64,000 bases of DNA from Roseicyclus marinus (GTDB lineage: Bacteria; Pseudomonadota; Alphaproteobacteria; Rhodobacterales; Rhodobacteraceae). A program made the position numbers and the translations under genes. The DNA lies in contig NZ_JASJOF010000004.1 of NCBI RefSeq assembly GCF_030163795.1, positions 124,001 through 188,000 of the forward strand. The letters are read 5' to 3'. The notes under the pieces are model-generated. The model saw only the letters and a program-made list of their open reading frames with translations. It was not told the origin of the DNA and made no database searches. This document shows, in pieces, positions 1-64,000 of the stretch; position 1 is the first letter of the stretch, and each line of letters begins with the position of its first letter.

Positions 1-50
1 ATCTTCCCCGAAATACGGCCGCCGGAGGCTCCCGCCCCCGACGCGCTTGC
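1..50. repeat. Dispersed intercistronic motif, copy a (cut by window edge)
   Basis: ATCTTCCCCG then AAATACGG (1-18) is the motif in the sense of uvrA, just beyond its stop. It is followed by CCGCCGGAGGCTCCCGCC, also seen at copy b. Confidence 0.6.
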
Positions 51-2933
51 CTACTCCGCCGCGTGCTTGCGCGGTTTCAGCATCGGACCCAGATACCGTC
101 CGGTATGCGACCGCTCGACCTCGGCCACCTCTTCGGGCGTTCCGACAGCCACGATCTCGCCGCCCCCGTCCCCGCCTTCCGGGCCGATGTCGATGATCCA
201 GTCGGCGGTCTTGATCACGTCGAGGTTATGCTCAATCACCACCATGGAATTGCCCTGCTCGACCAGCTCGTGCAGCACCTCCAAAAGCTTCTTCACATCC
301 TCGAAATGCAGGCCCGTGGTCGGCTCGTCGAGAATGTATAGCGTCCGGCCCGTCGACCGTTTCGCCAATTCCTTCGACAGCTTCACCCGCTGCGCCTCGC
401 CCCCCGACAGGGTCGTGGCTTGCTGGCCGACCTTGATATACCCAAGGCCCACCCGCACCAGCGCATCCATCTTCTCACGGATCGACGGCACCGCCTTGAA
501 GAACTCCTGCGCATCCTCGACCGTCATGTCGAGCACATCGGCGATGGACTTGCCCTTGAACTGCACCTCCAGCGTCTCGCGGTTGTAACGCTTGCCCTTG
601 CAGGTCTCGCAGGTGACGTAAACGTCGGGCAGGAAATGCATCTCGATCTTGATGACGCCATCGCCCTGACAGGCCTCGCAGCGGCCGCCCTTCACGTTGA
701 AGGAAAACCGCCCCGGCTTGTAACCGCGCGTCTTCGCCTCGGGCAGGCCCGCGAACCAATCCCGGATCGGCGTGAAGGCCCCGGTATAGGTCGCCGGATT
801 CGACCGCGGCGTGCGCCCGATGGGGCGCTGGTCGATGTCGATCACCTTGTCCAGATGCTCCAGCCCCTTGATCGTCTCGCAAGGCGCGGGCGTCTGGCGG
901 GCCCCGTTCAGCTTCATGGAGGCCGTCTTGAACAGGGTCTCGATGGTCAGGGTCGATTTCCCCCCGCCCGAAACCCCCGTCACGCAGACGAACTTGCCCA
1001 GCGGAAACTCCGCCGTGACCTCGCGCAGGTTGTTGCCCGTGGCCTTCACCACGGTCAGCTTCTTGCCATTGCCCTTGCGCCGCGTGGCGGGCACCCCGAT
1101 CTCGCGCGCGCCCGACAGGTATTGCCCGGTCAGTGACGCCGGGTCCGCCGTGATCTCGGCAGGTGTCCCGCGCGCCACGATCTGCCCGCCATGCACGCCC
1201 GCGCCCGGCCCGATGTCGAACACGTAATCCGCCTCGCGGATCGCCTCTTCGTCATGCTCGACCACGATCACCGTATTGCCTTGGTCGCGCAGGTTCTTGA
1301 GCGTCCCCAACAGCCGGTCATTGTCGCGTTGGTGCAAGCCGATCGACGGCTCGTCCAGCACATAGAGCACGCCGGTCAAGCCCGACCCGATCTGGCTCGC
1401 CAGCCGGATGCGCTGGCTCTCGCCCCCCGACAGCGTGCCCGCATTGCGCGCCAGCGTCAGGTAATCGAGACCCACATTGTTCAGGAACCCCAACCGCTCG
1501 CGAATTTCCTTCAGGATGGCGCGCGCGATCTCGTTCTTCTGCGCGCTGAGGCTTCCGGGCACGCTCTCGACCCAAGCCAGCGCCTCCTTGATCGACATCT
1601 GGACGACCTCGCCCACATGCAACCGCGCCGTGGCGGGCCCTTTCGCAGGTCCGATCTTGACCGCCAACGCTTCGGGCCGCAGCCGGTAGCCGCCGCAGGC
1701 GCCGCAGGGGCGGTTGTTCTGGTATTGCTCGAATTCCTCGCGGATCCATGCGCTATCGGTCTCGCGGTAGCGGCGCTCCATGTTGGGGATCACCCCCTCG
1801 AAGGTGCGCTTGACCTGATAGACCCGGCCGCCCTCGTCGTAGCGGAACTGGATTTCCTCTTCGCCCGACCCGCGCAGGAACACCTGCTGCACCTCGGCGG
1901 GCAGATCCTTCCACGGCGTCTTCGCCTTGAACCCGTAATGCCGCGCGATGGCCTCGATCGTCTGGGTGAAATAGGGCGACTTGCCCTTGCGCCACGGCGC
2001 GATGGCGCCGTTTTCGAGGCTCAGCGCCGCATCGGGCACCATCAGCCGCTCGTCGAAAAACAGCTCCATCCCCAACCCGTCGCAGGTCGGACAGGCCCCG
2101 AAAGGCGCGTTGAACGAAAACAGGCGCGGCTCGATCTCGGGAATGGTGAAGCCCGACACCGGACAGGCGAAATTCTCGGAAAAGGTGATGCGCTCGGGAT
2201 CTCCCTCCGACGGGGCCGTCTCAAGGATGGCGATCCCATCCGCAAGGTCCAGCGCCGTGCGGAAACTGTCGGCCAGCCGCGTCTCGATCCCCTCGCGGAC
2301 GACGATCCGGTCCACCACAACGTCGATGTCATGGCGGAATTTCTTGTCGAGCGTCGGCGGCTCGTCCAGTTCGTAAAAGGCCCCGTCGACCTTCACCCGC
2401 TGGAACCCCTGCTTGCGCAGCTCCAGGAATTCCTTGCGGTATTCGCCCTTGCGGTCCCGCACGATGGGGGCCAGCAGATAGGCGCGCGTCCCCTCCTCCA
2501 TGGCCATCACGCGGTCGACCATGTCTTGCACCTGCATCGCCTCGATGGGCTGGCCGGTCGCAGGGCTGTAGGGCGTGCCCGCCCGCGCGAACAAGAGGCG
2601 CATGTAGTCGTAGATTTCCGTCACCGTGCCCACGGTCGACCGGGGGTTCTTGCTCGTCGTCTTCTGCTCGATGGAAATCGCGGGCGACAGGCCCGAGATG
2701 TGATCCACATCGGGCTTGCCCATCATGTCGAGGAATTGCCGCGCATAGGCCGACAGGCTCTCGACATAGCGCCGCTGCCCCTCGGCATAGATCGTGTCGA
2801 AGGCAAGACTCGACTTGCCCGACCCCGACAGGCCGGTGATCACAACCAGCTGGTCGCGCGGAATATCAAGGTCGATATTCTTGAGGTTGTGCTCGCGCGC
2901 CCCGCGCACCTCGATATGCTTTTGCTCCGGCAT
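51..2933 (-). CDS. uvrA: UvrA, excinuclease ABC subunit A
   Basis: DNA damage-recognition ATPase of nucleotide excision repair; it loads UvrB at lesions. The 960 residues match the family's length (about 940-970). Two ABC modules are visible: Walker A GLSGSGKS at residues 34-41 and GVSGGGKS near residue 656, each followed by an LSGGE signature ([13 protein letters not shown] and [13 protein letters not shown]). The C-terminal zinc finger CEACQGDG...CETCKG lies near residue 753, and an earlier CPTCDGLG element is also present. The gene is monocistronic on the minus strand. A palindromic SOS element at 3001-3015, 68 bp before the start codon, indicates LexA control. Identity is certain. Confidence 0.98.
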
Positions 2934-3000
2934 GACCGACCCCTGTTAACGGACTCGCAACAGATAGTCCCGCCGTGCCGAGTCTCCAACCCAAAAATCG

Positions 3001-3015
3001 GAACGTTCAGTGAAC
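3001..3015 (-). promoter_or_regulatory. SOS box (LexA site) of uvrA
   Basis: On the minus strand the sequence is GTTCACTGAACGTTC, an exact match to the alphaproteobacterial LexA consensus GTTC-N7-GTTC. It lies 68 bp upstream of the uvrA start and overlaps the last codons of the upstream MFS gene. uvrA is a classical SOS gene, so position and motif agree. Confidence 0.82.
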
Positions 3016-4143
3016 ATCTCCGCCCGCGGCGGCACGATAGGCAAGGCCCGTGGCCAATGCCCCGAAAATACCCACCGCGATGGCCAGGGGCAGGCTTGCC
3101 CCCACGCCCAGCGCGGCCAGAACCGGAGTGCCGGCAAAGGTGCCTATATTGCCCAGCTGCGCCAGCGCGCCATTGGACAACGCCCGATCCGCATCCTCGG
3201 CATTGAGCCATGGCACGGCGGCAAAACCCCCGCCCGCCACCACGCCCGAGACCAGCATCGCAAGAACCGACAGCGCCGCCGCCCATCCCGGCAGGATCAT
3301 CGCCAGCGCGAAAATCCCCGCCATGGCGACAAATCCCCCCACGACCAATGCGCCGGGCGCGATCACCCGCGCCAGCCCTCCCGCCACCAGCGACCCCGCG
3401 ATCCCCACCACGGGCAGAACCGGCGACAGCCAATCCGCGCCCAGGGCCGCAGGCAGGTAGGTCACCAGCGCCAGAAAGGCAAAAGCGTAGATCCCATGGC
3501 CCAGCGCCGGCGCGAACAGGCGCGGATTGCGGTAGATCGCGACATGATCGGCCAGACGCGGCAGGGCGCGCCGCTCCGCCGCGATGCCCCTCGGCAGCAT
3601 CCGCCACAGGACCAGACCGATCAGCGCCGCCAGCGCCGCATGCCAGCCGTATACCGCCCCCGCAGCCTCGCCCACGACCAGCGCCGCCAAGGCAAAGCCC
3701 ACGCCGAAAAACGTGGCCCAGAGCCCCATCACCAGCCCCCGGTCGCGCGGCGCGGCGATGGCGGCCATCAGCGTGGGGATCGCCACCACCAGAACCAGAT
3801 GCCCCACCCCTTCCACCACGCGTAGGCCCATCAGCACGGGAAAGGGCGGCAAAAACGCCTGCCCCGCCCCCGCAAGCGCCGACAGCGCCAGCGCGATCAG
3901 GATCGCCCGGCGCGGCCCAAGGCTGGCCGTGACACCCCCCGCCAGCACCCCGAACAGGACGCCGATCACCGCCACCGCTGACACGGCAAAGGCCACGGGC
4001 CAACCCGGATAGGCGACGGCCAGTGGTCCCAGCGTGAGCGAGACCTTGGCGAATTGCCCCGCCGCGATCAGCCCTGCGCCGTAAAGCGCGGCCACCAGCG
4101 CCCAGGGCGTGCGATGCTCAAGATGGGGGATGGGCCTGTCCAT
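3007..4143 (-). CDS. MFS transporter (CynX/NarK-like exporter family)
   Basis: Inner-membrane major facilitator protein of 378 residues, consistent with 12 hydrophobic segments. The first runs from about residue 15 (LVAALYGAGLIAAG). The loop between helices 2 and 3 carries the MFS-type GVLAGGVTASLGPRRA pattern. Substrate cannot be told from sequence. It lies upstream of uvrA on the same strand and its stop codon overlaps the uvrA SOS box, so part of uvrA transcription may come from here. No transport partner is adjacent. Confidence 0.8.
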   Translation of the reverse strand: MDRPIPHLEHRTPWALVAALYGAGLIAAGQFAKVSLTLGPLAVAYPGWPVAFAVSAVAVIGVLFGVLAGGVTASLGPRRAILIALALSALAGAGQAFLPPFPVLMGLRVVEGVGHLVLVVAIPTLMAAIAAPRDRGLVMGLWATFFGVGFALAALVVGEAAGAVYGWHAALAALIGLVLWRMLPRGIAAERRALPRLADHVAIYRNPRLFAPALGHGIYAFAFLALVTYLPAALGADWLSPVLPVVGIAGSLVAGGLARVIAPGALVVGGFVAMAGIFALAMILPGWAAALSVLAMLVSGVVAGGGFAAVPWLNAEDADRALSNGALAQLGNIGTFAGTPVLAALGVGASLPLAIAVGIFGALATGLAYRAAAGGDVH

Positions 4144-4314
4144 GCGCCTGCTTGGCCGGGGATGGCTCCGGGGTCAAGCGGCACCTCGCCAGCACAGCCG
4201 GGGCGCTCACGGCACCGTGACGGGCCGCCCGAAAAAGGCGCTTTTCCCTACCTTTACACGGCCTGCCGCTCGGATATCCAAATTCCGTGTAATTGGTTAA
4301 CGAGTGAGTCTGAC

Positions 4315-5205
4315 ATGACCCCGGCCCGCGAGACCTATGCCTACCTAGCGGAACTGACAGGCAGTCCGGAAACCGGGTTCACCGTCGGAGCCTTCAATGG
4401 CCCCACCGGGGGCAGTTACCTCGAGGAATTCGACAGCAACGGGATCGCCGATATCGGTGACTTGCTCTTTTGGTCAGGCTTCAATTTCCCGGTCACGCTC
4501 GAGGGCTTTTCCGCAACGGGCGATCCCGTTTTGAGGTTGAGCCGCAGATACTATCTCGTTTCCGACACCCCCCTGACGACCGGCGCGAACATCGGCTTCA
4601 CGACCACGGGCACCTATGCCTTCTGCTTCGCCCCCGGCACCGGCATCGCCACGCCTGCGGGCGAGGTGCCGGTCGAACACCTCCGCATCGGCGACACGAT
4701 CCTCACCGCCGATGGCCGCGCGGTTCCCGTCCGCTGGATCGGGCGGCAGACGCTCTCAAAGCTCTTCGCCGGTGACCGCGCGCGGCCCGTCCTGATCCGG
4801 GCGGGCGCGCTTGGGCAGGGCCTGCCGCACCGCGACCTGATCGTCACCGCCGATCACGGCATGATCCTCGATGGCTTCGTCATCAACGCGGGCGCGCTCG
4901 TGAACGGCACGACGATCACCCGCGTCCCCCTCTCAGATCTGCCCGCGCGCGTCACATATTACCATGTCGAGACGGCGTCCCATGACGTGATCCTCGCCCA
5001 AGGTGCTGCGGCCGAAACCTTCGTCGATTACGCAGGCCGTGCCGCCTTCGACAACCACGCCGACTATCTCGCGCGGTACGGCCATGCTTCCCCCATCCCC
5101 GAAATGACCCGGCCCCGGATCACGACCGCCCGCCATATCCCCGCAGCCCTGCGCGCAAGGCTCGGCCTGCAGGGCGCGGCCCCGACCTTGCGCCGTTCTG
5201 TCTGA
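4315..5205 (+). CDS. Hint_2 domain (hedgehog/intein-like) protein
   Basis: A 296-residue protein with a Hint fold in its second half. The domain starts at a Cys (CFAPGTGIATPAGEVPVEHL) about 100 residues in, followed by RIGDTILTADG. A histidine-containing block B-like motif, VTADHGMIL, comes later. Such Hint_2 proteins are common in Rhodobacteraceae, often at the end of secreted or calcium-binding proteins; Hint domains catalyse protein self-cleavage. The N-terminal 100 residues match nothing I recognise and carry no signal peptide. The start at 4315 is chosen because the upstream in-frame stretch (from 4054) is antisense to the MFS gene and of low quality. Self-processing is inferred, not shown. 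Confidence 0.75.
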   Translation: MTPARETYAYLAELTGSPETGFTVGAFNGPTGGSYLEEFDSNGIADIGDLLFWSGFNFPVTLEGFSATGDPVLRLSRRYYLVSDTPLTTGANIGFTTTGTYAFCFAPGTGIATPAGEVPVEHLRIGDTILTADGRAVPVRWIGRQTLSKLFAGDRARPVLIRAGALGQGLPHRDLIVTADHGMILDGFVINAGALVNGTTITRVPLSDLPARVTYYHVETASHDVILAQGAAAETFVDYAGRAAFDNHADYLARYGHASPIPEMTRPRITTARHIPAALRARLGLQGAAPTLRRSV

Positions 5206-5328
5206 AACGCCCGCGCCCGTCCGCGCGGGAAAACGAGGTAGGAATTCCTCCGTTTGGGATTGGCCGAGCGTGGGTTACCCTCGCCCATGAGCCCGTGCCT
5301 GTTCGCCCGTAAAGAGGACTTTGCCCCG

Positions 5329-7032
5329 ATGCGCGCCTTCCTTCTCGCCCTCCTGACCCTCGCCCTTCTGCCCCTCGCCGCCCCGGCGCAGCAGGCGGAC
5401 CGACCCAACACGATCCTCGTCCTCGACGGGTCGGGATCAATGTGGGGCCAGATCGACGGCACGAACAAGATCGTCATCGCGCGCAACGTCATCGCCGAAC
5501 TTCTGGCCGACATGCCCGATGACACCTCGCTCGGCCTTACCGTCTATGGCCACCGCGAACGCGGCTCCTGCACCGACATCGAAACGATCGTGGCCCCCGC
5601 CCCCTTCACGCAAGACCGCATCCTCGAGGTGGTGAACGCCCTCAACCCCCGCGGCCGAACGCCCATGACCGATGCCGTGCTCGCCGCCGCCCAATCCCTG
5701 CGCTACACCGAGGAGGCGGCGACCGTCATCCTCGTCTCGGACGGAATCGAGAACTGCAACCCCGACCCCTGCGCCATCTCCCGCGCGATGGAAGAGGCCG
5801 GGATCGCCTTCACCGCCCATGTGATCGGCTTCGACGTCGCCTCCGAACCCGAGGCGCGCGCCCAGATGCAATGTATCGCCGAAAACACCGGCGGGATGTT
5901 CCTGACCGCCGACAATGCCGCCGAATTGTCCAGCGCGCTGCAACAGGTTGTGGCCGCCGCGCCCGTCGTGGAACCGCCGCCCCCGCTGACCGTCACCCTC
6001 AGCGCGCGGCGCGACAGCGCCAGTGGCCCGCTCATCGCCGATCCCGTGACCTGGGAACTGTCCCCGATGCCCGAAACCTTCACCTCGGACATGATGAACC
6101 CGCTCTCGATCACCCTCGACCCCGGCACCTATGCCGTCACCGCCTACTGGACGGCGCAGGAAGTGTCGCAAACGGTTTCCATCACGCTGGACGACCAATC
6201 GCTTGACGTAGCGCTTGTCTTCGAAACACCCCTGCCGACCGCGACGCTGTCGGCGCCTGCCAGCGCCGTGGCGGGAACCTCGATCATGGTCGGCTGGACC
6301 GGTCCGGATGCGGAGGACGATTTCATCGGCATCGGCCTGCGCGGGGCCGAAGGCCGCGCCCTTTGGCGGAACTGGACCTACACCGCCGACGGCACCCCCC
6401 TCGGCCTGTTGATCCCGCCCGAACCCGGCGATTACGTGATCAGCTATTTCATCAACGATGGCACCGATGTGATCGCCACCGCGCCCATCACCGTCACACC
6501 GGCCGCCATCACGCTCACCGCGCCCGCCACAGCCATGGCGGGAACCACCCTCGAAATCGGCTGGACCGGCCCCGATTACGAGGGGGATTTCATCGGCATC
6601 GGACCTGTTGGCGCCGAAAACCGCGACCGCTGGCAGCACTTCGCCGATGTGGAAACCGGCCTTCCCGCGCGGATCGCCGTACCGGCTGAGCCGGGCGACT
6701 ACCTGATCGGCTATTACGCAGGTCAGGATTATAGCCAGATGGCCACTGTCCCGCTGACCGTGACCCCGACCAACGCAAGCCTCACAGCCCCCACCGAAGC
6801 CGCGGCGGGCAGCACGATCGAGGTCGGCTGGACCGGCCCCGGCAATGACGGCGATTACATCGGGATCGGTCTGGCGGATGGGTCGGATTCCGGCTGGGCA
6901 TCCTACAGCTACACCCGGGACGGAAACCCCGCCCTCCTGACCCTGCCCGAAGCCCCCGGCGCCTATGTCCTGCGCTATTTCCTCGGCGTCGATTACACCA
7001 GCATCGTCGAGGTTCCGATCACGGTGAAATAA
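5329..7032 (+). CDS. Secreted VWA-domain protein with three C-terminal beta repeats
   Basis: The start at 5329 follows an AAAGAGGA ribosome site and begins a clear signal peptide (residues 1-20, ending APAQQ). A von Willebrand factor A domain follows (about 25-210) with an intact MIDAS: DGSGSMWG, a Thr in GRTPMTDAV, and an Asp in VSDGIENC. The C-terminus holds three tandem repeats of about 85-90 residues (about 305-391, 392-482, 483-567). Each has the core AGT/S...hydrophobic...GWTGP...DFIGIG or DYIGIG. Mature length is about 547 residues, probably periplasmic or surface-exposed. Function is unknown; a metal-dependent adhesion or scaffolding role is inferred from the fold. Confidence 0.85.
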   Translation: MRAFLLALLTLALLPLAAPAQQADRPNTILVLDGSGSMWGQIDGTNKIVIARNVIAELLADMPDDTSLGLTVYGHRERGSCTDIETIVAPAPFTQDRILEVVNALNPRGRTPMTDAVLAAAQSLRYTEEAATVILVSDGIENCNPDPCAISRAMEEAGIAFTAHVIGFDVASEPEARAQMQCIAENTGGMFLTADNAAELSSALQQVVAAAPVVEPPPPLTVTLSARRDSASGPLIADPVTWELSPMPETFTSDMMNPLSITLDPGTYAVTAYWTAQEVSQTVSITLDDQSLDVALVFETPLPTATLSAPASAVAGTSIMVGWTGPDAEDDFIGIGLRGAEGRALWRNWTYTADGTPLGLLIPPEPGDYVISYFINDGTDVIATAPITVTPAAITLTAPATAMAGTTLEIGWTGPDYEGDFIGIGPVGAENRDRWQHFADVETGLPARIAVPAEPGDYLIGYYAGQDYSQMATVPLTVTPTNASLTAPTEAAAGSTIEVGWTGPGNDGDYIGIGLADGSDSGWASYSYTRDGNPALLTLPEAPGAYVLRYFLGVDYTSIVEVPITVK

Positions 7033-7050
7033 CCGCTGCGCCAAAAGCGA

Positions 7051-7080
7051 AAGGGCGGCCCCGGCGGCCGCCCTTTTTCC
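7051..7080. terminator. Bidirectional rho-independent terminator
   Basis: Stem GGGCGGCC (7053-7060) pairs with GGCCGCCC (7066-7073) around a 5-nt loop. It is followed by TTTTT on the plus strand and preceded by an A-rich stretch, so it can also serve the minus strand. It sits between the convergent VWA gene and lpdA. Confidence 0.85.
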
Positions 7081-7096
7081 TGTCCGGGTACGATCC

Positions 7097-8488
7097 TCAG
7101 ATGTGGATCGCCCGCCCATAGGCGTCGAGAACGCTCTCGTGCATCATTTCCGACAGGGTCGGATGCGGGAAAACCGTTTCCATCAGGTCGGCCTCGGTCG
7201 TCTCCAGCTTCTGCCCCACGACATAGCCCTGGATCAGTTCGGTGACCTCCGCGCCCACCATATGCGCGCCCAGCAATTCGCCCGTCTTGGCGTCGAAGAC
7301 CGTCTTGATCATCCCCTCGGGCTCGCCCAGCGCAATCGCCTTGCCGTTCCCGATGAAGGGGAAGCGGCCGACCTTGACCTCGTAGCCCCTTTCCTTGGCC
7401 TTGGCCTCCGTCAGACCCACGCTCGCCACCTGCGGGTGGCAATAGGTGCAGCCCGCGATCTGCTCGGGCTTCACCGGATGCGGATGCCCGCCCGCGATCA
7501 ACTCGGCCACCATCACGCCCTCGTGGCTCGCCTTGTGCGCCAGCCACGGCCCGTTGGTCGCATCCCCGATGACGTAAAGCCCCTCGACGCCCGAACGGCA
7601 ATATTCATCCGTCACCACGAAACTGCGGTCGATCTTGGCACCCAGCGCCTCCAGCCCCAGTCCTTCGGTATTGGCCACGATCCCCACTGCGGAAATCACC
7701 GTGTCGAAGTCATGCGTCTCGACCTTGCCGCCCACCTCGATATGCGCCGTGACCTTGTCGGCCCCGCGGTCCAGCTTCTTCACCATGGCCTTGGCCATGA
7801 TCTTCATGCCCTGTTTCTTGAACGACTTCTCGGCAAAGGCGGAAATCTCGGCATCCTCGACGGGCAGGATGCGGTCCAGCACCTCCACCACGGTCGTATC
7901 CGCGCCCAGCGTGTTGTAGAAGCTCGCGAATTCGATCCCGATCGCACCCGACCCGATCACCAGCAGTTTTTTCGGCATATGCGGCGGCACCAGCGCGTGC
8001 TTGTAGGTCCAGACGCGCTTGCCATCGGCCTCAAGCCCCGGCAATTCGCGGGCCCGCGCGCCGGTGGCAAGAATGATGTTCTTGGCTTCCAGCTCTTCGG
8101 TGCCCTTGTCGGTCTTGACCGAAACCTTGCCCTTGGCGGGCAGGGTCGCCGCCCCCATGAAAACCGTGACCTTGTTCTTCTTCATCAGGTGGCCGACGCC
8201 CGAATTCAGCTGTTTGGCCACCCCGCGCGAGCGTTTGACCACCGCGTCCAGATCGTAGGAGATATTGTCGGCCTTCAGCCCGAATTCCTTGGCCCGGTGC
8301 ATCAGGTGATACACTTCCGAGGACCGCAGCATCGCCTTCGTCGGGATGCACCCCCAGTTGAGGCAGATGCCCCCCATGTGCTCGCGCTCCACGATGGCCA
8401 CCTTCAGGCCCAACTGGCTGGCGCGGATGGCGGCGACATAGCCCCCCGGCCCCGCGCCGATCACGATCACGTCGAATGTCTGTGCCAC
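7097..8488 (-). CDS. lpdA: Dihydrolipoyl dehydrogenase
   Basis: FAD-dependent E3 component that reoxidises lipoyl groups of 2-oxoacid dehydrogenase complexes with NAD+. The 463 residues are standard. Visible are the FAD-binding GAGPGGYVAA, the redox disulfide GGICLNWGCIPTKA, the NAD-binding GSGAIGIEFASF and the C-terminal active-site HPTLSEMMHE. No other pyruvate or 2-oxoglutarate dehydrogenase gene is adjacent, so which complex it serves is open. A near-perfect 22-bp palindrome (8513-8534) lies just upstream of the start and probably regulates it. Confidence 0.96.
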   Translation of the reverse strand: MAQTFDVIVIGAGPGGYVAAIRASQLGLKVAIVEREHMGGICLNWGCIPTKAMLRSSEVYHLMHRAKEFGLKADNISYDLDAVVKRSRGVAKQLNSGVGHLMKKNKVTVFMGAATLPAKGKVSVKTDKGTEELEAKNIILATGARARELPGLEADGKRVWTYKHALVPPHMPKKLLVIGSGAIGIEFASFYNTLGADTTVVEVLDRILPVEDAEISAFAEKSFKKQGMKIMAKAMVKKLDRGADKVTAHIEVGGKVETHDFDTVISAVGIVANTEGLGLEALGAKIDRSFVVTDEYCRSGVEGLYVIGDATNGPWLAHKASHEGVMVAELIAGGHPHPVKPEQIAGCTYCHPQVASVGLTEAKAKERGYEVKVGRFPFIGNGKAIALGEPEGMIKTVFDAKTGELLGAHMVGAEVTELIQGYVVGQKLETTEADLMETVFPHPTLSEMMHESVLDAYGRAIHI

Positions 8489-8512
8489 GGGTCGTTCTCC
8501 TCCCGGAATTCC

Positions 8513-8534
8513 ATTTGTTCAACGTTAAACAAAT
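8513..8534. promoter_or_regulatory. Near-perfect 22-bp palindrome upstream of lpdA
   Basis: The element has arms ATTTGTT(C/T)AAC and GTT(A/G)AACAAAT, is centred on AACGTT, and has a single mismatched pair. It ends 24 bp before the lpdA start, where a repressor or activator operator would be expected. The cognate regulator is unknown; a CG-centred palindrome fits several families including LacI. Confidence 0.55.
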
Positions 8535-8658
8535 TCTTGCGCTCCGGGCAATCGCCGCCCTGTCGCAGGCCGGTTTGCATCGGGTGCAAGGCTGACGGCC
8601 CGAGGCGTCGCGCATTGCCCCGGAAAAACGTCGCCCAAAGCCGCCGCTTTCGCCCCGC

Positions 8659-9240
8659 TCACGCGGCCTCCAGCTCCTTCAGGATCGCGCCATAACCGCC
8701 CCCCGACAGGAACGCCTCCTCCGCAGGGGTCGACACCCGGCTCAAAGCCTCGTTGCGATAGGGAAACCGCCCATAACGCCGGATCACTTCCCGGTGGACC
8801 CGTGCATGGAGCAGGTTGTCGCCCTCCTCCATCCGCGCCTTGAACAGACGCACGCTCCGGTCCTGATGGGTCAATTGCTCGGAATGCATGAAGGGCATGT
8901 AAAAGAATTGCCTGAGCGGCGGAGGGGTCCGCATGTCCCACCCATGCCCCAGCGCCATATCCGCCATCCTGAGTGCGCGGGCATCGGTGGCAAAGGCCTG
9001 CGGGCGTTGCCGGAACATGTTGCGCGGAAGCTGATCGAGCAAGATCAACAGCGCCAGCGCGCCTCGCGGCCCCGCCGCCCAACCGTCGCAGGCACCTTCG
9101 GCGGCACTGTCCCACAGCGCCCCGAACCGGTCGCGGATGGTGCGGTCGAACCCGTCGTCCTGCTTGTACCACATCTCCGGCCCGGCCTCTTCCCAGAAGG
9201 TCAGGACCTCGCCCGCGCGGTTCGCCTTGGTCTTGAGCAT
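8659..9240 (-). CDS. DUF924 family protein
   Basis: A 193-residue soluble protein of the widespread DUF924 family, whose fold is thought to be helical and TPR-like. The family patterns are easy to see: VLTFWEEAGPEMWY at the N-terminus, LLDQLPRNMFR, ATDARAL, and FFYMPFMHSEQ. The biochemical role of the family is unknown. It lies 15 bp downstream of an MFS gene on the same strand, so the two are probably cotranscribed. Confidence 0.85.
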   Translation of the reverse strand: MLKTKANRAGEVLTFWEEAGPEMWYKQDDGFDRTIRDRFGALWDSAAEGACDGWAAGPRGALALLILLDQLPRNMFRQRPQAFATDARALRMADMALGHGWDMRTPPPLRQFFYMPFMHSEQLTHQDRSVRLFKARMEEGDNLLHARVHREVIRRYGRFPYRNEALSRVSTPAEEAFLSGGGYGAILKELEAA

Positions 9241-9255
9241 CCTGCCCCCCGGTGA

Positions 9256-10569
9256 TCACGGTCGCGGGGTCGACGTCTCCTCGCCCGCGTCCTGCTGCTG
9301 TTCCTCGGCCATGACCTCGGCCGCCTCCACATACAACCCTTGCGCGGCCTCGACCGCAACAGGCGATGCTGCACCGGGCAACAGATTGGCATAGGGCACC
9401 GCGTCGTAGGAATCCTCCTCCACGGCATAGGCCGAGGCGCGTTGCGTCATCCGCCACACGCCGTAAAGCGCCGTGGCAAACAGGATCATGGCCAGAACCA
9501 GCCAGAACCCCTGCGCCCCGATGCGCCCCATCACGAGACCCATCACAGGCGGCCCCGCAATCGCGCCCAAGCCGTTGACGAACAGCAACCCACCCGAGGC
9601 TGCGGGCATTTCCTGCGGCGACAGGTAGTCGTTGGTATAGGCGATCAACAGCGCATACAGCGGCTGCGACAGCCCCCCCGACAACACCCCCACCGCCAAA
9701 AGCACCGGGTAGATGTGGCCAAAGAACAGCCCGACGAGGCAGATACAGCCCGACACCGCGGCGCAGCTCACGATCAGCACCCGCCGGTCCATCCGGTCCG
9801 ACAGCCAGCCGATCGGATACTGGAAAATGATCCCCCCGATGAAGATCGTGGAGCTGAAGGCCGCCAATTGCCCAAGGCTCAATCCCGCCTCGGTGGCGAA
9901 AACCGCCGCCATGGCGAATTGCCCGGCAAAGACACTGCCCATCAGGCACATGCCGACCACGCCGAAGGGCGAGGATTTGTAGAGCGCCTTGAGGCTCATC
10001 GCACTTGTCTGCGCAAAGGCGGGCGCAGGCTGCACCGACAACAAGATCGGCGCGAAACTCAACGACACGAGGATCGAGGGGATGATGAACAAAAGCCACC
10101 CTGTCGGATCGCCCGCCGACAAGATGCCCTGTGCCGCCACCAGCCCCACCATCTGGCACAAGACATAGGCCGACAGCGATTGCCCCCGCGTCTCGTTGGT
10201 CGCCGCATCGTTGAGCCAGCTTTCAGCGGTCACATAGACCCCCGACAGGCTGAACCCCAGAACCACGCGCAGCACCATCCAGGCATAGGGATCGGTCAGG
10301 ACCGGATAGGAAATCAGCGTCGCCGAGATCAACGAGCCCAGCGCCGCAAAGACGCGCACATGCCCGACCTTGGCGATGAAGATCGGCGCGAATCGTGACC
10401 CACCGAGGAAACCGACGAAATAGGCCGAGGCGATGAGCGAGATCTGAAAGGTCGAAAACCCTTCGATCGCACCCCTCACACCCATCAGCGAGCCCTGCAA
10501 ACCATTGCCGATCTGCAAAAGGAACATGCCCAAAAGCAGCGCCCAAGAGCTGCGGAGAACGTGGATCAT
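9256..10569 (-). CDS. MFS transporter, YcaD-like
   Basis: A 437-residue major facilitator with 12 predicted membrane segments. The N-terminal half contains SAYFVGFLGGSRFAP and an ESWLND motif after helix 5, both typical of the YcaD/YfkF-like group. The mid-loop has GWLSDRMDRRVL, the second MFS signature. The C-terminal 50 residues are acidic and Gln/Glu-rich (ending in a run of EEQQQ) and probably cytoplasmic. Substrate is unknown. It is followed by DUF924 with a 15-bp gap. Confidence 0.8.
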   Translation of the reverse strand: MIHVLRSSWALLLGMFLLQIGNGLQGSLMGVRGAIEGFSTFQISLIASAYFVGFLGGSRFAPIFIAKVGHVRVFAALGSLISATLISYPVLTDPYAWMVLRVVLGFSLSGVYVTAESWLNDAATNETRGQSLSAYVLCQMVGLVAAQGILSAGDPTGWLLFIIPSILVSLSFAPILLSVQPAPAFAQTSAMSLKALYKSSPFGVVGMCLMGSVFAGQFAMAAVFATEAGLSLGQLAAFSSTIFIGGIIFQYPIGWLSDRMDRRVLIVSCAAVSGCICLVGLFFGHIYPVLLAVGVLSGGLSQPLYALLIAYTNDYLSPQEMPAASGGLLFVNGLGAIAGPPVMGLVMGRIGAQGFWLVLAMILFATALYGVWRMTQRASAYAVEEDSYDAVPYANLLPGAASPVAVEAAQGLYVEAAEVMAEEQQQDAGEETSTPRP

Positions 10570-10630
10570 GTCGCTTGGCCTTTCCGATGTCTGGCCCGAT
10601 GACGATCAGGCGGGGGACCCCCCCGGTCTG

Positions 10631-11686
10631 TCACGGGTGCGACGGAATAAGCAAGGACGCGTCGCCGTAGGAAAAGAACCGGTAGTTTTCCGCGACCGCA
10701 TGGGCATAGATCTCGCGGATCCGCTCCGCCCCCATCAGGGCCGAGACCAGCATCATCAGCGTCGATTTGGGCAGGTGAAAATTGGTCATCAATCCATCGG
10801 TCACCCGGAACCGGTAGCCGGGATAGATGAAGATGTCGGTTTCCCCCTCGTAGGCGCGCATCGTGCCACCCTCGTCCGCCGCGCTCTCGATCAGGCGCAG
10901 CGCGGTCGTGCCCACCGGGATGATCCGCCCCCCCGCCGCCCGCGTCGCGTTGATCTCGTCCGCCGCCTGCGCGCGCACCTCGCCCCATTCGGCATGCATC
11001 TTGTGGGTCGTCACATCCTCGACCGTCACGGGCAGGAATGTCCCCGCCCCCACATGCAGCGTGACAAATGTGAATTGCACACCCGCCGCGCCCAGCGCCG
11101 CGATCAACGCCTCGTCGAAATGCAGCGAGGCCGTGGGCGCTGCCACCGCGCCCGCGCGCTTGGCCCAGATCGTCTGGTAATCCTCCCGGTCGCGCTCATC
11201 GGGTGCGCGCTTGCCGGCGATATAGGGCGGCAGGGGCATCGCGCCCGATGCGTTCAGCGCCGCGTCGAAATCTTCGCCCGCAAGGTTGAAGCGCAGGCGC
11301 AACCCGCCCTTCAAGGCCGCCACCTCCGCCGACAGATCGCCTGAAAAGACGATGGTTTCGCCGAGGGCGAGTTTGCGCATAGGTTTGGCCAGCGCCGACC
11401 ATGTGCCATCGGCCTGCGGCTCCATCAGCGTGACCTCGATCTTGGCCGTCACCGCGCCCTGCGCGCTCTGCCGCGTCCTGTGTCCCGTCAGCCGCGCGGG
11501 GATCACGCGGGTGTCGTTCAAGATCAGCCGGTCGCCCGCACGCAAGATGCCCGGAAGGTCGAACACATGCCGATCCTCCGTCGCGCCGCCCTGCGCAAAC
11601 AGGAGCCGCGCCGAAGATCGGGGCCGCGCGGGACGGGTCGCGATCAGCCGCTCGGGCAGATCGAAATCGAAATCTTCCAGCTTCAT
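10631..11686 (-). CDS. queA: QueA, S-adenosylmethionine:tRNA ribosyltransferase-isomerase
   Basis: Transfers and isomerises the ribosyl part of SAM onto 7-aminomethyl-deazaguanine in tRNA to give epoxyqueuosine. At 351 residues it is full length. Family motifs are present: [12 protein letters not shown] at the N-terminus, [34 protein letters not shown], and the C-terminal [17 protein letters not shown]. The start codon abuts the stop of the upstream AsmA-like gene with no gap, so the two are translationally coupled or at least cotranscribed. No other queuosine genes are nearby. Confidence 0.96.
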
Positions 11687-14600
11687 TCAGTTCCCACTCA
11701 GCTCGGGCGGCGGCCTGCGAAAGATGTCGCGAAACACGCCGGGCGTCAGAATCGACAACGGGTTGACGAAGACCTGCGGGTTTTGCGCCTGCCCCGTCAA
11801 CCGGTAGGAAAATCCGAACAGCCCCTCGCGGCGCGGCGCGAAAATCGCCCCGATCAGACCGTTGACGACATAAAGCGGCGAAACAACGCCCTGCATCTCC
11901 AGACTGCGCCGCGCAAGGTCATAGGTCCCGTCCATCGACAGGCCCAGCGCCGGGCCGACCGCCGATCCTTCGGTCAGGATCACCTGCACCGGCGTCAGGC
12001 GGAACCGCGCATCGACCTCGCCCAGATTGATCCCCTCCCCGCTCAATTGTTCCAGCAATCCCACGACGGAAATCAGGTTCAGCAATTCCGCCATCACCGG
12101 CGCATCGCGCAGGCGCGGACTGTCGATCGACAAGGTGCCGTCATAGGTGCCCGGCGCGCCCGTGGCCTGCAAGACCAGCTCCATCGCGCCGCCATAGGCC
12201 GTGCGGAACACACCCGCCGCCCTGAGCACCGCGCCCCCATCCTCCGACCTGACGCGCACGGCGGGCCCGGTATCGGTGGCAACCAGCGTTCCCGTGATCG
12301 CCGCCTCCCCGTTCACCTGCCCCGCGAATTGCCCCGACAAACCGCCGTCACTTGTCAGATCCGCCGACAGCGCGGTCAGGGCGATCCCCTCGCTCACCTG
12401 CAACCGATCCAGCCGAACCGTGATCGGACCGCCCCCGCCCGTGCCTCCGCCCGTGCCCCCGGAACCGCCACCGCCACCGGCCTGCGGGGCGCCGCGCAGA
12501 TCGACACTGCCCCCGTCGACCCGGATCGCCACCGGCCGCCCCGGCCCGCGACCGATCACGGCCCCCGTCGCGTCGATCCAGCCGCCCAAGGCGAAGCGTT
12601 CCGCCTCCAGCCGGTCGAACCCGCCACCCGGCGCCAGCACGACCCGCCCGTCCAGATCCAGCCCCGCGCCCTGAACCACCAGCCGCGTCACCGCCGGATC
12701 GGCCCCCAGCCGCACCTCCGCCTCAAGCCGCCCCTCCGCCCCCGGCGCCAACCGCCATCCCAGCGGCGGCAGCGCCAGACCCATCCCCGCAAGATCGGAT
12801 GTCACCCGCAACACGGGCGCCGCCCCATCGGGCAGGCTCAGGTCGATCCGGGCCGGGGCCTCGCACGTCACCATCCACTCGGGCAGGTCCAACCCCAGCG
12901 CCGCCAGCCGCGCCCGCGACAGCATCACCTGCCCCTCGACCCGGCTCGTCGTCTCCGCCCCCGGGCCCAAGGCGCGGCTCCAGACACCGGTCAGCGGCAC
13001 GGTATCGAACATCGCCTGCCCGGCCACCTCGATCCCCTCCGGATCGACCGTCACCTCCAGCCGCTCCGCGCTCAACCGTCGACCGGGCACCAGCGTTTCC
13101 GACACCAGCCCGCCCACTTCCGCGCTGACCGCAAAGCGGGTGTCGCCCATGCCCTCCTGCCGGATCAGCCGCGTCTCGATCCGCGCCTCGGCCACCACGC
13201 CGCCTGTCCCGATCCGCTCGGGCGTCATCGTGCCGTTCTGGAACAGGCGCACCGGCGGCCGCGTCAGGATCGACAGAACGTCCTGCAATTCCCCCGCCAG
13301 CGCGAGGTCAAAGACCGCATCCGGCCCCCGCTGGCGCGTATCCGCGATCTCCATCCGCGACCCGTCCAGCGCCACGGCCAAACCGCCCTCGCGCCGCATC
13401 TGCCCTTCGTCGAGCCGCATCACCAACTGCGGACCCGTCAGGCGCAGGTATCCCGCGCCCCCCTCGATCACCGGCATCTCGGGCAGGGCCAAGATCCGCA
13501 CCCCCTCGAAATCGAAGCCCAGCTCATAGACAGGCGCAGCCCCGGGTGCCGCGCGCAGCGCGAAATCCACCCCATGCATCCGACCCGCCAGCAACCGCTC
13601 GTCGATCCATCCGCGCGTCCGGTCCGCCAAAACCTCGGGCCAGTAGGGCAGAACCGCCCGCACCTCCCCCTCAGGCAGATGCGCGTCCAGCGCCACCTGC
13701 AAACCGCCCTCCGCCGCCAGAACCTCGCCCCGCGCGGACAGGCGCAGATCCCCATCCTCGATCACCGCCTGCCCGATCTCGACCCGGAGCGCCGGGGCCA
13801 GCGCCAGCCGCAGATCGACCATCGCGCCATCCAGAACCAGCCCCTCGGGGTAGAGCTCGGGCAAGGTCGCGCTGATGTCGCGCAACCGGAACTGCGCCAC
13901 ATAGCTTGTCCCGTCGGGCGCGGCGTCGGCATGGCCCTCCGCCTCGAAACTCAGCGCAGGGGCCGTCAGCGACAGGCTGTCGAACCGCACCCGCTGCGTC
14001 GCCGCCTCGTAGCGGATCGTGCTCGCCATCCGTTCGAAGGGCAGCGGCACCGCCCCCTCCGCGGGCCGCACTTCGCCCGGTCCGATCTCCAGCATCGCCC
14101 GCAGATCGCCAAGGCTGCCATCATCGCCCAAGGCCCCGCCGATATAGCCCGAGATCGGCGCCCGCATCAGGTCCAGCCAGGCCAGCGCCGGACCCGCCGT
14201 CGCCACGTCCCGCGCCGCGAGATTGTCGAAGGCAAAGGCGATATCCGTCTCGCCCGACGCGCTGATCCGCGACAGCGCGATGTCGATCGTGGCATCCCGG
14301 CTCCCCTCCAGCGCACCGCCCAGCGTCACGCTCAGCCCCGCCTCGGTCCGGTCCAACTGCATCCGCGCCTCGCGCACCCGCAGGATCTGCCCCGTCATCG
14401 CATCGGCCATGGCCAGTGTCAGACCGGTGGCCTTCACCCCCTCCAGATCGGCAAAGACAGGCGAGGCAAACATCCGGTCGATCCGGGCCATCGTCTGCGG
14501 CAGATCCAGCGCCTCGGCCCCCTCGCCCGCCGTCAGCGCGATGTCGAGCCGCCCCTCCGCATCCCGGCTCAACCGCAGACCGGCATCGGCAAGACTGACC

Positions 14601-15001
14601 CCGACCGGATGCACCCGGCCCCGCAGCAGGGCCCGCGTCGACAGCGTGGCGGTGATCTCGGGAAAGGCCGCGCGCAGCGCGCCGTCTGCATCCGTATCGG
14701 TCAGCCGCACCCCGATCAGGCGCAGGTCCAACCGCCCCGGCAGGTCCGGCCGCGCGACCTCGATGGCCTCAAGCGTCACGCCATTGGCCGTCATCGCCGC
14801 ATCGACCCGCGCCTCGACCCGTGCCGTCACCGCCTCGGGCAGCCGCAGAGGCCCCGCGCCCAGCCGCAGCCACAGCCCCCCGGCCAGCGCCAGCGTCAGC
14901 CCGACAAGGCACAGGAGCGTCACGACCGCGACGCGCGGCCAGCGCCGCCGCCGGGCCGGGCCGTGGCCCGCTTCCCCCTGATCGTGATCCGCCCTGCCCA
15001 T
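11687..15001 (-). CDS. Giant AsmA-like / DUF3971 membrane-anchored protein (YhdP-type)
   Basis: An 1104-residue protein with a cytoplasmic Arg-rich start, one transmembrane helix (about residues 23-45) and a very long periplasmic beta-rich region. The last 250 residues show the AsmA_2 pattern (DGTYDLARRSLEMQGVVSPLYVVNGLIG, quoted in part as YDLARRSLEMQG and VVSPLYVVNG) typical of YhdP/TamB-related proteins. These are thought to form hydrophobic grooves that carry phospholipids to the outer membrane. A Gly-rich linker (GGGGGSGGTGGGTGGGG) near residue 850 is unusual. It lies directly upstream of queA. The transport role is by family analogy. Confidence 0.85.
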   Translation of the reverse strand: MGRADHDQGEAGHGPARRRRWPRVAVVTLLCLVGLTLALAGGLWLRLGAGPLRLPEAVTARVEARVDAAMTANGVTLEAIEVARPDLPGRLDLRLIGVRLTDTDADGALRAAFPEITATLSTRALLRGRVHPVGVSLADAGLRLSRDAEGRLDIALTAGEGAEALDLPQTMARIDRMFASPVFADLEGVKATGLTLAMADAMTGQILRVREARMQLDRTEAGLSVTLGGALEGSRDATIDIALSRISASGETDIAFAFDNLAARDVATAGPALAWLDLMRAPISGYIGGALGDDGSLGDLRAMLEIGPGEVRPAEGAVPLPFERMASTIRYEAATQRVRFDSLSLTAPALSFEAEGHADAAPDGTSYVAQFRLRDISATLPELYPEGLVLDGAMVDLRLALAPALRVEIGQAVIEDGDLRLSARGEVLAAEGGLQVALDAHLPEGEVRAVLPYWPEVLADRTRGWIDERLLAGRMHGVDFALRAAPGAAPVYELGFDFEGVRILALPEMPVIEGGAGYLRLTGPQLVMRLDEGQMRREGGLAVALDGSRMEIADTRQRGPDAVFDLALAGELQDVLSILTRPPVRLFQNGTMTPERIGTGGVVAEARIETRLIRQEGMGDTRFAVSAEVGGLVSETLVPGRRLSAERLEVTVDPEGIEVAGQAMFDTVPLTGVWSRALGPGAETTSRVEGQVMLSRARLAALGLDLPEWMVTCEAPARIDLSLPDGAAPVLRVTSDLAGMGLALPPLGWRLAPGAEGRLEAEVRLGADPAVTRLVVQGAGLDLDGRVVLAPGGGFDRLEAERFALGGWIDATGAVIGRGPGRPVAIRVDGGSVDLRGAPQAGGGGGSGGTGGGTGGGGPITVRLDRLQVSEGIALTALSADLTSDGGLSGQFAGQVNGEAAITGTLVATDTGPAVRVRSEDGGAVLRAAGVFRTAYGGAMELVLQATGAPGTYDGTLSIDSPRLRDAPVMAELLNLISVVGLLEQLSGEGINLGEVDARFRLTPVQVILTEGSAVGPALGLSMDGTYDLARRSLEMQGVVSPLYVVNGLIGAIFAPRREGLFGFSYRLTGQAQNPQVFVNPLSILTPGVFRDIFRRPPPELSGN

Positions 15002-15128
15002 GACGCGCCTGTATCCGCCCAGCCGTACCCGCTACCCCGGTCTTTATCTTCGCCGCAATCCGCCTAGCTTGCAAACCACCCGGCGCCGCTGCGCCGAAAT
15101 GACGTTACCGACCAGAACAGAGGTTCCC

Positions 15129-15590
15129 ATGACCGAGATCGGCACACAGGCCCCCGACTTCACCCTGCCCCGCGACGGCGGCGGAGAGATCACGCTCTCG
15201 GCACTCCGGCCCAAGACCGTGGTGGTCTATTTCTACCCCAAGGACGACACCCCCGGCTGCACCAAGGAGGCCATCGCCTTCACGGAACTCGCCGCAGAAT
15301 TCGACGCCGCAGGCGCCGTTGTCATCGGCATTTCCAAGGACAGCGCCGCCAAGCATGACAAATTCGTCGCCAAGCACGGTCTGGGCGTGATCCTCGCCTC
15401 CGACGAAACCAGCGACACCTGCGAGCGCTACGGCGTCTGGGTCGAAAAATCCATGTATGGCAAGACCTATATGGGCATCGAACGCTCCACCTTCGTGATC
15501 GACGGCACCGGCACCGTCCGCGCCGCATGGCCCAAGGTCAAGGTTCCCGGCCACGCCGAAGAGGTGCTGGCCGCGGTAAAGGCGCTCTGA
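15129..15590 (+). CDS. bcp: Bcp/PrxQ-type peroxiredoxin
   Basis: Thiol peroxidase that reduces hydroperoxides using thioredoxin. The start at 15129 has an AGAGG site just upstream; an in-frame extension to 15000 looks non-coding. The 153-residue chain has the thioredoxin fold pattern VVVYFYPKDDTPGCTKEA with the peroxidatic Cys. The resolving Cys five residues downstream, seen in E. coli Bcp, is replaced by Ile. The only other Cys is in TCERYGVW, at the position of the non-essential E. coli Cys99. It may therefore act as a 1-Cys enzyme or use the distal Cys. Confidence 0.92.
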   Translation: MTEIGTQAPDFTLPRDGGGEITLSALRPKTVVVYFYPKDDTPGCTKEAIAFTELAAEFDAAGAVVIGISKDSAAKHDKFVAKHGLGVILASDETSDTCERYGVWVEKSMYGKTYMGIERSTFVIDGTGTVRAAWPKVKVPGHAEEVLAAVKAL

Positions 15591-15664
15591 CGCCTCACGC
15601 GAGTGCACCGCACACGGCCGCGCCCCGCTTGACGCCGGGGCGCGCGCCGCGCATGTCGTCGCCC

Positions 15665-16489
15665 ATGACCGACATGCTCCCCCTTGCCCAGATGGCCGAG
15701 GCCGTCCTGACCACCGCCGATGCCCGCGAGAAAACCGCGCTGTCGCGCCGGTTCGCGGCCCAGTGGCAGGCCGCCCGCGCCGCGGGCGAAACACCACCCG
15801 TTGGCCATGCCGCCCCGCCGCCGCGACCGTCCCGGCCCGCCAAGCCCGACCTCCTCGATCCCCGCGACGTGCCGCGCCGCCGCCCCGGTTCGCCCGAGGG
15901 GCGAAAGGCGCTGCTGCACGCCGTCGCCCATATCGAACTCAACGCCGTCGACCTGCATTGGGACATCATCGCCCGCTTCACCGCCACGCCCATGCCGATG
16001 GGCTTCTACGACGACTGGGTTCGCGCCGCGGATGAGGAATCCAAGCATTTCAACCTGATGGCCGATTGCCTTGAGGCGATGGGCAGCCACTACGGCGCGC
16101 TCGCGGCCCATGCCAACATGTGGCGCGCCGCCGAGGATACGGCCGATGACCTGATGGGCCGCCTCGCCGTCGTGCCCATGGTGCTGGAGGCCCGCGGCCT
16201 CGACGTGACGCCCGGCATGATCGACATCTTCCGCCGCGCCAAGGACGATCCGGCTGCAGCCGGCGCGGTCGCAGCGCTCGAAGTGATCTACGCCGAAGAG
16301 GTCCACCACGTCGCCTATGGGTCCAAGTGGTTCCACTTCCTGTGCGGCCGCCACGAGCTTGATCCGAAGGACGCCTTTCACGGCCTTGTCCGGCGCTATT
16401 TCCACGGCGCGCTCAAGCCGCCCTTCAACGAGGAAAAGCGCGCCGAGGCCGGTCTGCCCCCCGATTTCTATTGGCCGCTGGCCGATTGA
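15665..16489 (+). CDS. DUF455 ferritin-like protein
   Basis: A predicted helical di-iron-like protein of the DUF455 family (274 residues from ATG 15665; ATG 15653 is an alternative, and neither has a convincing ribosome site). Candidate metal ligands are spread as in ferritin-like folds: HIELNAVDLHWD, ADEESKHF, LEARGLDVTP and YAEEVHH. The Pro-rich stretch near residues 45-70 (AAPPPRPSRPAKPD) is probably a flexible linker. Function of the family is unknown. It follows bcp closely, so a shared oxidative-stress role is possible but only inferred. Confidence 0.8.
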   Translation: MTDMLPLAQMAEAVLTTADAREKTALSRRFAAQWQAARAAGETPPVGHAAPPPRPSRPAKPDLLDPRDVPRRRPGSPEGRKALLHAVAHIELNAVDLHWDIIARFTATPMPMGFYDDWVRAADEESKHFNLMADCLEAMGSHYGALAAHANMWRAAEDTADDLMGRLAVVPMVLEARGLDVTPGMIDIFRRAKDDPAAAGAVAALEVIYAEEVHHVAYGSKWFHFLCGRHELDPKDAFHGLVRRYFHGALKPPFNEEKRAEAGLPPDFYWPLAD

Positions 16490-16670
16490 CCACCCGCGAA
16501 TCGGCGGATTTCCGCCACTCAGGGCGATTTTTCGGTGCTTTCCCGCACCCCAAGAGATACTGTGTTGAGACAAACGACGGTCCCGGCTATCCCCCGCAGG
16601 GAACCGCATCCGATCGGGGTTAACCCGGCTCGGTTCAAAACTATAACGGGGGGAACATGGGGCACGTCGC

Positions 16671-18011
16671 GTGATTTCACGGATGATCGGTCGGTTAAAC
16701 ACCACCCTTGAACGGCGCTTGCCCGAGCAGCGCCTGTTTCTCAAATCCGAGGATGGCACCCGTTTCGTCCGGCTCAGGCCGTTGACGCAGGCGGCCATTC
16801 TCTCCGGCTTCGCTATGGTCCTTGCCTGGACGGTGATCGTCACCTCGGTCTTCTTGATCGATATGATTTCCGCCGGCAACGGTCGCGAACAGGCGCAGCG
16901 CGAACAGATCATGTTCCAGACCCGCCTCAATGCGCTGGCCGATCAGGCCGACACCCGCACCGCCGAGGCGCTTCAGGCGCAGGAACGGTTTTCGACCGCC
17001 ATGGATCAGGTCGCCGCGATGCAGGTCCGCCTTCTGGACAGCGAGGAACGCCGCCGCGAGCTTGAAACCGCCGTCGACGTGATCCAGGCCACCTTGCGCC
17101 GCACCATCGACGAACGCGATGCCGCGCGGGCCGAGGTCGCGGCGCTCAGCTCCGAACTGGCCGCCGATACCGGCACCGCGCAAACCGCCGCCTCCCGCGA
17201 GGCCGAATTGACCCGCGCGGTCGACCGCCTCGCCGCAGCGCTCGAGGCGACCGCCGACCAGCGCGACGGCTCCGCCACCCTCGTGGCCGAGGCCGCCGCC
17301 GAAATCGACCGTCTCCGGTTCGAGGCCGCATTGGCCGAGGAACGGCAGGACCGCGTCTTCCGCCAACTCGAGGATGCCGTCGCCATGTCGATGGAACCGC
17401 TCGACCGGATGCTGTCGGCCTCGGGCATCTCCACCGACACGCTCATCGGTCAGGTCCGCTCCACCTATTCCGGTCAGGGCGGCCCGCTGATGCCCATCGC
17501 CGTTTCGACCCGTGGCGATGCGCCCGACGCCCTGTCGCTGCGCGCCAACGAGCTTCTCTCCGCGCTCGACGAGATGAACCTCCACCGCATCGCGGCCGAA
17601 CGCCTGCCCTTCTCGATCCCGGTGCGCGGCACCTATCGCAACACCTCCGGCTTCGGATATCGCACCGATCCCTTCAATGGCGGTCGGCGGCTTCACGCCG
17701 GTGTCGATTTCGCCGGCGCGCGCGGCACCAACATCGTCGCGGGCGGCGATGGCACGGTGATTTACGCAGGCCGGCAAAGCGGTTACGGCCTGATGGTCGA
17801 GATCGACCACGGCTTTGGCATCACCACGCGCTATGCTCACCTGACCCGGCTTCACGTCTCGCGGGGCGAAAGGGTCTCGCGCGGGGACCACATCGGTGAT
17901 ATGGGCTGCACCGGGCGGTGTACCGGCACCCATCTGCACTACGAGGTGCGGCGCAATGGTGATCCGGTAAACCCGATGACTTTCATCACGGCAGGACGCG
18001 ATGTTTTCTAA
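16671..18011 (+). CDS. Membrane-anchored LytM/M23 murein endopeptidase with coiled coil
   Basis: Cell-wall metallopeptidase. A transmembrane helix at about residues 38-66 is followed by a long periplasmic coiled coil (about 75-240, rich in Ala, Glu, Arg) and a C-terminal LytM domain. Zinc ligands look intact: H342-x3-D346 (HAGVD) and H421-x-H423 (HLHYE), so it should be an active D,D-endopeptidase. The GTG at 16671 is used; ATG 16683 is possible. Its last 11 bp overlap the bactofilin gene. Such pairs (LmdC-BacA, Csd1-CcmA) localise wall hydrolysis to shape cells, so a morphogenetic role is likely. Confidence 0.92.
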   Translation: MISRMIGRLNTTLERRLPEQRLFLKSEDGTRFVRLRPLTQAAILSGFAMVLAWTVIVTSVFLIDMISAGNGREQAQREQIMFQTRLNALADQADTRTAEALQAQERFSTAMDQVAAMQVRLLDSEERRRELETAVDVIQATLRRTIDERDAARAEVAALSSELAADTGTAQTAASREAELTRAVDRLAAALEATADQRDGSATLVAEAAAEIDRLRFEAALAEERQDRVFRQLEDAVAMSMEPLDRMLSASGISTDTLIGQVRSTYSGQGGPLMPIAVSTRGDAPDALSLRANELLSALDEMNLHRIAAERLPFSIPVRGTYRNTSGFGYRTDPFNGGRRLHAGVDFAGARGTNIVAGGDGTVIYAGRQSGYGLMVEIDHGFGITTRYAHLTRLHVSRGERVSRGDHIGDMGCTGRCTGTHLHYEVRRNGDPVNPMTFITAGRDVF

Positions 18012-18591
18012 ATCAAAGATCAATGAACCCGGGCCCAAGTCCTCTGGTGCCGACAGCGGTTCCGCCACAAGCTCGACCGATCCGAAATCCAGCCCCAAAG
18101 CGGGAGCAGACATGACGACCACCTCTTCCTCGTCCCCCAAATCCAAACCCGCCCCGTCGGTGCTCAGCTCCGACCTGACGGTGACGGGCAACCTGCGCAC
18201 CACCGGTGACATTCAGGTCGAGGGGACGGTTCAGGGCGACATCCGCGCCCATCTCCTGACGGTGGGCGAAACCGCCAATATCGAGGGTGAGATCGTGGCA
18301 GACGATATCGTCGTCACGGGGCGCGTCGTGGGCAAGGTGCGCGGCCTCAAGGTCCGCCTGACCTCCACCGCCCGCGTCGAGGGTGACATCATCCACAAGA
18401 CCATCGCCATCGAATCCGGCGCCCATTTCGAGGGTTCGGTGCAGCGCGCCGAAGACCCGCTCGCTTCGGGCAGCTCCTCGGGCAGCATGGGCATGGGTAT
18501 GGGCTCGCGCAGCCCCTCGGCCCCTGCCCCCGCCGTGCCGCGCCCCGCGGCCGCAGGCCCCGTGCCGGGCTCCGAGGCGAAATCCTCCTGA
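18001..18591 (+). CDS. Bactofilin, polymer-forming cytoskeletal protein
   Basis: A 196-residue bactofilin. The central right-handed beta-helix (about 55-150) shows the repeating pattern LTVTGNLRTTGDIQVEGTV, GDIRAHLLTVGETA and IEGEIVADDIVVTG. It is flanked by disordered tails: Ser/Lys/Pro-rich N-terminus, Ser/Gly/Pro/Ala-rich C-terminus. Bactofilins polymerise without nucleotide and recruit wall enzymes to the inner membrane. The start lies inside the end of the LytM gene, so the two are translationally coupled. The Met-Gly stretch GSMGMGMGS in the C-terminal tail is unusual. A strong terminator follows. Confidence 0.94.
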   Translation: MFSKSKINEPGPKSSGADSGSATSSTDPKSSPKAGADMTTTSSSSPKSKPAPSVLSSDLTVTGNLRTTGDIQVEGTVQGDIRAHLLTVGETANIEGEIVADDIVVTGRVVGKVRGLKVRLTSTARVEGDIIHKTIAIESGAHFEGSVQRAEDPLASGSSSGSMGMGMGSRSPSAPAPAVPRPAAAGPVPGSEAKSS

Positions 18592-18622
18592 GCCCATCCG
18601 GACCGGACCCAACCATACGAAC

Positions 18623-18650
18623 AAGGCCGGGCCATCACGCCCGGCCTTTT
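18623..18650. terminator. Bidirectional rho-independent terminator
   Basis: GGCCGGGC (18625-18632) pairs with GCCCGGCC (18639-18646) around CATCAC, with AA before and TTTT after. It separates the convergent bactofilin and DUF2189 genes. Confidence 0.85.
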
Positions 18651-18668
18651 CCGTTCCGGCCGCGCCCC

Positions 18669-19463
18669 TCAATCCTGCGGCACCAGCGCCCGGCGATAGA
18701 TGTGCCATGTCGCATGTCCCAGCACCGGCAGCACGACGAACAGGCCCAGCAATCCCGGCAGCATCCCTAGAAACGTCAGCCCCGCGATCGTCGCCCCCCA
18801 GACCAGCATCACACCCGGATTCTCCCGCACCACCGCGATCGAGGTCAGCATCGCGGTGACGAAATCCAGCTCCTTGTCCAAAAGCAGCGGCAAGGACACG
18901 ACCGTCAGGCAAAACAGCACGAAGGCAAAGACCGCCCCGAACAGCGTGCCGACCAACAGCATCATCAATCCCTCGGGCTGGAGCAGATAGCCGTAGGAGG
19001 AGGTCACGTTCATCAATGCCGATGGCCCAAGGAACAGCGCGAACAGCATATGGGCAAAAAACGACCAGAACAGGAAATAGACGATGATCACCCACGCCAT
19101 GCTGGGCAATTGCCTGAGCCTCTGCCGCCAGATCACGCCGAAGATGTCGTTGCGCCGCCACTCGCGCTGCCCCGCCTCCAGCCGCCGCGACACCTCGTAG
19201 AGGCCTACCGCCAGAAACGGCCCCAGCAGCGGAAAGCCCACCGTGATCGGGATCGCCCACCAGACTTGATCACTGGCGAAAAGGAAAAGGTACAAAAGCC
19301 AGCCGCCCACGACATAAACATGGGAAAAGAACAGACCCATCATCGGCTTGGCCCGGAAATCCCGCGCACCGGCGGCCAGCGCCGCGCCGATATCCCCATA
19401 GGTCATGCGCCGCACCACGGGCACCTTGGACGGTGCCGATGGAAATTCCGCCATCTCGCTCAT
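18669..19463 (-). CDS. DUF2189 integral membrane protein
   Basis: A 264-residue inner-membrane protein of the DUF2189 family. After a short cytoplasmic N-terminus comes VRRMTYGDIGAALAAGARDF, a family hallmark, then about six hydrophobic segments. The first is SHVYVVGGWLLYLFLF and the last LPGLLGLFVVLPVLGH. A positively charged loop (RRLEAGQREWRRNDIF) sits between helices. The family is common in alphaproteobacteria and has no established function. It is a single gene with no operon partners. Confidence 0.85.
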   Translation of the reverse strand: MSEMAEFPSAPSKVPVVRRMTYGDIGAALAAGARDFRAKPMMGLFFSHVYVVGGWLLYLFLFASDQVWWAIPITVGFPLLGPFLAVGLYEVSRRLEAGQREWRRNDIFGVIWRQRLRQLPSMAWVIIVYFLFWSFFAHMLFALFLGPSALMNVTSSYGYLLQPEGLMMLLVGTLFGAVFAFVLFCLTVVSLPLLLDKELDFVTAMLTSIAVVRENPGVMLVWGATIAGLTFLGMLPGLLGLFVVLPVLGHATWHIYRRALVPQD

Positions 19464-19560
19464 GCCCGGCCTCCTCCGCGCCTGCGCCCGATGGTCGAAA
19501 CCTAGCCCAGCCCCCCGATCCCCGCCAAGAGCGTTGCGCGCCCCTCTTCCGCGCCCGGAC

Positions 19561-19624
19561 GCGGGCGACCCTCTCTCCGCGCCCGACAGCGGACGACCCT
19601 AAGCGTCCGTAGGCGGACGACCCT
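19561..19624. repeat. Three short direct repeats GCGG(G/A)CGACCCT
   Basis: Copies lie at 19561-19572, 19589-19600 and 19613-19624; the last overlaps the amidase stop codon. The second and third are identical and the first differs by one base. They fill the gap between the amidase end and the DUF2189 start. No function is evident. Confidence 0.6.
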
Positions 19625-21012
19625 CAGACGACGCCCGGCGGCAACCTTTTCCCCGGCCAATCCGTCGCCGCGTGATAGGCCTGCCCCAGCGCCATCAGCA
19701 TCGCATCGCTTCCCGGCGCGCCGATCATCTGCACACCGGCAGGCAACCCCTGCGCGCCAAAGCCCGCAGGCAGCGCCAGCGCAGGCAGACCGGCCAGGCT
19801 TGCCGGTACCACGACCTCCATCCAGCGGTGATAGGTATCCATCGCCCGATCCCCGATCGCCTCCGGAAAGCTTGCCTCCACCGCAAAGGGCCAGACCTGC
19901 GTCGAGGGCAGGATGACGGCATCGAACCGTCCGAACATCTCCCGCGCCGCGGCAATCCACGCGGCCCGCGTCTCGGCGGCCCATTCCACCTCCGCCACCT
20001 TGCGCGCAAAGCCATGGGTGATTTCCCATTTCGCCTGCGCGGGCAACAGCGCCTGCTGTGCCTCCTCGCGCCAATGGGGCCCAAGGGTCATCGCCACCGC
20101 GAATTGCCGCAAGATGACCCAAGCCTCCCACAGCGCCTCCGCCGGATAGGGCGGCGCGACAGGCTCCACCGCCCAGCCCAAGCTCTCCATCACCGACAGT
20201 GCCGCCTCGCTTTGCGCGAGGATGCCCGGCTCCATCGCATAGGCCCCGCCCCAATCGCCCAGCCAGCCGATGCGCGGGCGCTTGGGCAGCTTGCCCGATC
20301 CGGGCCGATAGGCCCCGTCGGACAGCGTGGACAGAAGCGCCTCCAGATCGTCGACATCCCGCGCCATCGGCCCATCGGTCGACAGCCGGTGCTGCACCAC
20401 GCTCTCGCGCGCCTCGCCCGGCACCAACCCCGCCGTGGGCCGGAACCCGTAGACATTGTTCCAGGCCGCCGGGTTGCGCAGGCTGCCCATCATGTCGGAC
20501 CCGTCCGCCACCGGCAGCATCCGCATGGCCAGCGCCACCGCCGCCCCGCCCGAGGATCCACCCGCAGATCGCGCCGGGTCATAGGCATTGCGCGTCGCGC
20601 CGAAGACCGGGTTCACCGTATGCGACCCCAGGCCAAAGGCCGGCACATTGGTCTTGCCGATCACGATGGCGCCCGCCGCCCGCAGCCGCCGCGCCAACCC
20701 GTCATCGGCTTTGGGCACATGATCCTTCCAGATGGCCGAGCCACGCGTCGACCGCACCCCCCGCACATCGACCAGATCCTTGATCGCCACCGGCACGCCA
20801 TGCAACCAGCCCTCGGGCGGCATGGCTTCCGCCAGCCGCGCCTCTCCCATCACGGCCTCGCGGTCGCGCAAGGAGACGATGGCATTGACCCCGCCATTCA
20901 CCGCGTCGATCCGGCTCAGAACCTCGCGCATCACCTCGACCGGCGATACCTCGCGCCGCGCGATCCGTCCCGACAGCGCCCGCGCCCCGAGCCGCCACAG
21001 CTCTTCCGCCAT
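19624..21012 (-). CDS. Amidase signature family enzyme
   Basis: A 462-residue amidase-signature hydrolase related to GatA. The catalytic triad is visible: Lys in VAIKDLVDVRG, cis-Ser in DGSDMMGSLRNP and nucleophile Ser in AGGSSGGAAVALA. The start at 21012 is preceded by GGGGAGG; the upstream in-frame Met is less well placed. It has no gatB/gatC neighbours and diverges from GatA in the C-terminal third. It is therefore more likely a small-molecule or aryl amide hydrolase than a tRNA amidotransferase subunit. It lies downstream of prfB on the same strand. Confidence 0.88.
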   Translation of the reverse strand: MAEELWRLGARALSGRIARREVSPVEVMREVLSRIDAVNGGVNAIVSLRDREAVMGEARLAEAMPPEGWLHGVPVAIKDLVDVRGVRSTRGSAIWKDHVPKADDGLARRLRAAGAIVIGKTNVPAFGLGSHTVNPVFGATRNAYDPARSAGGSSGGAAVALAMRMLPVADGSDMMGSLRNPAAWNNVYGFRPTAGLVPGEARESVVQHRLSTDGPMARDVDDLEALLSTLSDGAYRPGSGKLPKRPRIGWLGDWGGAYAMEPGILAQSEAALSVMESLGWAVEPVAPPYPAEALWEAWVILRQFAVAMTLGPHWREEAQQALLPAQAKWEITHGFARKVAEVEWAAETRAAWIAAAREMFGRFDAVILPSTQVWPFAVEASFPEAIGDRAMDTYHRWMEVVVPASLAGLPALALPAGFGAQGLPAGVQMIGAPGSDAMLMALGQAYHAATDWPGKRLPPGVV

Positions 21013-21080
21013 CGCACAGCCTCCCCTCGACCTGACCAAAACCACGCCCGCTCACGGCTGAGGAAAGTGGCTCCCGCCCC

Positions 21081-21120
21081 CTTCATCTTGGCCGAAAAAC
21101 TCCCGCCGGAGGCTCCCGCC
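21081..21120 (-). repeat. Dispersed intercistronic motif, copy b (diverged)
   Basis: The plus strand reads CTTCATCTTGGCC then GAAAAACTCC, followed by CGCCGGAGGCTCCCGCC. It matches the start of copy a at 1-37 in both the core and the tail. In the direction of prfB transcription it lies between prfB and the amidase. Confidence 0.6.
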
Positions 21121-21169
21121 ACCTCAACCCGCCCGGCGCGGGATCAGCGCCCCCACCGGCACCACAGGC

Positions 21170-22294
21170 TCACTCGCTCGCCCGCGCATCCGCCCGGCTC
21201 TTGCCCGACACGTCCATCGCCAGAACACTCGCCATCAACCCGTCCAGATCGCCGTCCAGAACGCCGCCCGTGTCGCTCGTCTCGTAGCCCGTGCGCAGGT
21301 CCTTCACCATCTGGTAGGGCTGCAACACATAGGACCGGATCTGGTTGCCCCAGCCCGCATCGCCCTTGTTCTCATGCGCCTCGTTGATCGCCGCGTTCCG
21401 CCGGTCCAGCTCCATCTGGTAAAGCCGCGATTTCAACGCCTTCATCGCGATATCGCGGTTCTGGTGCTGCGATTTCTCCGAGCTTGTCACCACGATGCCC
21501 GTGGGCAGGTGCGTGATCCGCACGGCGGAATCGGTCGTGTTCACGTGCTGGCCACCCGCGCCGCTCGACCGGTAGGTGTCGATCCGGATATCGCTCGCGT
21601 TCACCTCGATCTCGATATTGTCGTCGACCACCGGATAAACCCAGACGCTGGCGAAACTCGTCTCCCGCGTCCCCTTGCCGAAAGGGCTGATCCTGACCAG
21701 CCGATGCACGCCCGATTCCGATTTCAGCCAGCCATAGGCATTGGGCCCGGTGATCTGGAACACCACCGACTTGATGCCCGCCTCCGTGCCGGGGCTCATG
21801 TCTTGCTGGTCCACCTCGTAGCCATGCGCCTCGGCCCAGCGGACATACATCCGGCTCAGCATCTGCGCCCAATCGCAGGCCTCGGTGCCACCGGCACCGG
21901 CGTTGATCTCGAGGAAGGCATCGTTGCCGTCGGCCTCCCCGTCCAGAAGCGCCTCCAGCTCCTTCTGCGCGGCCTTGCCGACCAGCTGGGCCAGAGCGGC
22001 TTCGGCCTCGGCCACCACCTCGTCATCGCCTTCCGCCTCGCCCAGCTCGATCAGCTCGACGTTGTCGGTCAGACCCGCCTTGATCGCCTCGTAGGTGCCC
22101 AGCTTGTCGACCAGCGCCTGCCGGTCCCGCATCAGCTTCTGCGCGCGGGCCGGATCATTCCACAGCGACGGATCCTCGACCCGCGCGTTGAATTCCTCCA
22201 ACCGGTGCTGCGCCGTATCCAGCCCAAGGCGCTGGCCCAACAGGGTCAGGGATTTGCGGATCTTCTCGATATTGGCTTGCGTTTCGGCGCGCAT
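21170..22294 (-). CDS. prfB: Peptide chain release factor 2
   Basis: Recognises UGA/UAA stop codons and triggers peptide release. The 374 residues are in one frame. The stop-codon-reading tripeptide SPF is in VRISPFGKGT, and the catalytic GGQ in SSGAGGQHVNTTDS. The programmed +1 frameshift that many bacteria use near codon 25 is absent: there is no in-frame TGA, so the usual autoregulation does not apply. It sits downstream of the PBP1A gene on the same strand with a 109-bp gap. Confidence 0.97.
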   Translation of the reverse strand: MRAETQANIEKIRKSLTLLGQRLGLDTAQHRLEEFNARVEDPSLWNDPARAQKLMRDRQALVDKLGTYEAIKAGLTDNVELIELGEAEGDDEVVAEAEAALAQLVGKAAQKELEALLDGEADGNDAFLEINAGAGGTEACDWAQMLSRMYVRWAEAHGYEVDQQDMSPGTEAGIKSVVFQITGPNAYGWLKSESGVHRLVRISPFGKGTRETSFASVWVYPVVDDNIEIEVNASDIRIDTYRSSGAGGQHVNTTDSAVRITHLPTGIVVTSSEKSQHQNRDIAMKALKSRLYQMELDRRNAAINEAHENKGDAGWGNQIRSYVLQPYQMVKDLRTGYETSDTGGVLDGDLDGLMASVLAMDVSGKSRADARASE

Positions 22295-22403
22295 CGTCGG
22301 GGCCTTTCCGGTTCGTTGCCGGGTGATATATCAGCCCCGCCCCGCACCACAAGGCCGCGCGCCCAGGCGTAGGGTGGGCAATCCTGCCCACCGGCCGCTT
22401 GCG

Positions 22404-24968
22404 TCAATACAACCCGCCCGAACTCAACGTCCCGAAACTCGACTGGCTGGGCACGCGCACCTCTTCCCCGGTCGAGGTCGTCACCGTCTGGTCCTCGTCC
22501 ACCGGCACACCCTCGTCCTCGCGCCCGAACAGCGGCAGGTCCGATCCCATGCCCCAGCCGCCGTCGATGATCGACAGGATGCCGAAATAGGGTTCCTCGC
22601 CCTCGCGGAACAATTCGTAGACCACTTCGCTGCCCTGCGCCCCGTCCGGCAGGCGCTGGCCGGAAAACCGGTCGATCGGGTAGAACACGCCGCCCTGCGG
22701 CACCGCGAACGGCCCGCCGCCGTATTCCTCGATGGCCTCCAGCATGAATTCGTTGAAGACCGGCCCGCACATGCCGCCGCCCGACGCGCCCGAGCCCAAA
22801 GGCTGCGGCTGGTCGTAGCCGATGTAGCAACCCGCCGCGATGGTCGAGGTGAAGCCCACGAACCACACGTCGCGCGCCTCGTTCGTCGTGCCGGTCTTGC
22901 CCGCGGTGGGCACCGGCAGGTTCACCGTCCCCGATGCCGTGCCGCGGTCCACCACGCCCCGCATCATCGAGGTCATCTGGTAGGCCGTGATCGGGTCGAT
23001 CACCCGCTCGCGGTTCGACATGATCGCCGGCGCGAACCCCGGCTCAAGCGAGGCCAACTGGCAATCCGGGCAGGTCCGCTGGTCATGGCGATAGACCGTG
23101 TTGCCCCAACGATCCTGGATGCGGTCCACCAGCGTCGGCTCCACCCGCTCCCCGCCATTGGCGAACATCGCATAGGCCGCCACCATCCGGTAAAGCGTGG
23201 TCTCCTGACTGCCCAGAGAATTGGCCAGGAAAGGCTGCATGTCGTCATAGACGCCGAACCGCTCGGCATAGCGCGCGACCGTCTCCATCCCCACATCCTG
23301 CGCCAGACGCACCGTCATCAGGTTGCGGCTCATCTCGATCCCGGTGCGCAGGGGCGACGGCCCGTAGAACCGGTTCGACGCATTCGTCGGCCGCCAGATC
23401 CCCTCGGGCGTCTGCAATTCGATGGGCGCGTCCAGAACGATCGTGTTGGGCGAATAGCCACTGTCCAGCGCCGCGGCAAAGACAAAGGGCTTGAACGACG
23501 ACCCGGGCTGGCGCGTCGCCTGCGTCGCGCGGTTGAAACTCGACTGCTGGAACGAAAATCCGCCCTGCATCGCCAGAACCCGGCCGGTGTTCACGTCCAT
23601 CGCCATGAACCCGCCCTGCACCTCCGGCACCTGCCGCAGCGTCCAGCGCAGGAATGCGCCGTCGCTGTCGCGCGTCATGGCGCGCACATGCACCACGTCG
23701 CCGACCGCCAGCAGATCGCCCGCCACCCGCGCCTGCGGGCCCCGGCTGCCATCCTCACGAAGCGGCCGGGCCCAGGTCACATCCTCGGCGGGGATGAAAT
23801 GGCCATCCTCGTCTTCTTCGACACCCTCGATCCCGATCCGCGCCGAATTTTGCCCCACCTCCAGCACCACCGCCGCGAACCACCCGTCGATGTCGCGCGC
23901 GATCTCCGCATCCGCCAGCGCCGCGCGCCAGTCCGCCTCGTCGGTCAACAACTCCGGGTCGATCCGGTCGCTCGGCCCCCGCCAGACGCCAAGGTTGCGG
24001 TCATAGCGCTCCAGCGCCCGGCGCAACGCGCGCTCGGCCACGTTCTGAAGGCTCTCGTCCATCGTGGCGCGCACCGTGTAGCCGCCGGTAAAGAACTCGT
24101 CCTCACCATATTGCGCCGACAATTGGCGGCGGATCTCGTCGGTGAAATAATTGCGCGGCGGGATGGCGCCGCGGAACGGCTCGATATGGCCGCCCTGCAC
24201 CGTTTCCAGCGGCAGCGCGATGGCTGCCTCCATCTCCTCTTGCGGGATGTATCCGTTCTCGAACATCTCGCGCAAAACGTAATTCCGGCGGCTGATCGCG
24301 CGGTCGTAATCGCGCACCGGATGAAAATTCGACGGCGCCTGCGGCAGGGCCGCCAGATAGGCCGCCTGTTCCAGCGTCAGATCCTCGAGATTGGCGTTGA
24401 AATAGGTCTGGGCGGCGGCGGCCACGCCATAGGAATTCTGCCCGAGGAAAATCTCGTTCAGATACAGCTCAAGGATCCGCTCCTTGCTCAACGCCTGCTC
24501 GATCCGCGCGGCCAGGATGATCTCGCGCACCTTGCGCTCGATCGTGCGCGACCCGTCGAGCAGGAAATTCTTCATCACCTGCTGCGTGATCGTGGACGCG
24601 CCCCGCACATCGCGGCCCCGGCTCTGCACCGCCTCGTAAAAGGCCGCCGCGATGGCGCGCGGATCATAGCCGCCATGCTCATAGAAATTGCGGTCCTCCG
24701 CACTGACGAAGGCATGGGCCACAAGGTCGGGGATATCCTCGGCCGGCACGAACAGGCGGCGCTCGGCGGCGAATTCGTCGACGATCATCCCCTCGCGCGA
24801 ATAGATGCGGCTGATCGTGGCGGGCGTGTAGGTCGACAGCGCCTCGGTCGAGGGCAGATCGCGCGAATACATGAACAAGATGCCGCCCACGGCGATGGCG
24901 ACAGCGATCACGCCCAGCGTCACCGCCGAAAAGATCGCCCCGAAAAAGCCAATGATGAATCGGATCAT
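22404..24968 (-). CDS. mrcA: Penicillin-binding protein 1A (glycosyltransferase/transpeptidase)
   Basis: Bifunctional peptidoglycan synthase of 854 residues. One N-terminal signal-anchor helix (about 3-30) is followed by a GT51 glycosyltransferase domain with catalytic VSAEDRNFYEHGG and STITQQVMKN. An OB-like insert comes next. The transpeptidase domain has SxxK in GSSFKPFVFA and KTG in AGKTGTTNEARD. The family's C-terminus is complete. The ATG at 24968 is taken as start; an in-frame GTG lies two codons earlier. The N-acetylmuramoyl-alanine amidase lies directly upstream, so wall synthesis and splitting enzymes are cotranscribed. Confidence 0.96.
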   Translation of the reverse strand: MIRFIIGFFGAIFSAVTLGVIAVAIAVGGILFMYSRDLPSTEALSTYTPATISRIYSREGMIVDEFAAERRLFVPAEDIPDLVAHAFVSAEDRNFYEHGGYDPRAIAAAFYEAVQSRGRDVRGASTITQQVMKNFLLDGSRTIERKVREIILAARIEQALSKERILELYLNEIFLGQNSYGVAAAAQTYFNANLEDLTLEQAAYLAALPQAPSNFHPVRDYDRAISRRNYVLREMFENGYIPQEEMEAAIALPLETVQGGHIEPFRGAIPPRNYFTDEIRRQLSAQYGEDEFFTGGYTVRATMDESLQNVAERALRRALERYDRNLGVWRGPSDRIDPELLTDEADWRAALADAEIARDIDGWFAAVVLEVGQNSARIGIEGVEEDEDGHFIPAEDVTWARPLREDGSRGPQARVAGDLLAVGDVVHVRAMTRDSDGAFLRWTLRQVPEVQGGFMAMDVNTGRVLAMQGGFSFQQSSFNRATQATRQPGSSFKPFVFAAALDSGYSPNTIVLDAPIELQTPEGIWRPTNASNRFYGPSPLRTGIEMSRNLMTVRLAQDVGMETVARYAERFGVYDDMQPFLANSLGSQETTLYRMVAAYAMFANGGERVEPTLVDRIQDRWGNTVYRHDQRTCPDCQLASLEPGFAPAIMSNRERVIDPITAYQMTSMMRGVVDRGTASGTVNLPVPTAGKTGTTNEARDVWFVGFTSTIAAGCYIGYDQPQPLGSGASGGGMCGPVFNEFMLEAIEEYGGGPFAVPQGGVFYPIDRFSGQRLPDGAQGSEVVYELFREGEEPYFGILSIIDGGWGMGSDLPLFGREDEGVPVDEDQTVTTSTGEEVRVPSQSSFGTLSSGGLY

Positions 24969-25049
24969 ACACAACCGCCCGTATCTGCTCGTGAGCCTAT
25001 ACCCGTCCCCGGGCCGTCGGGCAAATCACATACGCGGCTTTCCGCCTTG

Positions 25050-26270
25050 CTATTGCCGCGCCCGCGCCATGCGCGCCGCATCGGCATCCGCCCATTCCAG
25101 AACCGAGGCCACCAACGCCTCCTGCATCGCCGCACGCCATGCCGGGTCAAGGATATTGGCCAGATCGCGGCTGTCCGACATGAAGCCGATTTCCAGCAGC
25201 GCCGAGGGGATATCGGCGGCCCGCAGAACCGTGAAGCCAGCCTCGCCCCAAGGCTGGGAATGCATCCGCACATCCGACGCCGCAAAGACCTCGACCAGCG
25301 TTTCGGCAAACCCCGCCGCGCGCGGCGCGGTCTCCAGACGGGCGAGGTCCATCAAGACCCCCGCCACCACGTCATCGGCACCATGCAGGTCGACGCCCTG
25401 CAACAGGTCGGCCCGGTCATGTTGTTCGGCCAGCGCCTCGGCGGCTGCATCCGATGCCGTCTCCGACAGCGTGTAGATCGTGGCACCTTGCGCCCGCCCC
25501 TCGGCCAACGCATCGGCATGGATCGACAGGAACAGATCCGCGCCCGCCGCCCGCGCGATCGTCACCCGCGTCGGCAGCGGCACAAAAACATCCGCGTCCC
25601 GCGTCAGGACCACCTCCACCCGCCCCGTGCGCCGTAGCGCATCGCGCAATTCCCGCGCGAAGGTCAGGACCAGATCGGCCTCGGTGTGATCGCCACGCAC
25701 AGCACCCGGATCGACCCCGCCGTGACCGGGGTCGATCACGACCGTGATCTGTCCATCTGCCACACCGGGCGCGGCCTCACCCCGTACGGGCGCGGGCGCG
25801 GCCGCCTCGGGCGGCTCACCCGCCCGCGCGGCGAAATCCGCCGCATCCGCTCGCGCCAGATGCAAAATAACCTCGGCCCGTCCGCTGTCGGGATCGGTCG
25901 TCATCGCTGCTGTCTGGGGCAACATCGGTGTTGTCAGCTCCAGCACCAGCCGCGACCATCCCGCCTGCCGCGCCGGTCCCGCCGCCAGATCCGCGATCCC
26001 CTCGGGCAATGTCATGGCCCCGGGCCAATCGCCGAAAGCCACTTCGCGGAAATCCACCACCACCCGCGCCGGATCGGCCAAGGTGAAGACGCGGAACGGC
26101 ACCGGCTGGCTCAGCGACAGGCGCAGGCTCACGCCGCCCTCCTCCGCGCTCACGCGGCTTTCCTCCGGGATCAGCCGCGCCAACGCGCCCATGCCTTGCG
26201 CCGCCGCGCCAAGGCTCAGGACACAGACGGCCAGCGCCGCGAGGATCGGGGTCAGGACTGCTCGGATCAC
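25050..26270 (-). CDS. amiC: N-acetylmuramoyl-L-alanine amidase, AmiC type
   Basis: Periplasmic zinc amidase that cleaves stem peptides from glycan strands during cell separation. It starts with GTG and a signal peptide ending in GAAAQG. An AMIN-like beta domain (about 30-140) is followed by Amidase_3 (about 175-400). Zinc ligands and catalytic Glu are visible: DPGHGGVDPGA, DHTEADLVL, SIHADA and LEIGFMSD. Upstream there is an element TTAA-N7-TTAC (26295-26309) close to the CtrA consensus. Operon order with mrcA is typical for the group. Confidence 0.94.
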   Translation of the reverse strand: MIRAVLTPILAALAVCVLSLGAAAQGMGALARLIPEESRVSAEEGGVSLRLSLSQPVPFRVFTLADPARVVVDFREVAFGDWPGAMTLPEGIADLAAGPARQAGWSRLVLELTTPMLPQTAAMTTDPDSGRAEVILHLARADAADFAARAGEPPEAAAPAPVRGEAAPGVADGQITVVIDPGHGGVDPGAVRGDHTEADLVLTFARELRDALRRTGRVEVVLTRDADVFVPLPTRVTIARAAGADLFLSIHADALAEGRAQGATIYTLSETASDAAAEALAEQHDRADLLQGVDLHGADDVVAGVLMDLARLETAPRAAGFAETLVEVFAASDVRMHSQPWGEAGFTVLRAADIPSALLEIGFMSDSRDLANILDPAWRAAMQEALVASVLEWADADAARMARARQ

Positions 26271-26294
26271 GGGGTTCGTCCCGGTTGGTGTTGG

Positions 26295-26309
26295 TTAAGG
26301 GTTCCTTAC
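26295..26309 (-). promoter_or_regulatory. Possible CtrA-type site upstream of the amiC-like gene
   Basis: TTAA-GGGTTCC-TTAC departs from the CtrA consensus TTAA-N7-TTAA at one base and lies 25 bp before the GTG start. Further TTAAC half-sites lie in the same 188-bp gap, around 26418 and 26459. The rest of this gap (26271-26458) shows nothing else I recognise. Confidence 0.3.
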
Positions 26310-26458
26310 CAAATCGAAAGTTCGGACCCAAGCGCCGCGTGCCCGCGCAGAGTGGTTAATTGTGTCTGACCGTTCCGCTGTGGCCTTGAAGTCTTGGCAA
26401 CAAACCGGGCCGGATCTTAACCTTTCGGCAAGAAATCCACCGCGCGCTCACTCGCCCG

Positions 26459-27607
26459 TTAACCACGTCCGGCGAAATACCGGGTCAGGCGGGCCACGCC
26501 CTCCTCGATCTCCGCCGTGCCGCGCGCGTAAGACAGCCGCAAGAACCCGGCCCCCCGCGTCTTGTCGAAATCAAGCCCCGGCGTAACCGCCACTCCGGCG
26601 GTTTCAAGAATGTCGCGCGACAGCGCCAGCGCATCCTCGGTCACAGCCGACACATCGACATAGACGTAAAACGCCCCGTCCGCTGGGGCGACGCCGGTCA
26701 ACCCAACCTTGGCCAAGCCTGCCAACAAAATCTGGCGATTCCGGGCATATATCAGGCGATGCTCATCCAATTCCGCGCGCCCCTCGGGCGACATGGCCCC
26801 AAGGGCCGCGATCTGGCTGGCATGGCTGGGACAGATGAACAGGTTCTGCGCCAAACGCTCGATCGTGCGCACATGATCTTGCGGCACGACCATCCAGCCC
26901 AGCCGCCATCCCGTCATCGAGAAATATTTGGAGAAGGAATTGATGACATAGACATCATCCGTGACCTCCAGCGCGCTCACCGCCCGGTCGCCATAATGAA
27001 GACCGTGATAAATTTCGTCTGAAATCAGAGATATACCGTGCGATCTTGATGCGTTCGACAGGCTTTGCAGCGCGTGCCGGTCCAGCATCGTGCCCGTCGG
27101 ATTGGCCGGGCTCGCCACGATCAACCCCGCCAGATCGCTGCTCAACTGCTCCGCAACCGGTTGATATCGCGTGGATAGTTCCGTCCGAAGGCCCACGGCC
27201 TCAAGGCTCATCGCCGTCAGGATCTGCCGATAGGACGGATAGCAGGGCTCCCCCAGCCCCACCTTGTCGCCCGCATCGTAAAGCGCTGAAAACGCAAGGA
27301 TAAACGCCCCAGACGCGCCCGAAGTCAGGATCACCCGCGCCGGATCGAGGTCCAGATCATACCACTCGCCATACAGCGCCGCGATGGCCGCCCGCAGGTC
27401 GGGCCGACCCAGCGCGACAGTATAACCCAATGGCCCCTTTTCCATCTCGGCAGCCAACCGCGCGCGCGCCGCGCGCGGTGCACCCGTCCCCGGCTGACCA
27501 ACCTCCATATGTATGATTTCACGTCCTTTTTCCTCGGCCGCGCGGGCGGCCTCCATCACGTCCATGACGATGAACGGATCGACGGCGCTGCGGCTGGACA
27601 GGCGCAT
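26459..27607 (-). CDS. PLP-dependent class I/II aminotransferase
   Basis: A 382-residue fold-type I aminotransferase. The PLP lysine is in NSFSKYFSMTGWRLGWM, with the upstream Asp/Tyr motif LISDEIYHGLHYGD and substrate-binding Asn in VASPANPTGTML. The start at 27607 has a GGAGGT site; longer in-frame starts lack one. It resembles aspartate/alanine-type transaminases, but the amino-acid substrate cannot be read from sequence. It is divergent from the DsbA-like gene. Confidence 0.9.
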   Translation of the reverse strand: MRLSSRSAVDPFIVMDVMEAARAAEEKGREIIHMEVGQPGTGAPRAARARLAAEMEKGPLGYTVALGRPDLRAAIAALYGEWYDLDLDPARVILTSGASGAFILAFSALYDAGDKVGLGEPCYPSYRQILTAMSLEAVGLRTELSTRYQPVAEQLSSDLAGLIVASPANPTGTMLDRHALQSLSNASRSHGISLISDEIYHGLHYGDRAVSALEVTDDVYVINSFSKYFSMTGWRLGWMVVPQDHVRTIERLAQNLFICPSHASQIAALGAMSPEGRAELDEHRLIYARNRQILLAGLAKVGLTGVAPADGAFYVYVDVSAVTEDALALSRDILETAGVAVTPGLDFDKTRGAGFLRLSYARGTAEIEEGVARLTRYFAGRG

Positions 27608-27776
27608 GGGACAGACCTCCGGGGTTGGACGAGGGCCTTGAACCAGCCCCTGCACGGCCCGTCAACGCCCTTCGCACCTCACGCGCCTGTGAGACCATGC
27701 CGCGCCGGTCTCGGCTGGCTTGCGACCGGTCCGCCGTGCTAACAATTCCCCGACATCCTTACGAAAGACGGATCCC

Positions 27777-28529
27777 GTGCTGAAACAGCTTCTCCCCCTC
27801 TGCCTCGCCGCGGGCCTCGCGCTTCCGGCTGCGGCGACCGATCTCGACAATCTCAGCGCGGCGGAGCGAGACGCCTTCCGCGCCGAGGTGCGGGCCTATC
27901 TCCTTGAAAACCCTGAAGTTCTGATGGAGGCTATCGCCGTCCTCGAACAACGCCAATCCGAGGCCGAGGTGGAACGCGACGCGATGATGGTCGCGGCCAA
28001 CATGGATGCCCTGTTCAATTCCGCCTTCGACGCAAGCTTCGGCAATCCCGACGCCGATGTCACCATCGTGGAATTCATGGATTACCGTTGCGGCTATTGC
28101 CGCCGCGCCCATCCCGAGGTCTTGGATCTTGTGGAACTTGACGGCGACATCCGCGTGATCATCAAGGAATTTCCGATACTTGGCGAGCAATCGGTGCTTG
28201 CCTCGCGCTTTGCCATCGCCACGCGGATCGCCGCGGGCGATGCGGCCTATATCGACATGCACAACGCCTTGATGGAACTGCGCGGTGACATGACCCAACC
28301 CGCACTCCTTGGCCTCGCCGATGATCTGGGGCTGGACGGACAGGCGATCCTTGCCGCGATGGACGATCCGCTTGTGATGCAAACCATTGAATACAATCAC
28401 GATCTGGCGCAGCGCATGTCCATCAGCGGCACGCCCAGTTTCGTGTTCGGCGACCAGATGGTGCGCGGCTATGTTCCGCTGGACGGGATGCAGCAGATCG
28501 TGGCGGTGCTGCGCGAAACCGCGAACTGA
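27777..28529 (+). CDS. DsbA-family thiol oxidoreductase (ScsC/Com1-like)
   Basis: A periplasmic protein of 250 residues. The GTG start at 27777 begins a signal peptide (LKQLLPLCLAAGLALPAAAT). About 60 helical residues follow, with an N-terminal copper-resistance ScsC-like pattern (LLENPEVLMEAI). The thioredoxin fold has active site C105-G-Y-C108 (DYRCGYCRRAHPEV) and the cis-Pro loop SGTPSFVFGD. It is likely a disulfide oxidase or isomerase that may oligomerise through its N-terminus. No partner DsbB/DsbD is adjacent. A terminator follows. Confidence 0.9.
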   Translation: MLKQLLPLCLAAGLALPAAATDLDNLSAAERDAFRAEVRAYLLENPEVLMEAIAVLEQRQSEAEVERDAMMVAANMDALFNSAFDASFGNPDADVTIVEFMDYRCGYCRRAHPEVLDLVELDGDIRVIIKEFPILGEQSVLASRFAIATRIAAGDAAYIDMHNALMELRGDMTQPALLGLADDLGLDGQAILAAMDDPLVMQTIEYNHDLAQRMSISGTPSFVFGDQMVRGYVPLDGMQQIVAVLRETAN

Positions 28530-28550
28530 CACCACCGCATTCCCCAACGA

Positions 28551-28582
28551 AAAAGGCGCCCCGCAGGGCGCCTTTTCTTTTT
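28551..28582. terminator. Bidirectional rho-independent terminator
   Basis: AAAAGGCGCCC (28551-28561) pairs with GGGCGCCTTTT (28566-28576) around a CGCA loop, followed by more T residues. It separates the convergent DsbA-like gene and rne. Confidence 0.9.
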
Positions 28583-28595
28583 GATATCAGATATT

Positions 28596-31157
28596 TCAGC
28601 TGCCCAGCCACCAGCCGCGCCGCTTGGGCTTGGCGGGTTCGGTGGATGCGGGTTCCGCCGCCGCCGGGGCCGCTTCGGCCACAGGTTCCGGCTTGGGTTC
28701 GGGCTTGGATTCCGGCGCAGGTTGCGGCTCGGGTGCAGGCTCGGCCACCGGCATGGGCTTGGGCTCGGGTGCCGGTGCGGCTTCTGCCGCCACAGGCTCC
28801 GGCGTGGCCTCGACCTCCTCGGATTTGGCCTTGGGCGCCTTCACGGGCGTCTTGCGGGTCCGCGGCGCGCGGGTGCGCTTGGGCTTTTCGGCCGGCGCTT
28901 CCTCGGTCACTGCCTCTGCCTCGGGCGCAGGTTCCGCCTCACCGGCAGGCTCCGCCGTCACCTCGGGTGCAGGCTCGGCTTCGGGCTGATCGTCGCCCTG
29001 CGCCTGATCCTCGTCCTCGTCGCCCTCGTCGCCCTCATCGTCGCCATCGGACCGAGATCCGTCAAAACCGGCCTCGTCGCTCTTCTTGCGACGGCCACGA
29101 CCACCGCGACGGCGGCGACGCTTCTTCTTGGGCTGCTCCTCCTCCTCGCCACGCGGGGCGGCAGGCGGCGCGCTGGTCTCCGCCGCGGCCTCTTCGACCT
29201 CGGCGACATCCTCGTCGATGTCATTCATCAGGGCGGCGTCCATCGACACGACAGGGCTGACGGCCGCGATGCGGCGCGTCGCGGTCTTGAACCGTTCGAT
29301 GCGGTAATCGGGCGGCACCATGGCGGGATCGGCTTCGACACGGATCGCCATACCGTAGCGCGCTTCGATGGCTGCAAGGTAATCGCGCTTTTCGTTCATC
29401 AGGTAGTTCACGATGGCGACAGGCGCCGTGACCTTGACCTCCTTGGCGCGACCCTTCGGTCCCTCTTCCTCCAGCTGGCGCAGGATCGAGAGCGCAAGGC
29501 TGTCATCGGACCGGATCAGGCCCGTGCCATGGCAATGCTTGCAGGGCTGGGTCGTGGCCTCCAGCATGCCGGGACGCAGACGCTGGCGCGACATCTCCAG
29601 AAGACCAAAGGCCGAGATGCGGCCCACCTGGATGCGCGCGCGGTCGGTCTTGAGCTTGTCCTTCAGCCGCTTTTCCACGGCAAGGTTGTTGCGCCGCTCG
29701 TCCATGTCGATGAAATCGATGACGATCAGACCCGCAAGGTCGCGCAGGCGGACCTGCCGCGCCACTTCCTCGGCGGCCTCGAGGTTGGTCTTGAGCGCCG
29801 TCTCCTCGATCGAGCCTTCCTTGGTAGCCCGGCCGGAGTTCACGTCGATGGCAACCAGCGCCTCGGTGATGCCGATGACGATGTAGCCGCCCGATTTCAG
29901 CTGCACGGTCGGGTTGAACATGTCGGCGAGATACCCTTCGACCTTGTGCTTGGCGAACAAGGGCGTGGGGTCGGTGTAGTGCTTCACGTTCTTGGCGTGG
30001 GACGGCATGATCATCTTCATGAAGTCCTTGGCGTGGCGATAGCCCGCCTCGCCTTCCACCAGAACCTCCTCGATCTCGCGGGTATAAAGATCGCGGATCG
30101 ACCGGTGGATCAGGTCGCCTTCCTCGTAGATCGGGGCTGGCGCGATGGAGCGCAGCGTCAGATCGCGGATCTGTTCCCATTGGCGCTGCAGGTACTCGTA
30201 ATCGCGCTTGATCTCGGTCTTGGTCCGCTGGGAGCCCGCGGTCCGGATGATCAGGCCCGCGCCCTGCGGCACGTCGATTTCCTGCGCGATTTCCTTGAGC
30301 TTCTTGCGGTCGGCGGCATTGGTGATCTTGCGCGAAATGCCACCGCCCCGCGCCGTGTTGGGCATCAGCACGCAATAGCGGCCCGCAAGCGACAGGTAGG
30401 TGGTCAGCGCAGCACCCTTGTTGCCGCGCTCTTCCTTGACGACCTGCACCAGCATGATCTGCCGGACCTTGATAACCTCCTGGATCTTGTATTTCCGGGG
30501 GCGCGGCTTGCGGGTCGGGCGGATATCCTCTTCGGTGTCGTCATCGGCGACGGTTTCGGCGGCGGGTGCTGCCTCCGCGTCGTGATCGTGGTCGTGATCG
30601 TGGTCGGCGTCTTCCGCGCCGGTATCCTCGGGCTCTTCGACCGGGGTTTCGGCCACCGTTTCCATCGGCGACAGACCTTCGAGCGTGTCACCCTCGTCTT
30701 CGCCTAGATCAACGACATCCATGCCCGACGGCCCGCCCGAGGCGGCGCCGGTCGTCACGGCATCCTTGCCGGCAGCCTCGGCGGCGTTATCGCCCGATTT
30801 GCGGCGGCGGGGCCTGCGGCCACGCTTGGGCTTGGCGTCTTCCTCGGCCTCATCGGCCATGGCTTCCGCATATTCGCGTTCCTCGCGGAGCAGCGCTTCG
30901 CGATCCGCGACCGGGATCTGGTAGTAATCAGGGTGAATTTCCGAAAACGCGAGGAAACCGTGTCGGTTTCCACCGTAATCCACGAAGGCGGCCTGCAGCG
31001 AGGGTTCGACCCGCGTGACCTTCGCCAGATAGATGTTTCCTGCCAGTTGTCGCTTGTTCAGCGACTCGAAATCGAATTCCTCGACCTTGTGTCCGTCTGC
31101 CACGACAACCCGGGTTTCCTCCGGGTGTGTGGCATCGATGAGCATCGTCTTTGCCAT
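28596..31157 (-). CDS. rne: Ribonuclease E
   Basis: Endonuclease scaffold of the RNA degradosome, acting on mRNA turnover and rRNA/tRNA processing. The start at 31157 (MAKTMLIDATHPEETRV) is the family's start. The 853-residue chain has an S1 domain split by a large insertion of about 135 residues (about 85-220; Lys/Arg-rich, then acidic with HDHDHDHD). Catalytic Asps are in VAIDVNSGRATKEGS and VIDFIDMDE, and the zinc link is PCKHCHGTG. The C-terminal 230 residues are low-complexity Ala/Glu/Pro repeats ending in PKRRGWWLGS, the expected degradosome scaffold. A 470-bp region lies upstream. Confidence 0.97.
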   Translation of the reverse strand: MAKTMLIDATHPEETRVVVADGHKVEEFDFESLNKRQLAGNIYLAKVTRVEPSLQAAFVDYGGNRHGFLAFSEIHPDYYQIPVADREALLREEREYAEAMADEAEEDAKPKRGRRPRRRKSGDNAAEAAGKDAVTTGAASGGPSGMDVVDLGEDEGDTLEGLSPMETVAETPVEEPEDTGAEDADHDHDHDHDAEAAPAAETVADDDTEEDIRPTRKPRPRKYKIQEVIKVRQIMLVQVVKEERGNKGAALTTYLSLAGRYCVLMPNTARGGGISRKITNAADRKKLKEIAQEIDVPQGAGLIIRTAGSQRTKTEIKRDYEYLQRQWEQIRDLTLRSIAPAPIYEEGDLIHRSIRDLYTREIEEVLVEGEAGYRHAKDFMKMIMPSHAKNVKHYTDPTPLFAKHKVEGYLADMFNPTVQLKSGGYIVIGITEALVAIDVNSGRATKEGSIEETALKTNLEAAEEVARQVRLRDLAGLIVIDFIDMDERRNNLAVEKRLKDKLKTDRARIQVGRISAFGLLEMSRQRLRPGMLEATTQPCKHCHGTGLIRSDDSLALSILRQLEEEGPKGRAKEVKVTAPVAIVNYLMNEKRDYLAAIEARYGMAIRVEADPAMVPPDYRIERFKTATRRIAAVSPVVSMDAALMNDIDEDVAEVEEAAAETSAPPAAPRGEEEEQPKKKRRRRRGGRGRRKKSDEAGFDGSRSDGDDEGDEGDEDEDQAQGDDQPEAEPAPEVTAEPAGEAEPAPEAEAVTEEAPAEKPKRTRAPRTRKTPVKAPKAKSEEVEATPEPVAAEAAPAPEPKPMPVAEPAPEPQPAPESKPEPKPEPVAEAAPAAAEPASTEPAKPKRRGWWLGS

Positions 31158-31627
31158 TGTGTCCTTGCCCGTGACAGGCCCCGCTGACGCCCCGGGGGCG
31201 CAAGCCACCGCAGCGTTGAAAGGCTGTCACGATTCATGATGAAGGCGAGCATCGGGGGCGCGGCTGCGGCGGGGCTGTCGGCCCCGTTCCGTCTCACCAT
31301 GTCTGCGCCCGAGCGGTGCATCGCGTCTGACTCCGACCGCGCCGGACGGTTCCGGTTCGGCCAATTCTGCCCCGTTTCAGGGGCGGTTCGGGATGGGCCG
31401 GGGGGCAATCGCCACCTGCGGCCCGAGTGACCTGCGCTCCCTGTCGCGCACGGGATCCGGCGCGGATGGGGGATGCAGAGAAACCGGTTTGGGCTGACCA
31501 CGGGCCAGCTAAGCCACATTAAGGGGCGCACGTCACAAAACGCAATGGCAATTCGTGCAGGCCGACACGCCGCAGGGCAGACCGCCCTGCCCTGCGGGTG
31601 ACACGAAAAGCCCTAAAGCCCATGCGC
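31158..31627. other. 470-bp intergenic region: probable long rne leader
   Basis: This gap lies between rne and the downstream end of the dctD-like gene, both on the minus strand. A plausible promoter for rne on the minus strand is TTGCGT (31540-31545), 17 bp, TTAATG (31517-31522). That would give a leader of about 350 nt, comparable to the autoregulatory rne leader of E. coli. The region is GC-rich with several possible stems. Short open frames inside it (for example 31236-31430) have no coding character. A perfect hairpin lies at 31570-31597. Confidence 0.4.
31570..31597. terminator. Perfect 11-bp hairpin after the dctD-like gene
   Basis: CCGCAGGGCAG (31570-31580) pairs with CTGCCCTGCGG (31587-31597) around a 6-nt loop. 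It lies about 30 bp downstream of the dctD-like stop codon. There is no T-tract on either strand, so it may be a factor-dependent terminator or an RNA-stabilising stem. Confidence 0.45.
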
Positions 31628-32944
31628 TTAGAGGTAATCGGACCGGCTCAACCCGTATTTCGCCATCTTCTCGTTCAGCGTCCGGCGCGGCAGGCAGAGT
31701 TCATCCATCACGTTCGAGATCGACCCGCGATGCCGCCGCATCGTATTGTCGATCAGCATCCGTTCGAAGGCCTCGACATATTCCTTGAGCGGCTTGCCCT
31801 CACCGATCTGCTGCGGCGCGATCTCGGCATTGTCGGCCATCAACAGCGACGCGATGGACCCAGACCCCCGCCGCTGCTGCAAGATCGCGCGCTCGGCGAT
31901 GTTGATGAGTTGGCGCACATTGCCCGGCCATGGCGCCTGCAACAACTGGGCGGCTTCCTGGGCCGTGACTTGCGGCGCATCGGTGCCGTATTCCTCGGCG
32001 AATTGTTCGCCGAACCGGGTGAACAGCGTCAAGATATCCTCGCCCCGCTGGCGGAGCGGCGGCAGGTCGATCCGCATCGCGGCCAGCCGGTAGAACAGGT
32101 CGGGCCTCAGGCTCGCCTCGCACATCTCGGGCTCGGGCGCGTTGCAGATCGCCACGATCCGCGTCTCGGCCGGCGTGCCCTGATCGTTGATCGCCGTCAA
32201 AAGCCGCGCCTGCAACGGCTGCGGCAGGCTTTCGATATCTTCCAGAACCAGCGTGCCGCCGCGCGCCTGTTCGATCAGGGGCTTGTCCTGATCTTCGCCC
32301 ACCGGGCCGAACAGCATCGCCGCCAGTGTCGCCTCGTCATGGGCGGCGCAAGACGTGGTGACGAAACTCTTGCCCGCGCGCGGGCCCACCGCGTGCAGCG
32401 CATGGGCGACCAGCGTCTTGCCGGTGCCGGTTTCCCCCACGATCAGCACATGCCCATCGGCCTGGCCGAGATCGAGGATATCCTCGCGCAGGCGCTCCAT
32501 CACGCCGCTCGTCCCGATCAGCTTGCGCATCAGCACCGTGCCATCCGACAATTCGCGGCGCAGCGCCCGGTTGTCGAGCGTCAGGCGGCGCTGCTGGCTC
32601 GCGCGCTTGGCCAGATCGTTCATCCGGTCGGGGTTGAACGGCTTTTCCAGAAAGTCATATGCCCCGATCCGCATCGCCTCGACCGCCATGGGCACGTCGC
32701 CATGACCGGTGATCAGGATCACGGGCAATCCGCTATCGACCCCCATCAAGCGCTTGAGAAAGGCCATGCCGTCCATGCCGGGCATCTTCACGTCGGTCAC
32801 CACCACGCCCGGCCAATCCGGGCCGATGGCCTTCAACGCCTCCTCGGCGCTGGCATAGGTCTCGGTCTCGAATCCCGAGAGCGCCAACCACTGGCTGATC
32901 GACTGCCGCATGTCCTGCTCGTCATCCACGATCGCAATCTTCAT
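31628..32944 (-). CDS. DctD/NtrC-family response regulator lacking the GAFTGA loop
   Basis: A 438-residue regulator with receiver, AAA+ and Fis-type HTH domains. The receiver has acceptor D51 (VVVTDVKMPGMDG). Walker A GETGTGKT is near residue 170, and the Walker B-like GGTLVLEDIESL has Glu-Asp where Asp-Glu is usual. The C-terminal HTH contains GSISNVMDELCLPRRTLNEK. The sigma-54-contacting segment ELFGHEKGAFTGA is replaced by MLFGPVGEDQDKPLIEQA, so the GAFTGA motif is missing. The gene lies 48 bp downstream of its histidine kinase. It probably does not activate sigma-54 promoters in the usual way; R. capsulatus NtrC, which also lacks GAFTGA, works with the housekeeping sigma factor. Confidence 0.9.
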   Translation of the reverse strand: MKIAIVDDEQDMRQSISQWLALSGFETETYASAEEALKAIGPDWPGVVVTDVKMPGMDGMAFLKRLMGVDSGLPVILITGHGDVPMAVEAMRIGAYDFLEKPFNPDRMNDLAKRASQQRRLTLDNRALRRELSDGTVLMRKLIGTSGVMERLREDILDLGQADGHVLIVGETGTGKTLVAHALHAVGPRAGKSFVTTSCAAHDEATLAAMLFGPVGEDQDKPLIEQARGGTLVLEDIESLPQPLQARLLTAINDQGTPAETRIVAICNAPEPEMCEASLRPDLFYRLAAMRIDLPPLRQRGEDILTLFTRFGEQFAEEYGTDAPQVTAQEAAQLLQAPWPGNVRQLINIAERAILQQRRGSGSIASLLMADNAEIAPQQIGEGKPLKEYVEAFERMLIDNTMRRHRGSISNVMDELCLPRRTLNEKMAKYGLSRSDYL

Positions 32945-32992
32945 CGCCCGTCGTCCTCTTCCTTCGCCCGGCCGCGTTCCTGCGGGCCGGTC

Positions 32993-34762
32993 CTACTGCG
33001 CCGCGCGGGCGCTGCCACCCTCGATCAGGGGCAGGCGGATCTCGAAGACCGCGCCACCGCTCTCGCCGTTGCGCGCGGTCAGCCTGCCGCCCAGATCGGC
33101 CACGATCCCCGACGAGATGGCCAGCCCAAGGCCCACCCCCTCACCGGGTTTCTTCGTGGTGTAGAATGGCTCGAACAAGGCGTCGAGATCGTCAATCCCG
33201 TTGCCGTTGTCCCGCACCGTCAGCACGGCCTCGTCACCCTCGGAAATCAACAGGTCCAGTTCGCGCCGATCCACGTCCTTCATCGCGTCGAGCGCATTCC
33301 TGAGCAGATTGATGATCACCTGTTCCAGTCGCAGCCTGTCGGCCATCACCATGACCGGCTGGCGCGGCAGGTTGCGCGTGATCTCGACCTTGGTGGTGCG
33401 CAATTGCGGCTCCATCATGGTCAGCGCGCCCTTCAGCGCGTCACGCAGATCGACGGGTTCGAGCGCGTCGCCGCCCTTTCTGGCATAGGATTTCAGCTGC
33501 CGCGTGATCGCGCCCATCCGGTCGATCAGGTCATCGATCCGCTGGAAGCTCGACGCCGCCTCCTCGATCCGCTTGCGCTGCAAGAGCAGCCGCGCGCCCG
33601 CCAGATAGGTCTTCATCGCCGCAAGTGGCTGGTTCAACTCGTGGCTCACGGCCGCCGACATCTCGCCCAGCGCGGCCAGTTTCTGGCTCTGCGCAAGGCT
33701 CTGTTCGGCCTCTTCCAGCGTCCTCTCGACCCTCTGGCGCTCGGCGATTTCCCGCTGTAGCCGACCGTTCAGGCGGCGAAGCTCTGCCGATTCCCGCGCC
33801 AGCCTGTCCGACCGCAACCGGGCACGGCGGCTGATCAGGTAGAAACCGCCCGCAAGGATCAGGGCGAATCCCATGATCTCCAGCGCCAGCACCGCGTTGA
33901 CCCGCTCGCGCACCGAGGCAAAGGCCGTGTAGCTCACGATACGCCAGCCCCGGAACGGGATGCGGCTTTCAAGCCGGATCGTCTCGCTCCCGAAAAACCG
34001 CCGTTCCGCCTCGCCGAAGGTGAAATCGCCCGTCGCCTGCAGCGCGCGCTGGATCGCGCTTTGCGGCGGTTGCAGCGCCAGCGCCTCGACCTCCGTCCGC
34101 CCGCGCCAGCGCGGTTCGGTCGACAAGATGATCTCGCCCGTGCTGTTGGTCAAAAACACGGCCTCCGCCGTGCCGCGCCAGCGTTCAACGATCCGGCCCA
34201 GATCCACCTCGACAAGGATCACCCCCAAAAGCCGGTTGTCGGGGGTCCGGACCGCGCGCGAAAAGGTGAAATCGAACCGCCCCGTTTCGGGCTCGTTCGA
34301 GGTGAACACCGTGTCGGGCGACCGGCTGGCCTCGACAAAAAACGGATCGGAGGTGCGCCTTTGGCCCAACCTTTCACGGTCGGTCGCCGCCACGACGCGC
34401 CCCTCGCGGTCCAAAAGCACAAGCGAGGCCGCGCCCAGCTCATCTACGTAGGAGATCAGCCGCGCGCTCGTGTCCTGATAACTCGTCGTCTCCAGCGCCC
34501 GGATCAGGACAGGATCGCGCGCCAGCAACAAGGGCACCACCGAATGGCGCTGCAATTCGGATTGGATCGTGCCGGAATAGATCGCCAGCCGGATCTCGGC
34601 GCGGTTGCGCGTCGTCTCGGTGAACCGCTGGGTCAGCCAGACGTTCGACACCCAGACCGCCGCGATGGCACCCACGAGGAAAACCACCAGCAAGCCGCGC
34701 AGAAACCACGCCCGAAGACGCAGGCTGCGGTCTGCCCTTGATTGGTTTTCGGCAAGGCTCAT
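32993..34762 (-). CDS. DctB-like sensor histidine kinase
   Basis: A 589-residue membrane kinase, start 34762 (MSLAENQSRAD). The first membrane helix is at about residues 17-41, followed by a periplasmic double-Cache sensor (about 45-290) and a second helix near 300-320. A coiled coil comes before the HisKA domain, with the phospho-acceptor H374 in SAAVSHELNQPLAAMKTYL. ATPase boxes are NLLRNALDAM, DNGNGIDD and GVGLGLAISSGI. The architecture is that of DctB, which senses C4-dicarboxylates. However, no dctPQM transporter is in this window, so the ligand is uncertain. It is cotranscribed with the regulator downstream. Confidence 0.92.
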   Translation of the reverse strand: MSLAENQSRADRSLRLRAWFLRGLLVVFLVGAIAAVWVSNVWLTQRFTETTRNRAEIRLAIYSGTIQSELQRHSVVPLLLARDPVLIRALETTSYQDTSARLISYVDELGAASLVLLDREGRVVAATDRERLGQRRTSDPFFVEASRSPDTVFTSNEPETGRFDFTFSRAVRTPDNRLLGVILVEVDLGRIVERWRGTAEAVFLTNSTGEIILSTEPRWRGRTEVEALALQPPQSAIQRALQATGDFTFGEAERRFFGSETIRLESRIPFRGWRIVSYTAFASVRERVNAVLALEIMGFALILAGGFYLISRRARLRSDRLARESAELRRLNGRLQREIAERQRVERTLEEAEQSLAQSQKLAALGEMSAAVSHELNQPLAAMKTYLAGARLLLQRKRIEEAASSFQRIDDLIDRMGAITRQLKSYARKGGDALEPVDLRDALKGALTMMEPQLRTTKVEITRNLPRQPVMVMADRLRLEQVIINLLRNALDAMKDVDRRELDLLISEGDEAVLTVRDNGNGIDDLDALFEPFYTTKKPGEGVGLGLAISSGIVADLGGRLTARNGESGGAVFEIRLPLIEGGSARAAQ

Positions 34763-34811
34763 GACGGCCAAGGTAGAGGGGCCTGCCCCCACGCTCAAGG
34801 GGATTGCCCGT

Positions 34812-35480
34812 TCAGGCCGCCACCAGCGCCTCGGCCAGCGCGCGGAACATCGCCGCCCCGTCGGTTCCGCCCTGCGCGGCATCCACCACCCGCTCGGGAT
34901 GCGGCATCAGGCCAAGCACGCGGCGATTGGGGCTCAGGATGCCCGCGATATCGCCCATCGCACCATTGGGATTGCCGATGTAGCGGAACGCGATCCGGTC
35001 CTCGGCCTCGAGCGAAGCCAAGGTCTGCGCATCCGCGACGTAATTGCCGTCGTGATGCGCGATGGGGAACGTCACCTCCTGCCCCGCCGCATATCCGGCG
35101 GTAAAGGCGCTGTCGGCAGTGCCCACGCTCAGACGCTGCATCTTGCAGACGAATTTCAGCCCCGCATTGCGCATCAGCGCGCCGGGCAAAAGGCGGGTTT
35201 CGCACAGGACCTGAAAGCCGTTGCAGATCCCCAGCACGTGACCGCCGCGCGCGGCATGGGCGCTGACCGCCCGCATCACCGGCGATTGCGCGGCGATGGC
35301 CCCGCAGCGCAGGTAATCGCCGTAGGAAAACCCGCCCGGCACGCCAACGATGTCGACACCCTCCGGCAGGGCGCCATCCTTGTGCCAGACCATCGTGGTC
35401 TCGAAGCCCGCCGCGCGAAACGCCACCGCCAGATCGCGGTCACAGTTCGAGCCCGGAAAGACGATGACGGCGGCCTTCAC
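34812..35480 (-). CDS. purQ: Phosphoribosylformylglycinamidine synthase, glutaminase subunit
   Basis: Supplies ammonia from glutamine to PurL for FGAM synthesis in purine biosynthesis. The GTG start at 35480 overlaps the purS stop by four bases (GTGA), giving translational coupling. The 222-residue chain shows the class I amidotransferase triad: Cys in [12 protein letters not shown], and His/Glu in [11 protein letters not shown]-terminal [13 protein letters not shown] is a PurQ hallmark. The synthetase subunit gene purL is not in this window. Confidence 0.97.
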
Positions 35481-35710
35481 CCCTGCATCTCCACGCGGTA
35501 GCTTTCGATCACCGTATTGGCGAGCAGCTTCTCGCACATGGCGGTAACATCGGCCTCGGTCGCGCCGGGCGCGAGATCGAGCTCGATCACCTTGCCCTGC
35601 CGCACGCCCTCGACGCCGGCAAAGCCCAGCGCCCCCAGCGCCGATTTCACCGCCTCGCCCTGCGGGTCCAGCACGCCCTGTTTCAACATCACGGTCACGG
35701 TGGCCTTCAT
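35477..35710 (-). CDS. purS: Phosphoribosylformylglycinamidine synthase subunit PurS
   Basis: A 77-residue bridging subunit that holds PurL and PurQ together and channels ammonia. The start at 35710 gives [20 protein letters not shown], the family N-terminus, followed by [22 protein letters not shown] ribosome site lies just upstream, inside a copy of the dispersed intercistronic motif. It sits between purC and purQ in one operon. Confidence 0.96.
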
Positions 35711-35720
35711 CGCCCGCTTC

Positions 35721-35743
35721 CCTTCATCTTCCCGAAAATACGG
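35721..35743 (-). repeat. Dispersed intercistronic motif, copy c
   Basis: The minus strand reads CCGTATTTTCGGG then AAGATGAAGG. It lies between purC and purS in the direction of transcription, and its end forms part of the purS ribosome-binding region. The CCG...CGG part can form a small hairpin. Confidence 0.65.
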
Positions 35744-35772
35744 ACGGCACCCCCCCACCACGGGGCGCGCCG

Positions 35773-36534
35773 TCAATTGATCAGCGTCGGCTTCGTCACG
35801 CCCGTTTCGCGCTGGGGCATCACGCCCAGCCGCCGGGCCACCTCCGTATAGGCATCGGCCAGGTTCCCCAGGTCGCGGCGGAACACGTCCTTGTCGAGCT
35901 TCTGGCCCGTCTCGATGTCCCACAACCGGCACGAATCCGGGCTGATCTCGTCGGCGACGATCAGGCGCATGTAATCGCCATCCCAGATCCGTCCGATCTC
36001 GATCTTGAAATCCACCAGCTTGATCCCGACGCCCAGCATCAGCCCCGACAGGAAATCGTTCACGCGCAGCGCAAGGCTGACCATGTCGTCCAGATCCTGC
36101 TGGGTGGCCCAGCCAAAGGCGATGATATGCTCCTCGCTCACCATCGGATCGCCCAGCTCGTCATTCTTGAAGTAGAATTCGACGATGGGGCGCGGCAGCG
36201 CCGTGCCCTCCTCGATCCCCAACCGCTTGGAGATGGACCCCGCCGCGACATTGCGCACCACGACTTCCAGCGGAATGATCTCGACCGCGCGGATCAGCTG
36301 CTCGCGCATGTTCAGACGGCGGATGAAATGCGTCGGCACCCCGATCGCGTTCAGACCCGACATGAAGAATTCCGACAGGCGGTTGTTCAACACGCCCTTG
36401 CCTTCGACGGTGGCGCGCTTTTCCGCGTTGAAGGCGGTGGCGTCATCCTTGAAATATTGCACCAGCGTGCCGGGTTCGGGGCCTTCATAGAGGATCTTGG
36501 CCTTGCCTTCATAGACCTTCTTGCGCCGTGCCAT
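35773..36534 (-). CDS. purC: SAICAR synthetase
   Basis: Condenses CAIR with aspartate in purine synthesis. The start at 36534 ([20 protein letters not shown]) is the family's N-terminus. The 253 residues are full length. Motifs are [28 protein letters not shown] and VDFKIEIGR, plus [12 protein letters not shown] near the middle. It is the first gene of purC-purS-purQ and diverges from the DUF1476 gene across a 176-bp gap that must hold both promoters. Confidence 0.98.
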
Positions 36535-36710
36535 GCTGTCTCCGGACATGTCTGGGGGTGGGATGCGGACTCGGGCGCCCATTCCCTCCTCGCGCCTATA
36601 GGGCAAAGCGCGCTGTGTCGCAAGCAAGCCGGGCATCGGAGCTTGCAGCCGCCCGATGCGCGGTCGTAAGATCGCTCCCGACAGGCCCATGACCAAACGG
36701 AGTGCTCCGC

Positions 36711-37025
36711 ATGACCACCTTTGACGACCGCGAAGCCGCGTTCGAGAACAAGTTCGCCCATGATCAGGAAATGCAGTTCCGCGCCGAGGCGCGGCGCAAC
36801 AAGCTGATGGGCCTCTGGGTGGCCGAGATCCTCGGCAAATCCGGCGACGAGGCGGCGGAATACGCCAAAGCCGTGGTCAAAGCCGATTTCGAGGAAGCCG
36901 GCCACGAGGATGTCATGCGCAAGGTCCTCGGCGATCTGGGCGACCGCATCTCCGAAACCGAAGTGCGCACGAAATACGACGAGCTTCTGGCCGTGGCCAA
37001 GGCGCAGTTGATGACCGAAATCTGA
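36711..37025 (+). CDS. F1-ATPase inhibitor zeta subunit (DUF1476)
   Basis: A 104-residue protein with the DUF1476 hallmark [20 protein letters not shown]. The family is the zeta subunit of alphaproteobacterial ATP synthases, first shown in Paracoccus denitrificans, and inhibits ATP hydrolysis through its N-terminus. Length is the same as the Paracoccus protein. A GGAG site precedes ATG 36711. The DUF1476-purC divergent arrangement recurs in this bacterial group. A strong hairpin follows the gene. Confidence 0.9.
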
Positions 37026-37056
37026 CGCCGCCTCCCGCGGCACACCGGACAGACAG

Positions 37057-37088
37057 GACCGGCCTCGCCCCCTTCGGCGGGGCCGGTC
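37057..37088 (+). terminator. Long GC-rich hairpin after the zeta-subunit gene
   Basis: GACCGGCC (37057-37064) pairs with GGCCGGTC (37081-37088), with an inner CGCC/GGCG stem. It is followed by GCGTTT, so the T-tract is weak. It is the likely end of the DUF1476 transcript. Confidence 0.6.
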
Positions 37089-37107
37089 GCGTTTCCACAT
37101 GAACGCC

Positions 37108-37171
37108 GCTCATAACCTTCTTGCAGATTTTGCGCCTTGCTCATAACGCGCCGAGGCTTCACATCAGCCTC
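37108..37171 (+). promoter_or_regulatory. Leader of the homocysteine methyltransferase gene: direct repeats and stem-loop
   Basis: GCTCATAAC occurs at 37108-37116 and 37139-37147, three helical turns apart. A stem GAGGCT (37153-37158) with AGCCTC (37166-37171) follows. The arrangement upstream of a methionine-cycle gene suggests a regulator site. I could not match it to a SAM-II or SAM/SAH riboswitch core. Confidence 0.35.
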
Positions 37172-37197
37172 GCGCGCCTGATCCGACGGAGACACCG

Positions 37198-38217
37198 ATG
37201 ACATCCCCCCTCGCCCGACTTCTGGAAACCCGCGATTGGCTCTTGGCCGATGGCGCGACCGGAACGACGCTGTTCAACATGGGGCTGCAATCGGGCGACG
37301 CGCCCGAGCTGTGGAACGAGGAACACCCCGACCGGATCCGCGCCCTGTATCAAGGTGCGGTCGATGCGGGCTCCGACATCTTCCTCACCAATTCCTTCGG
37401 CGGCACCCGGTCGCGCCTCAAGCTGCACAATGCCGAGGATCGTTGCTACGATCTGAACAAGCGCGCCGCCGAACTGGGCCGCGAGGTCGCCGACAAGGCG
37501 GGCCGCCCCGTGATCGTCGCGGGCTCCATGGGCCCCACGGGCGAGATCATGGCCCCGATGGGCCCCCTTACCCATGCCCGCGCGGTCGAGATGTTCCACG
37601 AACAGGCCGAAGGGCTGCGCGACGGCGGGGCGGATGTGCTCTGGGTCGAAACCATCAGCGCGCCCGAGGAATATGCCGCCGCCGCCGAGGCCTGCAAACT
37701 GGCGGGCATGGATTGGTGCGGCACGATGAGCTTTGACACCGCGGGCCGCACGATGATGGGCCTGACCTCCGCCGGCATGGCCGAGCTGGTGGAAAAGCTG
37801 CCCCATGCGCCGCTCGCCTACGGGGCCAATTGCGGCGTCGGCTCGTCGGACCTGTTGCGCACGGTTCTGGGCTTCCGCGCCGCGGGGTCCGAGCGTCCCG
37901 TGATCGCCAAGGGCAATGCCGGCATCCCGAAATACCACGAGGGGCATATCCATTACGACGGGACGCCCGAATTGATGGCGCGCTACGCGGTCATGGCGCG
38001 CGATGCGGGCGCGACGATCATCGGCGGCTGCTGCGGCACCACCCCTGACCACCTGCGCGCGATGCGCCGGGCACTCGAGGAAACGCCGCGCGGTGCCGCC
38101 CCGACGCTCGACCAGATCACCGCCGAACTGGGGGGATTTTCCTCCGGTTCTGACGGCACGGATGACAACGGCCCGGCCGCGCGCGAACGCAGCGGACGTC
38201 GGCGGAGCCGGGGTTGA
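37198..38217 (+). CDS. bmt: Homocysteine S-methyltransferase module (split MetH / BmtA type)
   Basis: A zinc enzyme of 339 residues that accepts a methyl group on homocysteine to make methionine. The N-terminus has LLADGATGTTLFNMGL and TNSFGGTRSRL. Zinc-binding cysteines are C212 (ANCGVG) and C278-C279 (GGCCGTTP). It corresponds only to the homocysteine domain of MetH; the corrinoid domain is the next gene. Split cobalamin-dependent methionine synthases of this kind are known from Phaeobacter and relatives; annotation as betaine-homocysteine methyltransferase is also common. The C-terminal 25 residues are low-complexity. Confidence 0.9.
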   Translation: MTSPLARLLETRDWLLADGATGTTLFNMGLQSGDAPELWNEEHPDRIRALYQGAVDAGSDIFLTNSFGGTRSRLKLHNAEDRCYDLNKRAAELGREVADKAGRPVIVAGSMGPTGEIMAPMGPLTHARAVEMFHEQAEGLRDGGADVLWVETISAPEEYAAAAEACKLAGMDWCGTMSFDTAGRTMMGLTSAGMAELVEKLPHAPLAYGANCGVGSSDLLRTVLGFRAAGSERPVIAKGNAGIPKYHEGHIHYDGTPELMARYAVMARDAGATIIGGCCGTTPDHLRAMRRALEETPRGAAPTLDQITAELGGFSSGSDGTDDNGPAARERSGRRRSRG

Positions 38218-38378
38218 CCCCCGCGCCCGCCCGCACGGGTCGCGCCGCGCGCGGCCCATGTCGTATTTCGGCATTCCACAAGCCGCAATTGCAGTAGGAC
38301 GAAATCAAGACCCGCGCGCGCCGCGCAACCGCTACCAGCCGCGCCCCCCGCGCGCATCAGGTGACAGGAGACACCCCG

Positions 38379-39086
<708 letters not shown>

Positions 39087-39198
39087 AATGGCGCCCCCGC
39101 CCCCGGCCCGGTGCGACGCCACTGGGCCGGGGGGCTTTTCCCACTTGGCATGTCGCGTTCATCCGCAGTCACACGCTACGCCTTAAGCTTTTGATTTC

Positions 39199-39245
39199 GC
39201 ATGTTCGGGGCGCGCAAAACCGGTTCCCACTTTTGCGCAACATGC
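39199..39245 (-). repeat. 27-bp palindromic repeat, copy 1 (with outer arms)
   Basis: The core at 39212-39238 reads, on the minus strand, GCGCAAAAGTGGG then AACCGGTTTTGCGC. Outer arms GCATGTT and AACATGC extend the hairpin to about 47 bp. It lies in the 173-bp gap between the corrinoid gene and the GNAT gene. Confidence 0.8.
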
Positions 39246-39259
39246 TTTAAGGCTGGCGC

Positions 39260-39682
39260 ATGGCCGTTTCCGTCTTCATCGCACGCAAGATCGACGCGGG
39301 CCTGTTCTCGCAGGTCCACGAGGATGTGTTCGACGGGCCGGTCGACCCCTATCTCCTCGATCGTTTCCTCGCCGCCGATCACCTCCACATCGCGGTAGCC
39401 GTGGACCGCGACCAGATGGTCGGCATGTGTTCGGGCGTCATCTACCACCACCCCGACAAGCCCGACAGCTGGTGGATCAACGAATTGGGCGTAGCGGGCC
39501 CGTGGCAGCGGCAGGGCATCGGCACGCGGCTTGTGATGACCTGCATGGACCACGCCCGCCGCCTCGGCTGCACCGACATCTGGGTCGTGGCCGATCCCGA
39601 CGACACGGCCGAAGCCTTCTGGCAAAGCCTGCGCTGGACCCGAACGGGTGACCGGCTGGCGATGTTCTCATGCGCGCTGTGA
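39260..39682 (+). CDS. GNAT-family N-acetyltransferase
   Basis: A 140-residue acetyltransferase. The acetyl-CoA loop is WQRQGIGTRLVMTCMDHA, preceded by INELGVAGP (beta-4) and followed by GCTDIWVVADPDDTAEAFWQSL. Substrate unknown. The gene starts 15 bp after a palindromic repeat and is probably expressed from its own promoter. Confidence 0.85.
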   Translation: MAVSVFIARKIDAGLFSQVHEDVFDGPVDPYLLDRFLAADHLHIAVAVDRDQMVGMCSGVIYHHPDKPDSWWINELGVAGPWQRQGIGTRLVMTCMDHARRLGCTDIWVVADPDDTAEAFWQSLRWTRTGDRLAMFSCAL

Positions 39683-39757
39683 CCTCGCCCCTTGCGCTTT
39701 GCCCCGGTAGGGTCTCTGGATCGGCCCTGCCCGCAACCGCCCCGTGAAAGCCATCTG

Positions 39758-40645
39758 ATGCCCCCCCGCGATCTTCTGCTTGTCGCTGTCGTGATCCTCG
39801 CCTGGGGCTCGAATTTCTCTGCGATGAAACTCGCGTTGGCGGAACTGCCGCCCTTTTTGTTCGTCGGACTGCGATTCGCGCTCCTGATCCCGCTCATCGC
39901 GGTCTTTCCGCGCCCGGCCAGCTGGGGCGCGATCCTCGCCGTGGGCGCGCTGATCAACATGGGCCAATTCGCCTTTCTCTTCGGCGCCATGGCGGCGGAT
40001 GCCAGCGCGGGCCTCGCCTCGCTCATCATCCAGAGCCAGGTTCCCCTGACCATCCTGCTGGCATGGGCCGTCTACGGCGAGCGCATCACGCCCCTGCAGG
40101 GCGCGGGGATCGCGCTGGCCGTCATCGGCCTCGGGGCCATCGGCATGGTGGCGGGCGGCAACATCACGCTTCTGGGGCTGGGCCTTATCCTGTGCGGCGC
40201 GCTCAGCTGGGCCATCGGCAATCTGGTCCTGCGCCGCCTGCCCGGCGTTCGGATGCTGCCCCTCTTCGTCTGGGGCAGCCTTGTGCCGCCCCTGCCGATG
40301 CTGGGCCTTTCGATCCTGACCGAGGGGGCCGCGCCCTTCGCCACCCTCGCCGCCCTCAGCCCGGCGGGATGGGCGGCCGTGGCCTATGTCGCCATCGCCT
40401 CGACCGTGGTCGGCTATTCGATCTGGGGCACGCTTCTGTCGCGCCATCCCGCCGCTCTTGTCACCCCCTTCGCCCTCCTGATCCCGCTCGTCGGCATGGC
40501 CACGGCGGCCATCGTGCTGGGCGAACGCATCACTTTGGGCGAGGGTCTCGCGGGCCTTCTTGTCCTGAGTGGCCTAGCCCTTGCCGTCCTCGGTCCCCGC
40601 CATGCCGCCCGCAGGGCTAGGCGCGCCCGCCCGCCTCGGTCATGA
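39758..40645 (+). CDS. EamA-family (DMT superfamily) transporter
   Basis: A 295-residue inner-membrane protein with ten predicted helices in two EamA repeats. The first begins LLLVAVVILAWGSNFSAMKLA; the second repeat contains GALSWAIGNLVLRRL. Relatives export amino acids or other metabolites (for example YdcZ/EamA, RhaT-like), but the substrate is not readable. Its stop is 7 bp before the DUF1638 gene, so the two are cotranscribed. Confidence 0.87.
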   Translation: MPPRDLLLVAVVILAWGSNFSAMKLALAELPPFLFVGLRFALLIPLIAVFPRPASWGAILAVGALINMGQFAFLFGAMAADASAGLASLIIQSQVPLTILLAWAVYGERITPLQGAGIALAVIGLGAIGMVAGGNITLLGLGLILCGALSWAIGNLVLRRLPGVRMLPLFVWGSLVPPLPMLGLSILTEGAAPFATLAALSPAGWAAVAYVAIASTVVGYSIWGTLLSRHPAALVTPFALLIPLVGMATAAIVLGERITLGEGLAGLLVLSGLALAVLGPRHAARRARRARPPRS

Positions 40646-40652
40646 TCCCCCC

Positions 40653-41282
40653 ATGAACCCGCCCGACGACCAGACCCTCACCGACACCGGCCTGCCCCCC
40701 GAGGGACGGGGCCGCATCCTCTTGATCGGCTGCGGGGCGCTCGCCCGCGAGGTGCTGGACCTCAAGGCCGCGAACGGATGGGATCACCTCGACCTGCATT
40801 GCCTGCCTGCGATCTTGCACAACCACCCCCAGAAGATCCCGCAAGCGGTAGAGGCCGCCGTAACCGCGCGCCGCGCCGATTATGCCGAGGTTTTCGTGCT
40901 TTACGCCGATTGCGGCACCGGCGGGCTGTTGCAGGCCGCCTGCGACCGCTTGGGCGTCGCCATGCTTGAAGGGCCGCATTGCTACAGCTTCTTCGAAGGC
41001 AACACCGCCTTTGCCGCCCGCGACGAGATCACGGCTTTCTACTTGACCGATTTTCTTGTCCGCCAATTCGACGCCTTCGTCACCAAACCCTTGGGCCTCG
41101 ACCGCCATCCGCAACTGCGCGACATGTACTTTGGAAATTACACCAAACTGGTCTACCAGGCCCAGACCGAAGACCCGGACCTGACTGAAAAAGCAAAGGC
41201 TTGCGCCGATTTCCTCAAGCTCGACTTCGAACGGCGCTACACGGGCTACGGCGATCTGGAAACCGCCATGCGCGGCCTCTGA
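40653..41282 (+). CDS. DUF1638 family protein
   Basis: A 209-residue soluble protein of the DUF1638 family. Conserved parts are ILLIGCGALAREVL, a LPAILHNHPQKIP segment, VLYADCGTGG, EGPHCYSFFEGN and FYLTDFLVRQF. The Cys and His residues in these blocks could bind metal. The family is known from methylamine-using archaea and Rhodobacteraceae, usually near corrinoid methyltransferases. Here it is within 1.6 kb of the corrinoid protein gene. A role in corrinoid or methylamine metabolism is inferred from context only. Start ATG 40653 is the first good one after the EamA stop. Confidence 0.82.
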   Translation: MNPPDDQTLTDTGLPPEGRGRILLIGCGALAREVLDLKAANGWDHLDLHCLPAILHNHPQKIPQAVEAAVTARRADYAEVFVLYADCGTGGLLQAACDRLGVAMLEGPHCYSFFEGNTAFAARDEITAFYLTDFLVRQFDAFVTKPLGLDRHPQLRDMYFGNYTKLVYQAQTEDPDLTEKAKACADFLKLDFERRYTGYGDLETAMRGL

Positions 41283-41287
41283 GCCTT

Positions 41288-41330
41288 CGGAAATCTGCAG
41301 ATTTCCGTGTCGAAAAACTGCAGTTTTTCG
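41288..41330. repeat. Two adjacent perfect 20-bp palindromes centred on CTGCAG
   Basis: CGGAAATCTGCAGATTTCCG (41288-41307) and CGAAAAACTGCAGTTTTTCG (41311-41330) are each perfectly self-complementary and separated by TGT. They fill the 53-bp gap between the convergent DUF1638 and sufE genes. They probably act as a bidirectional terminator, but the symmetry is greater than that needs. Confidence 0.85.
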
Positions 41331-41335
41331 CGCCC

Positions 41336-41764
41336 TCAGCTTGACGCCTTCTCCGCCGCCAACAACCGGATCCGCTCCACCATCGCCCGCAGCCCGTTCG
41401 AGCGTTGCGAGGACAGGTGATCGTTCAGCCCCAGCCGCGCCAGTTCGCCGCCCGCGTCGACCTTCAGCACCTCGTCCACGCTCAACCCGTCGTAAAGCGC
41501 ATGCAGAACCGCGATCAGCCCGCGCACGATCATCGCATCGCTGTCGCCGCGGAACCGGAACACCGCCGCCCTGCCCTCGCCTTCGATCTGCGGCAGGATC
41601 CAGACCTGGCTCGCGCAGCCGTCCACCTTGGTGGCGGGCACTTTTACCGCATCCTCCAACGGGTCCATCGCCTTGCCCAGATCGATCACATGGCGATAGC
41701 GCTCCTCCCAATCCTCGAGGAATTCGAAGGTTTCGGCGATTTCCTCGAAGGCGGGACTGGCCAT
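41336..41764 (-). CDS. sufE: SufE-family sulfur acceptor
   Basis: Accepts persulfide sulfur from a cysteine desulfurase for Fe-S cluster assembly. The 142-residue chain, start 41764, has the catalytic Cys in VDGCASQVWI and the family N-terminus FEEIAETFEFLEDWEERYRH. The C-terminal LSSQRSNGLRAMVERI is typical. No suf operon is adjacent, as is common for stand-alone SufE in this group. Confidence 0.94.
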   Translation of the reverse strand: MASPAFEEIAETFEFLEDWEERYRHVIDLGKAMDPLEDAVKVPATKVDGCASQVWILPQIEGEGRAAVFRFRGDSDAMIVRGLIAVLHALYDGLSVDEVLKVDAGGELARLGLNDHLSSQRSNGLRAMVERIRLLAAEKASS

Positions 41765-41897
41765 GGGTATCTCTCCGGGCAGGCTGTGGCTGTTGCGCCC
41801 TTGACCTAGGCCCATGGCGCCGCGCCGTCCAGAGGCGCTTTCCTTCGCGCCGCCCATGCGCTACCCAAGACGCGACAAGATCCGACGGAGAGATACG

Positions 41898-42344
41898 ATG
41901 TTGCGCGCAACCCTCGCCCTGGCCCTGATCCTGAGCCTTGCGGCCTGCGGCACGCGTCTCAATCCGTTCAACTGGTTCGGCGGCGACCGCGAGGAACGCA
42001 TCGCCGTGACCGAACCCGCAGCCGCACCGGGCGACGCGCGCCAACTCGTGGCCGAGGTGGTGGAGCTTTCCGTCGATCCCACGGCGCAGGGCGCGATCGT
42101 CCGCGCCATGGGCCGCCCGCCCGTTCAAGGCTTCTGGGAGGCCGAATTGGTCGAGGTCGCGCGCGAAGGCGGCAGCATCACCTACGAATTCCGGGTTTTC
42201 CCGCCCCTCACCCCGACCCGCGAAGGCACGGCGCAATCGCGTGAGGTGATCGTGGGGGCCACGCTCAGCAACTTCGACCTTGCAGGCATCCGCACCATCA
42301 CGGTGATCGGCGCGCAAAACCGGCGCTCGGTCAACCGCCGCTAG
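41898..42344 (+). CDS. Small outer-membrane-type lipoprotein, unknown function
   Basis: A 148-residue predicted lipoprotein. A lipobox LSLAAC ends at about residue 18, following a hydrophobic stretch; GGAGAG precedes ATG 41898. The rest has a repeated beta-strand feel (LVAEVVELSV, GFWEAELVEV, ITYEFRVFPP). No family recognised. Its TAG stop codon is formed at the edge of a 27-bp palindromic repeat, suggesting the repeat inserted at or near the gene's end. Confidence 0.75.
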   Translation: MLRATLALALILSLAACGTRLNPFNWFGGDREERIAVTEPAAAPGDARQLVAEVVELSVDPTAQGAIVRAMGRPPVQGFWEAELVEVAREGGSITYEFRVFPPLTPTREGTAQSREVIVGATLSNFDLAGIRTITVIGAQNRRSVNRR

Positions 42345-42392
42345 AGCATGTTGCGCAAAAGTGGGAACCGGTTTTGCGCGTCCAAAACATGC
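42342..42392 (+). repeat. 27-bp palindromic repeat, copy 2 (with outer arms)
   Basis: The core at 42353-42379 is identical to copy 1 and in the opposite orientation. Outer arms GCATGTT (42346-42352) and AACATGC (42386-42392) are also the same. The element starts with TAGAGCATG, so it supplies the stop codon of the lipoprotein gene. Confidence 0.85.
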
Positions 42393-42457
42393 GACAGCAA
42401 AAGGTGAGCCACCCGGCCCGCGACTGCGACTGAACGCAACGCGCCCTCACCACCGCC

Positions 42458-43618
42458 TCAGACCGAAACGATCCTGACCCGCTCACCTTCCGCCGACAGC
42501 GCCACCTCGCCTCTCAGCAGGCGCAGCGCATCTTCGCCGAAAACCTCACGCCGCCATCCCGTGGCCCAAAGCCCGTCATGGTCGCCGCAGGCGATATCGT
42601 CCAGATCCGAGGACGAGGCGATCAGCTTGGCCGCCACCCCCGCCTCCTCGGCCTTGGCCTTCAACAAGACCCGCAACAGGTCGGCCAGCGCCGAATTCAG
42701 GTTCGACCGGTCCCGCCCCTCGACCGCCTTGGGGTGCTTGTCGGCGGGCATGTCGAGACCCCGCTGGACGGCGGCGATCAACCCGTCAGCGATGTCGCCC
42801 TTGCGCCCCTCCCGCAGCAACAGCCGCGACTTGCCCAGATCGTTGAGGGTGCGCGGCTTGGTCGAGGCCAGTTCCATCAGCGCGTCATCCTTGATGACCC
42901 GGCTGCGCGGCACGTTCTTTTCCTGCGCATAGCGCTCGCGGAACGCCGCCAGCTCCTGCGCGATGGCCAGCGTCTTGCCCGAATTGGTGCGGATCTTCAG
43001 CCGCTTCCACGCCTCCGCCGGATCGACGACATAGCTCGACGCATCGGTGAGCGAGGCCAACTCCTCCTCCAGCCACGCAGTGCGGCCCGTGCGCTCCAAC
43101 TGCTTGGCCAGATGCTCGTAGATCTGGCGCAGATGCGTGACATCGGCCAGCGCATAGGTCTTTTGCGCATCGCTCAACGGGCGGCGCGACCAATCCGTGA
43201 ACCGCGAGGATTTGTCGAGCGGCGCGCGCGCGATCTTGCGCACCAGCGTCTCGTAGCCGACCTGATCGCCGAAACCGCAGACCATCGCCGCCACCTGCGT
43301 GTCGAACAGGGGTTTGGGCACAACCCCGCCATCGACGTGGAAAATCTCCAGATCCTGGCGCGCGGCATGGAACACCTTCACCACGCCCGGCGCGCGCATC
43401 AACTCCCACAGCGGCTCCAGCGACAGCCCCTCGGCCAACGGATCGACCAGCACCGCATCGGCATCATCCGTCCCCGGAAGTGCAAGCTGCACAAGACAGA
43501 GCTGGGCGAAATAGGTGCGTTCGCGCAAGAACTCCGTGTCGACCGTGACATAGGGGGCATTCATGGCCCGGGCGCAGAACGCGGCAAGCGCGTCGGTGGT
43601 GGTAAGCGTCTGGATCAA
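42458..43618 (-). CDS. rnd: Ribonuclease D
   Basis: 3'-5' exoribonuclease that trims stable RNA. DEDDy residues are visible: VDTEFLRERTY (Asp, Glu), FHAARQDLEIF (Asp) and YALADVTHL (Tyr, Asp). An HRDC domain follows (KTLAIAQELAAFRERYA, RTLNDL). The start is set at a TTG (43618), giving MIQTLTTTDALAAF and 386 residues, the normal length. The upstream in-frame extension is out of keeping with the family. The TTG start suggests low translation. Confidence 0.93.
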   Translation of the reverse strand: MIQTLTTTDALAAFCARAMNAPYVTVDTEFLRERTYFAQLCLVQLALPGTDDADAVLVDPLAEGLSLEPLWELMRAPGVVKVFHAARQDLEIFHVDGGVVPKPLFDTQVAAMVCGFGDQVGYETLVRKIARAPLDKSSRFTDWSRRPLSDAQKTYALADVTHLRQIYEHLAKQLERTGRTAWLEEELASLTDASSYVVDPAEAWKRLKIRTNSGKTLAIAQELAAFRERYAQEKNVPRSRVIKDDALMELASTKPRTLNDLGKSRLLLREGRKGDIADGLIAAVQRGLDMPADKHPKAVEGRDRSNLNSALADLLRVLLKAKAEEAGVAAKLIASSSDLDDIACGDHDGLWATGWRREVFGEDALRLLRGEVALSAEGERVRIVSV

Positions 43619-44037
43619 GCGTGGGGTCTTTTCTCGGCCGTGGAAAAACTCTGCCGGTGATAGGCGAGGCACGACCGATTGAAAAGAGCCCACGAAACGC
43701 CCCCCGGCCACGGTCGCCGCAACCGGGGGTGTCTCCGCTCGCAGGGCGGGATGGTGATATCGCCGGCCCCACGCAGCCCAGCATCGCGCAAAATGGTTAA
43801 GGCAGGGTAAAGCGCGGTCGTCACTCAAGGGCACGGCCGCGCTTTTGCCTGACCCGACTGCCCCCCTCGCTCCGACGCCCGCCCTGCAAACGCCGCCCCG
43901 CTGTTAGCGCAAACCCGCGATGTTTCCGCTAACGGTTACGCTAACACACAGAAAGCGCACATATTTTTCCTTGGCCTTGCCGGTATGCTCCAGTATCCCG
44001 ACCGCAGAACCAGACGCGACAGATCACGGGGAAAACC
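43619..44037. promoter_or_regulatory. 419-bp divergent region between rnd and gap1 with LacI-type operators
   Basis: Three partly overlapping elements resembling TGTTAnCGnTAACA lie at 43902-43915, 43921-43934 and 43933-43946, about 90-135 bp before gap1. They match 10-12 of 14 bases of the better site at 49592-49605. The rest, towards rnd, is GC-rich and shows no gene. A TTAACCAT half-site of the CtrA type (minus strand) is near 43795. Confidence 0.55.
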
Positions 44038-45042
44038 ATGACCATCACACTCGGCATCAACGGTTTCGGCCGCATCGGGCGCTGCACGCTGGCCCATATC
44101 ACCGAAGCCGCGCGCAACGATGTGCAGGTGGTCAAGATCAACGCGACGGGCCCGATCGAAACCAACGCGCATCTTCTGAAATACGACAGCGTCCATGGCC
44201 GCTTCGCCGGTGACATCCGCATCAACGGCGACACGATGGATCTCGGGCGCGGCCCGATGAAGGTGTTTTCCACCTACGACCCGGCCGAGCTGGATTGGGA
44301 GGGCTGCGATGTCGTCCTCGAATGTACCGGCAAATTCAACAACCGTGACGCGGCCGCCGTCCACCTGACCCGCGGGGCCAAGCGCGTTCTGGTCTCCGCC
44401 CCCGCCAAGAACGTGGACAAGACCATCGTCTACGGCGTGAACCACCGCGAATTGCTGGCCGAACACCATGTCGTCTCGAACGGGTCGTGCACCACCAACT
44501 GCCTCGCGCCCTTGGCCAAGGTGTTGAACGACGCCATCGGGATCGAACGCGGGATCATGACCACGATCCACAGCTACACCGGCGATCAGCCCACGCTCGA
44601 CCGCCGCCACAAGGATCTCTACCGCGCCCGCGCCGCCGCCATGGCGATGATCCCCACCTCCACCGGCGCCGCCAAGGCCCTCAAGGAGGTTCTGCCCGAG
44701 CTTGAAGGCCGTCTCGACGGTACCGCACTCCGCGTGCCCACGCCCAATGTCTCCTGCGTCGACCTGACCTTCGAGGCGAAAAAGGACGTGACCGTCGCCG
44801 ATGTGAACGAGGTGATCCGCGAAGCCGCCGAAGGTCACATGCGCTCGGTGCTCGCCTATGACCCCGAAGCCAAGGTCTCCATCGACTTCAACCACACCAC
44901 GCATTCCTGCATCTTCGCCCCCGACCAGACCAAGGTTGTGGGCGGCCGCACCGTCCGCGTGCTTGCGTGGTATGACAACGAATGGGGCTTCTCCGCGCGC
45001 ATGGCCGATGTTTCGGCCGCGATGGGGCGTCTGCTGCACTGA
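44038..45042 (+). CDS. Glyceraldehyde-3-phosphate dehydrogenase, GapB-like (gap1)
   Basis: Interconverts glyceraldehyde-3-phosphate and 1,3-bisphosphoglycerate. The 334-residue enzyme has the Rossmann motif [10 protein letters not shown] and catalytic C151 in [11 protein letters not shown]. At the position of the Asp that binds the NAD ribose (D36 in gap2) it has Ala36 (KINATGPIE). Bacillus GapB, which is NADP-dependent and gluconeogenic, has the same NA change, so an NADP preference is likely. Upstream operator-like palindromes and a strong terminator mark it as a single-gene unit. It is paralogous to gap2 5.7 kb away. Confidence 0.94.
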   Translation: MTITLGINGFGRIGRCTLAHITEAARNDVQVVKINATGPIETNAHLLKYDSVHGRFAGDIRINGDTMDLGRGPMKVFSTYDPAELDWEGCDVVLECTGKFNNRDAAAVHLTRGAKRVLVSAPAKNVDKTIVYGVNHRELLAEHHVVSNGSCTTNCLAPLAKVLNDAIGIERGIMTTIHSYTGDQPTLDRRHKDLYRARAAAMAMIPTSTGAAKALKEVLPELEGRLDGTALRVPTPNVSCVDLTFEAKKDVTVADVNEVIREAAEGHMRSVLAYDPEAKVSIDFNHTTHSCIFAPDQTKVVGGRTVRVLAWYDNEWGFSARMADVSAAMGRLLH

Positions 45043-45068
45043 CAGCCAGTGTCGATCCGGCATCGGCC

Positions 45069-45110
45069 AAGGCCGCGCACTGCGAGGAGGCAGCGCGCGG
45101 CCTTTCTGTT
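45069..45110 (+). terminator. Rho-independent terminator of gap1
   Basis: AAGGCCGCGC (45069-45078) pairs perfectly with GCGCGGCCTT (45095-45104), followed by TCTGTT. It lies 26 bp after the gap1 stop. Confidence 0.8.
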
Positions 45111-45277
45111 GCTGCCTTGATCCAAAACGCCCTCAACCGCAGTTGCAGATGCCTGCATCCCCGGTTCGCGCAGCCCGAACCCAACTCCGGTCCAATGGTG
45201 CGGCGGGGTGGGGGCGGTCATCTCTCCTCCCGTCAAGGCGCCGCATCCCGCCGCGCCAGATGATCGGAGATACCACG

Positions 45278-45532
45278 ATGACCCGCATTCTCGCCGCAAC
45301 CCTCGCCGCAACCCTCGCCCTGTCGGGTGCCGCCATGGCCTCCCCCGACGCGCAGGTGCCGCAGGAAACCCAGACCGCGATCCGCACCCTGCTCGAATCG
45401 CAAGGCTACGAAGTCCGCCAGATCGAGACCGAGGACGGCCTGTTCGAAGCCTATGCCCTGAAGGATGGCGAACGCTACGAGATCTACATCAACGCCGACA
45501 TGCAGATCGTCCGGACCGAGCGCGACGACTGA
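45278..45532 (+). CDS. Secreted PepSY-domain protein
   Basis: An 84-residue protein with a signal peptide (MTRILAATLAATLALSGAAMA). One PepSY_2-like domain follows: VPQETQTAIRTLLESQGYEV, RQIETEDGLFEAYALKDGERYEIY (seen in two parts), ending in acidic DD. PepSY domains are associated with heme/redox membrane proteins. It lies 82 bp upstream of a cytochrome b561 gene, which it probably partners. GGAGATACC precedes ATG 45278. Confidence 0.82.
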   Translation: MTRILAATLAATLALSGAAMASPDAQVPQETQTAIRTLLESQGYEVRQIETEDGLFEAYALKDGERYEIYINADMQIVRTERDD

Positions 45533-45614
45533 TCCCTTCCCCGTCGACGCTTGCGGGGGCGGCCCGGCCCAAGGTGCCGCCCTCGACCTCCCCCACTCCC
45601 CAAGGATCCGAACC

Positions 45615-46154
45615 ATGACACGCCACCCCGTCTGGGACCCGTTCATCCGCCTCTTCCACTGGGCGCTCGTCGCGGGCTTTGTCGCCAATGCGCTCTTCAC
45701 CGATGACGAAAGCACGCTCCACGAATGGGTGGGCTATGCCGTTGTCGGCCTGATCGCCGCCCGGCTGATCTGGGGCCTGATCGGCCCGCGCCACGCCCGC
45801 TTCGCCGATTTCCTGCCCAGCCCGCGCGCCGCCATGCAACAGGTGCAAGACATCGCCACCGGCCGCCACCGCGTCTACCTTGGCCATACGCCGCTTGGGG
45901 CGCTGATGATCCTGAACCTGCTCCTCACGATTCTCCTGATCGGGGTGACGGGCTACATGATGACCACCAATGCCTTTTGGGGCGTCGACTGGGTCGAGGA
46001 AGCGCATGAGGTTCTGGTGGGCTGGGCCGAGATCTCCATCCTCGTCCATGTCGCCGCCGTGATCTGGGAATCGATCCGGACCGGCGTGAATTTGCCGCAA
46101 GCCATGCTCACAGGGGTCAAGTCCGTGCCGGACGATGCTACCATCGTGAAATGA
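45615..46154 (+). CDS. Cytochrome b561-family protein
   Basis: A 179-residue four-helix membrane cytochrome. Candidate heme-ligand histidines are in RLFHWALV, ESTLHEWVGY and ISILVHVAAV. It transfers electrons across the membrane, probably with the PepSY protein as periplasmic partner. The stop codon overlaps the start of the next gene by ATGA, so the two are translationally coupled. The N-terminus (HPVWDPFIRLFHW) is typical of the family. Confidence 0.9.
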   Translation: MTRHPVWDPFIRLFHWALVAGFVANALFTDDESTLHEWVGYAVVGLIAARLIWGLIGPRHARFADFLPSPRAAMQQVQDIATGRHRVYLGHTPLGALMILNLLLTILLIGVTGYMMTTNAFWGVDWVEEAHEVLVGWAEISILVHVAAVIWESIRTGVNLPQAMLTGVKSVPDDATIVK

Positions 46155-46687
46155 TGCGTGGCCTGTCTGAAAATCCCGCGGCCCTTGCCGCCCTCATCCT
46201 CGCGCAGGGCGTCTGCGCGGGGGTGTTCCTCTTCGACGTGGTGCTCGACGGGGGCGAATTGACCCGCCTCTGGCCGCTCGACTGGCATTTCGCGGTCGAG
46301 GCGGCGGCGGTTCTGGGCCTGATCGCGGGCATCGCCTTCGAGATCCGGGTGCTGTTGCGGCTTCTGGCGCGCAAGGCGCATCTGGAACGGCAGGTGTCGA
46401 TGGCCGCCAGCGCGCTTCATGACGTGATCGATGCGCATTTCTTGGCTTGGGGCCTGACCGCCTCGGAACACGACGTGGCATGGTTCACGGTCAAGGGGCT
46501 GCCCATCGCCGAGATCGCCCGCCTGCGCGGATCTGCCGACGGGACGGTGAAAAGCCACCTCAACGCCATCTACCGCAAGGCCGGGGTGACGAACCGGGGC
46601 GAATTGCTCAGCCTGTTGATCGAGGATCTGATGGACGGCGCCGACCGCGCCCCGCCGGCCTCGGCGGCGCAGGAACAAAGCGCCTGA
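46151..46687 (+). CDS. Membrane-anchored LuxR-type HTH regulator
   Basis: A 178-residue protein with two predicted transmembrane segments (about 10-32 and 45-72). A short coiled region and a cytoplasmic LuxR-type HTH (about 103-160: LTASEHDVAWFTVKGLPIAE, GTVKSHLNAIYRKAG) follow. There is no receiver domain. Translational coupling to the cytochrome gene by ATGA suggests a one-component regulator that reads membrane redox state. That is inference; the ligand is unknown. Confidence 0.82.
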   Translation: MMRGLSENPAALAALILAQGVCAGVFLFDVVLDGGELTRLWPLDWHFAVEAAAVLGLIAGIAFEIRVLLRLLARKAHLERQVSMAASALHDVIDAHFLAWGLTASEHDVAWFTVKGLPIAEIARLRGSADGTVKSHLNAIYRKAGVTNRGELLSLLIEDLMDGADRAPPASAAQEQSA

Positions 46688-46771
46688 TGCGCCGTTCCCG
46701 CACCGGGCTCTTTCCCCCCTTTGCCCCGTCTCCCGTCCGTGGCAGGGTCCGCGCGACGTAAGGGGTAGGCC

Positions 46772-46915
46772 ATGAACACGGCAACATCGATCTTTCTGGT
46801 CCTGTGCATCGCGGCCTTTGTCGTCGTGGATGCGACGCTCTTCGATTGGGACCTGTCGCTGGCACTTGCCCGGCGCTTTGCCGGCCTGCTCAACTGGCTC
46901 GCCTTCTGGCGGTAG
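46772..46915 (+). CDS. Small membrane protein, 47 aa
   Basis: A short open frame preceded by an AAGGGG site 7 bp before ATG 46772. It encodes one hydrophobic helix (SIFLVLCIAAFVVVDATLF), an Arg pair, and an amphipathic tail ending LNWLAFWR. It resembles small membrane proteins seen in roseobacters. It lies 84 bp after the HTH gene and may belong to that cluster. Function unknown. Confidence 0.6.
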   Translation: MNTATSIFLVLCIAAFVVVDATLFDWDLSLALARRFAGLLNWLAFWR

Positions 46916-46929
46916 CACCGCAACGCATT

Positions 46930-46978
46930 GCCCGAAAACCGGGCAGATGCCCCTGCGCAGGGCGGATGTCCTCCGCCC
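46930..46978. repeat. Cluster of small hairpins between the small ORF and the ABC operon
   Basis: GCCCG/CGGGC (46930-46944), a palindrome CCCTGCGCAGGG (about 46951-46962) and GGGCGGA/TCCGCCC (46960-46978) lie back to back. They may end the upstream transcript; no T-tract follows. Confidence 0.4.
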
Positions 46979-47079
46979 CCCGTTGCCCTGCCCCGCGACG
47001 CTGGCTAACACTCCGCTGACGGTGACATGCCCGACCGGCCGGCAACAGGCCGCGCGGCCAACAGCGAAGGATGACATCC

Positions 47080-47925
47080 ATGGCTCAAGATCGGATCGAC
47101 GCCCTGCGTCGCGCGGCACTGGCGCTTTGCGCGGGCCTCTTTGCGGCGGCCCTGCCGCTCGCGGCAGAGGCGCAGGAAAACACGCCCCAGGACCCCCGCC
47201 TGCACATGCCTGGCCAATTGACCGTCGCCACCGGCGACCCGGTCTATCCCCCGTGGATGATGAACAACGACCCCGCCAGCGGCGAAGGCTTCGAGAATGC
47301 GCTCGTCTATGCACTGGCCGAGGAAATGGGCTTCACCCGCGATCAGGTGGTGTGGCTGGGAGAAACCTTCGAACAATCCATCGCACCGGGCGAAAAGGCC
47401 TATGATTTCGCCATCCAGCAAATCAGCGTGACCGAGGCGCGCTCCCAGATCGTTTCCTTCAGCCAGGTCTATTACCAGCCGCAAAAGGCCGTGATCGCGC
47501 TCCCCGGCACGGCAGCCGAAACCGCCACCAGTTTCGAGGATCTGCGCAACCTGCGTTGGGGTGCCGTGATCGGCACGACCGACAATGATTACCTCGTCAA
47601 TGTCTTGGGCATCACCGACGCCGCCATCTACAACGAACAGGTCGATGTCTTCCAGGCGCTTCAGGCAGGCCAGATCGACGCGACGCTCGCGGCCCTTCCC
47701 ACCGCGCTGTTCGTCACCGCCGTGCAGGTGCCCGATGCCTCCATCGTGGCGCTTCTGCCGCCCGACGAGAATGACAACGGCCACGGCCTCCTCTTCGAAT
47801 TCGGCAATCCGCTGGTGTCTTGGGTGGACGAGGCGCTCGGCGCGCTGATCTCCCGCGGCACGGTGGATGATCTGGTCGCAACCTGGCTCGTCGCCGACCC
47901 GGATCTGCCCGTCATCTCCGAATGA
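47080..47925 (+). CDS. Polar amino acid ABC transporter, periplasmic binding protein
   Basis: A 281-residue family 3 solute-binding protein. The start at 47080 sits 8 bp after GAAGGA. A signal peptide (ending EAQE near residue 29) is followed by LTVATGDPVYPPWMM, GFENALVYALAEEMG and an AIQQISVTEARSQIVSFSQV motif typical of amino-acid binders. It delivers substrate to the permease encoded next (ATGA overlap). Specificity within the polar amino acid group is not readable. Confidence 0.92.
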   Translation: MAQDRIDALRRAALALCAGLFAAALPLAAEAQENTPQDPRLHMPGQLTVATGDPVYPPWMMNNDPASGEGFENALVYALAEEMGFTRDQVVWLGETFEQSIAPGEKAYDFAIQQISVTEARSQIVSFSQVYYQPQKAVIALPGTAAETATSFEDLRNLRWGAVIGTTDNDYLVNVLGITDAAIYNEQVDVFQALQAGQIDATLAALPTALFVTAVQVPDASIVALLPPDENDNGHGLLFEFGNPLVSWVDEALGALISRGTVDDLVATWLVADPDLPVISE

Positions 47926-48791
47926 CCGACGGACCGCACGACACGGACAGACGTCGGGGCCCGCCCCCGCCGCCGCCCGGACGCGGCTTCGACTGGCGCG
48001 CGGCGGCACTTCCCTCGGCCATCAGCGCGGCGAGCATCCTGATCGTCTTCGGCGCGCTGGCATGGGCCGTCACTTCCGCCGAACAATGGCCGCGCATCCG
48101 GCTGCAATTCTTCAACCTCGACGCCATGATCGCGGCCTTTCCCCGCGTGCTGCAAGGTTTCTGGGTCAATATCCAGGTCTGGTTGACGGTCCTTGTCTGC
48201 ATCCTTCTCTGGGCGCTGGCACTCGCCATCCTGCGCAGCTTGCGCGCGCCATGGTGCGCGCCCTTCCGCCTGATGGTGGTGATCTACATCGACCTCTTTC
48301 GCGGCGTGCCGGTCCTCCTCCTTGTCCTTCTCTTCGGCTTCGGCATCCCGGCGCTGAACCTGCCCGGTCTGCCCAATTCGGGCCTCTTCTGGGGCGGGGT
48401 CGCGATGGTGCTCAGCTACGCGGCTTACGTGGCCGAGATCTACCGCTCGGGCATCGACGCGGTGCATGAGGGCCAGCGCGCCGCCGCCAAATCCCTTGGC
48501 CTGACCGAATGGCAGACCCTGCGCTACGCGATCTTGCCGCAAGCTTTGCGCAACGTCGTGCCAGCGCTGATGAACATCGTCGTGGCGCTACAAAAGGACG
48601 TGGCGCTCTTGTCGGTCATCGGCGTGCGCGACGCGGTGCGCGAGGCACAGATCTACACCGCCACCACCTTCAACTATTCCTCCCTCATTGTCGCGGCGGG
48701 CCTGTTCCTTCTGGCGACCATCCCCATGGCGCGGCTGGCCGATTACCTCACGCGGCGTGACCGGATGCGCCGCCTGCAGATGGCGGGTTGA
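47922..48791 (+). CDS. Polar amino acid ABC transporter permease (HisM/GlnP type)
   Basis: A 289-residue permease with a cytoplasmic Pro-rich N-terminus (PPPPPPGRG) and about five helices. The ATPase-contacting EAA loop is YRSGIDAVHEGQRAAAKSLG. A single permease gene suggests a homodimer. It overlaps the binding-protein gene by 4 bp and is followed 3 bp later by the ATPase gene. Confidence 0.93.
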   Translation: MTDGPHDTDRRRGPPPPPPGRGFDWRAAALPSAISAASILIVFGALAWAVTSAEQWPRIRLQFFNLDAMIAAFPRVLQGFWVNIQVWLTVLVCILLWALALAILRSLRAPWCAPFRLMVVIYIDLFRGVPVLLLVLLFGFGIPALNLPGLPNSGLFWGGVAMVLSYAAYVAEIYRSGIDAVHEGQRAAAKSLGLTEWQTLRYAILPQALRNVVPALMNIVVALQKDVALLSVIGVRDAVREAQIYTATTFNYSSLIVAAGLFLLATIPMARLADYLTRRDRMRRLQMAG

Positions 48792-48794
48792 TCC

Positions 48795-49550
48795 ATGACG
48801 CCCCCGAAACCCATGATCGAGATCGACGAGGTCACCAAGTATTTCGGCCAGAAACTGGTCCTCGACCGGGTGTCGCTGACCGTGAACCGGCACGAAACCA
48901 TCTGCCTCATCGGGGCGTCCGGCTCGGGCAAATCCACGCTCCTGCGCTGCGTGAACCGGCTGGTCGAGCATGATTACGGCACGATCCGCCTTGATGGTGT
49001 CCCCAACACCGACCCGAGCTTTGGCAAGACCGGCCTGCAACGGCGCACGGGCATCGTCTTTCAGTCCTACAACCTCTTTCCGCACATGAATGTGCTCGAC
49101 AACATCACGCTCGCGCCCCGCCGCGTGCATGGCGTCCCCCGGCCCGAGGCCGAGGACCGCGGCCGCGCCATCCTTGCGCGCTTCGGGATGGACGGTTTCG
49201 CCGGGTCCTATCCCGAACAGCTGTCCGGCGGGCAACAGCAGCGCGTCGCCATCGCCCGCGCGCTGATGACCCGCCCCGATGTGCTCCTGCTGGACGAGAT
49301 CACGGCGGCGCTCGACCCCGAACTGGTGGGCGAGGTCCTGTCGATCATCCGCGGCCTCAAGGACGAGGGGATGACGATGATGATCGTCACCCATGAAATG
49401 GCCTTCGCCCGCGATTGCGCCGACCGCGTGGCCTTCCTCGCCGATGGCGAAATCCTCGAGATCGACCACCCTGAGCGGCTCTTCGCCAACTCCGCCCACG
49501 ACCGCACCCGGCGTTTCCTGCAACGCATCACCCAAGGCGGGCGGCTCTGA
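48795..49550 (+). CDS. Polar amino acid ABC transporter ATPase (GlnQ/HisP type)
   Basis: A 251-residue nucleotide-binding subunit. Walker A GASGSGKSTLLR, signature LSGGQQQRVAIARAL, Walker B VLLLDEITAALDPE and the switch His in IVTHEMAFARD are intact. It completes the binding protein-permease-ATPase operon. The substrate is likely a polar amino acid. Confidence 0.94.
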   Translation: MTPPKPMIEIDEVTKYFGQKLVLDRVSLTVNRHETICLIGASGSGKSTLLRCVNRLVEHDYGTIRLDGVPNTDPSFGKTGLQRRTGIVFQSYNLFPHMNVLDNITLAPRRVHGVPRPEAEDRGRAILARFGMDGFAGSYPEQLSGGQQQRVAIARALMTRPDVLLLDEITAALDPELVGEVLSIIRGLKDEGMTMMIVTHEMAFARDCADRVAFLADGEILEIDHPERLFANSAHDRTRRFLQRITQGGRL

Positions 49551-49591
49551 CGCCCCCTTCCCTTCGCGGCGCGGGAGCGTTACACAGGCGA

Positions 49592-49605
49592 TGTTACCGC
49601 TAACA
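49592..49605. promoter_or_regulatory. LacI-type operator upstream of gap2
   Basis: TGTTACCGCTAACA, a near-perfect CG-centred palindrome, lies 93 bp before the gap2 start. It resembles the operators of GntR/CceR-type LacI-family regulators. Related elements precede gap1 and eno. Confidence 0.6.
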
Positions 49606-49697
49606 CAAGCCGCGCGACGCAGGGCGTTTCGAAATCGCCCAATCCGTGGCAGGCTGGACCGCGAGAGACCGCGACACTGGATCAACGGGAGAGAGAC

Positions 49698-50702
49698 ATG
49701 GCCGTCAAAGTCGCCATCAACGGATTTGGACGCATCGGACGCAACGTGCTGCGCGCCATCGTCGAAACGGGCCGCACGGATATCGAGGTGGTCGCGATCA
49801 ACGACCTCGGCCCGGTCGAGACCAACGCCCATCTCCTGCGCTACGACAGCGTCCACGGCCGCTTTCCCGCCACCGTGACCACGACCGAGACGACCATCGA
49901 CGTGGGCCGCGGCCCGATCGAGGTGACGGCGATCCGCAATCCCGCCGACCTGCCCTGGTCCCATGTCGACATCGTGCTCGAATGCACCGGCATCTTCACC
50001 GACAAGGACAAGGCGCAGATCCATCTCGAGAACGGGGCAAGCCGCGTCCTCGTCTCGGCCCCCTCCAAGGGCGCGGACAAGACCATCGTCTATGGCGTGA
50101 ACCACAAGACGTTGACCTCGGCCGACCTGATCGTCTCGAACGCCTCCTGCACCACCAATTGCCTCGCCCCCGTCGCGCATGTGCTCCACAAGGCCATCGG
50201 CATCGAGCGCGGCTTCATGACCACGATCCACAGCTACACGGGCGACCAGCCGACGCTCGATACCATGCACAAGGATCTCTACCGCGCGCGCGCCGCGGCG
50301 CTCTCGATGATCCCGACCTCGACCGGCGCGGCCAAGGCCGTGGGGCTCGTCCTGCCCGAATTGAACGGAAAGCTCGACGGCGTGGCGATCCGCGTGCCCA
50401 CCCCCAATGTCTCGGTCGTCGACCTGACTTTCGAGGCCGCGCGCGACACGAGCGCAGAGGAAATCAACGCCGCCATCCATGCCGCAGCCGCCGATGGCCC
50501 CCTCAAGGGCATCCTCGGCGTCACCGATGCGCCGCTCGTCAGCAGCGATTTCAACCACGATCCCCATTCCTCCATCTTCGCCACCGACCAGACCAAGGAG
50601 ATGACCGGCAACCTCTGCCGCGTGCTCAGCTGGTATGACAACGAATGGGGTTTTTCGTGCCGCATGGCCGATACCGCCGTCGAGATGGGCAAGCACCTGT
50701 AA
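49698..50702 (+). CDS. gap: Glyceraldehyde-3-phosphate dehydrogenase, NAD type (gap2)
   Basis: A 334-residue GAPDH with [10 protein letters not shown], catalytic C151 in [11 protein letters not shown], and D36 in [10 protein letters not shown], which favours NAD. It has the same length as gap1 and shares most motifs (for example [15 protein letters not shown]). It is likely the main glycolytic enzyme, with gap1 the NADP-linked one. A palindromic operator lies upstream. Confidence 0.95.
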
Positions 50703-50725
50703 CGGGCGGAGAGCGCGGGATTTTC

Positions 50726-50748
50726 CGTATTTCGGGGAAGATGAAGGA
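50726..50748 (+). repeat. Dispersed intercistronic motif, copy d
   Basis: CCGTATTTCGGGG then AAGATGAAGG on the plus strand, 24 bp after the gap2 stop and in the same sense. Confidence 0.65.
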
Positions 50749-50816
50749 CGGGGCCCGCTTCCCTCTGCCTCCGGCGCGGGCTATGCCGTTCGGGCAAGCG
50801 CGCGGGGGGCGGGGTC

Positions 50817-51677
50817 ATGGACAATCTCAAGGGCATGGGCTGGATGACGCTGGCCATGCTCGCCTTTGCGCTCACCGACATGGTGCTGGTCTTTGCCACC
50901 CGCGCCCTGCCGGTCGGACAGGTGCTGTTCCTCTTCGGGTTGGGCGGCGCGGTGCTGTTCGGGCTTTGGGCCGGGATGCAGGGGCACCGCTGGCTCAGCC
51001 CGGTGCTGTTGATGCGGCCCGTGATGCTGCGCAACGGGGCCGAGGTTCTGGCGACCGTGAGCTTCGTCTTCGCCCTCTCGCTCATCCCGCTGTCGACGCT
51101 CTCGGCCGTGATCCAGGCCAATCCGCTGCTGGTGACGCTGGGGGCGGCGCTGTTTTTGGGGGAAAAGGTCGGCTGGAAACGCTGGCTTGCCATCGTGGTG
51201 GGCCTCTTCGGAGTTCTCCTGATCGTGCAACCGGGGGCGGCGGGCTTCGATCCCAACATCTGGCTCGCGGTCGCCGCCGCCATCGGCCTGTCCCTGCGGG
51301 ATCTGGCCACGCGGCCCGTGCCGCGCGACGTGCCGACGCCGCTTTTGGCAAGCTACAGTTTCGCCGCCGTCTCGCTTGCGGGGCTGGCGGTGATGCCCTT
51401 TGCCGGGGGCTGGATCACGCCCACGCCCGTCATGGCGCTGATCATTCCGGGCGGCGTGCTTTTGGGGATGGTGGCCTATTTCGCCATCACCGCCGCCATG
51501 CGCGTGGGCGAGATCGCGGTTGTTACGCCCATGCGCTACACGCGCCTCGTCTTTGCCTTCGCCATCGCGATGGTGGTCTTCGACGAAAGGCTCGATCCGC
51601 TGACGATGGTGGGCGTCGGTATCGTCGTGGCCACGGGGCTGTTCACCCTCTGGCGCGAACGCCGCGCGCGCGGCTGA
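50817..51677 (+). CDS. EamA-family (DMT superfamily) exporter
   Basis: A 286-residue ten-helix transporter with two EamA repeats. The first starts MTLAMLAFALTDMVLVFATR and the second is around LAVAAAIGLSLRDLATR. Substrate unknown. It lies between gap2 and eno and is the second of three drug/metabolite-type transporters within about 16 kb. Confidence 0.87.
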   Translation: MDNLKGMGWMTLAMLAFALTDMVLVFATRALPVGQVLFLFGLGGAVLFGLWAGMQGHRWLSPVLLMRPVMLRNGAEVLATVSFVFALSLIPLSTLSAVIQANPLLVTLGAALFLGEKVGWKRWLAIVVGLFGVLLIVQPGAAGFDPNIWLAVAAAIGLSLRDLATRPVPRDVPTPLLASYSFAAVSLAGLAVMPFAGGWITPTPVMALIIPGGVLLGMVAYFAITAAMRVGEIAVVTPMRYTRLVFAFAIAMVVFDERLDPLTMVGVGIVVATGLFTLWRERRARG

Positions 51678-51687
51678 TCCACCGCAT

Positions 51688-51701
51688 ACGTTACCGCAAC
51701 C
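51688..51701. promoter_or_regulatory. Weak LacI-type operator upstream of eno
   Basis: CGTTACCGCAACCA matches 11 of 14 bases of the gap2 site and lies 65 bp before the eno start. Confidence 0.4.
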
Positions 51702-51735
51702 ACATGCTTCGCTTGGGGACAACCCCTTGCTATAG

Positions 51736-53680
<1,945 letters not shown>

Positions 53681-53684
<4 letters not shown>

Positions 53685-54358
53685 CCCCCCAGGCCCTGAT
53701 CTTCGACGTCTTCGGCACCTGCGTCGACTGGCGCAGCTCCGTCGCGCGCGAGGTGGCGCGCGTCCTGCCCCATGTCGACGCCACAGCCTTCGCCACGGCC
53801 TGGCGCGCGGAATACGACCCCGCCATGGCCCGCATCCGCCAGGGCGGGCGGGGCTATGTCCCCCTCGACGATCTGCACCGCGAGAACCTGCACAAGGTGG
53901 CGGGCGATTTCGGCACCACGGCTCCCGACAGCCTTTCCCACGCCTGGGAACGGCTCGACCCTTGGCCCGATGTCGTGCCGGGCCTGACGGCGCTCAAGGC
54001 GCACCACATCATCGCGCCTTGTTCCAACGGCTCCATCGCGCTGATGACGCGGCTCGCGAAACACGCGGCCCTGCCCTGGGATTGCATCCTCGGCGCCGAG
54101 ATCGCGCAAGATTACAAGCCCAAGCCGCGCGTCTACCTCGCCTCTTGCGCCGCGCTGCGGCTGCCCCCCGATCAGGTGATGATGGTCGCGGCCCACAACG
54201 ACGACCTTCACGCCGCCCGTGCCGCCGGGCTCAAGACGGCCTTCGTCCTCCGCCCTACGGAACATGGGCCCAGCCAGACAACCGACCTCGCCCCCGATGC
54301 CGGATGGGACGTGATCGCCAAAGATTTCCCCGACCTCGCAAGGCAACTCTCGTCATGA
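53681..54358 (+). CDS. HAD-type hydrolase, 2-haloacid dehalogenase (type II) family
   Basis: A 225-residue HAD enzyme. Nucleophile Asp is in LIFDVFGTCVDWR, motif II in PCSNGSIALM, Lys in DYKPKPRVYL and the acidic motif in AAHNDDLHAAR. It matches L-2-haloacid dehalogenase-like proteins. A true dehalogenase activity cannot be assumed. It is in the eno operon; its start overlaps the previous stop by 4 bp. Confidence 0.88.
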
Positions 54359-54774
54359 ATGCCGACCAGATCATCGCCCACCTCGGCCTCGCCCCCCATC
54401 CCGAGGGCGGCCATTACCGCCAGACATGGATCGCCACGAACCAGGGCCGCCCAAGCGGCACCTGCATCTATTTCTTGCTCAAGGCCGGCGAACACAGCCA
54501 TTGGCACAAGGTCGACGCGACCGAGATCTGGCTTTACCACGCGGGCGCTCCCCTCGTCCTGTCGCTGGCAGACAGCGACGATGGCCCCGCAACCGACCAC
54601 CTCCTCACCCCCGACCTGACCAAAGGCGCACCCCAGATCATCGTGCCCGAAAACCACTGGCAGGCCGCGCGCACGACGGGCGATTTCACGCTCGTCTCCT
54701 GCACCGTCTCGCCGGGCTTTTCCTTCGACGGGTTCACGCTGGCCCCCGCAGGTTTCGACATCCCGCGCGGCTAA
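54355..54774 (+). CDS. Cupin_5 (DUF985) protein
   Basis: A 139-residue single-domain cupin of the DUF985 group: LGLAPHPEGGHYRQTW, TCIYFLLKAGEHSHWHKVDA, EIWLYHAGAP and SCTVSPGFSFDGF. Histidines in the HSHWH motif could bind a metal. It is the last gene of the eno operon (ATGA overlap). The TAA stop lies at the edge of a palindromic repeat. Confidence 0.85.
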   Translation: MNADQIIAHLGLAPHPEGGHYRQTWIATNQGRPSGTCIYFLLKAGEHSHWHKVDATEIWLYHAGAPLVLSLADSDDGPATDHLLTPDLTKGAPQIIVPENHWQAARTTGDFTLVSCTVSPGFSFDGFTLAPAGFDIPRG

Positions 54775-54809
54775 AGCCTGCGGCGCAAAAGTGGGAACCG
54801 GTTTTGCGC
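54772..54809 (+). repeat. 27-bp palindromic repeat, copy 3
   Basis: The core at 54783-54809 is identical to copies 1 and 2 in the same sense as copy 2. The left flank TAAAGCCTGCG is a diverged form of TAGAGCATGTT and includes the cupin stop codon; the right arm is lost. Confidence 0.8.
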
Positions 54810-54908
54810 TCCCTGAAGAGGCGTACACAGACCCCCATCACGATCCGTGAACCCCCGCATCTCGATTTCGCACTCGCGCCGGCGCAAGGCCTGCGCTACG
54901 CCACGGCC

Positions 54909-55808
54909 ATGACCACCCCCGCCCCCCAGACCGGAGACAGCCCCTCGGGCTTCGTCTATGCCACCTTGGCCTATCTCATGTGGGGCTTCCTGCCGCTCTA
55001 CATGAAGGCGATCGACCATATCCAACCGGTCGAGATCATCGCCCACCGCATCTTGTGGTCCATCCCCATCGCGGGCCTTGTCCTGCTCCTTCTGGGGCGC
55101 ACCGGCGACCTGATCCGCGCGCTCAAGACGCCGCGCATGGTCGCCATGGCCGGTGTCACCGCCGCGCTCATCTCGATCAACTGGGGCGTCTATGTCTGGG
55201 CCATCGCCAATGACCGCGCGCTCGATGCGGCCTTGGGCTATTACATCAACCCGCTTTTTTCCGTGGCGCTCGGCGCGATCTTGCTGCGCGAACGGCTTGC
55301 GCCCGTGCAATGGGTGGCCGTGGGCCTTGCCGCCATCGCCGTCACCATCTTGACCCTTTCGGCGGGCGTTCTGCCTTGGGTGGCGCTGGTCCTGATGACG
55401 ACCTTCGGCATCTACGGCTTCTTGCGGAAAACCCTGCCCATCGGCCCCAATCAGGGCTTTTTGCTCGAGGTGCTGCTCCTCGCCCCACCGGCGCTGGCCT
55501 ATCTGGTCTGGCTCGGCCCCTCGGGCCATTTCCTGACCACCGGCGCGACCGATACGCTGCTCCTTCTGGGCACGGGGGCCGTCACCGCCATCCCGCTCAT
55601 GCTCTATGCCAACGGGGCCAAGGGGCTGCGCCTCTCGACCATCGGCATCTTGCAATACATCGCGCCCACGATGATCTTCCTCATCGCGGTCTTCGTCTTC
55701 GCTGAACCCTTCGGCCCGGCCCGCGCCGTGGCCTTCCCGCTGATCTGGGCCGCGCTTATCCTCTATACCGGCTCGATGATCCGCACGGCCCGCGCCGCGC
55801 GCGCCTGA
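54909..55808 (+). CDS. rarD: RarD-type EamA transporter
   Basis: A 299-residue ten-helix protein that matches RarD: LAYLMWGFLPLYMKAI, EIIAHRILWSIPIAG, INWGVYVWAI, LGYYINPLFSVALG and LQYIAPTMIFL. RarD relatives are chloramphenicol-sensitivity/DMT exporters with no settled substrate. The start at 54909 is the first Met of this pattern; the in-frame upstream extension crosses the palindromic repeat. Confidence 0.9.
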   Translation: MTTPAPQTGDSPSGFVYATLAYLMWGFLPLYMKAIDHIQPVEIIAHRILWSIPIAGLVLLLLGRTGDLIRALKTPRMVAMAGVTAALISINWGVYVWAIANDRALDAALGYYINPLFSVALGAILLRERLAPVQWVAVGLAAIAVTILTLSAGVLPWVALVLMTTFGIYGFLRKTLPIGPNQGFLLEVLLLAPPALAYLVWLGPSGHFLTTGATDTLLLLGTGAVTAIPLMLYANGAKGLRLSTIGILQYIAPTMIFLIAVFVFAEPFGPARAVAFPLIWAALILYTGSMIRTARAARA

Positions 55809-55810
55809 TC

Positions 55811-55913
55811 CCTTCATCTTCCCGGAAATACGGTGGGGGCTCGGGGGCAAAGCCCCCGATCTAAAAACGTCGGGCAAAGCCCCCGATCCAAAAAACGTCG
55901 GGCAAAGCCCCCC
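55811..55913. repeat. Motif copy e followed by a tandem hairpin array
   Basis: The plus strand starts with CCTTCATCTTCCCGG and AAATACGG (55811-55833), the dispersed motif in the sense of anmK. Then come three units of about 27 bp built on GGGCAAAGCCCCC (around 55841-55859, 55868-55885, 55896-55913), separated by A-rich spacers. The first forms a perfect stem TCGGGGGC-AAA-GCCCCCGA. The array fills the gap between convergent rarD and anmK and probably terminates both. Confidence 0.75.
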
Positions 55914-55917
55914 AAGA

Positions 55918-57057
55918 TCACCGCCCCTTGACCCGGGTCACGCGCCCGCCGCCCACCGGGGCCGCCACACCTGTCGTCCCCGGCGCCGAGGTCGGCAGAC
56001 CGAGAAGCACCCGCATCGCCAGATAGGCAAAGGCCTGCGCCTCGAGGAAATCCCCATCCAGCCCCACGGCCTCCACCGGCTCGACCGGCCGCCCCAGCGC
56101 CACGGCCAGCATCTCCATCAGGCCGGGGTTGCGCCGCCCGCCACCCGTCACCAGCACCCGCTCGGGGCGGCTGGGCAGATGCTCCATCGCCTGCGCCACG
56201 GCCCTTGCACAGCAGGCCGCCAGCGTCGCCACCGCATCGGCATCCTCCATGCCGGCGACCCAGTCCCGCAACTTCGGAAAGCCGTCACGATCCAGCGATT
56301 TGGGCGGCATCTTGCGGAAATACGCATCGTCGAGGAACACCGCCACGGTTTCCGCATCGACCCGCCCCGCCCGCGTCAGAACCCCGTCGCGGTCGAAAGC
56401 CTCGCCCCGGCGCGCGCGCATCAGATCGTCGATCGGCGCATTGGCGGGCCCCGTGTCAAAGGCCAGACAGGCACCGGGCAATTCCGGCCCCTCGATCCTC
56501 GGATCGACCAAGGTGATGTTTCCCACGCCCCCAAGGTTGAGGAAGGCCACGGGGCCCTTGGCCCCGATGTAGCGCGCCAAGGCCCAATGATAGAAGGGGG
56601 CCAGCGGCGCGCCCTGCCCGCCCAGCCCCATGTCGTTCGACCGGAAATCCCAGACCGTCGTCAGCCCCAGCGCCTCGGCGATCCGCGCCCCGTCGCCCGC
56701 CTGATGCGTCCGCCCGCCCTCGGGGTCATGGGCCAGCGTCTGGCCATGAAAGCCAAAGGCGCGCGCGCCCTCCAACCCGGAAAAAGCCTCCAGATGCGCC
56801 GCCTCGACCACGCGGGCGACCTCCTCCACGCCTGCATCACCGGGCCATGATCCAAGGCCCGCACGGATCACCGCGCGCTCCTCTTCGCCATAGGGCCTGT
56901 AGCGCGTCTCGCCGAACCCGGTGACCGTGACGCCATCGGTTTCGATCAGCGCCAGATCCACGCCATCCATCGACGTGCCAGACATCGTGCCCGCCACCCA
57001 CACCGGACCGGCACGAAACGCAACGCGTGTCCCCGGTCTCTCACTCTTTCCCTTCAC
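55918..57057 (-). CDS. anmK: Anhydro-N-acetylmuramic acid kinase
   Basis: Phosphorylates 1,6-anhydroMurNAc during wall recycling. The sugar-kinase motifs are [51 protein letters not shown] and VTGGGRRNP. The GTG start at 57057 gives 379 residues, near the usual 370; other starts are possible. It is divergent from tyrS across about 50 bp, a common arrangement in alphaproteobacteria. Confidence 0.92.
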
Positions 57058-57109
57058 GCAACCGCCCGCTATAGCCCGTTCACACCCCATGAACATGGAC
57101 CGGAGCCCC

Positions 57110-58399
57110 ATGACCTACCAGCCCAAATCCGACTTCCTGCGCGAGATCATCGCGCGCGGATTCCTGGCCGATTGCACCGACCTGCAAGGCCTCGACGAGA
57201 CGCTGCTGAAGGGCCCGGTCACCTGCTATATCGGCTATGATGCGACGGCCAAGTCGCTCCATGTGGGCCACCTTCTGAACATCATGCTCCTGCGCTGGTG
57301 GCAGAAAACCGGCAACCGCCCGATCACGCTGATGGGGGGCGGCACGACCAAGGTGGGCGATCCAAGCTTTCGCGCCGATGAACGCCCGCTGCTCACCCCC
57401 GACCAGATCGACGCCAATATCGCGGGGATGCAGCGCGTTTTCGACCGCTACCTCGGCTATGGTGCCAGCGCGACCGTGCCCTCCAGCAGCGAAGCGGTAG
57501 GGCCCAAAACGCACGCGCTGATGCTCAACAATGCCGAATGGCTCGACGGGCTCAACTACCTCGATTTCCTGCGCGACATCGGGCGGCATTTCTCGGTCAA
57601 CCGGATGCTGTCTTTCGAGAGCGTGAAATCGCGGCTCGACCGCGAGCAAAGCCTCAGCTTCCTCGAATTCAACTACATGATCCTGCAAGCCTATGATTTC
57701 CTCGAGCTCTTCCGCCGCGAGGGCTGCGTGCTGCAAATGGGCGGCTCGGATCAGTGGGGCAATATCATCAACGGCATCGACCTCACCCGCCGGGTTCTCG
57801 ATGCCGAGATCCACGGCCTGACCACGCCGCTTCTGACCACCTCGGATGGCCGCAAGATGGGCAAGTCGCAGGGCGGCGCCATCTGGCTCGACGGCGACAT
57901 GCTTTCGCCCTACGAATTCTGGCAATTCTGGCGCAACACGACCGATGCCGATGTGGGCCGCTTCCTCAAGCTCTACACCGAGCTTCCCGTCGCCGAATGC
58001 GACCGGTTGGGCGCATTGCAAGGGGCCGAGATCAACGAGGGCAAGATCATCCTCGCCAATGCGGTTACCACGCTCCTGCACGGGGCGGACGCCGCGCAAG
58101 CGGCCGAGGCGACGGCGCGCGAAGTCTTCGAAAAGGGCGGCATGGGCGATGACCTGCCCACCCTCACCCTCACCGCCGCCGAAATCGGCGAAGGGATCTC
58201 GGTCGCGCAACTCATCACCCGCTCCGGCCTCGCCGCGTCAGGCAAGGAGGCCAAGCGCCTGATCGCGGAGGGCGGTGCACGGATGAATGACGCGGGCCTG
58301 ACCGATGCCGGGCTGATGGTGACCGCCGCCGATCTGGCCCAGCCGATCAAGCTTTCGGCCGGCAAAAAGCGTCACGCGCTGGTGGTCTTGCAGGATTAA
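57110..58399 (+). CDS. tyrS: Tyrosyl-tRNA synthetase
   Basis: Class I synthetase of 429 residues. The ATP motif HVGH is at about residue 51 ([12 protein letters not shown]), KMSKS appears as [10 protein letters not shown], and tyrosine-binding CYIGYDATA is upstream. An S4 domain at the C-terminus ([19 protein letters not shown]) binds tRNA. The start at 57110 is chosen for its GGAG site over two upstream in-frame ATGs. Confidence 0.96.
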
Positions 58400-58414
58400 C
58401 CTTTCGTCAGGATT

Positions 58415-58458
58415 CGGGCCCCGGATTTAACCTTTCCACAAGGATTGGCCGGGGCCCG
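58415..58458 (+). terminator. Hairpin after tyrS, overlapping a tandem repeat
   Basis: CGGGCCCCGG (58415-58424) pairs perfectly with CCGGGGCCCG (58449-58458) around a 24-nt loop. The same region holds two copies of GGAT(T)TAACCTTTC...AGGATT (from 58393 and 58423). No T-tract follows directly. Confidence 0.5.
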
Positions 58459-58498
58459 TTAGCCTTCCCTTAAGCATCGGCAGGGCAATCTCGCGCCC

Positions 58499-59416
58499 AT
58501 GTCCGATGCCGCGCCCCTCCAGCAATCCGCCCTCTACGCTGCCGCACTGTCTCGGCTCGACGTGCCGATCCAACAGCTACGCGGCCCCGATGGCCCGATG
58601 CTTGTCCTGATGCGCCACATGCCTCTGTTGGGCTGCGTCGCGCTGATCTCCCGCCCTCAGGGCCGGATCGACGGCGACCTGCGCAAGACCCTCGGCGCAC
58701 GCCTTCTCCTCGTGAACGCGGACAGTTTTGAACAGGGTCAACATCTTGCCAAAATTGGATTTTTCCGCATCTCTCCCCCTCGAACCCACGCCCATCTGTC
58801 GCTTGCAGGCGGGCCTGAGGATTGGCTTGCCCGCATGCGGGGCAAATGGCGCAACCGCCTGCGCCACGGCTTGCGGCAAGGGTTGGAGCTGCGCGGGGGT
58901 ACCATGCCAGCCGATTGCAATCATTGGCTTTTTCTCTGCGAGGCGGCCCAGCAGAAAGCCCGCTCCTACCGCAACCTCCCCCCTGCCCTGATCGCAGCCA
59001 TGGCCGCCGCCGACCCCACGGCCCTGCACCTGTTCACGGCGCGCAAGGACGGCAAAACCTGCGCCGCGATGCTCTTTGCCCGCCATGAAAATAGCGCAAC
59101 ATATCTCATCGGCTGGTCGGACGCGGCGGGCCGCAAGACCTCCGCGCACCCGGTTCTGATGTGGCAAGCGATGGCGGACCTGCACGGATCGGGCGTAACG
59201 GAGATCGACCTAGGCCATTGTGATCAAAAACGAAACCCCGGCCTTGCCCATTTCAAACTGGGCAGCGGCGCAGCTTTCCGCCTTCTTGGCGGGACATGGA
59301 TCACCGCCCCCGGCCTTGAATTGCTCCGCCCACGAACCCTTCGGGTCCCTATCCCGCTACCGCCCGCAACAGACGCGCCCGCGCAGGTGGAACGGCGCGG
59401 ATTTCCAGCCCCGTGA
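58499..59416 (+). CDS. FemAB/GNAT-like acyltransferase
   Basis: A 305-residue protein with the FemAB-like GNAT pattern: WLARMRGKWRNRLRHGLRQG, LFTARKDGKTCAAMLFARH, GWSDAAGRKTSAHPVLMWQA and EIDLGHCDQKRNPGLAHFKL. It probably transfers an acyl or amino-acyl group; substrate unknown. Its last 68 bp overlap the end of olsB on the other strand, which is unusual for this compact region. Confidence 0.82.
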   Translation: MSDAAPLQQSALYAAALSRLDVPIQQLRGPDGPMLVLMRHMPLLGCVALISRPQGRIDGDLRKTLGARLLLVNADSFEQGQHLAKIGFFRISPPRTHAHLSLAGGPEDWLARMRGKWRNRLRHGLRQGLELRGGTMPADCNHWLFLCEAAQQKARSYRNLPPALIAAMAAADPTALHLFTARKDGKTCAAMLFARHENSATYLIGWSDAAGRKTSAHPVLMWQAMADLHGSGVTEIDLGHCDQKRNPGLAHFKLGSGAAFRLLGGTWITAPGLELLRPRTLRVPIPLPPATDAPAQVERRGFPAP

Positions 59417-60086
59417 ACACATGCAGCGTCCCCAAATCGCGGTCGATCACCGCATGGTCGCTGACCCAACCACCCATGAGCAGGTAGGTCCGCAGCAAGG
59501 GCGGCATCTTGGCCTGCGCGCGTTTCAGATCGGGTTTGCGCCGCAATCGGCTGGCAAACCGGAACACCGCCGGCGCCTTGACCCGCGGCAACCAGCGTTT
59601 GGGCGCGATATGCCGATCCCGCAAAAGCGCGAAGGCGTCGTAATATTCCCGCGCCTCAATGCCGTGAAAGGACGAACATCCGAACAGCATTTCAACGCCT
59701 TGCCGGTCGACATATTCCGTCATCGCGCCCCATGCGACGCGCAAGATATCGGGATCGCGCCAGTCGGGATGGATGCAGAAGCGGCCCATCTCAACCATCG
59801 GCCCGTCGAAATCGGCCAAGGCGGACAATTCGTAGAACTGCGCCGAATAGCTGCGCCCGATCTCGGCCCCCGAGCCGAGGTGCAGAAGGCGGAAACAGCA
59901 CACCAGATCGCCGCTGCGTGCCTCTTCGACAAGGACATGGGTGCAGGCGGCGTCGAAATCATCGGTGTCGGGCCGGGACGCATCCGGACCGCGAAACGCC
60001 AGCGCCCGCAGGCGTTGCGCGGCCTCAAGATCCTCGGGGCCAAGCGCCGTGCGCGCCCGGTACCGTCCCTTTGCAAAGCTCAACAT
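59349..60086 (-). CDS. olsB: L-ornithine N-alpha-acyltransferase
   Basis: Makes lyso-ornithine lipid from ornithine and 3-hydroxyacyl-ACP. The 245-residue chain has ARTALGPEDLEAAQRLRALA, the GNAT-like YELSALADFDGPMVEMGRFC, and DILRVAWGAMTEYVDRQGV. ATG 60107 is an alternative start. OlsA, which completes ornithine lipid synthesis, is not adjacent. Ornithine lipids are membrane lipids of Rhodobacteraceae, used especially when phosphate is low. Confidence 0.9.
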   Translation of the reverse strand: MLSFAKGRYRARTALGPEDLEAAQRLRALAFRGPDASRPDTDDFDAACTHVLVEEARSGDLVCCFRLLHLGSGAEIGRSYSAQFYELSALADFDGPMVEMGRFCIHPDWRDPDILRVAWGAMTEYVDRQGVEMLFGCSSFHGIEAREYYDAFALLRDRHIAPKRWLPRVKAPAVFRFASRLRRKPDLKRAQAKMPPLLRTYLLMGGWVSDHAVIDRDLGTLHVFTGLEIRAVPPARARLLRAVAG

Positions 60087-60210
60087 CGCTCGGTCCGCTC
60101 CTGCCATGCCGGTCCGACTGCGCCGATCCGCGGCTTGGGGATAATCTGCGCCGATGACGATCGCGCGACAAGGGGATGCGGGACGCGCGACATGCCGCGC
60201 CGCCCGTCCG

Positions 60211-60669
60211 TCAGTCGCCGAGCCCCTCGCCGATGTTGATGCGGCCGAAATTCGACAGGATCTGTGCAAGGAAGGAAATCTCGCGCACCGAACTGGTGGT
60301 CACGCGGCGCGACAGCTGCACGATCTGCCCATCCTCGAGGCCGAATTCCTCGATGTTGCTGACCCGCCCCTGCCCATCGAAGGACACGGCGAGGATCTGG
60401 CGCTCGGTGATCTCCGGGGCGCGATAGGCATAGTTGCGGACGCGGTAGGCGGTGTAGAACCACGCCTCGTCGCGCATGATGCCGGCGGACCCGGGACGGC
60501 CGATCGCCTCGATCACCGCCTCGCGGCTGTCGCCGATATCGACCTCGGCCAAATCTTCGGGCGGAGGGAAATAGCCGTGGTTGTTGAACGTGGCCGAGCA
60601 GGCCACCAGCCCGAGGGCCAGCACCACCCCGACAAGGCCTGTCCGCAAACTGCGCATCGACACCTGCAT
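60211..60669 (-). CDS. bamE: Outer-membrane assembly lipoprotein BamE
   Basis: A 152-residue SmpA/OmlA-type lipoprotein of the BAM complex. The lipobox LGLVACS gives a mature N-terminal Cys near residue 24. The family fold is marked by DIGDSREAVIEAIGRPGSAG, EAWFYTAYRVRNYAYR and VSFDGQGRVSNIEEF. It is divergent from yceD. The family start could also be Met5. Confidence 0.93.
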   Translation of the reverse strand: MQVSMRSLRTGLVGVVLALGLVACSATFNNHGYFPPPEDLAEVDIGDSREAVIEAIGRPGSAGIMRDEAWFYTAYRVRNYAYRAPEITERQILAVSFDGQGRVSNIEEFGLEDGQIVQLSRRVTTSSVREISFLAQILSNFGRINIGEGLGD

Positions 60670-60820
60670 GATCGCTCAACCGCCCCGTTGCTGGACCCGT
60701 TCTTGCCCCTGCGCACCCGCCTTTCCCTTGCGAAGCCGCGCGAAGCTTTCTATCCGCTTAACCCACCCCGGCGCACAGGGCAAGTTTGCGCCGCAGTCCC
60801 GACCAGACCGGAGGCCAGCC

Positions 60821-61378
60821 ATGGCACAGGACGACACGATCCTGACCCTCGCCCGATTGCCGCGCGGCAGCGCGCGCAGTTTCGAGATCACGCCCGATGC
60901 CGCGGGGCGCGCGCGGCTTGCGGACGAGTTGAACCTGTCCGCGCTGCGCAAGCTGCGCTTTGCGGGCAGTCTGTTGCCCGAGGGCGCGCGCGACTGGCGG
61001 CTTGAGGCAACGCTTGGCGCGACCGTGGTGCAGCCCTGCGTCGTGACCGCCGAACCCGTGACCACCCGCATCGACGATGCCGTCCTGCGCCGCTACCTCG
61101 CCGATATGGACGAGCCCACCGGCGACGAGGTCGAGATGCCGGAGGACGACACCGCCGAACCCCTGCCCGCGACGCTGGACCTGGGGCAGATCATGGCCGA
61201 GGCGCTGGCGCTGGCTTTGCCGCTTTACCCACGCGCCGAAGGGGCGGCACTTGACGCCGCCGTCTTCGCGCCGCCAGGCGTCGCGCCACTGACCGACGAA
61301 GTGGCCAAGCCGCTGGCAGGCCTTGCCGCGCTGCGCGACCGGTTGACGGGCGGCAACACCGATGACGGCAACGCCTGA
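60821..61378 (+). CDS. YceD family protein (DUF177)
   Basis: A 185-residue protein of the YceD/DUF177 family, which regularly precedes rpmF and is implicated in 23S rRNA accumulation in plants and bacteria. Features are FEITPDAAGRARLADEL, the Cys-bearing VVQPCVVTAEPV, and acidic DEVEMPEDDTAE. GGAGG lies 5 bp upstream of ATG 60821. Confidence 0.9.
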   Translation: MAQDDTILTLARLPRGSARSFEITPDAAGRARLADELNLSALRKLRFAGSLLPEGARDWRLEATLGATVVQPCVVTAEPVTTRIDDAVLRRYLADMDEPTGDEVEMPEDDTAEPLPATLDLGQIMAEALALALPLYPRAEGAALDAAVFAPPGVAPLTDEVAKPLAGLAALRDRLTGGNTDDGNA

Positions 61379-61426
61379 ACGGGTGAGCGGATTCGAGGGC
61401 CGTTTCCGGACCCGCATCTGGGACAA

Positions 61427-61459
61427 ATTCAGAGCCCGATTCAGAGCCCAATTCAGGGG
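61427..61459 (+). repeat. 12-bp tandem repeat upstream of rpmF
   Basis: ATTCAGAGCCCG, ATTCAGAGCCCA and a partial ATTCAGGGG lie in tandem within the 255-bp yceD-rpmF gap. A TTGCAT-N16-TATGTT pair just downstream could be a promoter for rpmF-plsX-fabH. Nothing else is evident in the gap. Confidence 0.55.
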
Positions 61460-61633
61460 TTGCATGACCCGGAAATCCGAGTATGTTCCCGGCCTCATTC
61501 GCTCCTGCCCCGACGTGCCTCTTCGCGCTGGTAAAATCGGTCGCGTCACGTTAGGCACCGGGAAACGGACGAACCAGATTCTGATTGCACGGGCGGCCAC
61601 ACCGGGATCGCCCCCGAACACCGAGGTTGTGAC

Positions 61634-61840
61634 ATGGCTGTCCCCCAGAACCGAGTGACGCGTTCGCGTCGTGGCATGCGTCGTTCCCACGATTCCCTCG
61701 TTGGCGGCAATCCGAACGAATGCCCCTCCTGCGGGGAGCTGAAGCGCCCGCACCACGTCTGCCCGTCCTGCGGCACCTACAATGACCGCGAGGTCATCGC
61801 GAAGGCCGACGAGATCGACCTCGACGAAGACGCGGCCTGA
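61634..61840 (+). CDS. rpmF: 50S ribosomal protein L32
   Basis: The 68-residue L32 with [20 protein letters not shown] and an intact zinc ribbon [18 protein letters not shown]. It is of the zinc-containing type. The ribosomal gene leads into plsX-fabH. Confidence 0.98.
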
Positions 61841-61876
61841 TCCGACATCGGCCCGAGGCGTGAGGCGACCCGCGGG

Positions 61877-62974
61877 ATGACCCAGGGAACAGCACTGACC
61901 GCCAACACGATCCCGGGCACCATCCTGTCCATCGACGCGATGGGCGGCGATCACGGCCCGGCGGCCGTGGTGGCTGGTATGGCGCGTGCGGCCGGCAAGA
62001 ACGAGGCGCTGCGCTTCATCGTGCATGGCGACCGCCCCGAGCTGGAGCGGCTGATCGAGCGCCGCCGCGGCCTGTCCGACCGGTGCGAGATCCGCCACGC
62101 CGAGGCCGTCGTCACGATGCACGACAAGCCCTCGCAAGTGATGCGCCACGGCAAGGACACATCGATGTGGTCCTGTATCGAAGCCGTTCGCAACGGCGAG
62201 GCGGGGGCCGCCGTCAGCTGCGGCAATACTGGCGCGTTGATGGCGTTGAGCATGATCCGCCTGCGCAAGATCGAAGGCGTGAACCGACCCGCCATCGCCT
62301 GTCTCTGGCCATCGCGCAATCCCAGCGGCTTCAACGTGATGCTGGATGTGGGCGCCGATATCCGCGCCGATGCGGGCGACCTGCTGCAATACGCCCTGAT
62401 GGGGGCAAGCTATGCGCGCAATGGGCTTGACCTGAAACGCCCGCGCGTCGGCCTGCTGAACGTGGGCACCGAAGAACACAAGGGCCGCGCCGAACTGAAA
62501 CTGGCCGCCGACCTGATCGAACGGGTCAGCGAAGCTGCCGATTTCGATTTCATCGGCTTCGTCGAGGGCGGCGACTTGCCCTCCGACAAGGTCGACGTGA
62601 TCGTGACGGACGGGTTCACCGGCAATGTCGCGCTGAAGACCGGCGAGGGCACCGCGCGGCTGATCCGGGAACTTCTGGGCGAAGCCTTCCGGTTTTCGCC
62701 GCTCAGCCGGGTTGCCGCGCTTTTGGCCTATACCTCGCTCCGGCGGCTGTCGAAACGGATCGACCCGCGCCGGGTCAACGGTGGCGTTTTCCTGGGGCTG
62801 AACGGGACGGTCGTGAAATCCCACGGCTCGGCAGACGAAACCGGCGTCGCGGCGGCGATCAAGCTGGCCGCGCGGCTGGCGGCTGCGGGCTTCAACGAGC
62901 GTCTGACGGCGCGATTGGCCGAGGCCGAACAGGCCGCAGCGGCGGCGATTCAAGCGGAGGCCGGACAGGCATGA
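61877..62974 (+). CDS. plsX: Phosphate acyltransferase PlsX
   Basis: Converts acyl-ACP to acyl-phosphate for phospholipid synthesis. The 365-residue chain has ILSIDAMGGDHGPAAVVAGM, AVSCGNTGALMALSM and DGFTGNVALKTGEGTARL. It overlaps fabH by 4 bp (ATGA). Confidence 0.97.
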   Translation: MTQGTALTANTIPGTILSIDAMGGDHGPAAVVAGMARAAGKNEALRFIVHGDRPELERLIERRRGLSDRCEIRHAEAVVTMHDKPSQVMRHGKDTSMWSCIEAVRNGEAGAAVSCGNTGALMALSMIRLRKIEGVNRPAIACLWPSRNPSGFNVMLDVGADIRADAGDLLQYALMGASYARNGLDLKRPRVGLLNVGTEEHKGRAELKLAADLIERVSEAADFDFIGFVEGGDLPSDKVDVIVTDGFTGNVALKTGEGTARLIRELLGEAFRFSPLSRVAALLAYTSLRRLSKRIDPRRVNGGVFLGLNGTVVKSHGSADETGVAAAIKLAARLAAAGFNERLTARLAEAEQAAAAAIQAEAGQA

Positions 62975-63948
62975 CGAAAACCCGCGCCGTTCCGGTCGGT
63001 ATCGGCCATTACCTGCCTGCGCGCGTCGTTGAAAACGCGGAATTCGAAAAGACGCTGGACACCAGCGACGATTGGATCCGGTCGCGCTCGGGGATCGAGC
63101 GGCGGCATTTCGCGGCCGAGGGCGAGACCACCAGCCAGATGGCGGTGGCGGCCGCGCGTGCTGCGCTCGACATGGCGGGCCTGCAAGCCGACGACATCGA
63201 CGCGGTGATCGTCGCCACCTCCACCCCCGACCTGACCTTTCCATCCTGCGCCACCATGGTTCAGGCGGGGCTTGGGATGCAGAGGGGATTCGCCTTCGAC
63301 GTACAGGCGGTCTGCGCCGGGTTCGTCTTTGCGCTGGCCAATGCGGATGCGCTGATCGTGTCGGGACAGGCGCGCCGGGTTCTGGTGATCGGGGCCGAAA
63401 CCTTCAGCCGCATCATGGATTGGACCGATCGCGGCACCTGCGTCCTGTTCGGCGATGGGGCGGGCGCGCTGATCCTCGAGGCGCAAACGGGCACGGGCGG
63501 ATCTGATGACCGCGGGATCCTTGCCACCGATCTGAATTCGGACGGGCGGTACCGCGATATTCTTTATGTCGACGGCGGCGTGTCTTCGTCGCAGACCACC
63601 GGCGTCCTGCGCATGGAAGGCCGCGAAGTTTTTCGCCATGCCGTTGAAAAGCTTGCCGAAACGGCAACCGCCGCGCTGGAGAAGGCGGGGGTGGGTATCG
63701 ATCAGGTCGATTGGATCGTGCCGCATCAGGCGAACCTGCGCATCATCACCCGCACCGCGCAAAAGATGGGTATGGGCATGGATCAGGTCGTGGTGACGGT
63801 GCAAGATCACGGCAACACCTCTGCTGCTTCGATCCCGCTGGCGCTGTCGGTGGGGGTCGCGCGCGGCCAGATCAAGCAGGGCGATCTGCTGGTTTGCGAA
63901 GCCATCGGCGGCGGCCTTGCCTGGGGCGCGGTGGTCATCCGCTGGTAG
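62971..63948 (+). CDS. fabH: 3-oxoacyl-ACP synthase III
   Basis: Starts fatty acid chains by condensing acetyl-CoA with malonyl-ACP. The 325 residues contain the Cys-His-Asn triad: C115 (VQAVCAGFVF), H252 (IVPHQANLRI) and N282 (DHGNTSAASIP). It is translationally coupled to plsX. Confidence 0.98.
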   Translation: MTKTRAVPVGIGHYLPARVVENAEFEKTLDTSDDWIRSRSGIERRHFAAEGETTSQMAVAAARAALDMAGLQADDIDAVIVATSTPDLTFPSCATMVQAGLGMQRGFAFDVQAVCAGFVFALANADALIVSGQARRVLVIGAETFSRIMDWTDRGTCVLFGDGAGALILEAQTGTGGSDDRGILATDLNSDGRYRDILYVDGGVSSSQTTGVLRMEGREVFRHAVEKLAETATAALEKAGVGIDQVDWIVPHQANLRIITRTAQKMGMGMDQVVVTVQDHGNTSAASIPLALSVGVARGQIKQGDLLVCEAIGGGLAWGAVVIRW

Positions 63949-64000
63949 GCTTTTGCAGCGGATAAACGCCACGGCCCAAACCCCCGTATTGACTTGAGAA
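63949..64000 (+). promoter_or_regulatory. End of window: possible promoter of the next gene
   Basis: TTGACT (63989-63994) would suit a -35 box for the gene that follows. In this group that gene is usually ihfA, but it is outside the window. Confidence 0.25.

Follow-up and report, generated by a model that had tools for sequence, protein, structure and literature searches.

In a 64 000-nucleotide stretch of the Roseicyclus marinus genome (contig NZ_JASJOF010000004.1, positions 124001–188000; hereafter the window), a secreted PepSY protein, a cytochrome b561 and a LuxR-type regulator anchored in the membrane are encoded side by side. The three genes form what the genomes compared here indicate is a conserved and travelling unit, its order being kept in several unrelated chromosomal places. 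We favour, with about even confidence, the explanation that this trio is a self-contained, PepSY-paired one-component membrane switch that would control its own operon, with the b561 as its output. The sensing, the DNA binding and the direction of control in this proposal are all inferred from sequence.

Gene organization of the locus

The three genes are encoded on the plus strand. The first (45278–45532) specifies a secreted PepSY_2 protein of 84 residues (PF13670, 2.8e-15) with a signal-like N-terminal segment and a single, N-terminal hydropathy peak. It is followed by a four-helix, putatively diheme cytochrome b561 of 179 residues (Ni_hydr_CYTB; 45615–46154; PF01292, 1.5e-21) and by a membrane-anchored one-component regulator of the LuxR/NarL type with 178 residues (46151–46687; PF00196 GerE, 7.5e-6), the start codon of which overlaps the b561 stop codon in the tetranucleotide ATGA (46151–46154). 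Hydropathy analysis gives four peaks for b561 and two for the regulator, so that the arrangement originally described, a PepSY protein and a four-helix b561 with a two-helix LuxR-type regulator coupled by ATGA, is borne out by the reading frames, the Pfam matches and the hydropathy profiles. Neither the proteins of the unit nor the next downstream gene contain a kinase or receiver domain, in agreement with the original view that the unit is unlike a two-component system. Among named relatives, the regulator is closest to those of Roseicyclus sp. (Rhodobacteraceae in the wide sense). A sigma-70-like promoter was searched for in the trio region and none was found.

The trio region is flanked by two gap genes (44038–45042 and 49698–50702), the second of which is separated from it by a 47-residue open reading frame with one hydropathy peak (46772–46915, plus strand) and then an amino-acid-type ABC transporter. 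The 47-residue membrane peptide had been counted as a member of the unit, an assignment that we withdraw: in 30 loci with homologues of the peptide (∼3 kb each), a gap gene is present in 25 and trio genes in one, which is that of the own genome. The peptide thus lies outside the trio and goes with the gap gene cluster. A conserved gap-gene companion, it is present in 57 of 120 family genomes, and in several loci it is located ∼80–140 bp 5′ of gapB. The ABC transporter (47071–49550) separates the peptide from gapB in the window and in loci L009–L011 and looks like a recent insertion, as it is absent from L012 and L013.

Conservation and mobility of the trio

Conserved gene order had been set beforehand as a test of the unit, and it is observed. 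Among the best 66 of the b561 matches listed (E ≤ 5.6e-36, 295 family genomes), 64 have the PepSY gene directly upstream and 53 have the regulator gene directly downstream; both partners are present in 52, PepSY only in 12, the regulator only in one and neither in one. Judged by these counts, the grouping PepSY–b561–regulator far exceeds chance. The surroundings of the trio were compared in 72 loci with non-identical regulators, in which marker genes were checked with Pfam and from which re-fetched loci were also left out. The trio is found beside gap genes in 23 loci, in an ssb/slt context in 17 (flanked by ssb and by a gene for a lytic transglycosylase, or adjoining one of the two), beside cytochrome bc1 genes in three, in an hpt/amt context in one and elsewhere in 28. 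Loci with a regulator identical to that of another locus (9–10 loci; nine pairs in the first sample) were excluded from the tree, motif and context counts. Trios are not confined to the family: Novispirillum and a Kordiimonadales genome, for instance, contain one, and 16 of 337 genomes in a class-wide draw contain a regulator match at E ≤ 1e-15. An apparent b561–regulator fusion in Salipiger mucosus (L016, 4440–5525) was not counted as such, since its b561 is split over two frames; the split reflects either an error in sequencing or a genuine lesion.

Partners of the regulator

A profile search identified 100 regulator homologues in 67 of 110 family genomes. Twenty-seven of these are encoded directly downstream of b561 and 73 are not, and 28 of the 67 regulator-bearing genomes lack a b561 match at E ≤ 1e-10. 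The proposal that b561 is the obligate sensor of the regulator thus finds no support. What had been named in advance as telling against it, a regulator occurring mainly without the cytochrome, is the case for the regulator family as a whole, whereas the regulators of the window's own subfamily are nearly always found beside b561.

The 73 regulators without b561 have a PepSY reading frame upstream on the same strand in 58 cases, many of them with two such frames; the contig ends in two cases and there is none in 13. All 92 matches to the PepSY profiles in the 73 tested loci are located upstream of the regulator and on its strand, and 1,273 ORFs from 45 control loci yielded no match to the same profiles. 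The steady partner of the regulator family is thus mostly a PepSY protein, with or without b561. PepSY is not strictly needed, because 13 of the 73 b561-free regulators have neither partner. Seven orphan regulators without PepSY and b561 were present in the first sample (L089 is also among the 13), and five of them are located where 17 trios are, in the ssb/slt context. The gap between ssb and the regulator is 175–237 bp in four of these five, which leaves no room for missing genes, and in L079 it is shorter. Similarly, the hpt/amt place is common to an orphan (L032) and a trio (L035).

The PepSY proteins of b561-free operons, where read, mostly carry long Asp/Glu-rich or Gly/Ser/Asp-rich C-terminal tails. 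Genes for such acid-tailed PepSY proteins are common in the family, and the papers retrieved contain no description of them. The own genome contains a second system of this type, with a regulator paralogue (L067, 4787–5287, minus strand) and two PepSY-like reading frames upstream. The latter (L067, 5312–6225, minus strand; G000 contig 21) have long poly-Asp tails and adjoin a trpB-like gene; the acidic PepSY proteins of this genome match no Pfam family at E ≤ 0.01 and are named from an in-house profile and a pattern. Assignment of PepSY by PDB sequence was discarded, as the best matches were weak and were to designed proteins. At L163/L173 (G294:C4:247070-248070) two membrane LuxR homologues are arranged face to face, one with an acid-tailed reading frame upstream.

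Three loci (L135, L138 and L145) contain the same PepSY–b561 pair as the trio (PF13670 and PF01292) beside a Pfam-confirmed OmpR-type response regulator and kinase. Depending on the locus, then, the same output pair appears to answer to a kinase system or to a one-protein switch.

The predicted operator

The predicted operator of the window, CTNAACCNNRGTTNNAG, is a conserved inverted repeat at 45132–45148 (plus strand), 129 bp 5′ of the PepSY ATG. When chance 8-mers and palindromes in the upstream regions were ranked without a model, GC-rich words prevailed; the CCTGAACC word provided the lead. The window site CTCAACCGCAGTTGCAG belongs to a motif 100–199 bp from the PepSY start. Using a matrix trained on 35 of the 70 trio upstreams, 48 of the 70 score at least 8.6 (the 99th percentile of shuffled sequences is 7.5), a statistic that, like the other motif statistics given here, is optimistic because the upstreams are mutually related and the shuffles are mononucleotide. 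By class, the motif is present in 47 of 54 rows of the main class and in one of 16 rows of the diverged class (above 7.5). The diverged trio regulators, a class that also includes rows L142 and L143, which are absent from the motif set, differ in the helix–turn–helix (K134R, N138A/T and R142A), and their upstreams mostly lack the site, as would be expected if the helix–turn–helix reads it. In 17 regulator-less PepSY–b561 pairs (L121, L124, L126–L139 and L145) the trio site scores above 8 once, and in none of the three kinase-associated loci.

The b561-free acid-tailed operons carry a palindrome of their own, CATAAACCNNGGTTTATG, with 21 of 26 at 11.8 or above (trained on 14) and a summed score of 384, compared with a maximum of 201 when the procedure was repeated 40 times on shuffled sequence. 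The core AACC-NN-RGTT is common to this palindrome and the trio site. The acid-class matrix also recognizes sites in the trio class, with 18 of the 70 trio upstreams at 8.0 or above (1% expected); conversely, the trio matrix scores at least 9 in seven of 26 acid-class loci, 869–1675 bp upstream of the regulator, and an eighth locus has a match downstream (shuffled control at the same threshold, five matches in 172 kb). The own-genome paralogue has a site that matches poorly (acid matrix, 5.6; trio matrix, 14.1). Sequence repeats in front of related genes may be conserved for reasons unrelated to binding.

The exact window site has one match in the 3.62 Mb genome, the one in the window, and for this reason the regulator probably serves its own operon. 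A larger regulon was considered and, for the exact site, rejected; with one mismatch allowed there are seven matches versus 13 for the reversed pattern. Elsewhere in the own genome, a perfect copy of the acid-class operator, the palindrome TAAACC-NN-GGTTTA (L154, ∼1501–1514; G000:C18:397386-397399) is located ∼90 bp 5′ of a ferredoxin-like reading frame, which from its upstream sequence is a possible second target of the paralogue.

The regulator and its transmembrane hairpin

The match of the regulator to PF00196 (25.9 bits) is narrowly above the cut-off of 23.5 and assigns it a GerE helix–turn–helix (residues 102–160; 46454–46630, plus strand), which is corroborated by structural matches. 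The AF2 model (pLDDT 87.6) consists of two helices (residues 9–37 and 45–100) followed by the helix–turn–helix (residues 104–162). The latter matches the helix–turn–helix domains of NarL, StyR and RcsB with Z ∼10; these matches are taken up by the helix–turn–helix, and the hairpin is barely probed by them. No Pfam or NCBIfam match above the cut-off indicates a receiver or autoinducer-binding N-terminal domain, residues 1–100 being two long helices, and the score for the LIC13292 family regulator (NF047608) is 34.1 bits compared with a cut-off of 200.

The transmembrane hairpin (46205–46300, plus strand) contains a candidate sensor site consisting of Q19, C22, F26, D29, D33, H46 and E50, selected by column conservation in 107 regulators of five classes. 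Q19 (97%), C22 (89%), F26 (93%), D29 (89%) and E50 (97%) are conserved throughout; D33 is present in 98% of the main trio class and in 71% of the small partnerless class (Glu in 28%), and H46 in 75–94% outside the acid-tailed class. In the acid-tailed class D33 is mostly replaced by Ser, and W43 and E47 are invariant. In a quick tree, in which the class was set by hand after reading the frames for L016, L082, L087, L093 and L098, the acid-tailed class forms one side of one branch (support 93) and the trio rows do not form one group (seven changes).

The signature Q..C..F..D...D/H...E is conserved in all subfamilies, also in those without b561 and PepSY, and is kept in the orphan regulators. 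The regulator had been described as having no sensor of its own. We no longer retain that description, because a regulator with such a conserved signature in its membrane helices cannot simply be taken as sensorless. In the model, D29 and D33 are near the end of helix 1, and H46 and E50 are at the start of helix 2. The D...D pair facing H...E on two helices looks, in this model, like a four-ligand metal or proton site. The conserved residues could instead serve dimerization or helix packing.

These observations bear on a rival explanation in which the regulator alone senses a metal ion, pH, lipid or disulfide state through its hairpin, and PepSY and b561 are targets only, with PepSY serving the cytochrome as its chaperone or as a carrier of metal. 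The conservation of the hairpin in every class including the orphans, the 13 b561-free regulators without PepSY and the single predicted operator at a single operon all argue for this explanation. It leaves unexplained, however, why PepSY, often duplicated, is retained in 58 of the 73 cases without b561, and it does not account for the published precedent of a PepSY protein acting on a kinase (see below). We consider it a rather unlikely account, and prefer the switch in which PepSY is paired with the regulator.

The cytochrome b561

The cytochrome matches PF01292 with 77.4 bits (cut-off 30.1), and its four hydropathy peaks and helical model (pLDDT 87) support its assignment to this family. 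H15, H36, H131 and H145 are conserved in 94–95% of 103 rows, H91 is also conserved, and the conserved histidines are invariant in 25 rows; from this pattern, the first four would make up two haem-ligand pairs. The best fold match found by Foldseek is FdnI (1kqf_C; E = 1e-3, TM 0.74), other matches being noise. FdnI is the quinone-linked diheme subunit of formate dehydrogenase N. We also considered E. coli CybB, a superoxide:quinone oxidoreductase, which like the trio b561 is a small four-helix b-type cytochrome. A search by PDB sequence gave no link to it, the b561 profile matching no PDB chain at E ≤ 1, and the best fold match is to FdnI. CybB is also mentioned in PMC9113575 and PMC11869295, in the parts cited. 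Three trios (L110, L114 and L119) are located immediately downstream of cytochrome bc1 genes (Pfam-checked in L114 and L119), which hints at a connection with the quinone pool; together with the FdnI-like fold, this makes a role for b561 at the quinone pool plausible. A b561 of R. sphaeroides, RSP_0820, is described as being under PrrA and FnrL control (PMC4263372, in the part cited).

The cytochrome is the sensor in a second rival explanation, namely that b561 senses membrane redox and signals by direct contact to a regulator without an input of its own. The adjacency of the two genes (53 of the best 66 b561 matches listed, representing the window's subfamily), their ATGA coupling in the window and the proximity of three trios to bc1 genes argue for it, as do D33, E64 and R66, residues that the main trio class conserves strongly and the acidic class without b561 does not. 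Against it, only 27 of the 100 regulators follow b561 and 28 of the 67 regulator-bearing genomes are without a b561 match; the five partnerless regulators in the ssb/slt place keep the hairpin motif; and PepSY–b561 pairs exist without the regulator (12 of the best 66 matches listed) or beside a two-component system. We regard the cytochrome as sensor as improbable and as a weaker reading than the PepSY-paired switch. An ordinary operon, in which PepSY and b561 are an electron-transfer pair under a local regulator with a cytoplasmic signal and an incidental membrane anchor, would fit the operon order and the single predicted operator, but we find this very hard to credit, as polar and acidic residues that hardly vary, located at the periplasmic end of both membrane helices, are unlikely to be there by accident.

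Proposed mechanism

In the PepSY-paired switch as we envisage it, the regulator would be an inner-membrane protein whose short loop faces the periplasm and whose helix–turn–helix is cytoplasmic. As a dimer, it would bind the repeat at 45132–45148 and control its own operon, probably its main or only target. The signal would be the state of the envelope, read by the TM1/TM2 hairpin through D29, D33, H46 and E50 together with Q19 and C22, which makes the hairpin a candidate site for a metal ion, a proton or a redox event. The secreted PepSY protein may tune the regulator from the periplasmic face, as DbfQ does the kinase DbfS. The b561 would be the regulated effector, a diheme quinone-linked cytochrome passing electrons to or from the periplasmic side, and might in turn influence the signal. 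For the PepSY–b561 pair of other lineages, a two-component system would act as the regulator instead.

More tentatively, the family may represent a widespread class of alphaproteobacterial one-component membrane receptors, in which PepSY would be the periplasmic signal protein and the intramembrane D...D/H...E site of the hairpin the receiver, a metal or redox state of the envelope being conveyed to DNA through one protein of 178 residues. Such a class could have radiated into a b561-controlling branch and a branch with pairs of acid-tailed PepSY proteins, the two using different variants of a single inverted-repeat operator.

Comparison with known systems and implications

The nearest described systems are the PepSY/two-component modules, DbfQRS in Vibrio cholerae and the PepSY–BqsS neighbourhood in Pseudomonas aeruginosa, in which the PepSY protein DbfQ is reported to bind the sensory domain of the kinase DbfS (PMC12714742, in the part cited). 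As in DbfQRS, a small secreted PepSY protein, sometimes two, is encoded upstream of and together with a membrane signalling protein, the activity of which is set by PepSY in the published case. Unlike DbfQRS, the trio has a single membrane-anchored LuxR-type protein in place of a kinase and response regulator, a b561 gene in one subfamily and long acidic PepSY tails in the other. The main text of that paper mentions neither LuxR nor a cytochrome. A search of one limited literature collection retrieved no description of a PepSY–b561–LuxR unit, nor of b561 with PepSY in Rhodobacter.

The LuxR regulators DadR, HcdR and CadR of Coriobacteriia (Eggerthella), described as having 10–12 TM helices (PMC9734109, in the part cited), resemble the trio regulator, when compared by description, in combining an N-terminal membrane domain with a C-terminal LuxR helix–turn–helix and in being local regulators of neighbouring genes. 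They differ in having 10–12 helices and in being induced by substrate, the trio regulator having only two helices with a short loop and being accompanied by PepSY. The b561 LcoA, which like the trio b561 is encoded with a secreted partner, is induced by superoxide stress; its partner BcnA is a lipocalin and not a PepSY protein, and the portion of that report used here makes no mention of a membrane regulator (PMC9113575). The trio is best called a new, kinase-free variant of the PepSY signalling modules.

Recent work has shown PepSY proteins to control how active a sensor kinase is, and here they appear to be tied to a kinase-free, membrane-anchored transcription factor encoded in 67 of 110 sampled family genomes. 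If the proposal is correct, the role of PepSY as a signal protein of the periplasm would be broader, the uncharacterized b561–PepSY pair would gain a switch of its own together with a predicted DNA site, and the regulator would provide a simple and testable case of a two-helix membrane anchor passing an envelope signal to DNA.
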